Positions 1-50,577 of a stretch of DNA of 50,577 nucleotides are shown in pieces. A model generated the notes under the pieces. The model saw only the letters and a program-made list of their open reading frames with translations. It was not told the origin of the DNA and searched no databases. Each line of letters begins with the position of its first letter. The stretch's first letter is position 1. The DNA lies in assembly GCA_029066845.1 (NCBI GenBank), contig JAIEFR010000023.1, forward strand, positions 1-50,577, read 5' to 3'. The translations under genes and the position numbers were made by a program. The DNA is from Clostridia bacterium (lineage in GTDB: Bacteria > Bacillota > Clostridia > Christensenellales > Borkfalkiaceae).

Positions 1-9
1 CATCTTCAT
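1..9 (-). CDS. First codons of a gene cut by the left window edge
   Basis: Only the first three codons (Met-Lys-Met) are inside the window, so no function can be given. The gene is inferred from its expression signals. A TAAGGAG ribosome site lies at 17-23, seven bases before an ATG at 7-9, and a consensus promoter lies at 49-77. Together they make a coherent start on the minus strand, separate from galE, which ends at 148. Confidence 0.5.
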
Positions 10-48
10 AATATTTCTCCTTACGTAACAAATACTTTGAGTGTTGGA

Positions 49-77
49 ATTATATCACACTATTTCAAAATTTTCAA
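49..77 (-). promoter_or_regulatory. Sigma-A-type promoter for the gene at the left edge
   Basis: On the minus strand, TTGAAA (72-77) and a perfect TATAAT (49-54) are separated by exactly 17 bases. The expected start is about 40 bases before the ATG at 7-9, leaving room for the ribosome site. Confidence 0.75.
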
Positions 78-147
78 TACCTTTCGACAAATTTTTTAAA
101 AATAGTGCTAAATTTTACACAAAACACAATATGTTGTGGTTATAAGG

Positions 148-1158
148 TCAATTATATCCTTTCGGATTTTGCAACTGCCACTTCCAAAGGCTTGCGCACA
201 TTTCTTCTATGCCCAACTCGGCTTTCCACCCAAGCTCTTTTTTTGCTTTCGAAGCATCGGCATAGCACGCGTCAATATCGCCCGCCCTTCTCGGCTTAAT
301 ACTGTACGGCAACTTTTTGCCGCACGCCTTTTCAAACGCCTTTATAACGTCCAGAACGGAGTAGCCGATGCCTGTGCCGAGATTATACTTATAGACGCCG
401 CTTGCGCTAATCTTTTCGATTGCCGCAACGTGTCCCTTTGCAAGATCCACAACGTGAATATAATCGCGCACACCTGTGCCGTCTGGTGTATCGTAATCGT
501 TGCCGAAAACTCCCACCTCGGGCAGCGAACCGATTGCCACCCTTGCGATATACGGCGTAAGATTGTTGGGTATGCCCTGGGGATCCTCGCCGATAAGTCC
601 GCTTTCGTGCGCGCCCACGGGGTTGAAATATCTCAACAGGACAACCGTCCAGTCGCTGTCCGACTTGTAAATGTCTTCAAGCATAATTTCCTGAAAATAT
701 TTGCTTGTGCCGTAGGGATTGGTCGTGCCGCCCACTTTGCAGTTTTCGTCAAGCGGCAGTTTCTCGGGCGTGCCGTAAACGGTCGCCGACGACGAAAATA
801 CTATTTTCTTGCAGCCGTGACTGCGCATAACGTCGCACAGCACGAGCGTGGAATATAAATTATTGTTATAGTATTCTATCGGCTTAACACAGCTTTCGCC
901 CACCGCTTTAAGACCTGCAAAATGAATAACCCAGTCTATTTTGTGCGCTTCGAAAATGCTATTTAAAAGCTCCTTGTCGCGCACGTCACCTTTATATAAA
1001 GCAACCTTCTTGCCCGTAATTTTTTGTACTCTTTCAACACTTTTGGGCGAAGAGTTGTCAAAATTATCTATAACGACTACTTCGTGACCGTTATTCAGCA
1101 GTTCAACGCAGGTGTGCGAGCCGATATAGCCAGCGCCGCCCGTAACCAGTATTTTCAA
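148..1158 (-). CDS. galE: UDP-glucose 4-epimerase
   Basis: Interconverts UDP-glucose and UDP-galactose in the cytoplasm (Leloir pathway; also feeds surface-polysaccharide precursors). The 336 residues match the usual GalE length. A Rossmann NAD site GGAGYIG sits at residues 7-13. The short-chain dehydrogenase catalytic pair is present as SSSATVYG (Ser124) and YGTSK (Tyr149, Lys153), the same positions as in E. coli GalE. The C-terminal half carries the usual substrate segment RYFNPVGAH and VRDYIHVVDLA. The start codon is TTG (1156-1158), supported by AAAGGAG seven bases upstream. The gene follows the small ORF at 1179-1550 by about 20 bases, so the two are probably co-transcribed from the promoter at 1585-1612. 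No other galactose genes are adjacent. Confidence 0.96.
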   Translation of the reverse strand: MKILVTGGAGYIGSHTCVELLNNGHEVVVIDNFDNSSPKSVERVQKITGKKVALYKGDVRDKELLNSIFEAHKIDWVIHFAGLKAVGESCVKPIEYYNNNLYSTLVLCDVMRSHGCKKIVFSSSATVYGTPEKLPLDENCKVGGTTNPYGTSKYFQEIMLEDIYKSDSDWTVVLLRYFNPVGAHESGLIGEDPQGIPNNLTPYIARVAIGSLPEVGVFGNDYDTPDGTGVRDYIHVVDLAKGHVAAIEKISASGVYKYNLGTGIGYSVLDVIKAFEKACGKKLPYSIKPRRAGDIDACYADASKAKKELGWKAELGIEEMCASLWKWQLQNPKGYN

Positions 1159-1178
1159 TTTTTTGCTCCTTTACAGGT

Positions 1179-1550
1179 TTAGCCCTTACGCCTTGCAATA
1201 GCTATTCTTATTTTTTTACCGGGTTCGGGCTGGGGTTCGACTTCAACGATTTCTTCCAGCCCCTCGATTTCGGAGGGTGCTTCGGGCGCTTCGTCGGGAA
1301 TGTCTTCCATCTGCACCTCCATACCCTCTTTTATCTTCATTCTTACGTAAGCGACCGCGCAGGGCTTTGTTACCGACTTGTCGCATCCCGCACAGAAAGG
1401 CGCGTACTTGCCGCACAAGTCGCCCCTTAATTTCTGGCTGTTTATAAACTTGTCGTTATCTATTACGCGCTGAATCTGCGCAAGGTTTTCCGCCGTCAAC
1501 ACGTTGGGCATTCCCTTCAAAAGTTCCAAAGGTCCCTTTTCGTTCCACAT
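1179..1550 (-). CDS. Small Cys-motif protein, function unknown
   Basis: A 123-residue soluble protein that I do not recognise. Residues 46-64 contain four cysteines spaced C-x6-C-x2-C-x7-C (C46, C53, C56, C64), which could bind zinc or an Fe-S cluster. The segment from about 76 to 110 is rich in Glu and Pro and is probably disordered, followed by a basic tail (residues 112-123). An AAAGG ribosome site lies upstream of the ATG, and a good promoter is in the gap before it. It is the first gene of a likely two-gene transcript with galE. The metal-site idea is inference from spacing only. Confidence 0.75.
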   Translation of the reverse strand: MWNEKGPLELLKGMPNVLTAENLAQIQRVIDNDKFINSQKLRGDLCGKYAPFCAGCDKSVTKPCAVAYVRMKIKEGMEVQMEDIPDEAPEAPSEIEGLEEIVEVEPQPEPGKKIRIAIARRKG

Positions 1551-1584
1551 AAATTATGTACCGCCTTTCAATATTATATATATA

Positions 1585-1612
1585 ATTATAGTGCAAATTC
1601 GTCAAAAATCAA
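1585..1612 (-). promoter_or_regulatory. Promoter of the small Cys protein-galE transcript
   Basis: On the minus strand TTGATT (1607-1612) and TATAAT (1585-1590) are separated by 16 bases. It lies in the gap between the kinase gene stop (1623) and the start at 1550. Confidence 0.65.
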
Positions 1613-1622
1613 GTGTATTGCG

Positions 1623-2546
1623 TCAAATTTCCTTTACGGTCATCATACTCAGGATTTCTTCGTACTTTTCTCGCAGGAAAGATATGCTGTCGGGGAGCGT
1701 GACCGAAGCCGTTCCCGCCGCAACGCCGCGCCGCAATATGTCTTTAAGTTCCGCGCCGTCGGCAAGAGCTTTGGTCGCCGCCGCTACCATTGCGTCGCCC
1801 GCACCCGCCGTGGAATTCATTGCAACGTTAAGCGACGTGCAGTAGAGCCGCTGTTTACCGTCGCAGATTACCGCGCCCTGCTTACCCAGCGACAACAACA
1901 CTCGCTTTGCACCCTTTGTCAAAAGCGTTTCGCAAGCCCTTATAAGGCTGTCCCTGTCGGTAATTTTAACTCCGAGTGCGCGTTTGAGTTCTTCCAGATT
2001 GGGCTTGACCAAATCCACGCCGCACTCAACTAGCTTTAAAAGCTTGTCGCCGTCGCTATCCACAACCTTAATTACGTTTTGCGGAACGACCGACAGAACC
2101 TTGCACATATAGTCGTCGGGAAGCCCTGCGGGCACGTAGCCAGAAATGACAACCGCCTTGCAGTTTTTTGAAAGGTCGGCTACCGTCTTTAAAAGCGTTT
2201 CAGCCTTGCCCTGCTCAATCGGCGTGGCTTCGTCCACAACCTCGGTCAGCATAGAACGCCTGTCGATAAAGTTGTAAACTTCCTTTACGCGGCCCTTATT
2301 CCATACGAATTTATACGTCACACCCTCTTTGTGCATTTCCTGCTCGAAAAGCCTGCCGTTGTCCTCGTACATAAATCCGGTTGCAAGTGCGTGCGCACCC
2401 AAGCGCGAAAGTCCCGTTGCAACGTTCATTGCCTTGCCGGTAAAAAACGTGCGGCGGCTTATTACTTTATTCACTTTGCCCACGGACAGGGAATCCACCT
2501 CGATATTTACTTCAAGACAAGGGCTTAAATTAACGCATAAAATCAT
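1623..2546 (-). CDS. PfkB-family sugar-phosphate kinase (1-phosphofructokinase/tagatose-6-phosphate kinase type)
   Basis: Predicted to phosphorylate a sugar phosphate, most likely fructose-1-phosphate or tagatose-6-phosphate, with ATP. The 307 residues fit the FruK/LacC branch of the PfkB (ribokinase-like) family. The C-terminal signature STAGAGD (245-251) holds the catalytic Asp251 and the anion hole. KPN at 181-183 and the N-terminal GKAMNVA segment (37-43) match the sugar-binding side of this branch. No fructose PTS or lac genes are next to it, so the substrate is not settled. It lies downstream of pfkA, behind that gene's terminator. The ribosome site before the ATG is weak (GGTAAG), and no clear separate promoter was found. 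Confidence 0.88.
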   Translation of the reverse strand: MILCVNLSPCLEVNIEVDSLSVGKVNKVISRRTFFTGKAMNVATGLSRLGAHALATGFMYEDNGRLFEQEMHKEGVTYKFVWNKGRVKEVYNFIDRRSMLTEVVDEATPIEQGKAETLLKTVADLSKNCKAVVISGYVPAGLPDDYMCKVLSVVPQNVIKVVDSDGDKLLKLVECGVDLVKPNLEELKRALGVKITDRDSLIRACETLLTKGAKRVLLSLGKQGAVICDGKQRLYCTSLNVAMNSTAGAGDAMVAAATKALADGAELKDILRRGVAAGTASVTLPDSISFLREKYEEILSMMTVKEI

Positions 2547-2566
2547 ATTAAACTTACCGTTTCCAT

Positions 2567-2594
2567 AAAAAAACCGCTTGTTTAAAGCGGTTTT
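2567..2594 (-). terminator. Rho-independent terminator of pfkA
   Basis: Perfect 10-bp stem (2570-2579 with 2585-2594) and a 5-base loop. On the minus strand a T-run follows (2567-2573). It lies directly after the pfkA stop and before the PfkB-family gene. Confidence 0.85.
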
Positions 2595-2603
2595 AATTTG
2601 CTT

Positions 2604-3566
2604 TTACATTGAAATCATCTGAAGGGTTTCGTACAGCTCGTAATTGAACTTCTTTTTCATACTCACCGCTTCGATAATATCCATATCTATTATTTCGTTT
2701 TTGCGGATACCAACCACGCGGTTGCCGATGCCGTCCTTCAAAAGCCTTACAGCCTTGTTGCCGAACTGCGCCGCCAACATTCTGTCCGCCATCGTGGGCG
2801 AGCCGCCGCGCTGAATGTGACCTATCGTTGTGGGACGAACCGAATAGGTCGTGACCGACTGCAGCTGTTTTGCAAACTCGTCAGCAGTGCAAACGCCTTC
2901 CGCCACAACGACTATGTTGGAGTGCTTTCCGTTCGCTCTGGAACGGTTAATGCGCATAACGATGTCATCTAGATCGAATACGACTTCGGGCACTACGATT
3001 ATTTCCGCACCGCTTGCAATGCCCGCAAACAATGCGATGTCGCCGCAACGCCTGCCCATAACCTCAACTACCGAAATTCTCTCGTGCGAAGTCATTGTGT
3101 CACGCAATTTGTTTATAACGTCGATACAGGTGTTTACCGCCGTATCGAATCCCAGCGTGTAGTCGGTGTATTCAAGGTCGTTGTCAATCGTTCCGGGAAT
3201 TCCTATCGTTGGAATACCGTACTCTTCGGAAAGACACTTCGCGCCCCTGAAAGAGCCGTCGCCGCCTATAACGACAAGCCCGTCGATATTTCTCGCTTCA
3301 AGCGTCTTAACGGCGCGCTTCTGTCCCTCTTTGGTCAGCATTTCAAGACATCTTGCCGTCCTGAGCTTCGTGCCGCCGCGCTGAACTATGTCTGAAACGG
3401 AACGCATTTCCATAGGAATCATATCGTCGTCGATAAGTCCCTGGTAGCCGCGCTCAATACCGTAAACTTCCATACCGTAATAAAGTGCGGTTCTAACTAC
3501 CGCCCTTATGCAGGCATTCATTCCGGGAGCATCGCCGCCGCTCGTAAGCAAACCTATTCTTTTCAT
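2604..3566 (-). CDS. pfkA: ATP-dependent 6-phosphofructokinase
   Basis: Commits glycolysis by phosphorylating fructose-6-phosphate to fructose-1,6-bisphosphate. Group A bacterial PFK of 320 residues from the chosen start, the standard length. The ATP-site GGDAPGMNA is at residues 10-18, GGDGSFRGA at 101-109, and the catalytic GTIDND at 125-130 with Asp128 as the base. GGSPTMADR is present near the C-terminus. An in-frame start eight codons further upstream exists, but the internal ATG at 3564-3566 has a GGAGG ribosome site at the right distance and gives the family's usual N-terminus. It has its own promoter (3667-3695), a roughly 95-base leader and a terminator, so it can be expressed apart from dnaE upstream. 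Confidence 0.97.
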   Translation of the reverse strand: MKRIGLLTSGGDAPGMNACIRAVVRTALYYGMEVYGIERGYQGLIDDDMIPMEMRSVSDIVQRGGTKLRTARCLEMLTKEGQKRAVKTLEARNIDGLVVIGGDGSFRGAKCLSEEYGIPTIGIPGTIDNDLEYTDYTLGFDTAVNTCIDVINKLRDTMTSHERISVVEVMGRRCGDIALFAGIASGAEIIVVPEVVFDLDDIVMRINRSRANGKHSNIVVVAEGVCTADEFAKQLQSVTTYSVRPTTIGHIQRGGSPTMADRMLAAQFGNKAVRLLKDGIGNRVVGIRKNEIIDMDIIEAVSMKKKFNYELYETLQMISM

Positions 3567-3666
3567 AAAATTTCCTCCGAAATTTTTCACCGCCGCCCGA
3601 CGGTTATCATCCCGTCCGCCCCCTTAATTTGCGCGCGGTGCGTTTACTTCATCCATTCAGCTAAAT

Positions 3667-3695
3667 ATTATAACAGATTTATAAATCAATTACAA
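3667..3695 (-). promoter_or_regulatory. pfkA promoter
   Basis: On the minus strand TTGTAA (3690-3695), a 17-base spacer and TATAAT (3667-3672). It sits between the dnaE stop (3721) and pfkA, giving an untranslated leader of roughly 95 bases. Confidence 0.75.
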
Positions 3696-3720
3696 CCATT
3701 TTTAATAAATTATTGTACTG

Positions 3721-6700
3721 TCATTGAACATATTTTATATCTTCTTCCAGCAGGAAGGAGCACAATTCCGCAAGCAATCCCCTGCAATAATTTATGCCGT
3801 GCGACAGTCTGAATTTTTGCTTTCCGCGCACGATTGCGCACGCCGTGCCGCCCTCGTAATTGGATAGCATAGACACTAAATCGTCGAAATCGTCGTCTGA
3901 AAGGCGAGTTGCGTTGAGCCACAACATTTCCTTGCGCTTAGTCTGCGCGGCTTCTCCGCCGCCCGTGCCGTTGTGCTTTTGCAAATCGAATTCCACAACG
4001 TCGTCAAGTATAATGCTCATTTCTGTTTCCTTGGACATATCGAGTTTACCGCGGATTTTAACTATTTTGTCCGTCGCGAGCACAGCCTTGACCTTTTCGT
4101 AAACAGAAGGGAACGCCACACACTCGATCGAACCGTAAACATCTTCAAGTGTTACGAACGCCATAAACGCGCCACTGCTGCGCGTTGTTGTGCGTCGCAT
4201 AGTAGATATTATGCCACCCATAGTAATCTGCATACCGTCCGAAACGCGGTTATAAGTCCTGTTGCCGTCCTCATCTTCCATATAGTCGGTCAAATACGAG
4301 CAGTTAAACGAACAGTCGTTGAATGCCGACATATATTTTTCGAACGGGTGACCGCTTACGTACACGCCCAGAACCTGTTTTTCCTTAGAAAGCTTCTCCA
4401 TCAGCTCGAATTCAGGTATGTCGGGATAGTTCACGTCCAGCTTTTCTTCAGCTATTATTTCACCGAATAGGCTTATCTGCGCACTGCTTTTCTGCTTGTT
4501 AATCGCCGCGGAACGGGTATACAGCTCGTCGTACACGGCAAACAGTTGCGAGCGTGGCACTCCCATTTCGTCAAACGCGCCGGCAAGAATTAGCCCTTCT
4601 ATTATCCTCTTGTTTACGACACCCGCGCAACGCATAAGGAAATCGGGGAAATCAGCAAACAGTCCGTGCTCCGTTCTTTCCTTGATTACGGCATCGATAG
4701 CCGCCTGCCCCGAACCTTTGAGTGCCGAAAGTCCGAACAATATTCCGTCATCCTCAACCGAAAACGCCGTTTTAGATTTATTTATGTTAGGCGGGAATAC
4801 CTTCATTCCCTTATCTTTTAGATAGATGACGTACTTGGTGATTTCGTCTATCTTATTCAGTCGGTTGTTTAAAAGCGCGCAGATGAATTCCTTGCAGTAA
4901 TATCTCTTCAACCAAGCCGTCTGATAGGCAAGCGTTGCGTACGCCGCCGCGTGCGACTTGTTGAACGCGTAGGAAGCAAATCCTTCCATATCGGCGAAAA
5001 TCTTTACTGCAACCTCTGCGGAAATGCCGTTCTTGACGCAGCCTACGATTTCCGACCCGTTGGTATCACTGACGCCGCCGTTTACGAATTTTTCCTTCTG
5101 CGCCATCAGCGTCTTTTTATCTTTCTTGCCCATTGCTCGGCGAACAAGATCCGCTTCACCGAGCGAGAAGCCCGCAAGATTCTGGAAAATCTGCATAACC
5201 TGTTCCTGATAAACGGGAATACCGTAGGTTACTTTTAAAATCTTTTCTTCCTCTGGACAGTCATAAACGATAGGCGCTTCACCGTGTTTGCGCTTACAGA
5301 AATCGTCAATAAAGCGCATAGGACCAGGTCGATACAGCGATACGCCCGCTATAAGGTCTTCAAGACAGTCAGGTTTCAGCTGTTTCATAAAGCGTTTCAT
5401 ACCGCCTGCTTCAAGCTGGAACACACCATCGGTGTCGCCCTCCGAAATAAGTGCGTATGCGCCTGCGTCCTCGTAGCCTATCTTGGTGAAGTCAACCTCG
5501 TATCCCGTATCTTCTTTGATATAGTCCACGCACTTTTTAATATCTGTCAGAGTAACGAGCGCAAGGAAGTCCATTTTTAGCATTCCCAACGCCTCGATTT
5601 CCTTTGCCACGAACTGCGTGGTTATATCTTCGCCGTTCCTGGAAAGCGGAACGTTATCGGCAATTCTTTTACGGCAAATAACTACGCCAGCCGCGTGCAT
5701 ACCCGTCTGTCTGGGCATACCTTCAAGCTGCAACGCCATATCGATTACCCTGCGGAGAGTTTGGTCCTCTTCGTACATAGAGCAGAATTCGGCGTTGCGC
5801 GCAACTTTAAGCTCCGACACCTTGCCTTCGAGCTCGGCTTTCTTATCGGGATCACTCTCAGCACGCGCCTTAGCTTCCGCGGCTTGAATTCTTCTGCCAA
5901 GTAAATCGCCTATAGACGTCTTGCCGTCCATAATCTTGGTCAGCCTGTCGGTTTCGGAATAGGGAACGCGCATAACTCTGCCAACGTCTTTTATGGCATT
6001 TTTTGCCGCCATAGTACCGAAAGTGACTATCTGACAGACGTTTTCAGGGTTATATTTTTGCCTTACGTATTCAATAGTTTCCTCGCGCCTGTCCGTACAG
6101 AAGTCAATATCGAAGTCGGGCATCGATACACGATCAGGATTTAAAAAGCGCTCGAACAGCAAGTCGTATTGAAGCGGCTCAACGTCCGTAATTCCTATGG
6201 AGTATGCTACTATCGAGCTCACTCCCGAGCCTCTGCCCGGTCCGACGGGTATGCCGTTTTCCTTTGACCAGTTTATGAAATCCCAGACAATCAGATAGTA
6301 TTCCGCATAACCCATACGGCAGATAACGTCAAGCTCATAATCGGCACGCGAGCGTTCGCGCTCGGTCACCGTACCGTAACGCTTGACAAGTCCGCTGGCC
6401 GTCAGGCTTCTAAGATACTCCTCTGGAGTCGAGCCGTCGGGCGGATTGTATCCCGGAATCAGGGTCATATCTCTTATAGGATAACCCTTTTTATCGAGAT
6501 TGAACGCAGGTTCAGTCACCTTGTCCGCAATAACTCTGGTGTTACTTATGGCTTTGGGAAGCGTCGGGAATAACGCCTTCATTTCCTCGGCTGACTTAAA
6601 ATAGAATTCCTGCGTATCGAATTTCATACGCTTGGGGTCGTCGAGGGTCTTCTTCATCTGGATACACATTAAAACGTCCTGCATATCCGAATCTTTTTTA

Positions 6701-7317
6701 GTCAGATAGTGAACGTCGTTAGTAGCCACAAGCTCAACGCCGATATCTTCTGCAAGCTTGACAAGCAACGGCAAAACGCGCTTTTCCTCTTCTATTCCGT
6801 GGTCCTGAATTTCAATATAGAAATCCTCGCCGAAAACTTCCTTTAGGTATAGCGCCATCTCTTTTGCGCCGTCGTAATCTCCTGACAGAAGTCTGCGTGG
6901 AATTCCACCAGCAAGACACGCGGAAAGACAGATTACCCCCTCGGAATGTTCTTTTAGAACCTTATAATCAATCTTCGGTTTATAATAAAATCCGTCGACG
7001 AAAGCCAACGAATCGAGTTGAACGAGATTTTTATATCCCGCTTTATTTTTAGCAAGCAAAATCAAATGCTCCGCAGTATTGCCCGTCTTGTCGTGCATAT
7101 CGCGGGTCATATAAAATTCACAGCCGATTATGTACTTTATGCCTGCAACGGCGGCTTTTTCCGCAAAATGAAGCGTGCCGTACATATTTCCGTGGTCGGT
7201 CATACATACGGTATCGATTCCGTTTTCCTTGCAGTAATCTATAAGATTGTCAATTTTACACGCACCATCAAGCAGCGAATATTCTGTGTGAAGGTGCAAA
7301 TGCACAAACTCAGTCAT
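3721..7317 (-). CDS. dnaE: DNA polymerase III alpha subunit, DnaE type
   Basis: Replicative-type polymerase subunit. In Firmicutes DnaE extends primers for PolC, and in some lineages it is the main polymerase. The 1198 residues begin with a PHP domain (HLHLHTEYSLLDGA, residues 6-19). The catalytic motif PDFDIDF at 400-406 carries Asp401 and Asp403. The third metal-ligand segment lies in MLKMDFLAL. The C-terminal region includes helix-hairpin-helix sequence and an OB fold. An AAGGATAA ribosome site precedes the ATG. It closes the minus-strand run murB-PHP-whiA-dnaE, a gene order common in Clostridia. Confidence 0.97.
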   Translation of the reverse strand: MTEFVHLHLHTEYSLLDGACKIDNLIDYCKENGIDTVCMTDHGNMYGTLHFAEKAAVAGIKYIIGCEFYMTRDMHDKTGNTAEHLILLAKNKAGYKNLVQLDSLAFVDGFYYKPKIDYKVLKEHSEGVICLSACLAGGIPRRLLSGDYDGAKEMALYLKEVFGEDFYIEIQDHGIEEEKRVLPLLVKLAEDIGVELVATNDVHYLTKKDSDMQDVLMCIQMKKTLDDPKRMKFDTQEFYFKSAEEMKALFPTLPKAISNTRVIADKVTEPAFNLDKKGYPIRDMTLIPGYNPPDGSTPEEYLRSLTASGLVKRYGTVTERERSRADYELDVICRMGYAEYYLIVWDFINWSKENGIPVGPGRGSGVSSIVAYSIGITDVEPLQYDLLFERFLNPDRVSMPDFDIDFCTDRREETIEYVRQKYNPENVCQIVTFGTMAAKNAIKDVGRVMRVPYSETDRLTKIMDGKTSIGDLLGRRIQAAEAKARAESDPDKKAELEGKVSELKVARNAEFCSMYEEDQTLRRVIDMALQLEGMPRQTGMHAAGVVICRKRIADNVPLSRNGEDITTQFVAKEIEALGMLKMDFLALVTLTDIKKCVDYIKEDTGYEVDFTKIGYEDAGAYALISEGDTDGVFQLEAGGMKRFMKQLKPDCLEDLIAGVSLYRPGPMRFIDDFCKRKHGEAPIVYDCPEEEKILKVTYGIPVYQEQVMQIFQNLAGFSLGEADLVRRAMGKKDKKTLMAQKEKFVNGGVSDTNGSEIVGCVKNGISAEVAVKIFADMEGFASYAFNKSHAAAYATLAYQTAWLKRYYCKEFICALLNNRLNKIDEITKYVIYLKDKGMKVFPPNINKSKTAFSVEDDGILFGLSALKGSGQAAIDAVIKERTEHGLFADFPDFLMRCAGVVNKRIIEGLILAGAFDEMGVPRSQLFAVYDELYTRSAAINKQKSSAQISLFGEIIAEEKLDVNYPDIPEFELMEKLSKEKQVLGVYVSGHPFEKYMSAFNDCSFNCSYLTDYMEDEDGNRTYNRVSDGMQITMGGIISTMRRTTTRSSGAFMAFVTLEDVYGSIECVAFPSVYEKVKAVLATDKIVKIRGKLDMSKETEMSIILDDVVEFDLQKHNGTGGGEAAQTKRKEMLWLNATRLSDDDFDDLVSMLSNYEGGTACAIVRGKQKFRLSHGINYCRGLLAELCSFLLEEDIKYVQ

Positions 7318-7341
7318 AAATTTATCCTTATCCGTAGTAAA

Positions 7342-8292
7342 TTAGCTGAGCTGCGAAGCCATATTCGTAATTTTACGCATTCTGTGGTTTATGCAGCTTT
7401 TGGTGATATGAAGCCTGTCGGCAAGCTCCTGCATCGAAGCGTTTTTATCGGCAAGTCGCGCTTCCGCCACCTCGAAAAGATTTCTGTTCAAACTTTTCAA
7501 ACCTATGGTTTGAGAAATGATTTCAATCGATTTTATCTGCGCAACCGATGCTGTTACCGCCTTATCTATATTTGAAACCGAACAGTTGCTCACTCTGTTT
7601 TCGTTGTTACTTTTATCTTTATGCTCGACTATTCGGTTGAGCTTTTTCAGACAGCGATCCGCCTGCATAACGTGCAGAAGATCCGAAATAACTTCCTTGC
7701 TCTTTATATAGACAACCGCGCTATCCTTTCGCGTTACGCACTTTGCCAAAACCTCGAAATCACACAGCAGTTCGCAATAATCGCTTGCCGTAATTCTGTT
7801 AGAAAAGACGACTTCGAAATGATAACCCGTACGGCTGTAGGTCTGCTCCTCGGGCAACGTGCAGCTTCCGCCGCCTAAAAATGCGCCCTTAATGTACGCC
7901 GCCTGGCATTGCTCGTCTTCGACGATATTTTCATCGATACCGAATGTGAGAGAAATTCCGTCGTCGTGAATTTTTATTATTCCGAGTTTTGCAAGAATGC
8001 CGCGGGCAGCTTCTCCCATACAAGCAAATTTAAGCTTGTCCCTGCCTCTCAAAACATCCACTCTCGCGTCGGAAACAGTCAACGGAGTATGAAAAACCGC
8101 TTCAAAAGTTTCGGTTATAAATTCCGCTGCGCGCTCATTTTCCGTGATGATTTCAAAACCGAGATTTCCGTCCGACGAAACTATACTTCCGCTCGTCCTG
8201 ATAAACGCAGACAGAAACGCAATTTTGCAGTTCTCCACATCAATGGGCGTCTGAATTATTTCGTTTTTAAGCTCTTCGGTAAAAGTACTCAT
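7342..8292 (-). CDS. whiA: WhiA, DNA-binding cell-division/sporulation regulator
   Basis: WhiA proteins combine a LAGLIDADG-homing-endonuclease-like N-domain without nuclease activity with a C-terminal helix-turn-helix. In Firmicutes they affect division and chromosome segregation. The chosen start (ATG 8290-8292, MSTFTEELKNEI) gives 316 residues, the usual size. A longer in-frame start would overlap the PHP gene and add an untypical N-terminus. The helix-turn-helix is visible near the C-terminus as ELADRLHITKSCINHRM. The ribosome site is weak, as expected for translation coupled to the PHP gene that ends 11 bases upstream. The usual neighbours rapZ and yvcK are absent here. Confidence 0.93.
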   Translation of the reverse strand: MSTFTEELKNEIIQTPIDVENCKIAFLSAFIRTSGSIVSSDGNLGFEIITENERAAEFITETFEAVFHTPLTVSDARVDVLRGRDKLKFACMGEAARGILAKLGIIKIHDDGISLTFGIDENIVEDEQCQAAYIKGAFLGGGSCTLPEEQTYSRTGYHFEVVFSNRITASDYCELLCDFEVLAKCVTRKDSAVVYIKSKEVISDLLHVMQADRCLKKLNRIVEHKDKSNNENRVSNCSVSNIDKAVTASVAQIKSIEIISQTIGLKSLNRNLFEVAEARLADKNASMQELADRLHITKSCINHRMRKITNMASQLS

Positions 8293-8302
8293 AAACTCTA
8301 TT

Positions 8303-9079
8303 TCACGAATGTGATTTTTTGTATTCCGCAAAGCGGAACTTAGGGAGTCTGCCGTCGATATTATCAATTTGCTCCAACGGAAAATTACAGTCCTTCAAAA
8401 GCTCTTCTGCAATTTTGGTATCGCCTACCCTGTCCGCAGAGTGAGCATCGGAATCAATAACAAACCGAACGCCCGTCGAAGCCATCAAATCGACCTCCTC
8501 AGGTGAAACGTGGCGCTTTTTAGTGTTAATTTCGATATACGTTCCGTAATCGGCGCATACCTTTGCAACCTCTTTCAGGTCGCAACAGCACTTGTAATTT
8601 ATATGGGTGAGAATATCCACGGGATTATTCTTAACCGCGTTAATATAAGCCTTGGTCGTATTGTCTATAACCTTTTGCGAAGGTTTTTTTCCAAGCTTGT
8701 ACGCAGTGTAATTGCGCAGCATTATATTATAAAAATCAGAAAAATGTTTATATTTCAGGACTTCGTGCACACCGAACAAAAATATATCAAACTTGTCCAG
8801 ATCATCCTGCCGCATATCGGTATCGCCATCCAGAGAAGTGAGATTGCTCTCCATTCCCATAAGAACTTTAACACCCGTAAGCTTTTCGGCTTCCTTAATT
8901 TCCGTCCGCAAATCGCTGAGTTTTTTACGTTTAAGCCCGAAAAGCAAGTGGTTAAACCCGTGGTCGGTTATAGCAATTTCCTTCAAGCCGAGCTTTTTTG
9001 CCGCCGTTGCGTTTTCCAGCACCGTATTTTTGCCGTGCGAATAGGGCGTATGAGTATGATAATCAGCTGTTAAAATCAT
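8303..9079 (-). CDS. PHP-domain phosphoesterase (YcdX/TrpH-like)
   Basis: A metal-dependent phosphoesterase of the PHP superfamily, 258 residues and probably cytoplasmic. Metal ligands are visible in order: HTHTPYSHG (8-16), ITDHG (38-42), MGMESN (74-79), FGVHE (about 101-106), THINY and IDSDAH near the C-terminus. The substrate is unknown. Members of this group are often annotated as histidinol-phosphatase-like, but no histidine genes are nearby. AGGAG lies six bases before the ATG, and the start overlaps the end of murB by 17 bases, so the two are translationally coupled. Confidence 0.9.
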   Translation of the reverse strand: MILTADYHTHTPYSHGKNTVLENATAAKKLGLKEIAITDHGFNHLLFGLKRKKLSDLRTEIKEAEKLTGVKVLMGMESNLTSLDGDTDMRQDDLDKFDIFLFGVHEVLKYKHFSDFYNIMLRNYTAYKLGKKPSQKVIDNTTKAYINAVKNNPVDILTHINYKCCCDLKEVAKVCADYGTYIEINTKKRHVSPEEVDLMASTGVRFVIDSDAHSADRVGDTKIAEELLKDCNFPLEQIDNIDGRLPKFRFAEYKKSHS

Positions 9080-9986
9080 TAAATTCTCCTATGTACACGA
9101 CTTCCTCTTCCAACTCAATCCCGAACTTTTCCAAGACACGAGATTTAACGAGATTGATAAGAGTTTTAACTTCGTAAGCGGTTGCGCCTTCATTTAAAAT
9201 AAAGTCAGCGTGAACGTCACTGACGCGCGCACCGCCAATCGCAAAACCTTTAAGACCTGTGGAATCAATCAGATATCCGGCGGAATAACCTTCGGGATTT
9301 TTAAATACGCAGCCGCAGCTTTTACCCTTAGGTAAATGACTTCTTCTGTTTTTAAAATAAGCTATACGCTCATCAACTTCCTGCACCGACATAGCGTTAA
9401 CTTTAACTATTATTGACAAAATTAACGCGTTTATGTCACGCATAGTACTGCGCCTATATCCAAAATTGCACTTTTCGTTGCTTAAATGTGACACTTTGCC
9501 GTCATAAACGCACACGTCGATTATATTATCGCCAATAGCAAAACCACTTACTCCCGCATTCATATAGGCGGCTCCGCCGACCGTTGCGGGTATTCCGTAC
9601 AGGTATTCAAGCCCGCCCAGATAATGCTTTTTGCAATAAGCAAGCAGCTCCGAAATTCTCGTGCCCGCAAGACATAAAAGTTTATTTTCGGAAAGCCTTA
9701 TAATACCGCGTAACTCACGTGTGGAAATAACCTCTCCTTCCATCCCACTGTCAGCAACCAGAAGATTTGAACCGCAACCGACAATTTCAAAATGCGTTCC
9801 GCAATTCTTTAAGTTGTCATAAACTCGCTTTGCCTGCCACGAAGTCTTGGGATAGTATGCTTTTACAGCATTGCCGCCAAGTCCGTACGTGGTGTTCTTT
9901 GCAAAACTGAACGGAGCAACCCGCCTTATATTTGCGGCTCCAATGGCGTTTTTTAATCCACTCTTATATATTAACATTTTTCGCAA
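9063..9986 (-). CDS. murB: UDP-N-acetylenolpyruvoylglucosamine reductase
   Basis: Makes UDP-MurNAc in the second step of peptidoglycan synthesis, using FAD and NADPH. About 307 residues. FAD-binding segments GLGGNA (35-40), CGSNLL (71-76) and GIPATVGGAAYMNAG (131-145) are clear. The catalytic Arg lies in YRRS (177-180) and the Glu near residue 295. The proton-donor serine usually found in this position (SAGS-type) is Cys226 here (SCGC, 223-226). The start could be TTG at 9984-9986 or ATG at 9975-9977, and neither has a good ribosome site. The gene follows a solute-binding-like gene by about 10 bases and overlaps the PHP gene. Confidence 0.95.
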   Translation of the reverse strand: MRKMLIYKSGLKNAIGAANIRRVAPFSFAKNTTYGLGGNAVKAYYPKTSWQAKRVYDNLKNCGTHFEIVGCGSNLLVADSGMEGEVISTRELRGIIRLSENKLLCLAGTRISELLAYCKKHYLGGLEYLYGIPATVGGAAYMNAGVSGFAIGDNIIDVCVYDGKVSHLSNEKCNFGYRRSTMRDINALILSIIVKVNAMSVQEVDERIAYFKNRRSHLPKGKSCGCVFKNPEGYSAGYLIDSTGLKGFAIGGARVSDVHADFILNEGATAYEVKTLINLVKSRVLEKFGIELEEEVVYIGEFNDFNS

Positions 9987-9996
9987 CTTTAATCAA

Positions 9997-10920
9997 TCAC
10001 TTTAATAATGTTTTTATTTTATTTGCATCTCCGCTTTTCGCCGCGCTTTTAAGTTCGTTTATGTACTCTGCGCCGCACGGGTAATTTAAAACGTAATTAA
10101 ACTCCAGATATTGAAGCGGTTTTAATTCCTCTGCGCACAGTTCTCCGTCACCGTAAAATAGCCCCAGCGAGCCAACCTCGCTTTTCGAAAGTAAATAATC
10201 TATATATTTATTACAGTATTCATATTTCTCATTATTGGCGGTGAGTATCGAAATGTTCTGATATAAGTCGTTGAATTCGGTAAGCGGCTGAACCTTGAAA
10301 GGCACGTTTCTGACCTTTAGCCTGAAAATGTCCCTCTGTGTACCGAAAAGATATTTATATTTACCGTTTATAAGTTTTAAATATGCGTTCGTGGACTCCT
10401 CGACTGTTGCACCGTTAAGCCCGTTCAACGTTACTGCAACCTCAGTTAAATTGTCTTTACCTGCGTTAACTACGGTATTCTGCGCATTGGCGTCCGAAAA
10501 ATCGCAACTTTCGTCCAATGATAACAGACAATAAGCACCGCGACACCAGGTTTTATACACAAAATCTTTTTTATTTATATAGTTTTCGAATCCATAAAAA
10601 CAAGCAGGATACGAAATAATATCCGGACGCTCCCCACGTTCTGAGTTTGCCCTTGCGGCATCAGCCGACAGCGAAGTTACACTGACGTAAATTTTTTCAC
10701 CCTTGAAACACTTTTCGGCGACCTTCTGCAGGTATTGACTGCGTGATCCTTTTCCGCCTTCAAAACCGTCTATTTGCCACACCGTAATTCGTTGCATCTG
10801 CTCGTCGTCCTCCGCCAAGGCTTTCCTGTTCCTTAATGTGGCCATAACCGGAACGGCTATCATCAAGGCAACCGTGATTGCAAGCAATATAATAAAGTAT
10901 AGCTTTTTTCTTCTTGCCAT
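9997..10920 (-). CDS. Membrane-anchored extracellular solute-binding-like protein
   Basis: A 307-residue protein with basic N-terminal residues (ARRKK) and one hydrophobic helix (about 7-27), followed by an extracellular domain. The segment ITVWQIDGFEGGKGS and the following RPDIISYP resemble sugar-type ABC solute-binding proteins, but there is no lipobox cysteine and no ABC permease or ATPase nearby. It may therefore be an orphan receptor or sensor. It is the first gene of the murB run, with a gap of 179 bases upstream holding two inverted repeats. No strong ribosome site or consensus promoter could be picked out. The family assignment is tentative. Confidence 0.75.
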   Translation of the reverse strand: MARRKKLYFIILLAITVALMIAVPVMATLRNRKALAEDDEQMQRITVWQIDGFEGGKGSRSQYLQKVAEKCFKGEKIYVSVTSLSADAARANSERGERPDIISYPACFYGFENYINKKDFVYKTWCRGAYCLLSLDESCDFSDANAQNTVVNAGKDNLTEVAVTLNGLNGATVEESTNAYLKLINGKYKYLFGTQRDIFRLKVRNVPFKVQPLTEFNDLYQNISILTANNEKYEYCNKYIDYLLSKSEVGSLGLFYGDGELCAEELKPLQYLEFNYVLNYPCGAEYINELKSAAKSGDANKIKTLLK

Positions 10921-10960
10921 ACAGTATTCTATTTATATTTTATTCAAAAAATTCATAAGA

Positions 10961-10988
10961 GGGATATTCTTAAACATAAGAATATCCC
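10961..10988 (-). repeat. Perfect inverted repeat after the pectate lyase gene
   Basis: Arms 10961-10971 and 10978-10988 are 11-bp perfect complements around a 6-base loop. No T-run follows directly on either strand, so it is at best a weak terminator of the pectate lyase gene; a regulatory site for the next gene is equally possible. Confidence 0.6.
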
Positions 10989-11023
10989 CCTTGCCGAAAC
11001 AAATTGACAAAACCATTACTCAC

Positions 11024-11065
11024 GGTAACGCCAACCCGAAATCGGCTATATAATAAAGCGTTACC
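11024..11065. repeat. Nested inverted repeat in the gap before the solute-binding gene
   Basis: GGTAACGC (11024-11031) is complementary to GCGTTACC (11058-11065). A smaller stem CCGA/TCGG lies inside (11035-11044). The nested form could fold as RNA on either strand. I match it to no known class. Confidence 0.45.
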
Positions 11066-11099
11066 GCTTGTAACATTATATTGAGCAACAATTGCCGTT

Positions 11100-13310
11100 T
11101 TATTCGCAATAGTTGCTATTTAATAATTTTTCCTGCATAACGTCGTTAACTCCCGCACCATACCAAGGATGACTTAATATGCTTTCAAGCTTGCTAAGTT
11201 CAAGGTTCTCAACCTCAAACGGCGCTTCGCCAGTAGCAGTATTCCATTTAAAATTCTCGGTTTTCAAAGTCGAGGTGCTGCTGTTGGTAAAATTGGTCGT
11301 TGTCGGCGTTGAGCCTGCCGTCTGCTGATAACTGCAATTAATCAGCTGATAGCCCGCAGCAACAGGACGAATCTTATCGCCTTCCGTCGTTCCGCCGTTG
11401 TCATTGTTCTTTAACAGAGTTTCAATCCCTTTAAAAATGCAGTTTTCGGCTTTGAAACTACCGCCGTTACCGCATACTATTCCCTGCGAAACGAGAGCGC
11501 ATTTCCAATTGCTTTTTACAGAAGCTACCTTTGACGCCGCATTCGTAGCTCTCAATTTTGCACGATATGTCATATACTCCGTACTGTCAACAACGCAATT
11601 ATACATATAAGCATTGCCGCCGCGTAGCTTGGGCAATCTGTCCTCTAGATTCTTAAAGACACAGTTTGCAAACGAAATCTGCAACGAAAGATTGTAATCG
11701 TAGTCAACTTTGCCATCACCGCTGTCGCCGCACAAGAAGCCTTTCTTCTGCGGAATTGCCAAGCCGTACAAAATGTCCTCAAAGCTTATTCCGCCATCGC
11801 GCAGTGCATTGTAATACAGATAATTTTGTTTACCCTCCTGATATTCCTCCTCGATTTTAGCCATCATTTTATACAGATAGCCATCAGGGTCATCACTGCC
11901 CGCATTAAATTTACACCAACTGATATGCAAACCGTTTTCGCCCGTAGCTCCATAAGGTGCACGGAAAGCTGTTCCCTCGGTATTGTATACAGGGTTTGAA
12001 TAGTCGATTTGTCCGTCATACGACTTTCCGAACGTGCAGTGGTCTATCCAAACGTATCCGCAATGAGCAACTTTTATATACGCCCAACCGAACGCGTCGT
12101 AATCACCCACAGCCGAGGTTGACGCGCTTGCCGCATCTTCCCACTGCCACATCTCGTCGAATTCAAGGTTTCTTATAACAACGTTGGAATCACTTAACAG
12201 GCTGAGTCCGCAATGAGTCAACTTTGCACCGTTTTTAGAATATATCAAAAGATCATTGGTATTTTCTATCTTTAATTTGGTAAATCCACACTCGTTAAAT
12301 ATATCAGACATCGTAAACGCTGCTATATTTTTATCCTTGCCTCTGGAATAATTTTCCACATAGGAACCGTTACCGTTTGCAGACTGATATTTAGCCTCAA
12401 GCTTTTTGTAACCCATATCAATATCTTCGGTAATTTCAATTACGTGGACAGTTCCCTCTGAATTTAAAGTCTGCTCAACGCTTTGTGTATCGGTATTCCA
12501 ATTAGACGTATAGCTATATCTTGCCGCCATAACCGCTTCTATAAGCTCGCTCGAAGTCGCAACGGTGCGGTACGCGGAAGTGCCGACGTACTGCGAAAAG
12601 TCGCCTATATAGTCCTTAACGTAGCCGTTCGCAGAGATACCGCTCTTGGCATCGTCTGACGCAAGTTTGAACCAATCTCTTTTATACAGACACGCATCGC
12701 AATTCAGGTCGGTTTCATTTGAGTAATAATGCTCATCCGATTCATTCAAATCTATGCAATGCGAGCACATAATTTTGTGAGTATTCTCGTCAATACGCTC
12801 GTATTCGTAATCGTGCGCCACGGTTTCAGTTACGTTGCATATACTGCACGTTCTTTTATGAGTATTTTTATCAATATACTCATACACATATTCGTGCGCT
12901 ACGGTTTCATCATTATTACAGATTGTACACGTTTTTTTGTGTCCGATTTCGTCAACGTTCTCATACTCAAAACCGTGCGCTCCCGTTTCGTCCAGATTGC
13001 AGTTATCACACGTTATTTTGTGACTGTTCCCGTCAAAATACTCATACTTATAATCGTGTGGTAAGGCTACACTGTTATTACAGTCAGCACAAGTTTTTTT
13101 ATGGCTGTTTTCGTCAACGTACTCATACTTATAGTCGTGCGTCGCAGTTTCTTCGAGGTCGCAACCGCTGCACGTTACCTTATGGCTGCTTCCGTCAATA
13201 TACTCATACTGATAATCGTGCTCGGTGTGAGGCGTGCCTTTATTTGCACATCCGACAAAAACCGTCGTGCACATTAAAACGGCAACCGCTGCCGCAATAA
13301 ATTTTTTCAT
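11100..13310 (-). CDS. Pectate lyase (PL1-like) lipoprotein with six N-terminal His/Cys repeats
   Basis: A secreted, probably lipid-anchored polysaccharide lyase of 736 residues, predicted to cleave pectin or polygalacturonate by beta-elimination. The signal peptide MKKFIAAAVAVLMC ends in a lipobox-like FVGC with Cys21. Residues 31-192 hold six 27-residue repeats with the pattern H-x11-H-x3-C-x2-C, followed by a degenerate seventh. The lyase domain shows VWIDHCTF in the parallel beta-helix and DRLPKLRGGNAYMYNC, matching the PL1 RxPxxR catalytic signature. The start at 13308-13310 follows a GGGAGG site; an in-frame extension upstream would hide the signal peptide. Promoter at 13330-13358. It stands alone with no other pectin genes in view. 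Confidence 0.9.
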   Translation of the reverse strand: MKKFIAAAVAVLMCTTVFVGCANKGTPHTEHDYQYEYIDGSSHKVTCSGCDLEETATHDYKYEYVDENSHKKTCADCNNSVALPHDYKYEYFDGNSHKITCDNCNLDETGAHGFEYENVDEIGHKKTCTICNNDETVAHEYVYEYIDKNTHKRTCSICNVTETVAHDYEYERIDENTHKIMCSHCIDLNESDEHYYSNETDLNCDACLYKRDWFKLASDDAKSGISANGYVKDYIGDFSQYVGTSAYRTVATSSELIEAVMAARYSYTSNWNTDTQSVEQTLNSEGTVHVIEITEDIDMGYKKLEAKYQSANGNGSYVENYSRGKDKNIAAFTMSDIFNECGFTKLKIENTNDLLIYSKNGAKLTHCGLSLLSDSNVVIRNLEFDEMWQWEDAASASTSAVGDYDAFGWAYIKVAHCGYVWIDHCTFGKSYDGQIDYSNPVYNTEGTAFRAPYGATGENGLHISWCKFNAGSDDPDGYLYKMMAKIEEEYQEGKQNYLYYNALRDGGISFEDILYGLAIPQKKGFLCGDSGDGKVDYDYNLSLQISFANCVFKNLEDRLPKLRGGNAYMYNCVVDSTEYMTYRAKLRATNAASKVASVKSNWKCALVSQGIVCGNGGSFKAENCIFKGIETLLKNNDNGGTTEGDKIRPVAAGYQLINCSYQQTAGSTPTTTNFTNSSTSTLKTENFKWNTATGEAPFEVENLELSKLESILSHPWYGAGVNDVMQEKLLNSNYCE
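12735..13220 (-). repeat. Six 81-bp tandem coding repeats (27-aa His/Cys modules)
   Basis: Modules start at His31, 58, 85, 112, 139 and 166 of the pectate lyase, an exact 27-residue period. Each has a second His 12 residues later and a CxxC (C47/50, 74/77, 101/104, 128/131, 155/158, 182/185). A seventh CxxC (204/207) lacks the second His. The pattern fits one zinc site per module, but metal binding is inferred. Confidence 0.9.
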
Positions 13311-13329
13311 TTCAAACCCTCCCAATACG

Positions 13330-13358
13330 ATATTACACCAAAAAAACGGATATTTCAA
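13330..13358 (-). promoter_or_regulatory. Pectate lyase promoter
   Basis: On the minus strand TTGAAA (13353-13358), a 17-base spacer and TAATAT (13330-13335), between the yebC terminator and the lyase start. Confidence 0.6.
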
Positions 13359-13361
13359 TAC

Positions 13362-13396
13362 AAAATAAAAAATAACCCGCCGTTTTATGGCGGGTT
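13362..13396 (-). terminator. Terminator of the yebC transcript
   Basis: Stem 13374-13381 with 13389-13396 (8 bp, 7-base loop). A T-rich run follows on the minus strand (13362-13373). It lies just after the yebC stop. Confidence 0.85.
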
Positions 13397-13408
13397 TCAT
13401 AGATTAAA

Positions 13409-14146
13409 TTATTCTTCGTCTTCTTCGGGCAACTCAACGTTGTGATAAACGTTCTGCACGTCGTCGAGCTCTTCAAGCTTATCAAGCATCTTACGGAAGG
13501 TTGTAAGCTTGTCGTCGGGAAGAGTTATATAGGTCTGGGGAATCATCTTAATTTCAGCTTCAAGGAAGGTTACGCCCTTATCTTCGAAATACTTGCGCAC
13601 TACCGAAAAATCTTCGGGAGTCGTATATACTTCGTAAACGTCTTCGTCCGCCGTGTAGTCCTCCGCACCGGCTTCCAGGCAGTACTCCATCATAGTGTCT
13701 TCGTCCAGCTTTACCGTCTTTTCGATAACGATTAAACCTTTGTTATCGAACTGGTAGCTTACGCAACCGGGTTTGCCCATCTGACCGCCGCACTTAGACA
13801 TAGTCGAGCTTATGTCGCCGCTCGTCCTGTTCACGTTATCAGTAAGCGTGGTTATGATTACAGCCGAACCGGCAACGCCGTAGCCTTCATAGGTCAGCTC
13901 TTTATAGTCCTTACCGCTGAGTTCGCCCGCCGCCTTGGCAATAGACCTTTTAATGTTGTCGTTAGGCATATTTGCAGCCTTTGCCTTAGCTATAACGTCC
14001 GCGAGCTTACTGTTCGTATCGGGGTTGGGGTTGCTCTTTGCGGCAACGGCAAGCTCTCTGCCGAGCTTTGTGAAGATGGCTCCGCGCGCGGCGTCCGTCT
14101 TACCCTTTTTAGCCTGTATATTGTGCCATTTGGAATGTCCTGACAT
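13409..14146 (-). CDS. yebC: YebC/TACO1-family translation or transcription factor
   Basis: A 245-residue member of the universal YebC/PmpR/TACO1 family, described as a transcriptional regulator and, more recently for some members, as a helper of translation through difficult stretches such as polyproline. The N-terminus [14 protein letters not shown] is the family hallmark, followed by [18 protein letters not shown]. An acidic C-terminus ends in [14 protein letters not shown] stands about nine bases before the ATG. The rRNA methylase gene ends three bases upstream, so the two form an operon that ends at the terminator 13362-13396. Confidence 0.95.
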
Positions 14147-14149
14147 ATT

Positions 14150-14884
14150 TTATACTCCTTTTTGGTTATTCTTTAAAGCGTACATTGCAATTGCCGCGGA
14201 AACAGCGGCGTTAAGACTTTCGCAAGTGTCACGCATCGGTATGCTTACCGTATAATTTGATTTTGCCGAAACCATATCGCTCACACCGTTCCCTTCGTTA
14301 CCTATGCAAAGACAGAATTGTGAGGGCGCGGGGAACGAAAAAACGTCATCACCTGACATATCCGCACAGATTACGGGCACGCCTTTGAGAACTTCGAAAA
14401 CCTCATCGTAACTGCCCTCGTAAACGTTAACATAGAACACGCCGCCCATACTTGCCCTGATGGCTTTGGGCGAATATGCGTCCGTGCAGTCAATAAGGTA
14501 AATATCGTTAAAGCCTGCGCCGTTCGCCGTTCTGATAATCGTACCAAGATTGCCGGGGTCCTGCACCCTGTCCAGAAGCAGACAGTTGCCGCTCGGCTTG
14601 CTGAGCGGTTTTACAGGTGTTTTAACTACGGCAAGCACACCCTGCGGCGCCTTTTCGGTAGATATACGGACAAAGAGCTCGTCCGTCACGATTATCGCGG
14701 TAGGATATTTTCCGGCAAATTCAGCCGTACAGATTATTTGCGTCACGTTCATACCCGACGCCAGACATTCGTCCACTGCCTTTACGCTTTCAACGATAAA
14801 TTCACCGTACGTCTTACGGTATTTTTTATCGCTTAATGACGCTACTTTTTTTATTATCGGGTTGGACTTAGACGAAATAATCAT
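14150..14884 (-). CDS. TrmH/SpoU-family RNA 2'-O-ribose methyltransferase
   Basis: SAM-dependent methylation of a ribose in rRNA (RlmB-like) or tRNA is the family role; the exact target cannot be told from sequence. The 244 residues have an N-terminal substrate-binding domain (about 1-90) and a SPOUT knotted domain with all three motifs: DPGNLGTIIRTA, CIGNEGNGVS and ESLNAAVSAAI. It follows rplT after a partly effective terminator and precedes yebC, so it belongs with translation genes. The ribosome site is weak. Confidence 0.92.
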   Translation of the reverse strand: MIISSKSNPIIKKVASLSDKKYRKTYGEFIVESVKAVDECLASGMNVTQIICTAEFAGKYPTAIIVTDELFVRISTEKAPQGVLAVVKTPVKPLSKPSGNCLLLDRVQDPGNLGTIIRTANGAGFNDIYLIDCTDAYSPKAIRASMGGVFYVNVYEGSYDEVFEVLKGVPVICADMSGDDVFSFPAPSQFCLCIGNEGNGVSDMVSAKSNYTVSIPMRDTCESLNAAVSAAIAMYALKNNQKGV

Positions 14885-14902
14885 ATTGCAGTTTCAGCTT
14901 AT

Positions 14903-14936
14903 AAAAAGGTTTAGGGTAGCAAAAATTTCGCTACCC
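14903..14936 (-). terminator. Terminator after rplT
   Basis: Stem GGGTAGC/GCTACCC (14914-14920 with 14930-14936), with a T-run a few bases further on the minus strand (14903-14907). The gap before the T-run suggests incomplete termination and read-through to the methylase gene. Confidence 0.65.
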
Positions 14937-14955
14937 GGATAAACTCGAAAATAGA

Positions 14956-15306
14956 TTAAACCGCAGCCTTAGCTTTTTCGGCAAGCGCCGCAAAAGCGGT
15001 TGCATCGTTTACTGCAAGCTCAGCAAGTACCTTTCTGTTGAGGTTAATACCCGCAACTTTAAGTCCGTGCATAAACTTGGAATAGGAAAGTCCATTGATT
15101 CTTGCAGCTGCGTTGATACGCGCAATCCAAAGCGAACGCATATCGCGCTTTCTCAGTCTTCTGCCGATATAAGCATAATTCAAAGACTTCATAACCGCTT
15201 CGCGGGCGATTCTGTAATTCTTGGACTTGTTACCGAAATATCCTTTTGCAAGGCGTAAAATCTTTCTGCGCTTCTTCAACGCGTTAACCGATCTCTTAAT
15301 ACGCAT
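14956..15306 (-). CDS. rplT: 50S ribosomal protein L20
   Basis: L20 of 116 residues with the typical basic N-terminus ([15 protein letters not shown]) and the conserved [13 protein letters not shown] segment. It binds 23S rRNA early in large-subunit assembly and, in Firmicutes, represses its own infC-rpmI-rplT operon through the leader. A GGAGG site lies eight bases upstream, and the gene directly follows rpmI, completing the canonical three-gene order. The leader that L20 would act on is seen at 16095-16202. Confidence 0.98.
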
Positions 15307-15321
15307 TTTCCGTTACCTCCG

Positions 15322-15522
15322 TTATGCCTTATAGGGAATCATTGACTTTACGGTCGATTCCTGTGTGGTAGAAACAAGCGTATTCTGACGCAAATTTCTC
15401 TTTCTCTTTCTGTTCTTGGTTTCTGCCTTGTGGTTCTTGCCGCTGTGAGGTCTTTGAACCTTACCGCTTGCGGTCAGCCAGAAACGCTTTTTAGAGCCGC
15501 TATGTGATTTCTGTTTAGGCAT
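15322..15522 (-). CDS. rpmI: 50S ribosomal protein L35
   Basis: L35 of 66 residues starting MPKQKSHSGSKKRF, the family's normal N-terminus. A longer in-frame start exists five codons upstream, but GGAGG sits correctly before the ATG at 15520-15522. Highly basic and internal to the large subunit. Second gene of infC-rpmI-rplT. Confidence 0.97.
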   Translation of the reverse strand: MPKQKSHSGSKKRFWLTASGKVQRPHSGKNHKAETKNRKRKRNLRQNTLVSTTQESTVKSMIPYKA

Positions 15523-15557
15523 ATTTATATCCTCCAATGAAAATTTTCTTTATATTT

Positions 15558-16076
15558 TTACGCTTTTGCGGGAGAAAGCATCATAGTGATGTTTCTGCCC
15601 TCGGTCGTAGGTTTCTTGTCCTGTACGGCTTTACCGTCAAGTCCTGCAAAGAAGTCTTCCATAACCTTAACGCCCTGATAGGCGCGCGAGTTTTCTCTGC
15701 CCTTCATTCTTATGGAAACCTTTACTTTGTTGCCCGCTTCAAGGAATTTGAGGCACTGCTTGGTCTTAACTGCAATATCGCCAACGTCGATAGTCATAGA
15801 TAAGCGGATTTCCTTAATCTCAACCTGCGTCTGGTTCTTGCGGTTTTCCTTGTCCTTTTTGGACTGCTCGTACTTAAATTTGGAATAATCCATAATTTTG
15901 CATACGGGCGGAACTGCCGTAGGAGAAATTTTAACAAGGTCAAGGTCGGCTTCGTCCGCAAGGTGCTGCGCCTGCTGTGCCGACATAACGCCTATCATAG
16001 CGCCGTCGGTGCCGATTACTCTTACTTCCTTATCTCTGATTGCTTCGTTAATCTGATATAACTCTTTTATAACCAT
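15558..16076 (-). CDS. infC: Translation initiation factor IF-3
   Basis: IF-3 keeps the 30S subunit free and checks start-codon pairing. The 172 residues include the N-domain (RVIGTDGAMIGVMS), the Lys-rich linker (YEQSKKDKENRKNQ) and the C-domain (KEIRLSMTIDVGD, KVKVSIRMKGRE). An ATG start is used here, with a GAGAGG site unusually close (about three bases). In many bacteria infC has a rare start codon, so this ATG with a tight site may serve the same moderation. First gene of the operon, behind an attenuator leader. Confidence 0.97.
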   Translation of the reverse strand: MVIKELYQINEAIRDKEVRVIGTDGAMIGVMSAQQAQHLADEADLDLVKISPTAVPPVCKIMDYSKFKYEQSKKDKENRKNQTQVEIKEIRLSMTIDVGDIAVKTKQCLKFLEAGNKVKVSIRMKGRENSRAYQGVKVMEDFFAGLDGKAVQDKKPTTEGRNITMMLSPAKA

Positions 16077-16094
16077 ATACCTCTCTTAAATTAT

Positions 16095-16202
16095 AAAAAC
16101 GGGTTACGCAAAAGTAACCCGTTTAATGCCAAAAACCTTTTTAACACTATTGAGCCGTTGCAACAACTTTGCAAGGCGAAAGGGGTTATCCTTTGCTTTA
16201 CT
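16095..16202 (-). promoter_or_regulatory. infC operon leader, L20-leader-like attenuator
   Basis: The leader between the promoter (16208-16237) and infC ends in a perfect 11-bp terminator hairpin (16097-16107 with 16114-16124) plus a T-run (16095-16099). A 5' segment reading GATAACCCC can pair with GGGTTA in the left arm of that hairpin, giving a competing antiterminator. This matches the L20-responsive leaders known upstream of infC-rpmI-rplT in Firmicutes. The L20-binding rRNA mimic itself was not identified with certainty. Confidence 0.75.
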
Positions 16203-16207
16203 TAATA

Positions 16208-16237
16208 ATGATACATCAAGGTAATTTACTTTGTCAA
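16208..16237 (-). promoter_or_regulatory. infC-rpmI-rplT promoter
   Basis: On the minus strand a perfect TTGACA (16232-16237), an 18-base spacer and TATCAT (16208-16213), just after the thrS stop codon. Confidence 0.75.
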
Positions 16238-16249
16238 CCTTTTTACGGC

Positions 16250-18157
16250 TTAAAAATTAACTTTTTGAGCAATATCTTCCACAACCGTCGCCACAAACTC
16301 GTCAACCTTCACGGTAGACTTTTCTTCTACGCCGCGCTTGTTTACGTTTACGGTGCCGTCTTCCGCTTCCTTATCGCCGACGACAAGAACGTAAGGCACC
16401 TTCTCCATCTTGGCTTCACGGATTTTGTAACCGATTTTTTCGCTTCTCAAATCAACCTCGGCACGCACGCCCTGCGCCGTAAGCTTCTTGCAAACCTCGT
16501 TAGCGTAATCCGCCGTTCTGTCGGTTATAGGCAGAATTTTAACCTGCTTGGGCGCAAGCCATACGGGGAATTTGCCCGCAAAGTGTTCGATTAATATACC
16601 GATAAATCTTTCGATTGACCCGAAAATTGCGCGGTGAATCATTATGGGGCGGTGCTTTTTTCCGTCCTCGCCCACGTATTCGAGCTCGAAACGCTGAGGC
16701 ATCTGGAAGTCGAGCTGAATAGTGCCGCACTGCCACGTTCTGCCTATGCTGTCCTGCAGGTGGAAATCGATTTTAGGTCCGTAGAACGCGCCGTCGCCTT
16801 CGTTTATCTCGTAATCGATATTCATTTCGTCCAAAGCTTTCTTAAGCGACGAAGTTGCAAGCTCCCAGTCTTCGGCACTGCCCATACTGTCCTCGGGACG
16901 GGTGGAAAGCTCAACCTTGTACTTAAAGCCGAACTGCTTGTAGATTTTATCGGTCAGCCTTACGACACCCTTAATTTCGTCGGTTATCTGCTCGGGCAGC
17001 ATAAAGATATGCGCGTCGTCTTGCGTAAAGCAACGCACGCGGAAAAGTCCGTGGAGCTGACCACTCTTTTCGTGACGGTGCACCATACCCATTTCCGCAG
17101 CGCGGAGAGGCAAATCCTTATAGCTGTGGGGTTCGAGTTTGTATACGAGCATACCGCCGGGGCAGTTCATCGGCTTAACCGCACAGTCCTCCCCGTCGAT
17201 TTTGGTCGTATACATATTATCTTTATAATGCTCCCAGTGCCCCGAATTTTCCCACAGGGTACGCGTAAGGATTATTGGCGTCTGGATTTCAACGTAGTTT
17301 TCCTTTCTGTGCAGCTCTCTCCAGTAGTCAACGAGCGCGTTTTTCAGCACCATTCCATTAGGCAGGAAGAAAGGAAAGCCTTTGCCTTCGTTGAGAAGAG
17401 CAAACAATTTCAGTTCCTTGCCCAGTCTGATGTGGTCGCGCTTCTTGGCTTCCTCCATCATCTCGAAGTACGCCTTCATCTCGTCCTTGGTGGCAAACGC
17501 TACACCGTAAATTCTGGTGAGCATCTTGTTCTTTTCGTCGCCGCGCCAGTAAGCGCCTGCAATGGCCGTCAGCTTGAAAGCCTTGATTTTACCCGTCGAA
17601 GGCAAGTGCGGTCCACGGCAAAGGTCGGAAAACGAACCCTGCTTGTAGAATGAAATTACGGCGTCCTCGGGCAAATCGTTGATAAGCTCGACCTTATACT
17701 TTTCGCCGTACTTGGTCATAAGCGCAACCGCCTCATCTCTGGGCAGTTCAAACCTCTTGATGGCAATATTCGACTTTATGATTTTCGCCATTTCGGTTTC
17801 GATCTTGTCGAAATCCTCCTGCGTGATAGGCGTTTTAAAATCTATGTCGTAATAAAAACCGTTATCGATAACGGGACCTATCGCAAGGTTACAGGTAGGG
17901 AATACCGTCTTGACCGCCTGAGCAAGCACGTGCGAACACGTGTGACGGTAAACCTCCAAGCCCTCCTTATCCTTTAAAGTGACAATCTCAAGCTTATCGC
18001 CGTCGTTCAAGACCGTGCAAAGGTCAACGAGCTTTCCGTTTATCTTTGCTGCCACAGCCGCGCGGGCAAGCCCTTCGGAAATTGCCGACGCCGCGTTTGC
18101 GCAGGTTGCCCCTTCGTTCAAGCTGATTTTGTCACCGTTCTTTAAAATTATTTCCAT
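16250..18157 (-). CDS. thrS: Threonyl-tRNA synthetase
   Basis: Charges tRNA-Thr. The 635 residues show the full bacterial layout: N-terminal TGS domain (1-60), editing domain with HTCSHVLAQAV, class II core and anticodon domain. The core has MNCPGGM with the zinc-ligand Cys, HRHEKSGQLHGLFRVRCFTQ, and the motif 3 segment PIMIHRAIFGSIERFIG. AAGGAGG precedes the ATG. Expression is controlled by a T-box leader (18202-18424) that senses uncharged tRNA-Thr. It lies upstream of infC, as in many Firmicutes, and is divergent from leuS. Confidence 0.98.
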   Translation of the reverse strand: MEIILKNGDKISLNEGATCANAASAISEGLARAAVAAKINGKLVDLCTVLNDGDKLEIVTLKDKEGLEVYRHTCSHVLAQAVKTVFPTCNLAIGPVIDNGFYYDIDFKTPITQEDFDKIETEMAKIIKSNIAIKRFELPRDEAVALMTKYGEKYKVELINDLPEDAVISFYKQGSFSDLCRGPHLPSTGKIKAFKLTAIAGAYWRGDEKNKMLTRIYGVAFATKDEMKAYFEMMEEAKKRDHIRLGKELKLFALLNEGKGFPFFLPNGMVLKNALVDYWRELHRKENYVEIQTPIILTRTLWENSGHWEHYKDNMYTTKIDGEDCAVKPMNCPGGMLVYKLEPHSYKDLPLRAAEMGMVHRHEKSGQLHGLFRVRCFTQDDAHIFMLPEQITDEIKGVVRLTDKIYKQFGFKYKVELSTRPEDSMGSAEDWELATSSLKKALDEMNIDYEINEGDGAFYGPKIDFHLQDSIGRTWQCGTIQLDFQMPQRFELEYVGEDGKKHRPIMIHRAIFGSIERFIGILIEHFAGKFPVWLAPKQVKILPITDRTADYANEVCKKLTAQGVRAEVDLRSEKIGYKIREAKMEKVPYVLVVGDKEAEDGTVNVNKRGVEEKSTVKVDEFVATVVEDIAQKVNF

Positions 18158-18201
18158 AAAATTATCTCCTCCTTCCGCATTACGGAAGACGTTATTTGCA
18201 T

Positions 18202-18424
18202 AAAAAAAGTCCTTAAACTTATTGAAAAGTTTAAGGACGCAATATCGTTTTGCGCGGTTCCACCTTAATTGTCGGAAATATCCGACCTCTCTTTACAAGC
18301 CGTAAAATTATTCAGGAAGTGGTTTCCCGTTATCCTTCGGAATAAGCGCTTTCCAGCAAAACGCGCTCTCTCTGTAAAACCTGCGGCGGTACTTGTCTTC
18401 ACATACGGCTCACTTTATTCAATT
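18202..18424 (-). promoter_or_regulatory. T-box riboswitch, threonine-specific
   Basis: The conserved T-box segment AAGGTGGAACCGCG lies within 18251-18270. Its UGGA would pair with a tRNA ending UCCA, as tRNA-Thr does in many Firmicutes. A 12-bp terminator (18209-18220 with 18227-18238) with seven Ts follows. The base of stem I is GCCGTA/TACGGC, and the best specifier candidate is ACC (Thr) at 18321-18323 on the 3' side of stem I. Uncharged tRNA-Thr should stabilise the antiterminator and allow thrS transcription. Confidence 0.92.
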
Positions 18425-18430
18425 GCCTAT

Positions 18431-18459
18431 ATTTTAGTACGCTTTTTACCTTTTGTCAA
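18431..18459 (-). promoter_or_regulatory. thrS promoter
   Basis: On the minus strand TTGACA (18454-18459), a 17-base spacer and TAAAAT (18431-18436), directly upstream of the T-box. Confidence 0.8.
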
Positions 18460-18490
18460 CGACTTTGACAACTAAATACGATAAATTTAA

Positions 18491-18519
18491 TTGCCAAAAA
18501 CTTCACACTTATGTATAAT
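18491..18519 (+). promoter_or_regulatory. leuS promoter
   Basis: TTGCCA (18491-18496), a 17-base spacer and a perfect TATAAT (18514-18519). The predicted start near 18526 falls after the ATG at 18522, which rules out that upstream start and supports the ATG at 18549. Confidence 0.8.
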
Positions 18520-18548
18520 ATATGGAAACAAATTCAAGGAAGCGCAAT

Positions 18549-20957
18549 ATGCCTTATACTAATTTCAATCAAGTAGAAAAGAAATGGGCGGAATACTGGG
18601 AAAAGAATAAAACTTTCCATACCGACCTGCACGATTTTTCCAAACCCAAGTATTACGTTCTGGATATGTTCCCTTATCCCTCGGGCGCTGGACTGCACGT
18701 AGGTCACCCCGAAGGTTACACCGCTACCGACGTTATTGCCAGAATGAAGCGTATGCAGGGCTTCAACGTTTTGCATCCCATCGGTTTTGACAGCTTTGGT
18801 CTGCCCGCGGAACAGTACGCCATAAAGACCGGCAACCACCCCGGCGGCTTTACCGAAAAGAATATCGAGAATTTCACTAAGCAGCTCAAAATGCTGGGAC
18901 TTACTTACGATTGGGATCAGACTGTTTCAACCTGCGACCCCTCCTACTACAAGTGGACGCAGTGGATATTCAAACAGCTGTGCGAGGCAGGGCTTGCCAG
19001 ATACGTCGAAACGCCCGTAAACTGGTGCGAAGAGCTCGGCACCGTGCTTGCAAACGACGAAATTATCGACGGAAAGAGCGAGCGCGGCGGCTATCCCGTT
19101 GTACGCAAAAATATGAAACAATGGGTCATCGACATAAATAAGTATGCCGAAAGACTGCTGGAAGGGCTTGAAGAACTCGACTGGCCCGAAGCTTCGAAAG
19201 TTGCCCAGCGCAACTGGATAGGCAAATCCGTCGGCGCAAAGGTTGATTTTAAAGTTGACGGAACCGACGCTAAATTTACCGTGTTCACTACGCGTTGCGA
19301 CACTCTGTTCGGCGCAACCTACTGCGTTCTCGCACCCGAGCATAAGCTGGTTGATAAAATCACCACCCCTTCGCAGAAAAATGAAATAGAAGCGTACAAG
19401 GCGGCGTGCGCAAGCAAATCCGAACTGGAAAGAACCGAACTCAACAAGGAAAAGACGGGTGCTTTTACCGGTGCATATGCAATTAACCCCGTAAATGGAA
19501 ATAAAGTTCCCGTTTATATTTCCGACTACGTTCTGACCTCTTACGGCACCGGCGCGATTATGGCGGTGCCCGCTCACGACGAGCGCGATTACGAGTTTGC
19601 CAAAAAGTTCAACTTGCCTATAATTCCCGTGCTTGCGGGCGGCGACGTTGAAAAACAGGCGCATACCGGAGACGGCGAGCATATTAACAGCGGCTTTTTA
19701 AACGGTCTGAACAAACAGGACGCTATTAACGCAATGATTGACTGGCTGGAAAAGAACGGTTGCGGCGAAAAAGCCGTAAGCTATAAGCTGCGCGAGTGGA
19801 TATTTGCCCGTCAGCGTTACTGGGGTGAGCCTCTGCCCGTCATTCACCTTGAAAACGGTGAGGACGTTTTGCTTTCGGATAACGAACTGCCTCTCACCCT
19901 TCCCGAAATGGACGACTATAAGGCGCACGGCGGCAACGCACCATTGGAAAATGCCAAAGATTGGGTCAACGTGACCGTAAACGGCATTAAAGGCAAGCGC
20001 GAAACGACGACTATGCCCGGTTCCGCAGGCTCCAGCTGGTATTTCCTGCGCTACTGCGACCCGCACAATGAGAAAACTTTTGCCGACTACGACCTTATGA
20101 AATACTGGCTGCCCGTAGACTTTTATTGCGGCGGCAAGGAACACCTTGTCGGGCACCTGCTCTACTCACGTTTCTGGATGAATTTCCTGTTTGACAAGGG
20201 ATTTGTCCCCTATAAAGAACCCTTCAAGAAGTTATTCCACCAGGGAATGATTTTGGGCGAGAACGGCGAAAAAATGTCAAAATCACTTGGTAACGTAGTC
20301 AATCCCGACGACGTAGTCAGGGATTACGGCGCGGACGTTTTGAGAATGTACGAAATGTTTATGGGCCCGGTTGCCGATACCAAACCCTGGAACACGGCGA
20401 ACATTGAAGGCGTAAAGAAATTTATAGACAGAATTTACAGACTGTACTGCGAGAGCGACGTTATCTCCCCCGCTCCAAATAAAAACCTCGAAAAAATATA
20501 TAACCAGACGGTTAAAAAAGTCGGCGAAGATTATATGACAATGAAAATCAACACCGCCATTTCCCAGATGATGATTTTCGTAAACGCCGTATATAAGGAA
20601 ATAGGCGAAGGCAAAAACTTCCCGAAAGAATACGCCGAAGGTTTGATTAAGCTGTTAAATCCCGTTATCCCCTTTATTACCGAAGAAATATGGTCAACAG
20701 TTTTGGGCCACGATGGAACAATCGCATACGAAAGCTGGCCGACTTACGACGAAGCCAAGTGCGGCGAGGACGCTTTCGAATATGCAGTTCAGGTCAACAG
20801 CCGTATAAAGACTAAAAAGTCCTACCCTTCGGAAATGAATGCAAAAGAAATCGAGGAACAAATTAGGACCGACAATGAAATAATTTCACTACTCGAAGGA
20901 AAGCAAATCAAAAAAATAATCGTTGTGCCTAAAAGGCTTATAAACATTATTATTTAA
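18549..20957 (+). CDS. leuS: Leucyl-tRNA synthetase
   Basis: Charges tRNA-Leu. The 802 residues from the ATG at 18549 form a bacterial-type class I enzyme, with the HIGH signature as HVGH (50-53), the CP1 editing domain in the middle and [10 protein letters not shown] in the C-terminal half. The start is set by an AAGGA site and by the promoter; an in-frame ATG nine codons upstream lies at or before the transcription start. No T-box is present, unlike thrS next door. The gene ends at a strong terminator. Two tRNA-Leu genes and a tRNA-Leu fragment lie within 4 kb. Confidence 0.97.
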
Positions 20958-20973
20958 AGTATATGAACAATAA

Positions 20974-21013
20974 AATAAATGCCGGTAACGTTTCGTTACC
21001 GGCATTTATTTTG
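20974..21013 (+). terminator. Bidirectional terminator between leuS and tRNA-Leu
   Basis: Nearly perfect 17-base arms (20974-20990 with 20994-21010) with T-rich flanks on both strands. It can serve leuS (plus) and tRNA-Leu(AAG) (minus). Confidence 0.85.
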
Positions 21014-21096
21014 GTGCACTCAACAGGAGTTGAACCTGCATGGAGTTACCCACAAGATCCTTAGTCTTGCGCGTCTGCCAATTCCGCCATGAGTGC
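21012..21096 (-). tRNA. tRNA-Leu (anticodon AAG)
   Basis: Cloverleaf on the minus strand with acceptor GCACTCA/TGAGTGC and encoded CCA (21012-21014). It has a long variable arm typical of class II Leu tRNAs. The anticodon stem is CAAGA/TCTTG around the loop CTAAGGA, so positions 34-36 read AAG. A34 is uncommon in bacterial tRNA-Leu and would need conversion to inosine to read CUC. Confidence 0.93.
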
Positions 21097-21118
21097 ATAG
21101 CTTTTCAAAAGCATTGTT

Positions 21119-21147
21119 ATTCTATAATATTTATTAAACAAAGTCAA
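21119..21147 (-). promoter_or_regulatory. tRNA-Leu(AAG) promoter
   Basis: On the minus strand TTGACT (21142-21147), a 17-base spacer and TAGAAT (21119-21124), the same -35/-10 pair as the c-di-GMP riboswitch promoter. Confidence 0.7.
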
Positions 21148-21186
21148 GCCAAATAGGCACCTTATTTAACTAAATTTATAAAAACT

Positions 21187-21789
21187 TTATCGGTTATGCT
21201 TTTGCGCAATTTTTAACAATAAATCGTTTGTCGCATCACATAAATCGTCAATATTACCCTTATTATGTATGACATAGTACTGTTCAAAATTCAAATTTGT
21301 ATAATTAAACTGTCTATTTATGCGATTTACTATTTCCTGTTCAGTTAAACCGTCGCGCTTAATTACGCTATCTATCCTGCTGTCTCTATCGCGCAGTACA
21401 ACGATTACCTCGTCAAATAAATTCTGATAGCCACATTCAAATAGCAAAGGAACTTCAAAAAAAACCAGTCCGCTTTTCCCCTCCGTCATACTGAGCATTG
21501 CTTTAAAAATTTCCGGATGGGTTATATTATTCAGCTTCTGCAAAAGCTGCTCATTACCGAATACGATTTCGGAAAGAGCACGCCTGTTCAACGAACCGTC
21601 CGTATTCAAAATTTCCGAACCAAACACCTCCGCTATTTTGCCGGGCAAATACTTGCCGTTTAAAAGTTGCGAATAGACGGCATCGCAAGAATATACGGGG
21701 TAACCTGCTTTTTCGATTATCTTGCAAACGGTTGACTTCCCGCTACCTATTCCACCCGTAACGGCAATCTTTATGTTACTTTGCTTCAT
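21187..21789 (-). CDS. coaE: Dephospho-CoA kinase
   Basis: Last step of coenzyme A synthesis: ATP-dependent phosphorylation of the 3'-hydroxyl of dephospho-CoA. About 200 residues from the internal ATG at 21787-21789 (MKQSNIKIAVTGGIGSGKS), with the P-loop at residues 12-20 and the conserved VPLLFECGY segment. That start overlaps the last codons of polA by 14 bases in another frame, consistent with translational coupling. An in-frame start nine codons upstream lies deeper inside polA and is less likely. The polA-coaE order is common in Firmicutes. Confidence 0.94.
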   Translation of the reverse strand: MKQSNIKIAVTGGIGSGKSTVCKIIEKAGYPVYSCDAVYSQLLNGKYLPGKIAEVFGSEILNTDGSLNRRALSEIVFGNEQLLQKLNNITHPEIFKAMLSMTEGKSGLVFFEVPLLFECGYQNLFDEVIVVLRDRDSRIDSVIKRDGLTEQEIVNRINRQFNYTNLNFEQYYVIHNKGNIDDLCDATNDLLLKIAQKHNR

Positions 21790-24334
21790 ACCAGTTTTTA
21801 CCGCTATGCACGTCAACCTTCAAAGGCACGTTCAATTTAACGGCGTTTTCCATTTCATATTTCAAAATCTTTGCCGCCTCTTCCGCTTCACTTTCGGGCG
21901 CGTCCAAAATTAATTCATCGTGCACCTGTAATATCAATTTGGTTTTCATTCCCTTTTCTTTGAGCGCTTTATGAATATTTACCATTGCAATCTTAATAAT
22001 GTCCGCACTTGAACCCTGCAAAGGCATATTCATAGCGGCACGCTCACCGAACTGTCGCAAATTATAGTTGTTTGAATTTATTTCCTTAATATAGCGCTTT
22101 CTTCCCGTCAAGGTCGCAACATAGCCGTTCTTCTTGGCGAAATCAACGTTTGCGTCCATATATTGCTTAACTTCGCTGTAACGCTCGAAATATTTGGCTA
22201 TATACTCTTTAGCCGTTTTAATGTCTGAGCCGATATTTTTGGACAGACCAAATTCACTGATTCCATAAATAATACCGAAATTGACCGCCTTTGCTTCCCT
22301 GCGCATCTTGGGAGTAACTTCTGATATGGGCACTCCAAACACCTGGGAAGCCGTCACAGCGTGAACGTCCTCATCCGTAGCGTAAGCAGCAATAAGCTCT
22401 TTGCAACCGGAAAAATGCGCCATAAGACGAAGCTCTATCTGCGAATAGTCCGCGTCAATAAAGATGTTTCCGTCGCGCGGGATAAATACTTTTCGTATTT
22501 CCTTGCCCTCGTCATCGCGGATCGGTATATTTTGCAGGTTGGGGTTAGTGCTTGAAAGCCTGCCCGTCGTGGTTATCGTATTGTTGTATGTCGTATGAAT
22601 AAGGCGCGTTTCTCTGTTAATAAGAGTTTTAAGCCCCTCGGCGTACGTTGAATAAAGCTTTTGATACTGCCTGTAACTCAAAATAAGTCTGACAACCTCG
22701 CTTTCGTCAGCCAGAGTTTCCAGAATTTCCGCGCTGGTCGAATAATTTCCCATCTTGTTCTTCTTTCCGGACTTCAACCCCAGCTCCTCGAACAAGATTT
22801 TACCGAGCTGCGTGGGTGAATTAAGATTGAAAGTGCAGCCGCACAGCTCGAAAATTTTCTCACGCAAGTTTACGATTTTATTAGAATAAGTCTTTCCCAA
22901 CGCATCGAGCTGAGCAACGTCAACCTTAACGCCCGTATTTTCCATATCAAAAAGCACGTCAATAAGTGGCTTTTCTATGTCGTTATACAGGTCGGTCAGC
23001 CCGCTGCGTTTAATAGTCTCAACATATTCATTATAAATCAAGCTGAATGCGTAAGCCGAATATTTGAAGTCATAACACTTCAAATCACACAATTCCTGCA
23101 CGTTTTTACTCTCGTCGAAATAATCGCAAAGATAGTGCATTACCGAAATATCGTCCACAGCACATTCGGGCTTGAATCCGTATTCGCTGCACGAATGCAA
23201 AAGCTGCTTATAATCGTAAACGACAATTTTGTTGTTTGGATTGCAAAGCAAAGCCTTCAAACATTCGAAATACTCCGCCTGTGAAAATTCGCAGAACAAA
23301 TCGGCAACGTCGAATTTAACTTCGTATTGCTTGCCGTTAAAATAAATATTAGCGCCGAATTCCTTAAAATCAATGAAAAATTCACCGGTTTCCGAACACA
23401 ATTTTTTAAAATCATTGCGGTTACCGATTGTTACGATTTCCGGATATTTAATCTCGGTTACGCTTTCTTGTCCGTCATCATCAACAAATTTTATCGTTGG
23501 TATCAGACTTTTAAATTCAAACTGCTTGAACAACTCTTTGACTTCCGCAGAATAGTTTTGCGGCGTAACGCACTCAGAAAGCTCCAAATCTATTGGACAA
23601 TTGCGGTCTATCGTAGCAAGTTTGTACGAAAAGAACGCGCTCTCCCTGCCGTCTTCAAGCTTTTGGCGAACTGAAACGGAGCTTATACCGTCAATACTTT
23701 CATAGACCTCTTCAAGCGTGCCGAAAGAGGCAATAAGCTTGCGGGCGGTTGTTTCACCTATTCCAGGCACACCCGGAATATTATCCGACTTATCACCCAT
23801 CAAAGACTTCAAATCCACAATTGCACTGGGCTTCAAGCCTATTTCTTTCTCGAAATTGTCAACGGAAAGCTTCAAAAGGTCGCTCACACCGCGCTTTGTG
23901 TAGTAAACATCCGTCTTTTCATCGACCAACTGAAAGGAATCCCTGTCGCCCGTATAAATATAGCTGTGCACATTATACTTTTTTGATAGCGTGCCGATAA
24001 GGTCATCCGCCTCATACCCCGCCTTTTCACACGTTGCAATTTTCATCGCCGAAAGCAGCGATTTTAAAGGTTCAACCTGTGATGCAAGCTCGTCGGGCAT
24101 AGGCGAACGGTTCGCCTTATAGCCTTCGTACATTTTGTGCCTGAAAGTCGGCGCCTTTAAATCGAAGGTTACGACCATATATTCAGGCTTAACATCCGAA
24201 ATAATTTTGAAAACGAGCTTAATAAAGCCGAAAATTGCGTTGGTAGGCTGCCCCGCCGAAGTGCTGAAAATAGGCGTTGCGTAATAGGCGCGGTTTAGAA
24301 GACTGTTGCCGTCTATCAATACGAGTTTATCCAT
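21776..24334 (-). CDS. polA: DNA polymerase I
   Basis: Repair and Okazaki-fragment processing polymerase of 852 residues. The N-terminal 5'-3' exonuclease domain begins MDKLVLIDGNSLLNRAYYA and has YEADDLIGTL. The middle 3'-5' exonuclease domain is degenerate: FIDFKEFGA stands where DxE is needed, so proofreading is probably absent, as in Bacillus-type Pol I. The polymerase domain has motif A DADYSQIELR, motif B RREAKAVNFGIIYG and motif C QVHDELILDA. A GGGGTAA site precedes the ATG. A small terminator-like hairpin stands immediately upstream (24356-24382). Confidence 0.97.
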   Translation of the reverse strand: MDKLVLIDGNSLLNRAYYATPIFSTSAGQPTNAIFGFIKLVFKIISDVKPEYMVVTFDLKAPTFRHKMYEGYKANRSPMPDELASQVEPLKSLLSAMKIATCEKAGYEADDLIGTLSKKYNVHSYIYTGDRDSFQLVDEKTDVYYTKRGVSDLLKLSVDNFEKEIGLKPSAIVDLKSLMGDKSDNIPGVPGIGETTARKLIASFGTLEEVYESIDGISSVSVRQKLEDGRESAFFSYKLATIDRNCPIDLELSECVTPQNYSAEVKELFKQFEFKSLIPTIKFVDDDGQESVTEIKYPEIVTIGNRNDFKKLCSETGEFFIDFKEFGANIYFNGKQYEVKFDVADLFCEFSQAEYFECLKALLCNPNNKIVVYDYKQLLHSCSEYGFKPECAVDDISVMHYLCDYFDESKNVQELCDLKCYDFKYSAYAFSLIYNEYVETIKRSGLTDLYNDIEKPLIDVLFDMENTGVKVDVAQLDALGKTYSNKIVNLREKIFELCGCTFNLNSPTQLGKILFEELGLKSGKKNKMGNYSTSAEILETLADESEVVRLILSYRQYQKLYSTYAEGLKTLINRETRLIHTTYNNTITTTGRLSSTNPNLQNIPIRDDEGKEIRKVFIPRDGNIFIDADYSQIELRLMAHFSGCKELIAAYATDEDVHAVTASQVFGVPISEVTPKMRREAKAVNFGIIYGISEFGLSKNIGSDIKTAKEYIAKYFERYSEVKQYMDANVDFAKKNGYVATLTGRKRYIKEINSNNYNLRQFGERAAMNMPLQGSSADIIKIAMVNIHKALKEKGMKTKLILQVHDELILDAPESEAEEAAKILKYEMENAVKLNVPLKVDVHSGKNWYEAK

Positions 24335-24355
24335 AAAATAATATTTACCCCGAAC

Positions 24356-24382
24356 AAAAAAGCTTGATTTTTAATCAAAGCT
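24356..24382 (-). terminator. Terminator-like hairpin just upstream of polA
   Basis: AGCTTTGATT can pair with AATCAAGCT with one bulge, followed on the minus strand by six Ts (24356-24361). It would stop minus-strand transcription from the tRNA region before polA. It overlaps the -35 of the tRNA-fragment promoter on the other strand. Confidence 0.5.
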
Positions 24383-24392
24383 ATTATATAAT
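24364..24392 (+). promoter_or_regulatory. Intact promoter in front of the tRNA-Leu fragment
   Basis: TTGATT (24364-24369), a 17-base spacer and TATAAT (24387-24392), ending 13 bases before the tRNA-like 5' end, as expected for a tRNA promoter. Confidence 0.7.
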
Positions 24393-24405
24393 GTAAAAGT
24401 AATTT

Positions 24406-24443
24406 GCCGATGTGGCGGAATTGACAGACGCGCTGGACTAAAA
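24406..24443 (+). pseudogene. 5' half of a tRNA-Leu, 3' half missing
   Basis: Closely resembles the first half of the intact tRNA-Leu(CAA) at 24594: acceptor 5' strand, D-arm (TGGCGGAATTGACAGACGC) and CTGGA of the anticodon stem. The similarity stops in the anticodon loop. No matching 3' strand (CTGGA partner, T-arm, acceptor return or CCA) follows. It keeps a consensus promoter, so a short RNA may still be made. Confidence 0.75.
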
Positions 24444-24593
24444 ACTATTAAGTTATTGGGTATAGCGCAACTTTTATTCCCACTTCGTTATTTTACCACA
24501 ATATATAGTATGTGTCAATCTTGATATAACAATTTTCAGTGTTCTGTTATGCTAATTGAGATTACATATTCAAATATTGTGAACATATTAAAT
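24444..24593. other. AT-rich spacer between the tRNA fragment and tRNA-Leu(CAA)
   Basis: 150 bases with no ORF, no T-arm-like hairpin and no acceptor complement to the upstream fragment. I see no integrase site signature and no clear promoter for tRNA-Leu(CAA), which may depend on read-through from the promoter at 24364. Confidence 0.5.
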
Positions 24594-24680
24594 GCCGCTG
24601 TGGTGGAATTGGCAGACGCGCTGGACTCAAAATCCAGTGGTAGTGATACCGTATCGGTTCGACCCCGATCAGCGGCACCA
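24594..24680 (+). tRNA. tRNA-Leu (anticodon CAA)
   Basis: Complete class II cloverleaf: acceptor GCCGCTG/CAGCGGC, anticodon stem CTGGA/TCCAG around loop CTCAAAA (CAA, reads UUG), a long variable arm, T-loop TTCGACC and encoded CCA (24678-24680). Confidence 0.97.
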
Positions 24681-24726
24681 AAAACGCCCTAAAATTAACG
24701 TAAATTTGTTAATTTTAGGGCGTTTT
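24681..24726 (+). terminator. Strong bidirectional terminator after tRNA-Leu(CAA)
   Basis: 19-bp perfect arms (24681-24699 with 24708-24726) with T-runs on both sides. It ends the tRNA transcript on the plus strand and can end the ECF transporter transcript on the minus strand. Confidence 0.92.
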
Positions 24727-24765
24727 CATTTTTAAATTTTCGCATTTTTCTCGCAAATTTACACA

Positions 24766-25341
24766 CTAGTGCTTTTGCATATAATTTTTTTCATTCAACT
24801 TAACATCTTTGGCTGACTTGCTTAACGGAAAAACGCTAAAAAATACGCGCAACAGTATTGGTAGTAACAACGGGACCGTAACCAAAGCGCAGACAATCTG
24901 TGGTATTACGGCTGCAAGCGATGCCACTGCGTACGCCTTAGCCGTGTTTACAGAAAAGCCGTAATACAGCGGAGTAATTATATCGTCCAACGCCGTAAAA
25001 AGTGCCGTCATAAGCGCCGCTGTTATAGTCTGCACTATTATTGGTTTTAAACCCGCGGCCTTTTTCAGTCCTCTACCTAACAGACCGAAAACCAATACAA
25101 AAAGGTTGTAGTAAACCAAATAGAGAATAACGACGTTAGGAAAAAAGCCGAAAATCAAACAACGCAAAAGCGAGAAGGCATTTGCGACGAATAGCCCCCT
25201 TACTACACCGAAATAGTACGCAAAAGCAAGTAGCAGCACCGTTACGATTTCCACGCCAGAAATTCCGCTCAAAGCGAACTGACCGCCTATCAACAGGGCA
25301 GTATAAATGCCGATAAGCGCAATGTCCTTTGCCGTTTTCAT
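24766..25341 (-). CDS. ECF transporter S component, probably for cobalamin
   Basis: A hydrophobic 191-residue protein with about six membrane helices and the short cytoplasmic N-terminus typical of substrate-binding S components of energy-coupling-factor vitamin transporters. The shared ATPase and EcfT parts are not in the window. The vitamin is inferred as B12 because it follows a cobalamin riboswitch and a DUF4430 lipoprotein, a domain related to the C-terminal part of transcobalamin. It starts directly at the end of the lipoprotein gene and ends before the terminator at 24681-24726. The fold assignment is good; the substrate is contextual. Confidence 0.82.
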   Translation of the reverse strand: MKTAKDIALIGIYTALLIGGQFALSGISGVEIVTVLLLAFAYYFGVVRGLFVANAFSLLRCLIFGFFPNVVILYLVYYNLFVLVFGLLGRGLKKAAGLKPIIVQTITAALMTALFTALDDIITPLYYGFSVNTAKAYAVASLAAVIPQIVCALVTVPLLLPILLRVFFSVFPLSKSAKDVKLNEKNYMQKH

Positions 25342-25755
25342 TTAAAAAGTCTGATAAGCCCAGATATAGATGCAGCCCTCTTTTACAACCAGCGACTCCG
25401 CGCCGACTGTGGCAGAGCCGTATAATTTTTCCTCATACTCAAAGGTGCCCCATTCCGTATTGGCATTTTCCTCGTCGCTCGTGTAGAGCATCCAGTAACT
25501 GCTGAGCGTTTGTGACTTACCGTTGATTGCGGTAACCATACCGTTGTTTATCGCGTAAGTCAACTTCCCTCTTTCCTGCAAATCGTCCATATAATCTTTA
25601 AGCGTCTTATCGGTAAAATCAAAAGACGAATCTGTCGCAGTAATTACCACCGTGTTTTCATCCGCTTTGACGGGTTCCTTACCGTTGCAGGCAACTGCAA
25701 AACAGCAAGCAAACACTGCAATAAACGAAGCTATCAGGGCAAAAAATTTTTTCAT
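25342..25755 (-). CDS. DUF4430 (transcobalamin-like) lipoprotein
   Basis: A 137-residue secreted protein with signal peptide and lipobox FAVAC (Cys about 23), then a DUF4430-like domain with SYWMLYTSDEE, WGTFEYEEKLYG and a C-terminal VKEGCIYIWAYQTF. It is probably attached to the outer face of the membrane, where it could capture cobalamin and hand it to the S component encoded next. AGGAGG precedes the ATG. It is controlled by the cobalamin riboswitch just upstream, so both genes should be shut off when B12 is plentiful. Confidence 0.85.
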   Translation of the reverse strand: MKKFFALIASFIAVFACCFAVACNGKEPVKADENTVVITATDSSFDFTDKTLKDYMDDLQERGKLTYAINNGMVTAINGKSQTLSSYWMLYTSDEENANTEWGTFEYEEKLYGSATVGAESLVVKEGCIYIWAYQTF

Positions 25756-25802
25756 AAGTACCTCCTAAAAATTAAAAATTCGCGCACGAAAAATCGGGCA
25801 CG

Positions 25803-25935
25803 AAAAAAATACGTTACCAAACTTCTTCACTGCCCAAGAAAAAGTAACGGTTATTTCAACGGATAGGCAATCGGACTTTGACCGTAATGGCTGTTGCGAC
25901 GGATTTTCACCGTACTTCCCCTACTTTCAGTAAAA
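25803..25935 (-). promoter_or_regulatory. Cobalamin riboswitch with terminator
   Basis: The minus strand carries core B12-aptamer elements in order: GGGAA, GGTGAAAATCC, an ACAGCC segment, and the B12-box-like AGTCCGATTGCCTATCC (within 25861-25920). Downstream, a long stem (CGTTAC/GTAACG at its base, TTCTT/AAGAA inside) ends in seven Ts (25803-25809). It should turn off the DUF4430-ECF genes when cobalamin binds. Confidence 0.9.
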
Positions 25936-25978
25936 AAATTACTACTCGCATTGAACTATATTATTTGACTTTACTTTA

Positions 25979-28312
25979 TTACTTAACCTGAATTTTGTCA
26001 AGCGTTTTGACAAATTCAAGCGCGTCCTTGGTATAATAATCCGCCCCTATTCGTTGCGCAATCGTGCTGCTTAAAACTGCACCGCCAACGAAAATCGGGC
26101 AGGTACAACCCGAATTTTTTAAGGCTGTAACTGTTTCCTCCATCCCCTTAACGGTTGTTGTCATAAGCGCGGAAAGACCTATCGCCTTTGGTAAATACTT
26201 ATTATAAGCTTCCACAACATTTTCCGGAGGAACGTCCTTACCAATGTCGATAACCTCATAACCGTACGATTCACAAACGACTTTCACGATATTTTTACCT
26301 ATGTCGTGAACGTCGCCCTTGACCGTGGCAAGTACAACTCTTCCCTTTGAGCTTTCGCCCTTAGGAAGCCTTTCACCTATCACAGCAAACGCATTTTTAG
26401 CAGCCTCAGCCGAAGCAACCAGTTGCGGCAGAAAGAGTTTGCCGCTATCGTATTCTGCGCCCACTTCTTCAAGCGCTTTTATAAGAACGTCGTTTACAAC
26501 GGACATAACGTCGCGTGTTTCAAGCTCCTTTTTACAGAGCTCTGCAGCCTGATTCTTTATGCCTTTCTTTACGCAGTCGAAGAGATTTGACGCAGAACTT
26601 TGACCAACCTTTGCGGTTTTTACCATAGCTTGCGTTCCCACGAAATCCTTGAAAACTTCAATGAAATTTTCAGAATTTTTATCCTCGCCTGAAAGAACGG
26701 CAAACGCCATTACCGCTCCCGTCATTTCACCGTCAAGCGGATTCATTATCGGCATATTCAGCCCGCAGGTCATAACCATAGTCAGGAACGTTTTGTTTAA
26801 CAGCCCCCTGTTCGGAAGGCCGAAAGAAACGTTTGAAACGCCCAAAGCGGTCTTTACGCCCAGAGTGCGCACCAGTCGCAAAGCTTTAACCGTTTCTACC
26901 ACAAGAGCCTGCTCTGCGGAAGCCGTTAAAACCAGAGTATCTATCATAATTTTGTGACGTGGTATGCCGTAGCATTCCGCACGGGCAATTATGCGCTTTG
27001 CAATTTCAAACCGCTCTTCCGCAGTCTTGGGAACGCCGTTTTTGTCCATAGTAAGACCAAGCACGACCGCCCCGTATTTTTTTGCGATGGGGAAAATTTT
27101 GTCCATCACCTCATCGTCGCCGTTTACGCTGTTTATAAGCGGTATGCCGTTATAATACCTCGCGCCCTTTTCGATAGCCGCTGCGTCCGAGCTGTCAATC
27201 TGCAACGGAAGGTCGGAGTACTCCTGAATTTTAGCGACAACCTCCCTCAATACTGCAGGCTCGTCAAGCTGAGGAAGTCCTACGTTTAAATCGAGAATAT
27301 CCGCACCAGCTTCCTGCTGAGAAACCGCCTCGTCCACGAGATAGTCGTAATTTCCTTCAAGCAAAGCTTCTTTCAGCTTTTTCTTGCCCGTGGGGTTTAA
27401 TCTTTCCCCGCATATTTTTACGCCGTCAATCTCTACCGCCTTAGTTGCGGAATTGATTACTGTTGCCGTTTTTATGGCAGGACGGTTTACTTTTCTGCCA
27501 CGATAACGGCTTATCGATTCGATAAATTCGGGCGTCGTTCCGCAGCAGCCGCCGACTACACTTACGCCCATTCCGATAAACTTTTCGATGTAAAAGTCAA
27601 ACTCTTCCACGCTGAGTGTGTACACGGTTTTTCCGTCTTTAAGTTCGGGCAGACCGCGATTTGGCTGCACCACGACTGGAACGGAAGAACATTCAAGCAG
27701 TCGTTTGACTATGCTTTCCAGCTCCTTAGGTCCCAGCGAACAGTTAACGCCGAGAGCATCTACCCCCAGCCCCGCGAGTGTGTTTGCAACTATTTCAGGC
27801 GTTGAACCTGTAAGCGTTCTTCCCGTGCCGTCAAAAGTCATCGTAGCAAAAAGCGGTTTATCCGTATGCTCCTTAACCGCAAGCACACACGCTTTCATTT
27901 CATACAGGTCTGAAAAGGTTTCGGCAATATAGCCATCAACCAGATCTTTGGTTATCTCCACGATCTGAGCAAAAGCGTCATAAGCCTCATCGAAGGTGAG
28001 CGTGCCCAGAGGCTTTAGCATTGCACCGGTAGGACCAATATCAAAAAACACCTTTTTGCCCGCAGAACGCGCGTTTTCAACCGCCTTCTGCGCAAGTTCT
28101 TCAATTGAATACTTCCCATTGTACTTAATTCTATTCAGTCCGAAAGTATTAGTCGTGATGCAGTCCGCACACGAATACGAGCGGTGTATGGCTTTTATTT
28201 CTTCGGAGTGCGTGATATTGAGTTCTTCGGGGATACCTTCAAGTCCGAGCTTTTCGAGTTCGCTTCCAAATCCGCCGTCAAAAATAATTACTTCTTCACC
28301 GAGCCGTAGCAA
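25979..28312 (-). CDS. metH: Cobalamin-dependent methionine synthase, three-domain form
   Basis: Transfers a methyl group from methyl-tetrahydrofolate via cobalamin to homocysteine. The 777 residues hold the homocysteine domain (1-270, zinc ligands Cys191, Cys256, Cys257 in GVNC and GGCCGTT), the folate domain (about 300-555, CGERLNPTG) and the B12 cap and binding domain with D667-x-H669-xx-G672, His being the cobalt ligand. The C-terminal reactivation domain of long MetH is absent and is encoded separately by the gene just upstream, which overlaps by 25 bases. It follows metF and that gene in one minus-strand operon. Confidence 0.95.
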   Translation of the reverse strand: MLRLGEEVIIFDGGFGSELEKLGLEGIPEELNITHSEEIKAIHRSYSCADCITTNTFGLNRIKYNGKYSIEELAQKAVENARSAGKKVFFDIGPTGAMLKPLGTLTFDEAYDAFAQIVEITKDLVDGYIAETFSDLYEMKACVLAVKEHTDKPLFATMTFDGTGRTLTGSTPEIVANTLAGLGVDALGVNCSLGPKELESIVKRLLECSSVPVVVQPNRGLPELKDGKTVYTLSVEEFDFYIEKFIGMGVSVVGGCCGTTPEFIESISRYRGRKVNRPAIKTATVINSATKAVEIDGVKICGERLNPTGKKKLKEALLEGNYDYLVDEAVSQQEAGADILDLNVGLPQLDEPAVLREVVAKIQEYSDLPLQIDSSDAAAIEKGARYYNGIPLINSVNGDDEVMDKIFPIAKKYGAVVLGLTMDKNGVPKTAEERFEIAKRIIARAECYGIPRHKIMIDTLVLTASAEQALVVETVKALRLVRTLGVKTALGVSNVSFGLPNRGLLNKTFLTMVMTCGLNMPIMNPLDGEMTGAVMAFAVLSGEDKNSENFIEVFKDFVGTQAMVKTAKVGQSSASNLFDCVKKGIKNQAAELCKKELETRDVMSVVNDVLIKALEEVGAEYDSGKLFLPQLVASAEAAKNAFAVIGERLPKGESSKGRVVLATVKGDVHDIGKNIVKVVCESYGYEVIDIGKDVPPENVVEAYNKYLPKAIGLSALMTTTVKGMEETVTALKNSGCTCPIFVGGAVLSSTIAQRIGADYYTKDALEFVKTLDKIQVK

Positions 28313-28908
28313 GTCACACCCTCCTTCCTGTATTCGCAGTGCCCGAAAACCGCACAGTTATTACAGTTTTTTTCCGCCGCTTTACCAACGGCAACAACGC
28401 CTGCCATAGATTTGCAGGGCAGAATAAAATTGCTCCCCGTAAGGCTAAGTCCTATCTTTTCTGGTTGCAATATGCGAAAAATTTCTTTTATGTCGTCCGT
28501 ACTGCTTCCGCCGTAACCGGGGCAAAATCTGTACGATAAGTTTAAGTTCAGACTCTTTTCGTACTCGTCTGAGAGCTCCTCTAAATACGCGCTTGCGCAG
28601 GCATCCATAATGACCGCCAAAGCCGCGTTTGTGCGCTCGTAATACTTAATGCGTCTGTCCACCTCACCGCCGAGAGTCATAACGGAAATAATTACTCCCT
28701 CGCTTCCTTTAAGATATTCGGAATAGGGCTCGGCGTTTAGAAATGCGGGCGGCGTTTGGAAAAATTTATAGATATAGCGGAAATGCGCAAGCTTTTCAAG
28801 CTCGGCATAACATTGCGTTATGGCCTCGTCCGTTTCAGCACTTTTGCCGACGGCTCGGAATCCGAGATAGGAATACGTACGCTTTTTAAGCTGTAAAATA
28901 TCCATCAA
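28288..28908 (-). CDS. Stand-alone MetH reactivation (AdoMet-binding) protein with Cys cluster
   Basis: A 206-residue homologue of the C-terminal activation domain of MetH, which binds S-adenosylmethionine and reductively remethylates inactive Co(II) cobalamin. The AdoMet loop reads RFCPGYGGSSTDD (127-139), and SNFILPCKSMAGVVAVG (159-175) matches the following family segment. After it come four cysteines (C182, C185, C191, C200), not part of classic MetH, which may bind an Fe-S cluster for electron delivery. Placed between metF and metH with overlaps on both sides, consistent with a split methionine synthase. Confidence 0.88.
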   Translation of the reverse strand: MMDILQLKKRTYSYLGFRAVGKSAETDEAITQCYAELEKLAHFRYIYKFFQTPPAFLNAEPYSEYLKGSEGVIISVMTLGGEVDRRIKYYERTNAALAVIMDACASAYLEELSDEYEKSLNLNLSYRFCPGYGGSSTDDIKEIFRILQPEKIGLSLTGSNFILPCKSMAGVVAVGKAAEKNCNNCAVFGHCEYRKEGVTCYGSVKK

Positions 28909-29764
28909 TTACGCACTTCAACCTTTTGCAGATTTCTTCCGCCGTATCGGGACGGTTCATAGTGTAAATATGTATGCCGGGCGCGCCCTTTGCAATCAGG
29001 TCGCATATCTGATATGCCGCGTAGTTAATTCCCACTTCGCGCATAGCTTCGGGATCTTTCGAGTAAACCTCGATCATATTTCTCAGTTCCAAAGGAATTG
29101 TGCTTCCGCACATAGTCTTTATTCTGCTTATATTTTTAACGCTGGTCAAAGGCATAATTCCGGGAATTATAGGCGCTGTTATGCCTATTTTGCGCGCCTC
29201 GTTAACAAGACGGTAATAGTACGAATTATCGTAAAACATCTGCGTGATAAAAAATTCCGCTCCGCTTTCACCCTTAGTTTTCAGATTTGCAAGGTCGGCG
29301 TAAAGTGTTTCACTCTCCGTATGACCCTCGGGATAGCACGCCGCACCCGCGCAAAAGCCGTACTTCGAGATATATTGCAAAAGGTCGGATGCGTGCTTGA
29401 AATGCTTGCAATACTCCGCGTCATACTCCACGGGCTTGTCCCCGCGCAGAGCCAACACGTTTTCCACGTTCAGGCTCTTCAACTTCTCGACCAAAGCGTC
29501 TATATCTTTGTGGGAAGAAGGTCCACCGGTGACGTGCGCCAAAGGCTCAAGCCCCCGCGACTTAATGTAGCCCGCAATTTCTGAAGCACCGCGCACGTTT
29601 GCTCCGCCTGCACCGTAAGTTACACTAATAAAGTCTGGCCCGAGTGTTTTTAACGTGTCAATAGTTTTATAAAGTTTTTCAAGCTCGTCGCTGCCGTCTT
29701 TTTTAGGCGGAAACACCTCGAACGACAGCGTTCTCTTGTTTTTCAAAATTTCACTTATTTTCAT
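28886..29764 (-). CDS. metF: 5,10-methylenetetrahydrofolate reductase
   Basis: Supplies 5-methyl-tetrahydrofolate for MetH. A TIM-barrel flavoprotein of 292 residues with family segments SFEVFPPKKDG near the N-terminus, FISVTYGAGG (about 45-54), LALRGDKP (about 105-112) and PGIMPLTS. It is the first gene of metF-activator-metH, overlapping the activator by 23 bases. The ribosome site is weak and only 30 bases separate it from the signal peptidase gene upstream, with no terminator in between, so read-through from that operon is possible. Confidence 0.96.
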   Translation of the reverse strand: MKISEILKNKRTLSFEVFPPKKDGSDELEKLYKTIDTLKTLGPDFISVTYGAGGANVRGASEIAGYIKSRGLEPLAHVTGGPSSHKDIDALVEKLKSLNVENVLALRGDKPVEYDAEYCKHFKHASDLLQYISKYGFCAGAACYPEGHTESETLYADLANLKTKGESGAEFFITQMFYDNSYYYRLVNEARKIGITAPIIPGIMPLTSVKNISRIKTMCGSTIPLELRNMIEVYSKDPEAMREVGINYAAYQICDLIAKGAPGIHIYTMNRPDTAEEICKRLKCVIDGYFTA

Positions 29765-29794
29765 AATTTCAGTAAATTAAATTTTTATCCGCAT

Positions 29795-30451
29795 TTAAAT
29801 GTCGTTTTGATTATCGTCTTCGGGTTCTTCCGCGGTGGGCGGTAGTTCTGCATTCTCTTCTATCTGCGGAATTGCAGTTTGCGCTTTTTTCTCCTCTTCG
29901 CTCTGTTTGCTGAGCCTGACAATTTTTAAAGCCTGCGACACGATAAAAGGAATTGCAATTAAAGCAATAATTATAATTATGCCGTACTTGCTTAAAAAGC
30001 TGAAAAACGCACCCCAACCCGCCGAATTGAAAGTGCATTTTCCAAGCAGATTTTCAGCTGTGACCGGTGCTCTGTCAGCAGACGGATTGTTTACACCCTT
30101 TGTTGTTATGCCGTTCTCGCTGATTGCTATGGCTTCGTGAACCACACTCTGTCCTTTTATTGCCGTATCAAAGCCCTCACCAGCCACAAAGACGATATAG
30201 TCCCCGACTTCAACGTCGGCATACTTGCACGAATGGTACACAATCAAATCGCCGACCTTGATTTCAGGCTCCATCGAATTGGTCTGAACTATGGCAAAAG
30301 ACGTGCCGAAAAAGCTAACGGGCTTGTGCTGAGCACGGCAAATTACGATATTCACGATAATTATTGCCGTGAGCACTAAAATTATTGCCGTGATAACGGT
30401 GCAGATTATGGATAGAACCTTTGACCAGGGCTTCTTTTTTTCGTTATTCAC
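29795..30451 (-). CDS. SipW/ER-type signal peptidase I (second of two)
   Basis: A membrane-bound serine peptidase of 218 residues that cleaves signal peptides outside the membrane. Helices at about 10-38 and 156-176 flank the catalytic domain. The nucleophile is Ser59 in TNSMEP. The general base position has His105 (VVHEA) instead of Lys, which marks the ER/archaeal/SipW class, and Asp126 lies in NNPSAD. An acidic, Pro/Glu-rich tail follows. Its start overlaps the stop of the DUF2357-like gene by four bases, so the two are coupled. It probably processes the TasA-like proteins of the locus, though which peptidase serves which substrate is unknown. Confidence 0.92.
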   Translation of the reverse strand: MNNEKKKPWSKVLSIICTVITAIILVLTAIIIVNIVICRAQHKPVSFFGTSFAIVQTNSMEPEIKVGDLIVYHSCKYADVEVGDYIVFVAGEGFDTAIKGQSVVHEAIAISENGITTKGVNNPSADRAPVTAENLLGKCTFNSAGWGAFFSFLSKYGIIIIIALIAIPFIVSQALKIVRLSKQSEEEKKAQTAIPQIEENAELPPTAEEPEDDNQNDI

Positions 30452-31896
30452 CCTTTTTTCTTCGTCCTTTTAATTGTAGTAAGCTTTTTACGTGTCACGC
30501 GCCTGGGCTTATTCTTCGCCTTTTCTTCGGCTAGTTCCTTTTGTAGCTTGATAAGCTTGGATTCGGCACGCTCGGACATACGCTGCGCACGTTCAACCTC
30601 TTCCCATTTCAGCTTTAAAAACAGCTTACGCCTGCGGAGACGCTCCTGCTGCTCTTTAATCTCGATACGCTTCTTTTCAATAGCGGTCAACGGCTTCTTG
30701 TCGGAAACGTCCTTAATCTGCTCTTCAATCAGTTCGTTATACATTTCATCGTTGATACGCGAAACCGAACGGAAGAATTTAGAAAAGTTTACGTTAAGGC
30801 GGTTTTCCACCACGTATTCGCCATCCTGTGCAGCGGCGATCAATTCGTCCTTCATCTTGCGGAAGTAATATTCGTTAATCGTCTCCTCACCCGACTGCTG
30901 GTTTGACAATTCGAAATCGGGAGTAAAAGTATAGTTTGTCACTATATTAAACTCTTTTTCCTGAGGCACGGAGAACTCAATATCGTCGTACTTATCCTTC
31001 TTCAAAATACGGTCGGTAAGAAGCGATTGCAAGCTCAAGCCCGCAATGACGGTCAAATCGTCGAAATAGTCGCCGTCCACGGGCAAATTCTTGTCCTTGA
31101 CGTCAACGCTGTAACCAAGATAGGTATATGACGAAATATACAACCACAGCTTATAGCAGTTGTTATAATCAACGTTTTTAGTTAAAAGATTGGTCTTCTG
31201 AATGGGCGGGCGCACAGGCTTAGCTTTGTTAAGCTTTTTCATAAACTCCGTAGTCTGCAAAACGCGCAGTCTGCGGCGGATAGTCTCTACCCTGTTGAAA
31301 AGGTCCTCGTTTTTGCTGGCTTCCTCGGTAGATTCGGGCGGCTCCTGCACCTGTAAGTTAATATTGCATTTGAATCTGCTTATTCCGTACTCGAACTCCG
31401 ACTGAACGCAAACATTGGTCTGCTCGAAATTATCAATCTTGCCGTTCAAATCCTTATAACGCTGTTCGACAAACTTTATAAGCCTGTTTACAAGCGCGCA
31501 AATAAAGCGGTTTTCGTATATCGCAATATCCTCGTCAAGCTCGACTGTAAGCAGCTTTTTGGGCGTTACTTCGCCCTCTTTGTCAATATTCTGCACAAAC
31601 TGCGAGTGCGTCGTCAAATGTCTGACCGTTCTTGAATTGGTGCGGCGCACCTTAGCTACGTCAAGTATAAGATCGTTTTCGGCAATGAATTTGCGGGGAT
31701 TGCGCGCAATCTGCTCTATGGAATGCAGCGCGCCTTCTATCGTCAATACCCAGTTATCGTCAAGCATAACCGACTGTGACACCACGTTATGCAAAACCTT
31801 ATTCTCACCTGCACGAAGCGCGGCAAGAAAGCGCGAATAGCTTGCGCTGTCGCCGCCGATTTTTTTCATAAACTTGTTGAGAAAAGTCTTTTCCAT
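30448..31896 (-). CDS. DUF2357-like (McrC-associated family) protein with coiled-coil basic tail
   Basis: 482 residues, partner of the McrB-like ATPase next door. The segment YENRFICALVNRLIKFV (127-143) is the hallmark of DUF2357, a domain normally paired with McrB-type GTPases and often linked to a PD-(D/E)xK nuclease. Here TPDFELS (325-331) is not followed by a D/E-x-K, so a working nuclease is unlikely. Residues about 385-465 form a strongly charged coiled coil, then a very basic end (residues 465-482). AAGGTG precedes the ATG, and a hairpin lies between it and the ATPase gene. The function is not known. Confidence 0.72.
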   Translation of the reverse strand: MEKTFLNKFMKKIGGDSASYSRFLAALRAGENKVLHNVVSQSVMLDDNWVLTIEGALHSIEQIARNPRKFIAENDLILDVAKVRRTNSRTVRHLTTHSQFVQNIDKEGEVTPKKLLTVELDEDIAIYENRFICALVNRLIKFVEQRYKDLNGKIDNFEQTNVCVQSEFEYGISRFKCNINLQVQEPPESTEEASKNEDLFNRVETIRRRLRVLQTTEFMKKLNKAKPVRPPIQKTNLLTKNVDYNNCYKLWLYISSYTYLGYSVDVKDKNLPVDGDYFDDLTVIAGLSLQSLLTDRILKKDKYDDIEFSVPQEKEFNIVTNYTFTPDFELSNQQSGEETINEYYFRKMKDELIAAAQDGEYVVENRLNVNFSKFFRSVSRINDEMYNELIEEQIKDVSDKKPLTAIEKKRIEIKEQQERLRRRKLFLKLKWEEVERAQRMSERAESKLIKLQKELAEEKAKNKPRRVTRKKLTTIKRTKKKG

Positions 31897-31915
31897 ATCA
31901 CACCTTAAAAAGATA

Positions 31916-31936
31916 GCCTAACCCGTCGGGTCAGGC
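31916..31936 (-). terminator. Hairpin between the McrB-like and DUF2357-like genes
   Basis: GCCTGACCCG pairs with CGGGTTAGGC with one G-T pair. On the minus strand TATCTTTTT follows. It is short and T-poor, so it may act as a partial terminator that lowers expression of the downstream genes, or as an mRNA processing point. Confidence 0.55.
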
Positions 31937-31957
31937 CTTTTAAGCATAAAATGCCGA

Positions 31958-33499
31958 TTATGACAGTTTTTGCAGTTCCTTTATATAATCAACGCAATAG
32001 GGCATTGAATCTTTGCCGAACTTATCGTTGAAGAAATCAATCAATGCACTAAGTTCCTTGTGCAGGAAAGGCAGGTTGAGTGCATTGAACTTGCGCAGAA
32101 TTTTGGAGGTTATAATGAAGTCTACGCCGCCGAGCTCGGTTCCGCCGCACGCCATATAGATGGGAACGAACAGCTTGAGCTGTTTCATAATACGGTTACC
32201 AAAGCTGATTTTGAAGTTTTCGCGAATGTGTGCGTCAAATTCCTTGATAAGTCCCAACGTTTCTTCGGAAATCTTATATTCGTTATGCGCACGCTCGAAC
32301 AGACTGTCAAGGTAGCTGTACGAACAGTTATAGCTTTCCGTCAGAGGCGCGTCGAAATAGTCTGCCTTGTTGTTGAGCTCAAGCGTAACGGCACGGTCGT
32401 AAACCTTATCGGTAATTGTAAATGTCGAGTCGTCGTTGTTCGCCGTTCCGATAAACCATACGTTCTGGGGAACGAGGAATTTGCCGTAAACGACATTCTT
32501 AGGGTCGTCCTCACGCGGCGATGCAATGAGGTCTATCTTCCACTCTGCCACGTCGGGCATTTCCATTATGGACAGGAAGTCCGCAAAATAGTACTCTATA
32601 CGCGCCAGATTCATTTCGTCGAGGACCATAAAATTGGGGTCTTCGCGAAGCGATACTTCATACAACGAAGCAAGGAAATCGGTTTCGTTGAATTTCTTGG
32701 TAAATTCGTTAAAGTAACCTATAAGGTCGGCTCTGTCACGCCAGGAAGGCTGAACGGAAATTATGGATGTTCCGTTATTGAAGAACTTACCCATTGCATA
32801 GGGCAGCGAGGTTTTACCTGTACCGGATATACCTTCGAGTATAAGCACCTTAGAGGTTGCCATACCGGAAAGGAATACTCGTATAGTTTCCTCAGTGTAA
32901 TAAAGTTTAAGCTGTGAAGCCGCGAAGTTTACAAATCTGGTAACAATCTGCGGCAGAGTAAGCATATCCTCGTCGGTCATATATACGACGTTGGGATTAC
33001 GCTCGTACTTCTCGTCGAGGTTGATAAGCTTTGTAAAGCGGTTATTTGCCTCCTGCTTCTCCTCGTCGCCGAGAGCGACCTCGTCGCCAGTCGAAGCGGA
33101 GCCTGCCGCCTCATAGCCGTTCATTCCCAGTTTAAGGGCGAAAATCTTGCTCTTTTCCTTTACAAGCTGGTCTGCCTGCTCTTTGAGCCTTGCAACCTCT
33201 TCCATAAGTCTGTCTTTATCGACTTCCTTTGCACGGAAGAAGATATACCTGCGCACGAGTTGGAATAACCTGTAGCAGATAAAGAACAGGAAAGCAATAT
33301 TTGCCGCAGAAACGATAATAAGGCATATCCAGCCCCACACGTCAAACGCGCCAACGTGCCGTCCCAAATTCTGACAGTATGAAATAGCGTCCCCTATAAA
33401 CAGTTTATAGAACAAATAGAAGAACGTTTTTATGAAATACCATAAGTTTTGCAACCACGCCCACAAAAAGTTGACGTAGTACTCAGCAAACTCTGCCAT
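31958..33499 (-). CDS. Membrane-anchored McrB-like AAA+ ATPase
   Basis: 513 residues. Two hydrophobic helices (about 10-35 and 55-82) anchor it in the membrane, a short coiled coil follows (92-118), and an AAA+ module fills the rest. Walker A is GISGTGKT (223-230), Walker B MVLDEMN (291-297), sensor 1 GTANND (351-356) and an arginine-finger-like DKVYDRA (364-370), the arrangement of McrB and related ATPases. McrB normally has an N-terminal DNA-reading domain; here that is replaced by membrane helices. GAGGGTGG precedes the ATG. It is encoded between a SipW-type peptidase and the DUF2357-like partner. A role in surface-protein export or assembly rather than restriction is inferred. Confidence 0.85.
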   Translation of the reverse strand: MAEFAEYYVNFLWAWLQNLWYFIKTFFYLFYKLFIGDAISYCQNLGRHVGAFDVWGWICLIIVSAANIAFLFFICYRLFQLVRRYIFFRAKEVDKDRLMEEVARLKEQADQLVKEKSKIFALKLGMNGYEAAGSASTGDEVALGDEEKQEANNRFTKLINLDEKYERNPNVVYMTDEDMLTLPQIVTRFVNFAASQLKLYYTEETIRVFLSGMATSKVLILEGISGTGKTSLPYAMGKFFNNGTSIISVQPSWRDRADLIGYFNEFTKKFNETDFLASLYEVSLREDPNFMVLDEMNLARIEYYFADFLSIMEMPDVAEWKIDLIASPREDDPKNVVYGKFLVPQNVWFIGTANNDDSTFTITDKVYDRAVTLELNNKADYFDAPLTESYNCSYSYLDSLFERAHNEYKISEETLGLIKEFDAHIRENFKISFGNRIMKQLKLFVPIYMACGGTELGGVDFIITSKILRKFNALNLPFLHKELSALIDFFNDKFGKDSMPYCVDYIKELQKLS

Positions 33500-33547
33500 T
33501 TATTTCCACCCTCATTACTTAGTTTTGCTTATTTGCAAAACCTGAAA

Positions 33548-34393
33548 TTACTTTTTGTCCTCTTCGTTTCCGGAAGAAGCTTCCTGCTTTTGTTCTGCGG
33601 GTTTGTCTTCCGTATTATCGTCCGTTACCGTCTTATCTTCGGCAGCGGATTTTTCCTCTGTATTTTGCGCATCAGGCTGCGTATTCTGCGACTGCATTTC
33701 GGCAAGAAGCTCCTGTCTTATCCTCTCTCTTTCTTCAAGCTGAGATTGCTCCGCTTCGATAGTCTGCGCTTTCTTTTCCTTTCTGATTACCAGAATGAGA
33801 TTAACCGCAAAGTACGCAACGACTAAAAGCGAAGGCAAAACTATGCAAACAAAGAAGCCCGCGGAAGAACTCATAAACAGGAACATATGACCTATTCCGC
33901 CTGCCTTGCCCTGATAAACGCCTATTATTTCCTTGGGCAGTACCCACTCGTTATTGCCCTGGGGGTTGTTGTCGCCGTGCGTAACAAAATGCTGAACCGC
34001 ACCGCTATTATTATAAACTATATCTATAATGCGGTGGGTATTAAGGAGTCTTTTTCCGTCCAGAATAGTCGGGTCCTCAAAGGTGACGATATCGCCGACT
34101 TTGAGGTCTTTGGTATCCTCCTCGGACAGCAGTTTGATAGAAATCATATCGCCCCTGGAAAAGTTATCGGCTTTTACTTCACCCGTTACTGCATCCTTCG
34201 CCATAGATTCCGAGCTTACGCCGACGTAGGCTTTACCGAACACTTCGGTAAACTGATGATATCCCTTCGCCTTGGAGGAAATAGTGCATACGGCAAGAAA
34301 TAGCGCAAAGATTAAAACAATTGCAACTACAACGTCCACCACTATATTTACTATTTTTTTAGTTTTAGGTGTCATATTGATTTTAGGCAACAT
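33548..34393 (-). CDS. SipW-type signal peptidase I (first of two) with long acidic tail
   Basis: 281 residues from the ATG at 34391-34393, which has an AGGAAG site; a start 13 codons further upstream has none. Transmembrane helices at 14-36 and about 176-204 flank the catalytic domain. The nucleophile is Ser63 in SSESM, the base is His120 in NTHR (SipW/ER class) and Asp141 lies in HGDNNP. The C-terminal 75 residues are cytosolic by topology and highly charged, with a possible coiled coil (about 208-235). First gene behind the promoter at 34464-34492 and adjacent to the TasA-like genes, its probable substrates. Confidence 0.93.
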   Translation of the reverse strand: MLPKINMTPKTKKIVNIVVDVVVAIVLIFALFLAVCTISSKAKGYHQFTEVFGKAYVGVSSESMAKDAVTGEVKADNFSRGDMISIKLLSEEDTKDLKVGDIVTFEDPTILDGKRLLNTHRIIDIVYNNSGAVQHFVTHGDNNPQGNNEWVLPKEIIGVYQGKAGGIGHMFLFMSSSAGFFVCIVLPSLLVVAYFAVNLILVIRKEKKAQTIEAEQSQLEERERIRQELLAEMQSQNTQPDAQNTEEKSAAEDKTVTDDNTEDKPAEQKQEASSGNEEDKK

Positions 34394-34463
34394 ATCTTCT
34401 TCCTTTCGTATAAGCAAAAAATGAAGACCCATCTTTTTTAGCTTTAAACATTATACCTTATAT

Positions 34464-34492
34464 ATTTTACCATAGAATTTACAGTAAATCAA
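34464..34492 (-). promoter_or_regulatory. Promoter of the SipW-McrB-DUF2357-SipW operon
   Basis: On the minus strand TTGATT (34487-34492), a 17-base spacer and TAAAAT (34464-34469), after the TasA-like terminator and about 70 bases before the SipW start. Confidence 0.7.
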
Positions 34493-34532
34493 TAGACCGC
34501 CGAAAATTTTTTTAAAATATTGATATAATTTG

Positions 34533-34568
34533 TAAAAAATTTTGAGCCGACGGATTATCCGTCGGCTC
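34533..34568 (-). terminator. Terminator of the TasA-like gene
   Basis: 11-bp perfect stem (34544-34554 with 34558-34568), followed on the minus strand by A-rich then T-rich sequence (34533-34543). It separates the TasA-like genes from the SipW-McrB operon. Confidence 0.85.
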
Positions 34569-34600
34569 ATTTTAATCAATTACAAACGATTTGATTTTAA

Positions 34601-35425
34601 TTAGGTTGAAGGAGTAGTTGCTCCGGAAGCGGTAAGGGATACCGCTACGGAAAGCTCTTCTACATTGATGGAGTTAGCACTCGTGCAGTTCGTATCCTGA
34701 CCTTCATACCATACGCGAATAACAACTTGAGTAGCAGTCGTAGTTACCTTACCAAGAGTTGCAGCAGCTGTCATATCAGTAGTAATCGTAACAGCGGAAG
34801 TTAAAGTATTGATATTGGTAGCATCTATGGTACCAGCCGTCGTTACACCGTTGTACGTAGTCGTAGCCCCGGATACAGGTGCATAAATCTTGGTTGCCGT
34901 GCCGTACGTAACGGAAACACGAAGCGCCTTAGATATATCTTCAGTCGCTCCAGTCGTACCATTTACCTCAATTTTATTTACATAAAGATCGGTATATTCC
35001 GTTCCCTCGGCAGCGTCTGCCTTAACCCAGTAAGTATACTCCATTACATAGTGGATATCAGTAGTTGATGTGCTTGCAGTAACTGCAGTAGGAGTCGATG
35101 CTTCAAACTCTGCACCCTCACCAGCTACACCGCTATCATAGTCAACTTTTTCAGGGTTGGCAACGTTGAAGAACGTCTTTCCGTCGGCAGTCGACGCAGG
35201 GCTCATTTCGAATACGCCAGTATTTAAAGACTGCGCAGTCGAACCCCAGGTTCCGGTTGATGCATTACTGATAACCAGGTTCTTTGAGGTCGTTGCCTTT
35301 ACGTTCATACCCGTAGCCGTTACGGTACCGCTCTGCGAGAACCACGCGAACGTTGATCCTGCGGACAGGGCAACAGCCGCAACCAGCGCACAAGCAGCGC
35401 CTACAATTTTCTTTGTTGCTTTCAT
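34601..35425 (-). CDS. TasA/camelysin-like secreted protein with SipW-class signal peptide
   Basis: 274 residues. The N-terminus has a basic start, a hydrophobic helix and the SipW-cognate motif STFAWFSQSGTVTATG (about 24-39). The mature part is rich in Thr, Ala, Ser and Val, as in beta-sandwich proteins of the TasA/CalY group that polymerise into biofilm fibres in Bacillus. A C-terminal VVIRVWYEGQDTNC resembles the paralogue encoded upstream. A good AGGAG site precedes the ATG. It is the second gene behind the c-di-GMP riboswitch and has its own strong terminator. Fibre formation is an inference from the family. Confidence 0.88.
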   Translation of the reverse strand: MKATKKIVGAACALVAAVALSAGSTFAWFSQSGTVTATGMNVKATTSKNLVISNASTGTWGSTAQSLNTGVFEMSPASTADGKTFFNVANPEKVDYDSGVAGEGAEFEASTPTAVTASTSTTDIHYVMEYTYWVKADAAEGTEYTDLYVNKIEVNGTTGATEDISKALRVSVTYGTATKIYAPVSGATTTYNGVTTAGTIDATNINTLTSAVTITTDMTAAATLGKVTTTATQVVIRVWYEGQDTNCTSANSINVEELSVAVSLTASGATTPST

Positions 35426-35490
35426 TTTCCTTAATCTCCTTATTTATATAAATTTTTGCGGGCTGTGCCCGTTAATAAAAGCCTAAATTA

Positions 35491-36276
35491 TCAATGACCT
35501 GCAAAGTCAATGCTCATTTTAAGATCTTCTTCAAGAATCTCGTCTATACACTCGGGGTCCCAGCCCTCCAGCCAGATAACAACAGTAAATCGAAGAGTTG
35601 CACCTTTTGCGACGTTTTTGTATCCCATTAAACCGGCACGTTCAAAAACGCACATATCGCTTACAAAGTCAACCGTTCTGTCGTATTTAACGTTACTTTC
35701 AAGAAGCTTTTGATTTTCTTCACTCTTTTCCGCTTTCTTATATACGGTATATGTTTCATCCGACAGCAGAGGCTCGTCATCGATTATCATTACACGAACC
35801 GCTTCGTCGATATGAATATCCGTTTTATTGCTTCCGGTGACCATTTCGTCGATTTTGAAAGTCATATCGACATCAACTGCTCTTTCGGAATTGTTTACAA
35901 GCCAGAAGCTGAAAGAATAGAACGCAAACTCATTTCTTCCAGAGTATATACTGTGTATGCCGTCCTGCTTTGCTATATCGTCGGGCAGGTTGTCATCGTA
36001 CTGCTTTTGACCGTACAAAAGCCGCTTGTTAGGTTCGTAAGTAACGTCCTCGAAATAACCGTCCACAGGCACGACAAGTCTTGAAGTCTGCCCGCTTAAA
36101 TCACGGTTTAACGTTAACGAAAGCTTAACGTCCTCATCATTATTTATACGCACTACGAAGTTGTTAGCTCTATGAGCATAAACCGTAAAGCCAGCGAATA
36201 CTAACGAGATTGCAAGCGCAATTGGAATTACGATTTTAGATATGCGTATCCATTTTAGTCGTTTCGTCCACCTCAC
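35491..36276 (-). CDS. Membrane-anchored TasA-like paralogue, first gene after the c-di-GMP riboswitch
   Basis: 261 residues from a GTG at 36274-36276, chosen because GAGGGG lies seven bases upstream; an earlier GTG seven codons away has no such site. A basic stretch and one helix (about 14-34) precede an extracellular domain with AFYSFSFWLVNNSERAVDVDM and VVIWLEGWDPEC, the latter matching the end of the TasA-like protein at 34601. The SipW motif is less clear here (GFTVYAHRANN), so it may stay anchored and act as a fibre base or nucleator, as TapA does in Bacillus; this is inference. It is separated from the next gene by 65 bases without a terminator. Confidence 0.78.
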   Translation of the reverse strand: MRWTKRLKWIRISKIVIPIALAISLVFAGFTVYAHRANNFVVRINNDEDVKLSLTLNRDLSGQTSRLVVPVDGYFEDVTYEPNKRLLYGQKQYDDNLPDDIAKQDGIHSIYSGRNEFAFYSFSFWLVNNSERAVDVDMTFKIDEMVTGSNKTDIHIDEAVRVMIIDDEPLLSDETYTVYKKAEKSEENQKLLESNVKYDRTVDFVSDMCVFERAGLMGYKNVAKGATLRFTVVIWLEGWDPECIDEILEEDLKMSIDFAGH

Positions 36277-36329
36277 GCTTTTTCCCCTCAAAATCACTCA
36301 AAGCAAACGCAAATTCTTGTATACAAACT

Positions 36330-36456
36330 AAAAAAGCCAAAACTTACGCCCTAAACGTCCGAAGGGAATAGCTTTGGCAACTGACTACCATAAACCGATT
36401 TTTCCACCGGTCGTTAGGTTCTTAAGCTTTGCGTCCTGACCTTTCGGACAGTTTGC
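36330..36456 (-). promoter_or_regulatory. Cyclic di-GMP-I (GEMM) riboswitch with terminator
   Basis: The minus strand shows the GEMM-I core in order: GCAAACTG (P1 5'), a GAAA tetraloop hairpin, GGACGCAAAGC, AACCTAA, then GGTAGTCAGTTGCC (P1 3' end at 36376). A terminator follows: GCCAAAGC (36371-36378) with GTTTTGGC, then six Ts (36330-36335). P1 and the terminator share bases, so ligand binding should favour read-through (ON switch); that direction is inferred. Confidence 0.9.
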
Positions 36457-36479
36457 TTTTAACAATCTTTACAATATGT

Positions 36480-36508
36480 ATTCTATTACTTATTGTATAA
36501 AAAGTCAA
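36480..36508 (-). promoter_or_regulatory. Promoter of the c-di-GMP riboswitch-TasA-like operon
   Basis: On the minus strand TTGACT (36503-36508), a 17-base spacer and TAGAAT (36480-36485), about 24 bases before the aptamer. Confidence 0.75.
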
Positions 36509-36630
36509 TAGCAAATGTGAAATTTTTTTAAATTTTATTAAAATTTGTGTTATAATCTGACAAAATCAGGTAAATTTTAACCATTCTGCACAGCCCCACC
36601 GCCTAAAAAACGCGGCGGTTTGGCATAATT

Positions 36631-38043
36631 TTACAAATTATATTCTTCCGGAGGTTGAGGCTTACCGTAGTGATAGCCCTGACCGTAGCCGATTTTAAGA
36701 CCCTTGATATAGTCCAGAATGACTTCGTCCTCCACACCCTCTGCAACGATTGCAAAGTTCTTCTTTTCCGCAAAGCCGACAAGCGTTTCAACAAGACCGC
36801 CGATAAGGAAATCGTCCTGCGCCTGCTCGATAAACTTTCTGTCAAGCTTAACCCAGTCGAACTGCAGATCTTCCAAAGTCTTCAAGGACGACATTTCCAG
36901 GCCGAAATCGTCCACCGCTATTTTAAAGCCCATCTGCGTGAGCTTTAATATGTTGGAGGACACCTCAGGCACCTTGTCGAACATAGCGAACTCGACAATT
37001 TCCATACATATATTTTTTGCGGGAATTTTGAAGCGCTTGTAAATCTTTCTGAATTCCTCGGCAAGATGTGGATACATCAGCTGTTTGGGCGAAAGATTGA
37101 GCGAGAAAATAAGTTCGCTGTCCTCGGGGTGATCCTTATAGTGCTTTGTCTGTCTGCGCAGAAGCTCTTCGAAGGCCCACGAACCTATCCAGTTGATATC
37201 TCCCGTCTGCTCCATTATGGGCAGGAATTTTACGGGGGTCAGCACGCCGAGCGCGGGATGCTGCCAGCGCACGAGCGATTCGTACGCAATCGCCTTGTTG
37301 CGGTTGAGATCGTAAATGGGCTGATAGAACAGCGTAAACTGATGCTCTGCAATCGCCGCTTTGATATCCTGGTACTGCTTGTACTCGTCGGTCTGCGTTT
37401 CGGCAAGCACCTCGGAGTATATAACGAATTTATTCAAGCCATCCTTCTTTGCAGTAACCAGCGCAAGCTCGATGTTCTGCAAAAGCGCTACGGAATCTGC
37501 ACTGAATTCGTTATTGCTTGCGATACCGAGATTGACGTTGATGTTAAGCTTTGCGCGCGTAAGCAAAGTTACGGGCTTGTTGCACTCCGAAATTGTTACG
37601 GTTGCAATATTGGTCAAGCCGATATTGTCCATATGCTCTTCGATATAGACCGCAAGGCACTCGTCGTCGTAGTCGCAGATTTTGGAACCGCGGGGAATAA
37701 CGCGCATAATGCGCTCACGGAGCATCTGGGTAATCTTTTTAACCTGTCTTTCGCCAAGCGAAAGCTTCATATCCGCCATTCCGTCAATCTGAATTAAAAT
37801 GACGGAAAAGTGCAAATCGCCGCGGTTAATTTCGTACTTGTGTTTGAGCAGCTCTTCAAAACCGATTCTGTCCAGCTCTTTAATTTTATACTTTTCGGCA
37901 ATAAGTCTGTTTCTGTCCTTCCTTATTCCGAAAAACAGAAAAACGCAAGCGCCTATACAGAACAGGAAAAACAATACCACCAAAAGTATGTAAACGCCCA
38001 AATCGAGATTCAAATTGTTTTCTTCCAGTAACGAGGTTATCAT
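36631..38043 (-). CDS. Membrane EAL-domain c-di-GMP phosphodiesterase with degenerate GGDEF
   Basis: 470 residues. One N-terminal helix (about 16-39), a degenerate GGDEF domain (about 75-215; DYDDEC at 124-129 stands where GGDEF should be) and an EAL domain (about 225-468). All expected catalytic residues are present: Glu255 in ESL (an EAL variant), Asn316, Glu348, Asp378-Asp379, Lys399, Glu435 and Gln455. It should therefore hydrolyse c-di-GMP at the membrane, while the GGDEF part is probably only regulatory. AAGGAG precedes the ATG. Second gene of a two-gene operon, next to the c-di-GMP riboswitch. Confidence 0.93.
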   Translation of the reverse strand: MITSLLEENNLNLDLGVYILLVVLFFLFCIGACVFLFFGIRKDRNRLIAEKYKIKELDRIGFEELLKHKYEINRGDLHFSVILIQIDGMADMKLSLGERQVKKITQMLRERIMRVIPRGSKICDYDDECLAVYIEEHMDNIGLTNIATVTISECNKPVTLLTRAKLNINVNLGIASNNEFSADSVALLQNIELALVTAKKDGLNKFVIYSEVLAETQTDEYKQYQDIKAAIAEHQFTLFYQPIYDLNRNKAIAYESLVRWQHPALGVLTPVKFLPIMEQTGDINWIGSWAFEELLRRQTKHYKDHPEDSELIFSLNLSPKQLMYPHLAEEFRKIYKRFKIPAKNICMEIVEFAMFDKVPEVSSNILKLTQMGFKIAVDDFGLEMSSLKTLEDLQFDWVKLDRKFIEQAQDDFLIGGLVETLVGFAEKKNFAIVAEGVEDEVILDYIKGLKIGYGQGYHYGKPQPPEEYNL

Positions 38044-38063
38044 AACGCTCCTTTAAAATGCAA

Positions 38064-40229
38064 TTACTTGCCGCCGTTCTTAGCCGCCGCAATACGTTTG
38101 TAATCGAAAGTATCGACTATTTCGAGAGCCGCTTCGGGCTTCATCGATTTGCCGATAATCCAGCCCTGTATGGTATCACAGCCTAGGTAGTTAAGCATAT
38201 CGAATTCCTGCGTGGTTTCAACGCCTTCGCAGATAGTCGTTCTATTCAAAAGCTTTGCAATGTTAGTAATGAACTTGATAATTGCCTGGCTTTCCTTGCT
38301 GGTAAGAACGTCTTTGACGAACTCTTTATCAATCTTTATTGTTGAAATAGGCAACTTTTTGATGTATAGCAGTGACGAATACTCCGTACCGAAGTCATCA
38401 AGATGCACATCGATGCCCTGCGCGGTTAAAATATCCAGCTTTTTCAGCGTTTCAGTAAAGTTGGTCATTAAAAAGCTTTCGGTTATTTCCACGCAAATCG
38501 AGCGAGGCTTGAGATCGTATTTTTTATATAGGCGCAGGAAGTTTTCCGTAAATCCCGCCTGCATCAGCTGAACTGGCGACACATTGAGCGACACACTGAC
38601 GTTTTTGCCCTCCAGCTTTTTGGCGAACTGCATACCCGTATCGAAGATGAAGTCACCAAGCTGGACCATCGCACCCGTGCGCTCCGCATAGGTTATGAAC
38701 GAGAACGTATCCACATTGACGTTCCAACTCTTCTTTACGCGGAACAGAGCCTCGAAGCCTTCTATCCTCTCTTCCTTTATATTATACTGGGGCTGATATT
38801 CCATCTCGAACGCGCCTTCCGAAAGCATCTGCTTGATGTCGTAGGTGATGAAATATTTATCATAGAGCTTTCTCTGCGATTCGTGGTAAACGATATAGTC
38901 GGCGATATTGGTATCCATTACGCGCTGGCGCGCCGCCTCTGCCGCCTTGTACGCGTGCTCGAAGTTGAGCGGCGACATTGAAGCGTCGCACATCGCAAAG
39001 CCCGCCTTTACGTCAAGTGTGAACAAGTTGTCCTCCATCTTGATGGGCGCGTTTATATATCTGTGAATGTCTTCCATATCCGACATCAGATTGTCCAACT
39101 TTTTGCCGTCCGGATAGGTGACGCCGATATAAGCAAAGTCAAGCTCATAGGCATAAGTGAATTTTTCACGCACCTTTTTGACTATGATATGCTGAATATC
39201 GATAGCCATCTGCTTGCCGAACAGCGTCTTTATGCGGTCGAGGTTACTGATATACAGCACGCCGAGCAGCGTTCTCTTGCCCTTTGTGGTAAAGCCTTCG
39301 AACACTTTCGAAAGCGATGACGTAGCCTTTCCGTCGGCGTCGAGTTCACCCGAATCCTCGCTGCCGCCGCTCTGTATAAACGAATCGGCGTTTGCTACTT
39401 CGCCGGCAAGAACAAGCGGGTGTGCCACGGAAGGGCTGAGCCGCATTGCAACCAGTCTTTCACCGACGTTACCGCACATACTTACCAGGTTGAAGTTATC
39501 CTTATCGAGGTTTGCGGTATCAATTTTGGAAACCGCAGCGAACTCGTGCTTGAACGCCGCGTTTGACTTTATTATTCTGCCTTCCTTATCCAGCCTTACG
39601 CGATATTTGAAGTGGTGCGTTCTCTCCTTGTTTGCAAGAAGATAAGCATAAATTATGAACGCCGCCGTAATAACCATTCCCGCGGCAATCAGAATAGCAA
39701 CGGTGTTGCCGCGCAAATTGCTGATTATTTTCTGGCGTTCAGTAAAATCTTTCAAGCCACCTATGCGATAGTTGCTTTCACCGAGAGCCGACGGCGCAAA
39801 GATATAAGTATTGCCGTCAAGCTCGATCTTACCGACCGAATTGTAGGACAGACCGTAATTGTCGCGGATATTTCCGCTGAGGTTAAGGCCGCCGCCGCTA
39901 ACGATATTTCCGCCGTGGGTTTCGTTGAAAATTATGTAATAATCGAATTCGCCCGTTGCGACGCATTCTTCCAATATCGCGGAGAGCAACTCCCCGTCGC
40001 TCTCTATATCACCGATATTTTCGGTATGGGACTGATATACTTTTTTAGATACTACGTCCGCCTTCTGCTGAATTGCGGCGTATTCCTGCCTGTAAGTGCG
40101 CGAAGAAAACTGACTGAAAATGAACAAACCCGCCGCCACTTCAACGAGAACGATTATAGCGACGAAAATGAACATTTTCCATACGGAAGACTTATTCAGT
40201 TGTGGTAAAGCTTTTTTTCTTTTTTTCAC
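38064..40229 (-). CDS. Membrane sensor EAL-domain c-di-GMP phosphodiesterase
   Basis: 721 residues from a GTG at 40227-40229, with GGGG upstream. Two helices (about 18-40 and 176-198) enclose an extracellular sensor domain of some 135 residues. A linker and a degenerate GGDEF-like domain (about 320-450) follow, then an EAL domain with GFEALFR (Glu493), SLNVSPVQL, EITES, LDDFGTEYSS, KIDKEF and CEGVET, all active-site segments. It probably lowers c-di-GMP in response to an external signal. First gene of the EAL pair, 20 bases before the second. The sensed ligand is unknown. Confidence 0.93.
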   Translation of the reverse strand: MKKRKKALPQLNKSSVWKMFIFVAIIVLVEVAAGLFIFSQFSSRTYRQEYAAIQQKADVVSKKVYQSHTENIGDIESDGELLSAILEECVATGEFDYYIIFNETHGGNIVSGGGLNLSGNIRDNYGLSYNSVGKIELDGNTYIFAPSALGESNYRIGGLKDFTERQKIISNLRGNTVAILIAAGMVITAAFIIYAYLLANKERTHHFKYRVRLDKEGRIIKSNAAFKHEFAAVSKIDTANLDKDNFNLVSMCGNVGERLVAMRLSPSVAHPLVLAGEVANADSFIQSGGSEDSGELDADGKATSSLSKVFEGFTTKGKRTLLGVLYISNLDRIKTLFGKQMAIDIQHIIVKKVREKFTYAYELDFAYIGVTYPDGKKLDNLMSDMEDIHRYINAPIKMEDNLFTLDVKAGFAMCDASMSPLNFEHAYKAAEAARQRVMDTNIADYIVYHESQRKLYDKYFITYDIKQMLSEGAFEMEYQPQYNIKEERIEGFEALFRVKKSWNVNVDTFSFITYAERTGAMVQLGDFIFDTGMQFAKKLEGKNVSVSLNVSPVQLMQAGFTENFLRLYKKYDLKPRSICVEITESFLMTNFTETLKKLDILTAQGIDVHLDDFGTEYSSLLYIKKLPISTIKIDKEFVKDVLTSKESQAIIKFITNIAKLLNRTTICEGVETTQEFDMLNYLGCDTIQGWIIGKSMKPEAALEIVDTFDYKRIAAAKNGGK

Positions 40230-40274
40230 TGATATTTTCCCCGTAGTGCACACGCACGGTATAATACACGATAC

Positions 40275-40302
40275 ATTATATCATTTTTAAAGCGAATGTC
40301 AA
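40275..40302 (-). promoter_or_regulatory. Promoter of the EAL-protein operon
   Basis: On the minus strand perfect TTGACA (40297-40302) and TATAAT (40275-40280), 16 bases apart, about 46 bases before the GTG start. Confidence 0.85.
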
Positions 40303-40311
40303 GATGACATT

Positions 40312-40350
40312 TAAAAAAACAACGGTTGCTTTTATTTGCAACCGCTTTTT
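40312..40350. terminator. Bidirectional hairpin terminator
   Basis: CGGTTGC/GCAACCG (40323-40329 with 40338-40344), with a T-run on each strand (40346-40350 plus, 40312-40318 minus). It separates the EAL operon promoter from the tRNA-Arg and ABC region. Confidence 0.7.
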
Positions 40351-40405
40351 ATGCTTATACTACTTGAACATAATCATCTAACTACAGATTTTACTGTTAA
40401 ATAAG

Positions 40406-40434
40406 TTGATTTTTAGCCTCATTTGTTGTATTAT
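40406..40434 (+). promoter_or_regulatory. tRNA-Arg promoter
   Basis: TTGATT (40406-40411), a 17-base spacer and TATTAT (40429-40434), 18 bases before the tRNA. Confidence 0.7.
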
Positions 40435-40452
40435 GATATGGCTTTAATAAAC

Positions 40453-40527
40453 GCTTCCGTAGTTAAATGGATATAATAAACCCCTCCTAAGGGTTAGTTA
40501 TGGGTTCGATTCCCGTCGGGAGTACCA
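40453..40527 (+). tRNA. tRNA-Arg (anticodon CCT)
   Basis: 75 bases including encoded CCA. Acceptor GCTTCCG/CGGGAGT (two wobble pairs), anticodon stem AACCC/GGGTT around loop CTCCTAA, so CCT, reading AGG. T-loop TTCGATT. Confidence 0.94.
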
Positions 40528-40528
40528 G

Positions 40529-40563
40529 AATTCCCTGGAACTGCATTTCTGTTCCAGGGAATT
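40529..40563 (+). terminator. Terminator shared by tRNA-Arg and the ABC operon
   Basis: 13-bp perfect arms (40529-40541 with 40551-40563) and a T-rich tail. It sits between the tRNA end and the convergent permease stop. Confidence 0.85.
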
Positions 40564-40573
40564 TTATTAATCT

Positions 40574-41710
40574 CTACTCGCTCATTATTGACTTGACAGG
40601 CGTCTTTGCAATAAGAAGCGTATAAATTAAGTTCAGAGCTTCGTATGCAACGACAAAAATTGCAAGACAAATGCCGAACACAGCCCAGTCGAAAGAATAA
40701 TGCGGCACGTCGTCAAAAGATGAAAATACGATGTTTATCATTATATTCAATAGTCCGTACTGATAAACCACACCCACCATAAAACCTATGCAAGCAGGAA
40801 TATGATACAGACCCAATACCGCCACTCCGCTTTCCTTCAAGTCGTATCCGCACACTTTTAGCATAGCAATCTTTTTTGCGTTACCGTTGACTACCGTAGT
40901 AAATGCCAGCCACAGCGACGTGGCGGCAAGCACCAGCCCTATAACTAAAATCATATAGCCCATCATATCGCTTGCATAGTTGCGCATAGATAAACCCATC
41001 TGAGTCATAGCCGAAAAGCAGAAGCTGCCGAATGCGATAAAGAATGCAAGCAGCTTTTTTTCGTTGAGTACGTTCAGTCCCATTTCTCTTAAAAACGGAC
41101 GGTCGCTCTGCTTTTGCTTTAACTTTTTGACTTTTTCGCGTCTTATACCCTTGATTAGCGCAAGTGCGGGTTGACGAAGTTTAAACCAGGCGATACCGAC
41201 CGACAACGCAGAAAAGATTACCGTAGGCAAAATTATCAGACAAATCGGCAAAACCGCGTGAAATTTCATAACTACTTCGGGCAACATACCTCCGTCGTTT
41301 TGCGCGCGGTAAAACGAAGGCATTATCGCCCAGCTTATCGCCGTACCGACAACAGTACCGACAAAGACACAAATACCGAACACGGCGCAACCGAGAGAAA
41401 CCCTGAAATCACCGTAGCCCAAGGCTTTTAAAATGCCGAACCTTTCGGAATGTGACTGCACATACTGACCGATATAGAACACCAGCATAACGACGGACGT
41501 AAGCACAAGGCAGCCGCCCGCAACGCCGCAAACGACTTTATTATTTAAAAGCAACGCATCGTAAAGCGTGCGCATCTGGTCGTCCACGGCTCCGTCTATC
41601 GCGCGCAGGTCGATATCGTAATTCAAAAACATATTACACACAAGCACGGCACAACACGCAATTATCGTAATACCCGCAAATTTTAAAGCGTCCTTAAACG
41701 ATACAGTCAT
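40574..41710 (-). CDS. ABC transporter permease, FtsX/MacB type
   Basis: About 378 residues with roughly eight membrane helices arranged as two FtsX-like blocks: one with GILKALGYGDFRVSLG before its second helix, the other with IAMLKVCGYDLKES. Such permeases work with a MacB-like ATPase to export or mechanically handle lipids, peptides or antimicrobials rather than to import solutes. The ATG at 41708-41710 comes directly after the ATPase stop and is coupled to it. Only one permease gene is present. Regulated with the ATPase by the TetR gene at the head of the operon; the substrate is unknown. Confidence 0.88.
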   Translation of the reverse strand: MTVSFKDALKFAGITIIACCAVLVCNMFLNYDIDLRAIDGAVDDQMRTLYDALLLNNKVVCGVAGGCLVLTSVVMLVFYIGQYVQSHSERFGILKALGYGDFRVSLGCAVFGICVFVGTVVGTAISWAIMPSFYRAQNDGGMLPEVVMKFHAVLPICLIILPTVIFSALSVGIAWFKLRQPALALIKGIRREKVKKLKQKQSDRPFLREMGLNVLNEKKLLAFFIAFGSFCFSAMTQMGLSMRNYASDMMGYMILVIGLVLAATSLWLAFTTVVNGNAKKIAMLKVCGYDLKESGVAVLGLYHIPACIGFMVGVVYQYGLLNIMINIVFSSFDDVPHYSFDWAVFGICLAIFVVAYEALNLIYTLLIAKTPVKSIMSE

Positions 41711-41712
41711 AA

Positions 41713-42405
41713 TCACCAACCTATTTCGTACGCGCCCTTAGGCGATTTGTTTTTGCAAACTTCCACTACTACGCCACTGTTCAGCTTTACTATCGTTTCC
41801 GCAGTTTCGGCAATGTTAGCGTTGTGCGTTACCATAATTAGCGTAAAGCCGCTCTCTTTTTTGAGATTAAGAACGTAATCGAGAAGCTGTCTGCCAGTCT
41901 GCTCGTCCAATGCACCCGTAGGTTCATCCATAAACAACACTTTGGGTAGTTTCGCCAGGGCACGCGCAACAGCAACACGCTGCTGTTCACCACCCGAAAG
42001 CTGGCGCGGATACTTATGCAATTTGTCTTTCAGTCCTATCGCTTCTATAATGCCGCGATAGTCCTTGTTTTTTGCAAGGTCAGCGCCCATACGCACGTTT
42101 TTGTCCACCGTCATATCGGGCAAAAGATAATACTGCTGAAACACGAAGCCCACTTCGTCGCGCCTGAACGCAGTCAGCTGCTTGTCGTTGAGCGCGGTTA
42201 TCTCCCTGTCGTCGTAGAAAATCTTTCCCTCGTCGGGGCGCTCCAATCCACTGACGATATTCATTAGTGTGGACTTACCCGAACCCGACGCGCCCAGAAT
42301 GACGACGAATTCACCGTCGTTGACTGTCAAATCAATTCCCTTTAATACCTGTTGCCTGTTGTCCGCAGTGCCGTATGACTTTTTAATGTTTTCAATTTTT
42401 ATCAT
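41713..42405 (-). CDS. ABC transporter ATP-binding protein, LolD/MacB type
   Basis: 230 residues. Walker [10 protein letters not shown] (38-46), a Q-loop Gln at 90-91, signature LSGGEQQR (136-143), Walker B VLFMDEP (156-162) and a switch His in VTHN. The sequence is of the LolD/MacB/YtrE group, which pairs with FtsX-type permeases. It sits between the TetR gene (14-base overlap) and the permease, forming a compact three-gene regulator-ATPase-permease unit. Confidence 0.95.
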
Positions 42406-42967
42406 TTTTTACCTCTTTGACTTGCTTCAGCATACTCATAAAAGCAAAAGTCAGTCGCTCGCTTATTTCGTCGTCGGAAAAATCGCAGGATTTAGTAGCG
42501 CACATAACGGCGATTCCGTGAGTATAAATCATTATGTCCTGATGCAATGCGTCGGCCGTCTTCCTGTCCACCGACCAGCAGTTCATAAGCGCGTTGACTA
42601 TTGCCTCATTGTTTTTATCCAGAAGCATAAATTTATCCAGCCCGAAAGAATAATCGGACATAAAAAGCACGCGGAACAGATTTGGTTCTTTTTTTGCAAA
42701 TTCGATGTACTTCAACCCCACGCCTTTAAATGGCAATACTTGCTTCAACCCCTCTTCAATATACCCGTCGTAAACGCTTTTTGCCTGCCGTATTACTTCT
42801 TCGCGCAACTCGTCCATATTTGCGAATACCGAAAACACCGGCGCGACGGAACAGTTGAGTTTATCGGCAACGGCACGAGCCGTAAGCGCCGTTATTCCCT
42901 GCTCCCTTACGATGTCCAAGGCGGCGGAAACTATCTGCTCCTTGGAAAATTTGACTTTGGGTGGCAT
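42392..42967 (-). CDS. TetR-family transcriptional regulator
   Basis: 191 residues from the ATG at 42965-42967, set by a GGAGG site. The N-terminal helix-turn-helix reads SKEQIVSAALDIVREQG with TARAVADKLNCSVAPVFSVF; the rest would bind a small ligand. As the first gene of the ABC operon it most likely represses its own promoter, where a perfect 12-base palindrome (42993-43004) lies between the -10 and the ribosome site. An inducer is probably a substrate of the exporter (inference). Confidence 0.93.
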   Translation of the reverse strand: MPPKVKFSKEQIVSAALDIVREQGITALTARAVADKLNCSVAPVFSVFANMDELREEVIRQAKSVYDGYIEEGLKQVLPFKGVGLKYIEFAKKEPNLFRVLFMSDYSFGLDKFMLLDKNNEAIVNALMNCWSVDRKTADALHQDIMIYTHGIAVMCATKSCDFSDDEISERLTFAFMSMLKQVKEVKNDKN

Positions 42968-42992
42968 AATACCTCCTTTAATAAATAACAAA

Positions 42993-43004
42993 TGTTATAT
43001 AACA
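42993..43004 (-). promoter_or_regulatory. Probable TetR operator
   Basis: TGTTATATAACA is a perfect 12-base palindrome just downstream of the -10 (43011-43016), well placed to block transcription. Confidence 0.65.
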
Positions 43005-43010
43005 ATTATT

Positions 43011-43039
43011 ATTTTATATACCTATCAATCATTTGTCAA
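43011..43039 (-). promoter_or_regulatory. Promoter of the tetR-ABC operon
   Basis: On the minus strand TTGACA (43034-43039), a 17-base spacer and TAAAAT (43011-43016). Confidence 0.8.
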
Positions 43040-43060
43040 GCATTGATTCTGATTTTTTGC

Positions 43061-43095
43061 AAAAAAAATGCCCGACCGCGGGTCTGCGGTCGGGC
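43061..43095 (-). terminator. Terminator of the patatin gene
   Basis: 10-bp GC-rich stem (43070-43079 with 43086-43095), followed on the minus strand by eight Ts (43061-43068). Confidence 0.92.
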
Positions 43096-43108
43096 AATAA
43101 TTTTATTT

Positions 43109-44004
43109 TCAATAAAGCTTTTTTACGCATCGCGTATCGTTGCGGAAAGTTCTGCCCGCCACGTTCAGAAACGAAACCAGGCGGTCAAGCGAGAAATTCT
43201 GCTGACGGAGTGTATGCTCCTCGACGAAAATGTCGTTTGCGATTTTCTGAAATTCTTCCTTGGTATGGTCTTCGGAAAAGAAGCGCGAAGCAATCTTTTC
43301 ACCGTACTGATATGATAATTCGATACGCTGCGATATGGTATTCTTCGAATAATCGTAGTGCGCCTTTGAAAAGCCGTTGCAAATAGACAAGTCCAGATCG
43401 ACTATCGGAACATCCGTTTTAAAGTCCTTTCTGTAATCGTAACGGGCGTCGAAATGAAGCACGAAAATCACATCCAACTCCTCATCCGTCGGCAAGGGGC
43501 GCGAATGCTTTAAAAGCGGATAGAGCGGAATATTATCCGCCGCACCTCCGTCTATTGCAAACCTGCCGTCAACAATTGACGGCAAAAATTTTAGAAAGGG
43601 ATAATTTACGGCAGCCTTTAAATAGCGCTCCCAAATCCTGCTGTAACCGCCCTTGATCCAATAATATCTTACCGAATAGAACGGAATATAGCAGACCGTG
43701 AAGCACGTAGGTATTTCAAGGTTGTCGTTACCGCTTGAAACGGCGTTTATGTAGTCGGCAAGCAAACCCTTTGCAAATACCTGATAAAACAGCTCTCCCT
43801 TCTTGGAGATGTCAACGTTTCTGTATAACTGTTCTATGTATTCAAGCTTGTTTGCCGAAAGAGCATACGCCGTAAATATTCCGCCCGACGAGGCGGACAA
43901 CAGCTTTATTTCGTCACGCGCAACGTAGTTCAATAGAGCTTTCGTAAATCCGACCTGATAGGCGCAATTGCTTATGCCGCCGGAGAACGCTATCCCTATT
44001 TTTA
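43109..44004 (-). CDS. Patatin-like phospholipase with non-canonical start
   Basis: Serine hydrolase of the patatin family, expected to cleave acyl lipids. The frame extends upstream of the first standard start (TTG 43931-43933) to read KIGIAFSGGISNCAYQVGF, which is the family's N-terminal strand and glycine-rich oxyanion loop, so the true protein must begin near 44004. No ATG, GTG or TTG exists there; the best fit is a GTA or ATA overlapping the stop of the preceding gene, eight bases after a GGAG. The nucleophile lies in LSASSGG (one Gly of GxSxG replaced by Ser) and the catalytic Asp in IDGG. I set the end at the likely coupled start; a sequence error is the alternative. Confidence 0.8.
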
Positions 44005-44511
44005 CTTTTCGTCTCCGGCAAGAGCTTTTTTTATTTCGTCAACCTGCTCGTTTACCGCTTCGCTTAACGAATTGCCGAGCTTCTGCGCGCCAGCCTCGAT
44101 TTTCTTTGCAAGCTTCTGCGCTGCATTTCCGATAGTTTCGGAAAGCTTGGGCTTTTCCGCCGTGGATGCGGGGTTGAGCTTTTCTTCGAGAACCTTAATA
44201 TCTTCTTCGGTCTTTGCCTTAACATCGTCGAGGTCTGCAACAGCCTTGTTGAATGCCTCTACCTTCTTGGCTTTGCTCAGCTCGTCTATAACCGCGATAA
44301 AGTCGGAGTATCTCCACTGAACCGTATTCAAATCGCTATCGACTACGGGAAGCTTGGAATTCTTTGCCGCCTTTGCTTCCTTTTTAACGAGTTTAGCGCA
44401 GATCTTTAACGCTTTAACGTCGTTTTTATATTCGATAACCAGATTTTCCAGCATCAAAAGCCTGTTGTTCAAAATGAGTAATTCTTTGTACTGAACGTTT
44501 GATTCTTCCAT
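44002..44511 (-). CDS. Coiled-coil protein of unknown function, patatin partner
   Basis: 169 residues, all-helical in appearance, Lys/Glu/Ala-rich, with a central VQWRYSDFIAVIDELSKAKK stretch and an amphipathic C-terminal helix (KLSETIGNAAQKLAKKIEAG) that could touch membranes. No signal peptide. I recognise no family. A GGGAG site precedes the ATG and a perfect TTGACA promoter is upstream. Its stop codon overlaps the apparent start of the patatin gene, so the two are made together. Confidence 0.8.
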   Translation of the reverse strand: MEESNVQYKELLILNNRLLMLENLVIEYKNDVKALKICAKLVKKEAKAAKNSKLPVVDSDLNTVQWRYSDFIAVIDELSKAKKVEAFNKAVADLDDVKAKTEEDIKVLEEKLNPASTAEKPKLSETIGNAAQKLAKKIEAGAQKLGNSLSEAVNEQVDEIKKALAGDEK

Positions 44512-44552
44512 TTTTATTCTCCCGAATATTTAGTTATTTGTCACTAGACGAC

Positions 44553-44581
44553 ATTATAAGACATTATCCGCCTATTGTCAA
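44553..44581 (-). promoter_or_regulatory. Promoter of the coiled-coil/patatin operon
   Basis: On the minus strand TTGACA (44576-44581), a 17-base spacer and TATAAT (44553-44558): a full consensus. Confidence 0.88.
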
Positions 44582-44608
44582 CATTATTGTTAATTTTTTG
44601 TAAGCATT

Positions 44609-44639
44609 AAAAAGCGGCTTCCGAAAAACCGGAAGCCGC
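44609..44639 (-). terminator. gap terminator
   Basis: 10-bp stem (44614-44623 with 44630-44639), then five Ts on the minus strand (44609-44613). Confidence 0.9.
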
Positions 44640-44657
44640 CGTAAAGTTGGTTTTTAA

Positions 44658-45674
44658 TTACTTCAACTCTGCGAAGTACTTAATGGTTCTTACCATCTGG
44701 GATGTGTAAGAATTTTCATTATCGTACCAGGATACTACCTTTACGAGGGTCGTGCCGTCGCCGAGAGGCATACACTTGGTCTGGGTAGCGTCGAAAAGCG
44801 AACCGTAGGTGATGCCGATTATATCGCTGGAAACTACTTCGTCCTCGGTATAGCCGTAGGAAGCGCTGGAAGCCGCTTTCATTGCAGCGTTTACGCTCTG
44901 AGCGTCGATTTCGCCTTCGCAAACAGCAATAAGCTGGGTAAGCGAACCGGTGGGAACGGGAACGCGCTGTGCGCAGCCGTCAAGAACGCCGTTGAGTTCG
45001 GGAATAACAAGACCGATTGCCTTTGCCGCACCCGTGGAATTGGGAACGATGTTAACGGCAGCCGCTCTTGCTCTTCTCAGATCGCCCTTGCGGTGAGGTC
45101 CGTCAAGAACCATCTGGTCGCCGGTGTATGCGTGAATGGTCGTCATATAGCCCTTCTTAATTTTGCAGAGCTTGTTGAGGGTTGCAGCCATAGGAGCAAG
45201 GCAGTTGGTGGTGCAGCTTGCTGCGGAAATAACCGTGTCGCTTGCCTTTAAGGTATCTTCGTTTACGCTGTAAACGATCGTGGGCAGGTCGTTGCCTGCA
45301 GGTGCGGAGATAACGCACTTTTTAGCGCCCGCAGTGATATGAGCGGAAGCCTTTTCCTTGGAGCAATAGAAGCCCGTGCATTCCAGAACGACGTCTACGC
45401 CAATCTGTCCCCAGGGAAGATTAGCAGCGTCCTTTTCCGCATAAATCTTAATGGTTTTACCGTTTACGGTAATGCTGTCTTCACCGGCAACTACGGTTTC
45501 CGCATACTTGTATCTGCCCTGAGCGGAATCGTACTTTAAGAGGTGAGCAAGCATCTTGGGGCTTGTCAAATCGTTGATAGCTACGATTTCATATCCTTCC
45601 GCGTCAAACATCTGCCTAAACGCAAGACGGCCGATACGACCGAAACCGTTGATAGCAACTTTTACATTAGCCAT
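44658..45674 (-). CDS. gap: Glyceraldehyde-3-phosphate dehydrogenase
   Basis: Glycolytic oxidation of glyceraldehyde-3-phosphate with NAD. 338 residues from the ATG at 45672-45674 ([16 protein letters not shown]), set by GGAGG. The longer in-frame ORF to 45755 would start inside the promoter. The NAD fold is GFGRIG (10-15) and the catalytic Cys154 lies in [18 protein letters not shown] holds the partner His. The gene is monocistronic with a strong promoter and a leader of about 75 bases. Divergent from fba, which does the preceding glycolytic step. Confidence 0.98.
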
Positions 45675-45753
45675 AAATATATTCCTCCGAATAATAAAAA
45701 ATTTACCTGTGATATTGGCAATCGCCGTACTTCCTTTGATTACCAGCGTTGCC

Positions 45754-45782
45754 ATTATAGCAAATTACTTACTTCAAGTCAA
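45754..45782 (-). promoter_or_regulatory. gap promoter
   Basis: On the minus strand TTGACT (45777-45782), a 17-base spacer and TATAAT (45754-45759). Confidence 0.85.
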
Positions 45783-45836
45783 CAAAATAACAATCTTCGC
45801 GCAAGTATTTTTTTATGGTTAATTTTCAAAATATAC

Positions 45837-45865
45837 TTGAAATTTGTGACGTAATGAATTATACT
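45837..45865 (+). promoter_or_regulatory. fba promoter
   Basis: TTGAAA (45837-45842), a 17-base spacer and TATACT (45860-45865), about 50 bases before the fba ATG. Confidence 0.8.
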
Positions 45866-45914
45866 TAAATATGGTAAATACATTACCTGAAATTATGATA
45901 TTCGGAGGTTCTCT

Positions 45915-46781
45915 ATGGCGTTGGTATCGGCAAAAGAAATGCTTGAAAAAGCAAGGGACGGAAAATATGCGGTCGGACAATTCAATATAAACAATCTGGA
46001 ATGGACAAAGTCCATTTTACAGACCGCGCAGGAGCTTAACGCTCCCGTTATTCTCGGCGTTTCCGAGGGTGCGGGAAAATATATGACCGGCTTTAAGACG
46101 GTTGCGGATATGGTTAAAGCTATGATAGAAGATTTGAAAATTACCGTACCCGTTGCCCTCCATCTCGACCACGGCACTTACGACGGTTGCTATAAATGCA
46201 TAAAGGCGGGCTTCTCCTCCATTATGTTCGACGGCTCCCACCTGCCCATAGATGAAAACATTGCAAAAACCAAGGAGCTTGTTGCGGTGACCAAGCAGCT
46301 CGGGCTTTCGCTCGAAGCGGAAGTCGGCGCTATCGGCGGTGAGGAAGACGGCGTTGTCGGCAAGGGCGAATGCGCGGACCCCGACGAATGCAAAAAGATT
46401 GCAGACCTCGGCGTGACGATGCTTGCCGCAGGTATCGGCAACATTCACGGCAAATACCCCGCAAACTGGGAAGGACTCAGCTTCGAAACGCTTGCGGCGG
46501 TTAAGGCTAAGGTCGGCGATATGCCCCTTGTCCTCCACGGCGGCACGGGTATCCCCACTGATATGATTAAAAAGGCAATCTCTCTGGGCGTTGCGAAAAT
46601 CAACGTAAACACCGAGTGCCAGCTTGCTTTCCAGGCGGCAACCAGAAAATATATAGAAGCGGGCAAGGACTTGCAGGGCAAGGGCTTTGACCCCAGAAAA
46701 CTGCTTGCCGACGGCTGCGCCGCAATCAAGGAAACGGTTAAAGAGAAGATGGAAATCTTCGGTTGCATAGGCAAAGCGTAA
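45915..46781 (+). CDS. fba: Class II fructose-bisphosphate aldolase
   Basis: Zinc-dependent cleavage of fructose-1,6-bisphosphate into the two triose phosphates. The 288 residues match the short class II (FbaA/GatY) form. HLDHG carries the zinc His and catalytic Asp, followed by MFDGSHLP, GIGNIHGKYP and LHGGTGIP with metal and phosphate ligands. GGAGG lies just before the ATG. The gene is divergent from gap, with both promoters in the same 240-base gap, and ends at its own terminator. Confidence 0.97.
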   Translation: MALVSAKEMLEKARDGKYAVGQFNINNLEWTKSILQTAQELNAPVILGVSEGAGKYMTGFKTVADMVKAMIEDLKITVPVALHLDHGTYDGCYKCIKAGFSSIMFDGSHLPIDENIAKTKELVAVTKQLGLSLEAEVGAIGGEEDGVVGKGECADPDECKKIADLGVTMLAAGIGNIHGKYPANWEGLSFETLAAVKAKVGDMPLVLHGGTGIPTDMIKKAISLGVAKINVNTECQLAFQAATRKYIEAGKDLQGKGFDPRKLLADGCAAIKETVKEKMEIFGCIGKA

Positions 46782-46800
46782 AATTATTTTAATAAGGTTA

Positions 46801-46841
46801 CAGCCTCCGGCAATGAAAAATTGTCGGAGGCTGATTTTTTT
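46801..46841 (+). terminator. fba terminator
   Basis: Arms 46801-46814 and 46820-46833 with one mismatch, followed by seven Ts (46835-46841). Confidence 0.9.
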
Positions 46842-46868
46842 AATTGAAGTTGCACATACTCTTGCTGT

Positions 46869-47279
46869 ATGAAAAAGAAACTTTGCGCAATAATTTTACT
46901 TGCCGTAACCGCATTTACCTGTCTGTGTGCTTTTACGTTTGACGCAAATTCTTCCGTCAAATCGCTGACAAAGCCGTATATAACCACTTACGAATGTACC
47001 CTTGCCCGCTTCGGCGACGAAGATTTACTTGAAAAATACGAATACGTTAAAATTACTTTTTTAGACGATAAAGAGCTTGAATTAAGCTATAAACGGAAAA
47101 ACGGCAAAAGAAAAGTCCACGTCTGCACCTACGAATACAACGACAAAACGGAGCAATTCGAAGCGGAAGTCGGCATTCTGGGCTTCAAATTCAAGCAGGC
47201 AACAAAGATAGAAAACGGCAGATTCACGATAAGTATGCCGCTGCTCGGCAAACCCCTCGTTATGGTCTTTGCCTCATAA
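46869..47279 (+). CDS. Small secreted protein, function unknown
   Basis: 136 residues with a signal peptide (about 1-21; MKKKLCAIILLAVTAFTCLC then AFTFDA). The mature part is about 110 residues, rich in charged and aromatic residues, with alternating patterns suggesting beta strands (YVKITFLDDKELELSYK). I recognise no family. No good ribosome site or separate promoter is visible, and it begins 28 bases after the fba terminator. Coding is supported by the coherent signal peptide and a downstream bidirectional terminator. Confidence 0.68.
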   Translation: MKKKLCAIILLAVTAFTCLCAFTFDANSSVKSLTKPYITTYECTLARFGDEDLLEKYEYVKITFLDDKELELSYKRKNGKRKVHVCTYEYNDKTEQFEAEVGILGFKFKQATKIENGRFTISMPLLGKPLVMVFAS

Positions 47280-47289
47280 AAAGCAAAAG

Positions 47290-47317
47290 AGCCGTTGGCG
47301 TCAACCAACGGCTTTGA
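47290..47317. terminator. Bidirectional terminator between two convergent small genes
   Basis: 9-bp stem (47290-47298 with 47305-47313) in the gap between the convergent genes at 46869 and 47329. T-rich tails are modest on both strands. Confidence 0.75.
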
Positions 47318-47328
47318 ATTTTCGATTA

Positions 47329-47682
47329 TCAGTTCTCGGGCTTATAGGTACCCACTATTTCCTCTGCCCCCTCGTCCTCGATTTGCGTAAAGACCGCGGC
47401 GTCGGAGGTCTTGATTGCGCCGTCCGAATTTTCAACGAGCAAATCGTCAATCGTGACCTGCCTTTCAGTTTCGCGGCTGGTGGTGAATCTGAACGAATTT
47501 TTGTCGTAGTAAGCTACGTCGTACTCCATTTTACGCAAATTCTCGTCGGAATACGACTTATGCAGTTTTTCCCTGTTCTTCTTTTCGCTCTTAGACCTTT
47601 CGAGCGCAACGAGCGAATATATCAATAACAGCGACAAAAATACGCCGCCCGCACAAATGAGCAAAATAAACTCAGGTTTCAT
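47329..47682 (-). CDS. Single-pass membrane protein, function unknown
   Basis: 117 residues from the ATG at 47680-47682. One N-terminal helix (about 4-26, EFILLICAGGVFLSLLLIYSL), then a charged cytoplasmic part with KKNREKLHKSYSDENLRK and an acidic end. No known domain. There is no ribosome site, and the promoter -10 at 47690-47695 places the transcript start at or one base from the ATG, so the mRNA may be leaderless. An in-frame start 12 codons upstream falls inside the promoter. Confidence 0.7.
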   Translation of the reverse strand: MKPEFILLICAGGVFLSLLLIYSLVALERSKSEKKNREKLHKSYSDENLRKMEYDVAYYDKNSFRFTTSRETERQVTIDDLLVENSDGAIKTSDAAVFTQIEDEGAEEIVGTYKPEN

Positions 47683-47689
47683 ACTTGAA

Positions 47690-47718
47690 ATTTTAACACC
47701 AATTGTCGGTTTTGTCAA
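47690..47718 (-). promoter_or_regulatory. Promoter abutting the start at 47682
   Basis: On the minus strand TTGACA (47713-47718), a 17-base spacer and TAAAAT (47690-47695). Confidence 0.78.
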
Positions 47719-47811
47719 ATACAGTTTGACGTTTTAAGCGTTTTATATACTCAATTCGCCGTAAACCGCTTTAAATACATAAAAACCGACACAAATAAAT
47801 ATATTATTGCG

Positions 47812-48852
47812 ATGAAAAAGATTATGTTTTGCGGCGGCGGAAGCGCCGGCCACGTTATGCCGAATATTGCCGTCTACGAAATTTTACGCGACAAATACGA
47901 AATTTATTATATCGGCACGAACGGTATTGAAAAAAATATTTGCAAAAGCTTCGGAGTTCCTTTCTCTGAATTCGATGGCGTTAAGCTTGTCAGGGGAAAA
48001 ATATTGTGCAATCTCGCCATACCGTTTAAGCTTGCAAAAAGCGTAAAGCAATGCAAAAATATTTTAAACAAAATGCGCCCCGATTTGCTGTTCTGTAAAG
48101 GCGGCTATGCCTCCCTTCCCCCTGCGCTTGCGGCGCACAAGCTCGGCATACCCGTCGTAACTCACGAATCCGACTTGACGGCGGGACTTGCAAACAAGAT
48201 AATTGCAGGCAGATCCGAAAAGGTTCTTACGTCGTTCAGCGATACCGCAGAAAGCTTTAAAAACGGCGTTTATACCGGTTCGCCTATGCGCAACAGCCTG
48301 TTCGGCAGAGATAAAAGCAAATCCAAGGAACTACTCGCCCTTGACGACCGCCCCACCGTTCTTGTCTTCGGCGGCGGCAGCGGTTCCAAAATTATAAATG
48401 ACTGCCTTAGACAGAGCCTGTTTGATCTATGCAAGCGGTTCAACGTTTTGCATCTGTGCGGGCGCGGAAACGCGATTGAAAGCAACGTTTACGGCTATAA
48501 GCAGATTGAATTCTGCGACGATATGGGACTGATTTACGCTTGCGCGGATTACGCCGTCGCAAGATGCGGCTCCAACTCGGCACACGAGCTTATCGCGCTT
48601 AAGATCCCCACTCTGTTTATACCGCTTGACAACGGCAGTTCACGCGGCGACCAGGTTAAAAACGCGCAGTATTTCCAAAGCCGCGGATTGTGCAGAGTGC
48701 TTGAAGAACACAATTTGTCCTCAAAAACCTTGACTGACGGAATTTTCAATCTGGCGGGCGACGAAAAATTAAAAACCGCACTCGAACATTGCAGTCTGGA
48801 GTGCGGTAACGATAAAATAATTGACGAAATAGAAAAGTCGCTCAGCCGATAA
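47812..48852 (+). CDS. murG: MurG-like UDP-GlcNAc glycosyltransferase
   Basis: Adds GlcNAc to lipid I to make lipid II on the inner membrane face, if orthologous to MurG. The 346 residues have two GT-B halves: the acceptor-side GGGSAGHVMPN (8-18) and CKGGYASLPPALAA, then FGGGSGSKI and ARCGSNSAHELIAL for the donor. Some loops differ from classical MurG (HESDLTAGLANK for HEQNxxxGxxN), so it may be a second MurG-like enzyme. No mur or division genes adjoin it. No ribosome site is visible before the ATG. It overlaps the convergent mntP by 11 bases at the 3' ends. Confidence 0.86.
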   Translation: MKKIMFCGGGSAGHVMPNIAVYEILRDKYEIYYIGTNGIEKNICKSFGVPFSEFDGVKLVRGKILCNLAIPFKLAKSVKQCKNILNKMRPDLLFCKGGYASLPPALAAHKLGIPVVTHESDLTAGLANKIIAGRSEKVLTSFSDTAESFKNGVYTGSPMRNSLFGRDKSKSKELLALDDRPTVLVFGGGSGSKIINDCLRQSLFDLCKRFNVLHLCGRGNAIESNVYGYKQIEFCDDMGLIYACADYAVARCGSNSAHELIALKIPTLFIPLDNGSSRGDQVKNAQYFQSRGLCRVLEEHNLSSKTLTDGIFNLAGDEKLKTALEHCSLECGNDKIIDEIEKSLSR

Positions 48853-49438
48853 TACCCTCGACAAGTATTTTTATACCTATGCCGATAAGCACTACGCCGC
48901 CTATGATTTCGGCTATGCTTGCCTTGTTTTTGAAAAGTTTGCCGATTTTTATGCCTATTACGATGCCAGCAAGGCTGATTACAAAGGTAACTACGCCTAT
49001 TATAGCTACCAGACCGAATACGTTTGCTTTGGTTACGCCCGCCATTGCGTTAAGCGTTATGCCGACGGCAAGCGCGTCTATGCTGGTTGCCACGCCCTGC
49101 AAAAGCACTTCTGGGTAGAAGAATTTTTTAACTTTAACCTCTCCGTCGGTTGACCTGAGCTCCTTGATGCCGTCGAAAACCATCTTTCCGCCGATTATCA
49201 GTAGCAGGAAAAACGCTATGTAGTGGTCGAATGCGTCGATATAATCGGCAAACAGCGAAGCCAAAAAATATCCGCACAGCGGCATCGCCGCCTGGAATAT
49301 TCCAAAGGTCAGCGGTATTGTCACCGCTTTACCCTTACTAAGTTTGTTATAGCACATACCGTCGGTTATAGACACTGCAAACGCGTCCATTGCAAGTGAA
49401 AAACCGATTAGTAGTACCTGTAGAATCAAAAGCCACAT
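48842..49438 (-). CDS. mntP: Manganese efflux pump MntP
   Basis: 198 residues, six helices, with the duplicated half-motifs MDAFAVSI (about 17-24) and TSIDALAVG that carry the transport Asp residues of the MntP family. It exports Mn(II). No yybP-ykoY manganese riboswitch precedes it. The promoter -10 ends only nine bases from the ATG and no ribosome site is seen, so the message is probably leaderless. Convergent with murG, with overlapping 3' ends. Confidence 0.93.
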   Translation of the reverse strand: MWLLILQVLLIGFSLAMDAFAVSITDGMCYNKLSKGKAVTIPLTFGIFQAAMPLCGYFLASLFADYIDAFDHYIAFFLLLIIGGKMVFDGIKELRSTDGEVKVKKFFYPEVLLQGVATSIDALAVGITLNAMAGVTKANVFGLVAIIGVVTFVISLAGIVIGIKIGKLFKNKASIAEIIGGVVLIGIGIKILVEGIIG

Positions 49439-49446
49439 ATGTTACT

Positions 49447-49475
49447 ATTATAATATACAGTCGCGCTTTTGTAAA
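49447..49475 (-). promoter_or_regulatory. mntP promoter
   Basis: On the minus strand TTTACA (49470-49475), a 17-base spacer and TATAAT (49447-49452), leaving an untranslated leader of at most two or three bases. Confidence 0.75.
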
Positions 49476-49541
49476 TGCTTTTGTTAAATTAAAATCGTCA
49501 AAAATTATTTTAAGTTTTTTGAAAAATTACCGCTAAATCGT

Positions 49542-49570
49542 TTGGCATTTGTTATTAAATTAAGTATAAT
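49542..49570 (+). promoter_or_regulatory. tRNA-Pro promoter
   Basis: TTGGCA (49542-49547), a 17-base spacer and TATAAT (49565-49570). Confidence 0.78.
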
Positions 49571-49589
49571 GTATAGGCAAACAAAGTTT

Positions 49590-49666
49590 TGAGGTGTAGC
49601 GCAGTTTGGTAGCGCGTCTGGTTAGGGACCAGAAGGTCGTGGGTTCAAGTCCCGTCACCTCAACCA
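49590..49666 (+). tRNA. tRNA-Pro (anticodon AGG)
   Basis: 77 bases with acceptor TGAGGTG/CACCTCA, discriminator A and encoded CCA. D-stem GCGC/GCGC, anticodon stem TCTGG/CCAGA around loop TTAGGGA, so AGG (reads CCU, and CCC or CCA if A34 becomes inosine). T-loop TTCAAGT. A34 in tRNA-Pro is rare in bacteria. Confidence 0.95.
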
Positions 49667-49745
49667 GTTGCGAAAGAGTTAGAACACCGAAAAACGGAAT
49701 ATATTTCGTAAATGGTGTCGCGGGCTTCGTCGCATACCAATAAGT

Positions 49746-49778
49746 AAAAAGCACAAGGTTAAAAACCTTGTGCTTTTT
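49746..49778 (+). terminator. Terminator downstream of tRNA-Pro
   Basis: 10-bp stem (49751-49760 with 49764-49773), three-base loop and five Ts. The 80 bases between tRNA and terminator hold no gene. Confidence 0.88.
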
Positions 49779-49824
49779 CTATACCACCATTTAAAGCCAC
49801 CCATTGCAGGATAAAGGCATTATT

Positions 49825-50577
49825 TCACTCGCTTATGTATTTGTCATAACGGCTTTGCTCAATAACAGTTTTTCCTAATAAAGTAATTGCTTGTTTAGGA
49901 CACAAACTGATACAACGATAGCACATAGTACAGCGATTGCTTGCTATTGCTTTATTATTTAGCAAGGTAATGTTTTGCATAGGACACGATTTTACGCACA
50001 AACCGCAGCCAATACAATTATTATTTATTTTCAATTTATCGGTATATTTCTTAGTTTTTCCTTGAAACCAAAACCGTTGCCCGATACAGCCCGCTATTCT
50101 ATCATAAAAATGTAGTCCGTCTTTTGGAAAATTGCCGTTTTTGATTTCCGTTGCGTATTTTTCTATTTTCAAATCGGCACGTTTTACTATTTCTCTATTT
50201 TCCGAAAGCGATTTTTTTAGCATTTTTGAATCACACACAGCATCCGGCATAAGTATATGTACACCACCGACAACTTTTGCACCATATTTTTTTAATAACC
50301 GTGCTGAACAACCGGCTCCGTCGCCGCTGAACAATCCCATTGTAGCAACGCATAATACCTTTTTCCCTTTCCACAAATCAGAATTATTTTTTATAAAATC
50401 CCTTACGATAACGGGAATGTTTGAAAACTGCACAGGATATCCTAACACAATAAAATCGTGTTGAGACAATAAATTTACTGCATCACTGCTTTCTATGGGA
50501 ATAGCCATAGCATTTTCGTCTAATAAATGAACTAATTTCTGAACGCAATGTTGTGTGTTGCCCGTTCCGCTTAAATA
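49825..50577 (-). CDS. Flavodoxin-ferredoxin fusion (EFR1-like), N-terminus cut by window edge
   Basis: The frame is open to the right edge. The first visible residues read LSGTGNT, the FMN phosphate-binding loop of flavodoxins, so only a few residues are missing. The flavodoxin-like part (about 160 residues) has VLGYPVQFSNIP and ATMGLFSGDGAG. The C-terminal part has two 4Fe-4S motifs, CIGCGLCVKSCP and CTMCYRCISLCP. Such proteins carry electrons between flavin and Fe-S partners, but the partner is not in view. An internal ATG at 50506-50508 is not the true start because it would remove the FMN loop. Confidence 0.9.
   Translation of the reverse strand, partial: YLSGTGNTQHCVQKLVHLLDENAMAIPIESSDAVNLLSQHDFIVLGYPVQFSNIPVIVRDFIKNNSDLWKGKKVLCVATMGLFSGDGAGCSARLLKKYGAKVVGGVHILMPDAVCDSKMLKKSLSENREIVKRADLKIEKYATEIKNGNFPKDGLHFYDRIAGCIGQRFWFQGKTKKYTDKLKINNNCIGCGLCVKSCPMQNITLLNNKAIASNRCTMCYRCISLCPKQAITLLGKTVIEQSRYDKYISE

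Follow-up and report, generated by a model that had tools for sequence, protein, structure and literature searches.

A CoCoPALM-type operon of Clostridia combines a putatively membrane-anchored McrB-like ATPase with SipW-type signal peptidases and is a candidate c-di-GMP-switched surface-protein export machine

In the window, the whole stretch of 50,577 nucleotides from a Clostridia bacterium analyzed here (contig JAIEFR010000023.1), a McrB-like AAA+ ATPase with a putative membrane anchor and a DUF2357 partner are encoded between two SipW-type signal peptidases. The operon fits CoCoPALM, a cluster type already named in 2024 (PMC11090510, in its available text), and the original prediction that no system of such composition had been described was therefore incorrect. 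We think that this CoCoPALM-type operon probably encodes a c-di-GMP-switched machine for surface-protein export or assembly and not a restriction system. In our best reading, a membrane-tethered AAA+ motor of restriction ancestry, whose motor action we infer, works with SipW on this process. The case is built on composition, gene order, linkage, a riboswitch, the missing nuclease, the hydrophobic anchor and co-inheritance, all as established at the level of sequence.

The minus-strand order is SipW-1, McrB-like AAA+, DUF2357 protein and SipW-2, and the stop of the DUF2357 gene overlaps the start of SipW-2 by four bases (30451-30448); order, strand and overlap were as originally predicted. For SipW-1, the ATG at 34393, which is preceded by AGGAAG, is a likelier start than that at 34432. 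A promoter-like site (34492-34464) and a terminator (34569-34543), both consensus matches only, set these four genes apart. To this extent the proposed single promoter and four-gene operon stood; however, the functional unit reaches upstream to about 40253, and a riboswitch, two EAL genes and two genes for exported proteins had been missed. As this terminator and promoter-like site lie between the riboswitch-controlled genes and the SipW-AAA-DUF2357 genes, the motor is perhaps made constantly.

Table 1 Features of the operon and its upstream region, in order of transcription on the minus strand.
Feature	Position	Strand	Basis or remark
729-aa protein of c-di-GMP phosphodiesterase type with membrane segments; EAL intact-looking, GGDEF region degenerate	38064..40253	-	Pfam, motifs
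470-aa protein, one membrane segment, degenerate GGDEF and EAL	36631..38043	-	Pfam, motifs
Promoter-like site TTGACT-17-TAGAAT, 5' of riboswitch	36480..36508	-	consensus scan, 10/12; no proof of function
c-di-GMP-I riboswitch aptamer	36373..36467	-	Rfam RF01051, 67.4 bits (gathering 35)
Terminator hairpin and T-run (expression platform)	36330..36378	-	-17.8 kcal/mol
268-aa predicted exported protein, first gene 3' of riboswitch	35491..36297	-	N-terminal hydrophobic segment 22-40
274-aa predicted exported protein, SipW-type cleavage site F-A-W-F (26-29)	34601..35425	-	alignment of 31 homologues
Strong intrinsic terminator, gap between exported-protein genes and SipW-1	34543..34569	-	12 pairs, 8 G-C, T-run
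Promoter-like site TTGATT-17-TAAAAT with TG, 5' of SipW-1	34464..34492	-	consensus scan, 9/12
SipW-1	33548..34432	-	SipW-type signal peptidase, cytosolic tail helix; likely start 34393
Membrane-anchored McrB-like AAA+ ATPase (predicted)	31958..33499	-	HMMs, PDB profile search, AlphaFold2, hydropathy
Hairpin and T-run, AAA/DUF2357 gap; possible attenuator	31915..31937	-	sequence scan
DUF2357 (McrC N-terminal-like) protein without nuclease, long C-terminal helix, basic tail	30448..31896	-	PF09823, AF2 model, McrC matches
SipW-2, second SipW-type signal peptidase	29795..30451	-	TIGR02228, 76.6 bits

The locus was compared with 80 related loci ranging from Clostridia to Acholeplasma (sample 1) and with an even draw of 243 genomes of Clostridia (sample 2). 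The gene order recurs across the 80 loci and is more than chance. Among the testable loci of sample 1, SipW-1 was kept in 59 of 65, DUF2357 in 72 of 79 and SipW-2 in 50 of 52, and surface-type genes were located upstream in 39 of 43; for six AAA copies no DUF2357 gene was seen. AAA copies adjoin their own surface-gene sets. In the even draw, SipW occurred near 10 of 12 membrane-type loci compared to none of four soluble loci, and the membrane-type loci L118 and L120 had no SipW within 19.9 kb. The recurrent SipW linkage that had been postulated was thus borne out by the genome survey. SipW above cut-off was present in 9/10 genomes with a membrane-type AAA, in 0/3 with soluble AAA only and in 3/20 without AAA, the latter not being a random set. 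In addition, the distances of the four proteins correlate with each other (Mantel r 0.80-0.94; 48 loci).

The ATPase matched single-family HMMs only weakly (PRK11331, E 6e-6, far under cut-off), but a PDB search with a profile of 27 homologues retrieved nothing except McrB sequences (three, best E 2.7e-4), and the protein matches the McrB fold. As judged by these profiles, the ATPase is McrB-like, as had been claimed, and not of the MoxR type. MoxR-type AAA+ proteins, which we take to include PDB 2r44 and RavA (3nbx), have a VWA-domain partner, whereas Pfam detected no VWA domain in the eight operon proteins; this absence and the sequence profiles argue against a MoxR-VWA identity. Two N-terminal membrane helices had been proposed, of which the strong hydrophobic stretch at residues 57-75 (mean hydropathy 2.52) stands while that at residues 22-40 is weak (1.11). 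AlphaFold2 predicts two long helices here (2-51 and 54-127), and the hydrophobic segment together with these helices would place the ATPase at the membrane, in agreement with the earlier claim. In contrast to McrBC from E. coli and T. gammatolerans (PDB 6ut6, 6hz4, 6ut5, 6ut7), which has a DNA-reading domain, residues 2-127 are predicted to form the long helices and a membrane anchor instead. At the sensor-1 position, McrBC has NxxD and the ATPase of the window NxD. The latter and the 13 membrane-type rows of sample 2 all carry N-x-D-D, compared to N-x-D-E/Q in the four soluble rows, and every one of the 82 AAA rows in sample 1 (80 loci plus the window and its duplicate L001) shares TAN[KNRQ]DDST.

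The partner matched PF09823 (DUF2357) with 33.9 bits (cut-off 23.3), as anticipated, and is the only DUF2357 protein found in its genome, which is 99.1% complete. Its AF2 model matches McrC, has no strands beyond residue 270, is of low confidence for much of residues 298-345 and contains a single predicted helix (405-462) that would correspond to the coiled coil of the CoCoPALM McrC homologue. While McrC of McrBC bears a PD-(D/E)xK domain, the partner ends after DUF2357: no such domain is present in the predicted structure, and none of 57 partners of membrane-type AAA proteins matches a nuclease family. The structural part of this comparison had been set as a refutation test of the original prediction, whose claim of a partner without nuclease withstood it. 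In the soluble AAA relatives, both testable partners (L121, L124) match PDDEXK_7. Going by these family matches, absence of the nuclease coincides with presence of the membrane anchor and SipW. CoCoNuT systems have a nearby HEPN or other nuclease where McrC has none, whereas here Pfam detected no nuclease, HEPN or other known effector in the eight operon proteins. This absence also argues against anti-phage defense, in which a membrane-tethered McrBC relative would sense infection and merely be kept in a surface operon. McrBC ancestry and a match of the AAA core to the PADLOC candidate PDC-M26A (136 bits) are in favor of such a role. However, this match is weaker in four membrane-type AAA proteins (124-149 bits) than in four soluble ones (156-265 bits, with L124 alone near full-length), the AAA tree places the Clostridia rows together on one side of a branch (100/99), and SipW linkage is nearly constant in sample 1, so that we regard defense as improbable. 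The missing nuclease, the anchor, SipW and the c-di-GMP tie in many lineages rather point away from a defense role of CoCoPALMs.

CoCoPALM was named in a few sentences by Bell et al. 2024 (eLife), who left its function for later and, in the available text, give neither substrates nor function (PMC11090510). Shared with the present operon are a McrB-like AAA+ with N-terminal membrane/coiled-coil helices and an NxD motif, usually followed by D/E, a McrC homologue with a coiled coil, and adjoining signal peptidase genes (PMC11090510, same text). The N-terminal membrane and coiled-coil domain is described there as FtsB-homologous; Pfam detected no match to FtsB/DivIC when residues 1-150 from three members were scanned. 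Riboswitch, di-GMP, SipW, biofilm and Acholeplasma are all absent from the main text of PMC11090510.

Both signal peptidases exceed the TIGR02228 cut-off of 51.85 bits (SipW-1 56.5, SipW-2 76.6), which confirms their SipW-type assignment, and their match to the Bacillus SipW equivalog model lies below its cut-off. The catalytic S, H and D are conserved in SipW-1. The two are the only TIGR02228 peptidases found in the genome. A tail-helix motif, tuned on SipW-1 sequences, is found in 48/65 SipW-1, 3/66 SipW-2 and 0/13 unlinked SipW proteins. This cytosolic tail is a possible docking site, and it would, like the membrane anchor N-terminal of the AAA+, also suit a quality-control role, in which the AAA+/DUF2357 pair would rid the membrane of SipW precursors that have stalled, of cleaved signal peptides or of spent SipW. 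FtsH and Bcs1 provide analogies for such extraction or clearance by AAA+ proteins. We consider this rather unlikely: among the eight operon proteins, the SipW peptidases carry the only protease domains (Pfam), so that clearance would require a partner, and two dedicated SipW genes as well as AAA copies with their own surface-gene sets suggest a constructive role. Control of SipW activity or gene expression by the ATPase seems highly improbable to us. The conserved SipW-1 tail would be compatible with it, as would the reported bifunctionality of B. subtilis SipW (PMC13082335, available text), but a ring ATPase with an activator would be a costly regulator, and no DNA-binding domain was found among the operon proteins (Pfam and family HMMs).

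Substrates for an export machine are suggested by the two predicted exported proteins. Relatives of the 268-aa protein occupy the corresponding position in loci from Clostridia to Acholeplasma. The 274-aa protein belongs to no named family (Pfam and other family searches); its A27, W28 and F29 are invariant among 31 aligned homologues. Assuming cleavage after A27, F26-A27-W28-F29 provides aromatic residues at P2 and P2', and in TasA these two positions are taken by W26 and F, respectively (PMC10269814, available text). The SipW signal model TIGR04088 gave weak matches only (1/33 and 6/31 exported-protein rows). A dedicated SipW beside genes for exported matrix proteins is shared with tapA-sipW-tasA (B. 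subtilis), sipW-bsaA (C. perfringens) and sipW-tasA plus calY (B. cereus), as far as the available descriptions go. In contrast, the exported proteins of the window are not recognizably TasA, as neither structure nor family searches gave a TasA or CalY match. In their available text, PMC7395162 and PMC13082335 do not mention 'ATPase', and riboswitch and c-di-GMP are confined to the reference list of the former.

The upstream part of the unit ties the exported proteins to c-di-GMP. The genome yielded neither a second c-di-GMP-I riboswitch (RF01051) nor a PilZ. Because the terminator overlaps the aptamer, an ON switch is predicted. The terminator 5' arm extends into the aptamer by more than six bases in 52/86 cases compared to 2/270 random draws; in the window, it shares only six bases with the 3' end of the aptamer, just short of this count criterion, and the minimum-energy fold of the leader does not show the aptamer. 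A riboswitch is present in 31 of 40 testable loci of sample 1, and Rfam models alone detect one in 22 of the 32 distinct loci to which they were applied. Only 2 of 10 SipW-linked loci from the even draw of Clostridia carry it (L111 being cut upstream), and riboswitch control is therefore not universal. The 729-aa protein matches Pfam EAL with 199 bits and has the EAL motifs, with neither a Pfam GGDEF match nor a GGDEF motif, and the 470-aa protein matches EAL with 182 and GGDEF with 38 bits. EAL proteins are encoded upstream in 17 of 34 loci with enough flank, 16 of which have two.

Under the export and assembly reading, high c-di-GMP would fold the aptamer, the aptamer 3' strand would be unavailable to the terminator, and the exported proteins would be made; the neighboring EAL proteins, if active, would remove c-di-GMP and turn the switch off. 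The exported proteins would leave by the Sec route and be cut by SipW-1 and SipW-2. The N-terminal helices would hold the AAA+ at the membrane, presumably at its inner face, where it may assemble into a ring and, by analogy to McrB and McrC, receive stimulation from the DUF2357 protein. Nucleotide hydrolysis may then drive a SipW-coupled step, in which subunits would be released, pulled or passed on in order into a surface structure. A more specific version is possible and put forward tentatively: a reused restriction motor, the membrane-anchored McrB/DUF2357 ring, would be coupled through the SipW-1 tail and power surface-fiber assembly of SipW-processed subunits, switched on by the riboswitch, in an operon that might be the main or only recognizable c-di-GMP output of its genome. 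Such a machine would depend neither on a sortase nor on type IV pili or a cell wall; the system is kept in wall-less Acholeplasma.

So far, CoCoPALMs have been named alongside restriction systems with no function assigned, and among the open-licence literature no paper was found that brings together c-di-GMP riboswitches and Acholeplasma. If our reading is true, the means by which Gram-positive and wall-less bacteria produce their surface proteins would include a further, energy-driven machine. It would also provide an example of the reuse of a restriction motor, and c-di-GMP would gain an output in the relatives of Acholeplasma.

The minus-strand order claimed in the original prediction is present in the window: the signal peptidase gene SipW-1, the gene for the membrane-anchored McrB-like AAA+ protein (AAA), the gene for its DUF2357 partner and the second signal peptidase gene, SipW-2, with the described four-base overlap at the last junction. 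The unit extends beyond these four genes, as the prediction had omitted two exported-protein genes, a c-di-GMP-I riboswitch and two genes whose products bear EAL domains and degenerate GGDEF regions, all upstream on the same strand.

Features upstream of the four-gene core
Feature	Position	Strand	Remarks
Exported-protein gene, farther	36297-35491	minus	upstream of SipW-1
Exported-protein gene, nearer	35425-34601	minus	upstream of SipW-1
c-di-GMP-I riboswitch	36467-36373	minus	67.4 bits; promoter-like site ahead

Both peptidases exceed the curated cut-off of TIGR02228. Among SipW-1 relatives, the catalytic-type residues Ser, His and Asp are kept in 62, 63 and 63 of 65 rows, respectively; SipW-2 relatives keep Ser and His in 65/66 and the second Asp in 62/66 rows, while the first Asp is replaced by Ile or Val in 23/66, including the window. 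As a single sequence, AAA matched McrB families weakly; its profile, run against the PDB, matched McrB only. The partner matches DUF2357, and its YENR residues are shared without change by 57/57 aligned relatives. A hairpin with a T-run (31937-31915) lies between the AAA and DUF2357 genes and is a possible attenuator that would reduce the output of DUF2357 and SipW-2 compared with AAA. The nearer exported protein contains residues F26-A27-W28-F29. Given an assumed cut after A27, it would resemble Bacillus subtilis TasA in having aromatics at P2 and P2'; according to PMC10269814, the TasA residues at P2 and P2' are W26 and a phenylalanine, and SipW cleaves the protein, LepB only poorly. Elsewhere in the window, an AdoCbl-II riboswitch (25933-25857, minus strand) lies between ORF 28312-25979, which resembles a methionine synthase gene, and the small ORF 25755-25342 with a signal-like start.

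Genome contigs were scanned with the AAA alignment, and neighbours were counted at loci where contig ends allowed it. Within the best 80 of at least 482 confirmed stretches (sample 1), SipW-1 lies immediately upstream of AAA in 59/65 and DUF2357 immediately downstream in 72/79; SipW-2 is present in 50/52, surface-type genes lie upstream in 39/43 and EAL proteins in 17/34, of which 16 have two. These loci come from uncultured Clostridia, Bacilli and Mycoplasmatota and include Acholeplasma granularum, A. oculi, Paracholeplasma vituli and Peloplasma aerotolerans. When neighbours were clustered, with labelled genes called first, the families that recurred most were SipW, AAA, DUF2357, surface-type proteins and EAL proteins. 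Proteins count as surface-type if they resemble the pair of exported proteins encoded in the window by iterated profile search; a strict SipW-type site behind a hydrophobic stretch is present in 88/177 of them, compared to 53/443 unlabelled neighbours. All ten EAL cluster members tested matched PF00563. A GGDEF motif is absent from all 51 long EAL proteins, among them the two of the window. DDFG occurs in 22/24 large EAL proteins and in just 9/27 small ones, so that many of the latter may be inactive.

Exported-looking giants of about 1,600-2,400 aa, some with SipW-like cleavage sites, recur beside the system (L048:9551-15222, L036:4086-9032 and similar). Two Acholeplasmatales pairs, each on one contig (L055/L058 and L057/L049), carry, adjoining a complete system, an additional AAA copy accompanied by a separate SipW-1 and separate surface-type genes; DUF2357 and SipW-2 were not found for this copy, as though a single DUF2357/SipW-2 were shared by both sets. 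The AAA of L022, a contig recorded as Candidatus Omnitrophota, is identical to the AAA of Tenericutes contig L021, and L022 is probably mis-binned.

The unit is inherited together, mostly vertically. Distances of AAA, DUF2357, SipW-1 and SipW-2 correlate with r of 0.80 to 0.94 over 48 loci including the window, and in the AAA tree 23 rows grouped as Clostridia by record names form one side of a branch (100/99). The cytosolic tail of SipW-1 includes a charged helix, roughly E-K-E-K-I-R-Q-E-L-L-x-E-L; an expression tuned on SipW-1 found it in 48/65 SipW-1, 3/66 SipW-2 and 0/13 unlinked SipW-like proteins.

Sample 2, 243 genomes drawn evenly from the class, was chosen independently of likeness to the window. 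AAA is present in 14 of them, including the window's own, and 16 stretches from the other 13 were read with the sample 1 profiles. Ten loci in eight genomes (L109-L117 and L119) have a membrane-type AAA, with an N-terminal membrane segment, near SipW. Two further membrane-anchored McrB-like/DUF2357-like pairs, L118 and L120, lack SipW in the surrounding 19.9 kb; at L120, whose genome belongs to the same family as that of the window, about four hydrophobic peaks are seen and the partner is 834 aa long. No SipW lies near the four soluble-type loci (L121-L124; contig ends truncate L122 and L123), which have no membrane peak or, in L122, a marginal one. Both soluble loci with a partner on the contig have one matching PDDEXK_7 and DUF2357, that of L124 just below both curated cut-offs. 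Among 57 membrane-type partners, none matches a nuclease family and 37 match DUF2357. Across 33 genomes, SipW exceeded the cut-off in 9/10 with membrane-type AAA (in G170 at a place other than the AAA locus; G166 is the exception), 0/3 with only the soluble type and 3/20 without AAA. In genome G105 (contamination 6), a soluble relative occurs alongside membrane-type AAA linked to SipW (L111, L119, L122). At the level of sequence, the parts, their order and linkage, the lack of a nuclease and the membrane segment are established.

A model built from 22 aptamers of such loci gave 91 matches in 81 sources, every one on the coding strand. It matched 50/80 sample 1 loci, and a riboswitch precedes AAA in 31/40 loci with surface-type genes and sufficient upstream DNA. 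As this model derives from the very kind of locus to which it was applied, 32 distinct loci were also examined with the models of Rfam itself, and c-di-GMP-I or c-di-GMP-I-GGC matched 22 (by batch 5/12, 7/7, 3/7 and 7/7, with L007 in two batches). Matches in the 3/7 batch all lie close to the far end of the locus; that of L055 is ahead of the next copy, L058. In sample 2, a riboswitch adjoins the operon only at L109 and L119, so that riboswitch control, frequent in certain lineages, is absent from others. EAL-cluster-like proteins occur in six sample 2 loci (L109-L112, L117, L119), several with low scores that may reflect GGDEF alone.

A terminator follows within 140 bases in 61/86 aptamers, compared to 17/270 random draws, and its 5' arm overlaps the 3' end of the aptamer by more than six bases in 52/86, compared to 2/270. 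Because of this overlap, the folded aptamer is predicted to exclude the terminator and act as an ON switch. The window's own aptamer lies outside these 86; since it overlaps its terminator by six bases and no more (36378-36373), and the minimum-energy fold of the whole leader does not contain the aptamer, we only infer the direction of the switch.

The window's own assembly (1.56 Mb, 99.1% complete) yielded a single DUF2357, two TIGR02228 peptidases and, with 150 of 231 first-look candidates scored, a single c-di-GMP-I riboswitch, all in the operon. Three GGDEF matches were found: one protein with an intact motif and without EAL, a degenerate one outside the operon fused to an EAL domain, and the 470-aa protein of the window. 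The genome gave no PilZ domain; for c-di-GMP-II riboswitches the search covered the window, and none exceeded Rfam thresholds there. From these tallies, the recognisable c-di-GMP network comprises a single cyclase, three EAL proteins and, as its one receptor, the operon riboswitch.

The assertion that no described system has this composition does not hold. In a few sentences, Bell et al. 2024 (PMC11090510) describe a clade whose GTPase carries a fused FtsB-like domain with membrane and coiled-coil parts, ascribe to its signal peptidase genes a likely role in pilus assembly, give the clade the name CoCoPALM and defer its treatment. The main text of that paper lacks the terms riboswitch, di-GMP, SipW, biofilm and Acholeplasma. 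In the open-licence literature, the titles listed for CoCoPALM were on topic only for this paper and its preprint, and the same two were returned for McrBC combined with signal peptidase, pilus and transmembrane. There, we found no description of an McrB/DUF2357/SipW or a riboswitch-SipW-c-di-GMP link, and nothing on c-di-GMP riboswitches together with Acholeplasma; in PMC7395162, riboswitch and c-di-GMP appear in the reference list only.

We propose that c-di-GMP would switch the surface genes on and that SipW-1 and SipW-2 would process the surface proteins. The DUF2357 protein would activate the membrane-held AAA ring, driving a step in surface-protein release or assembly. Extraction and control of SipW are both live options for this step; our choice is assembly, which the AAA ring may drive.
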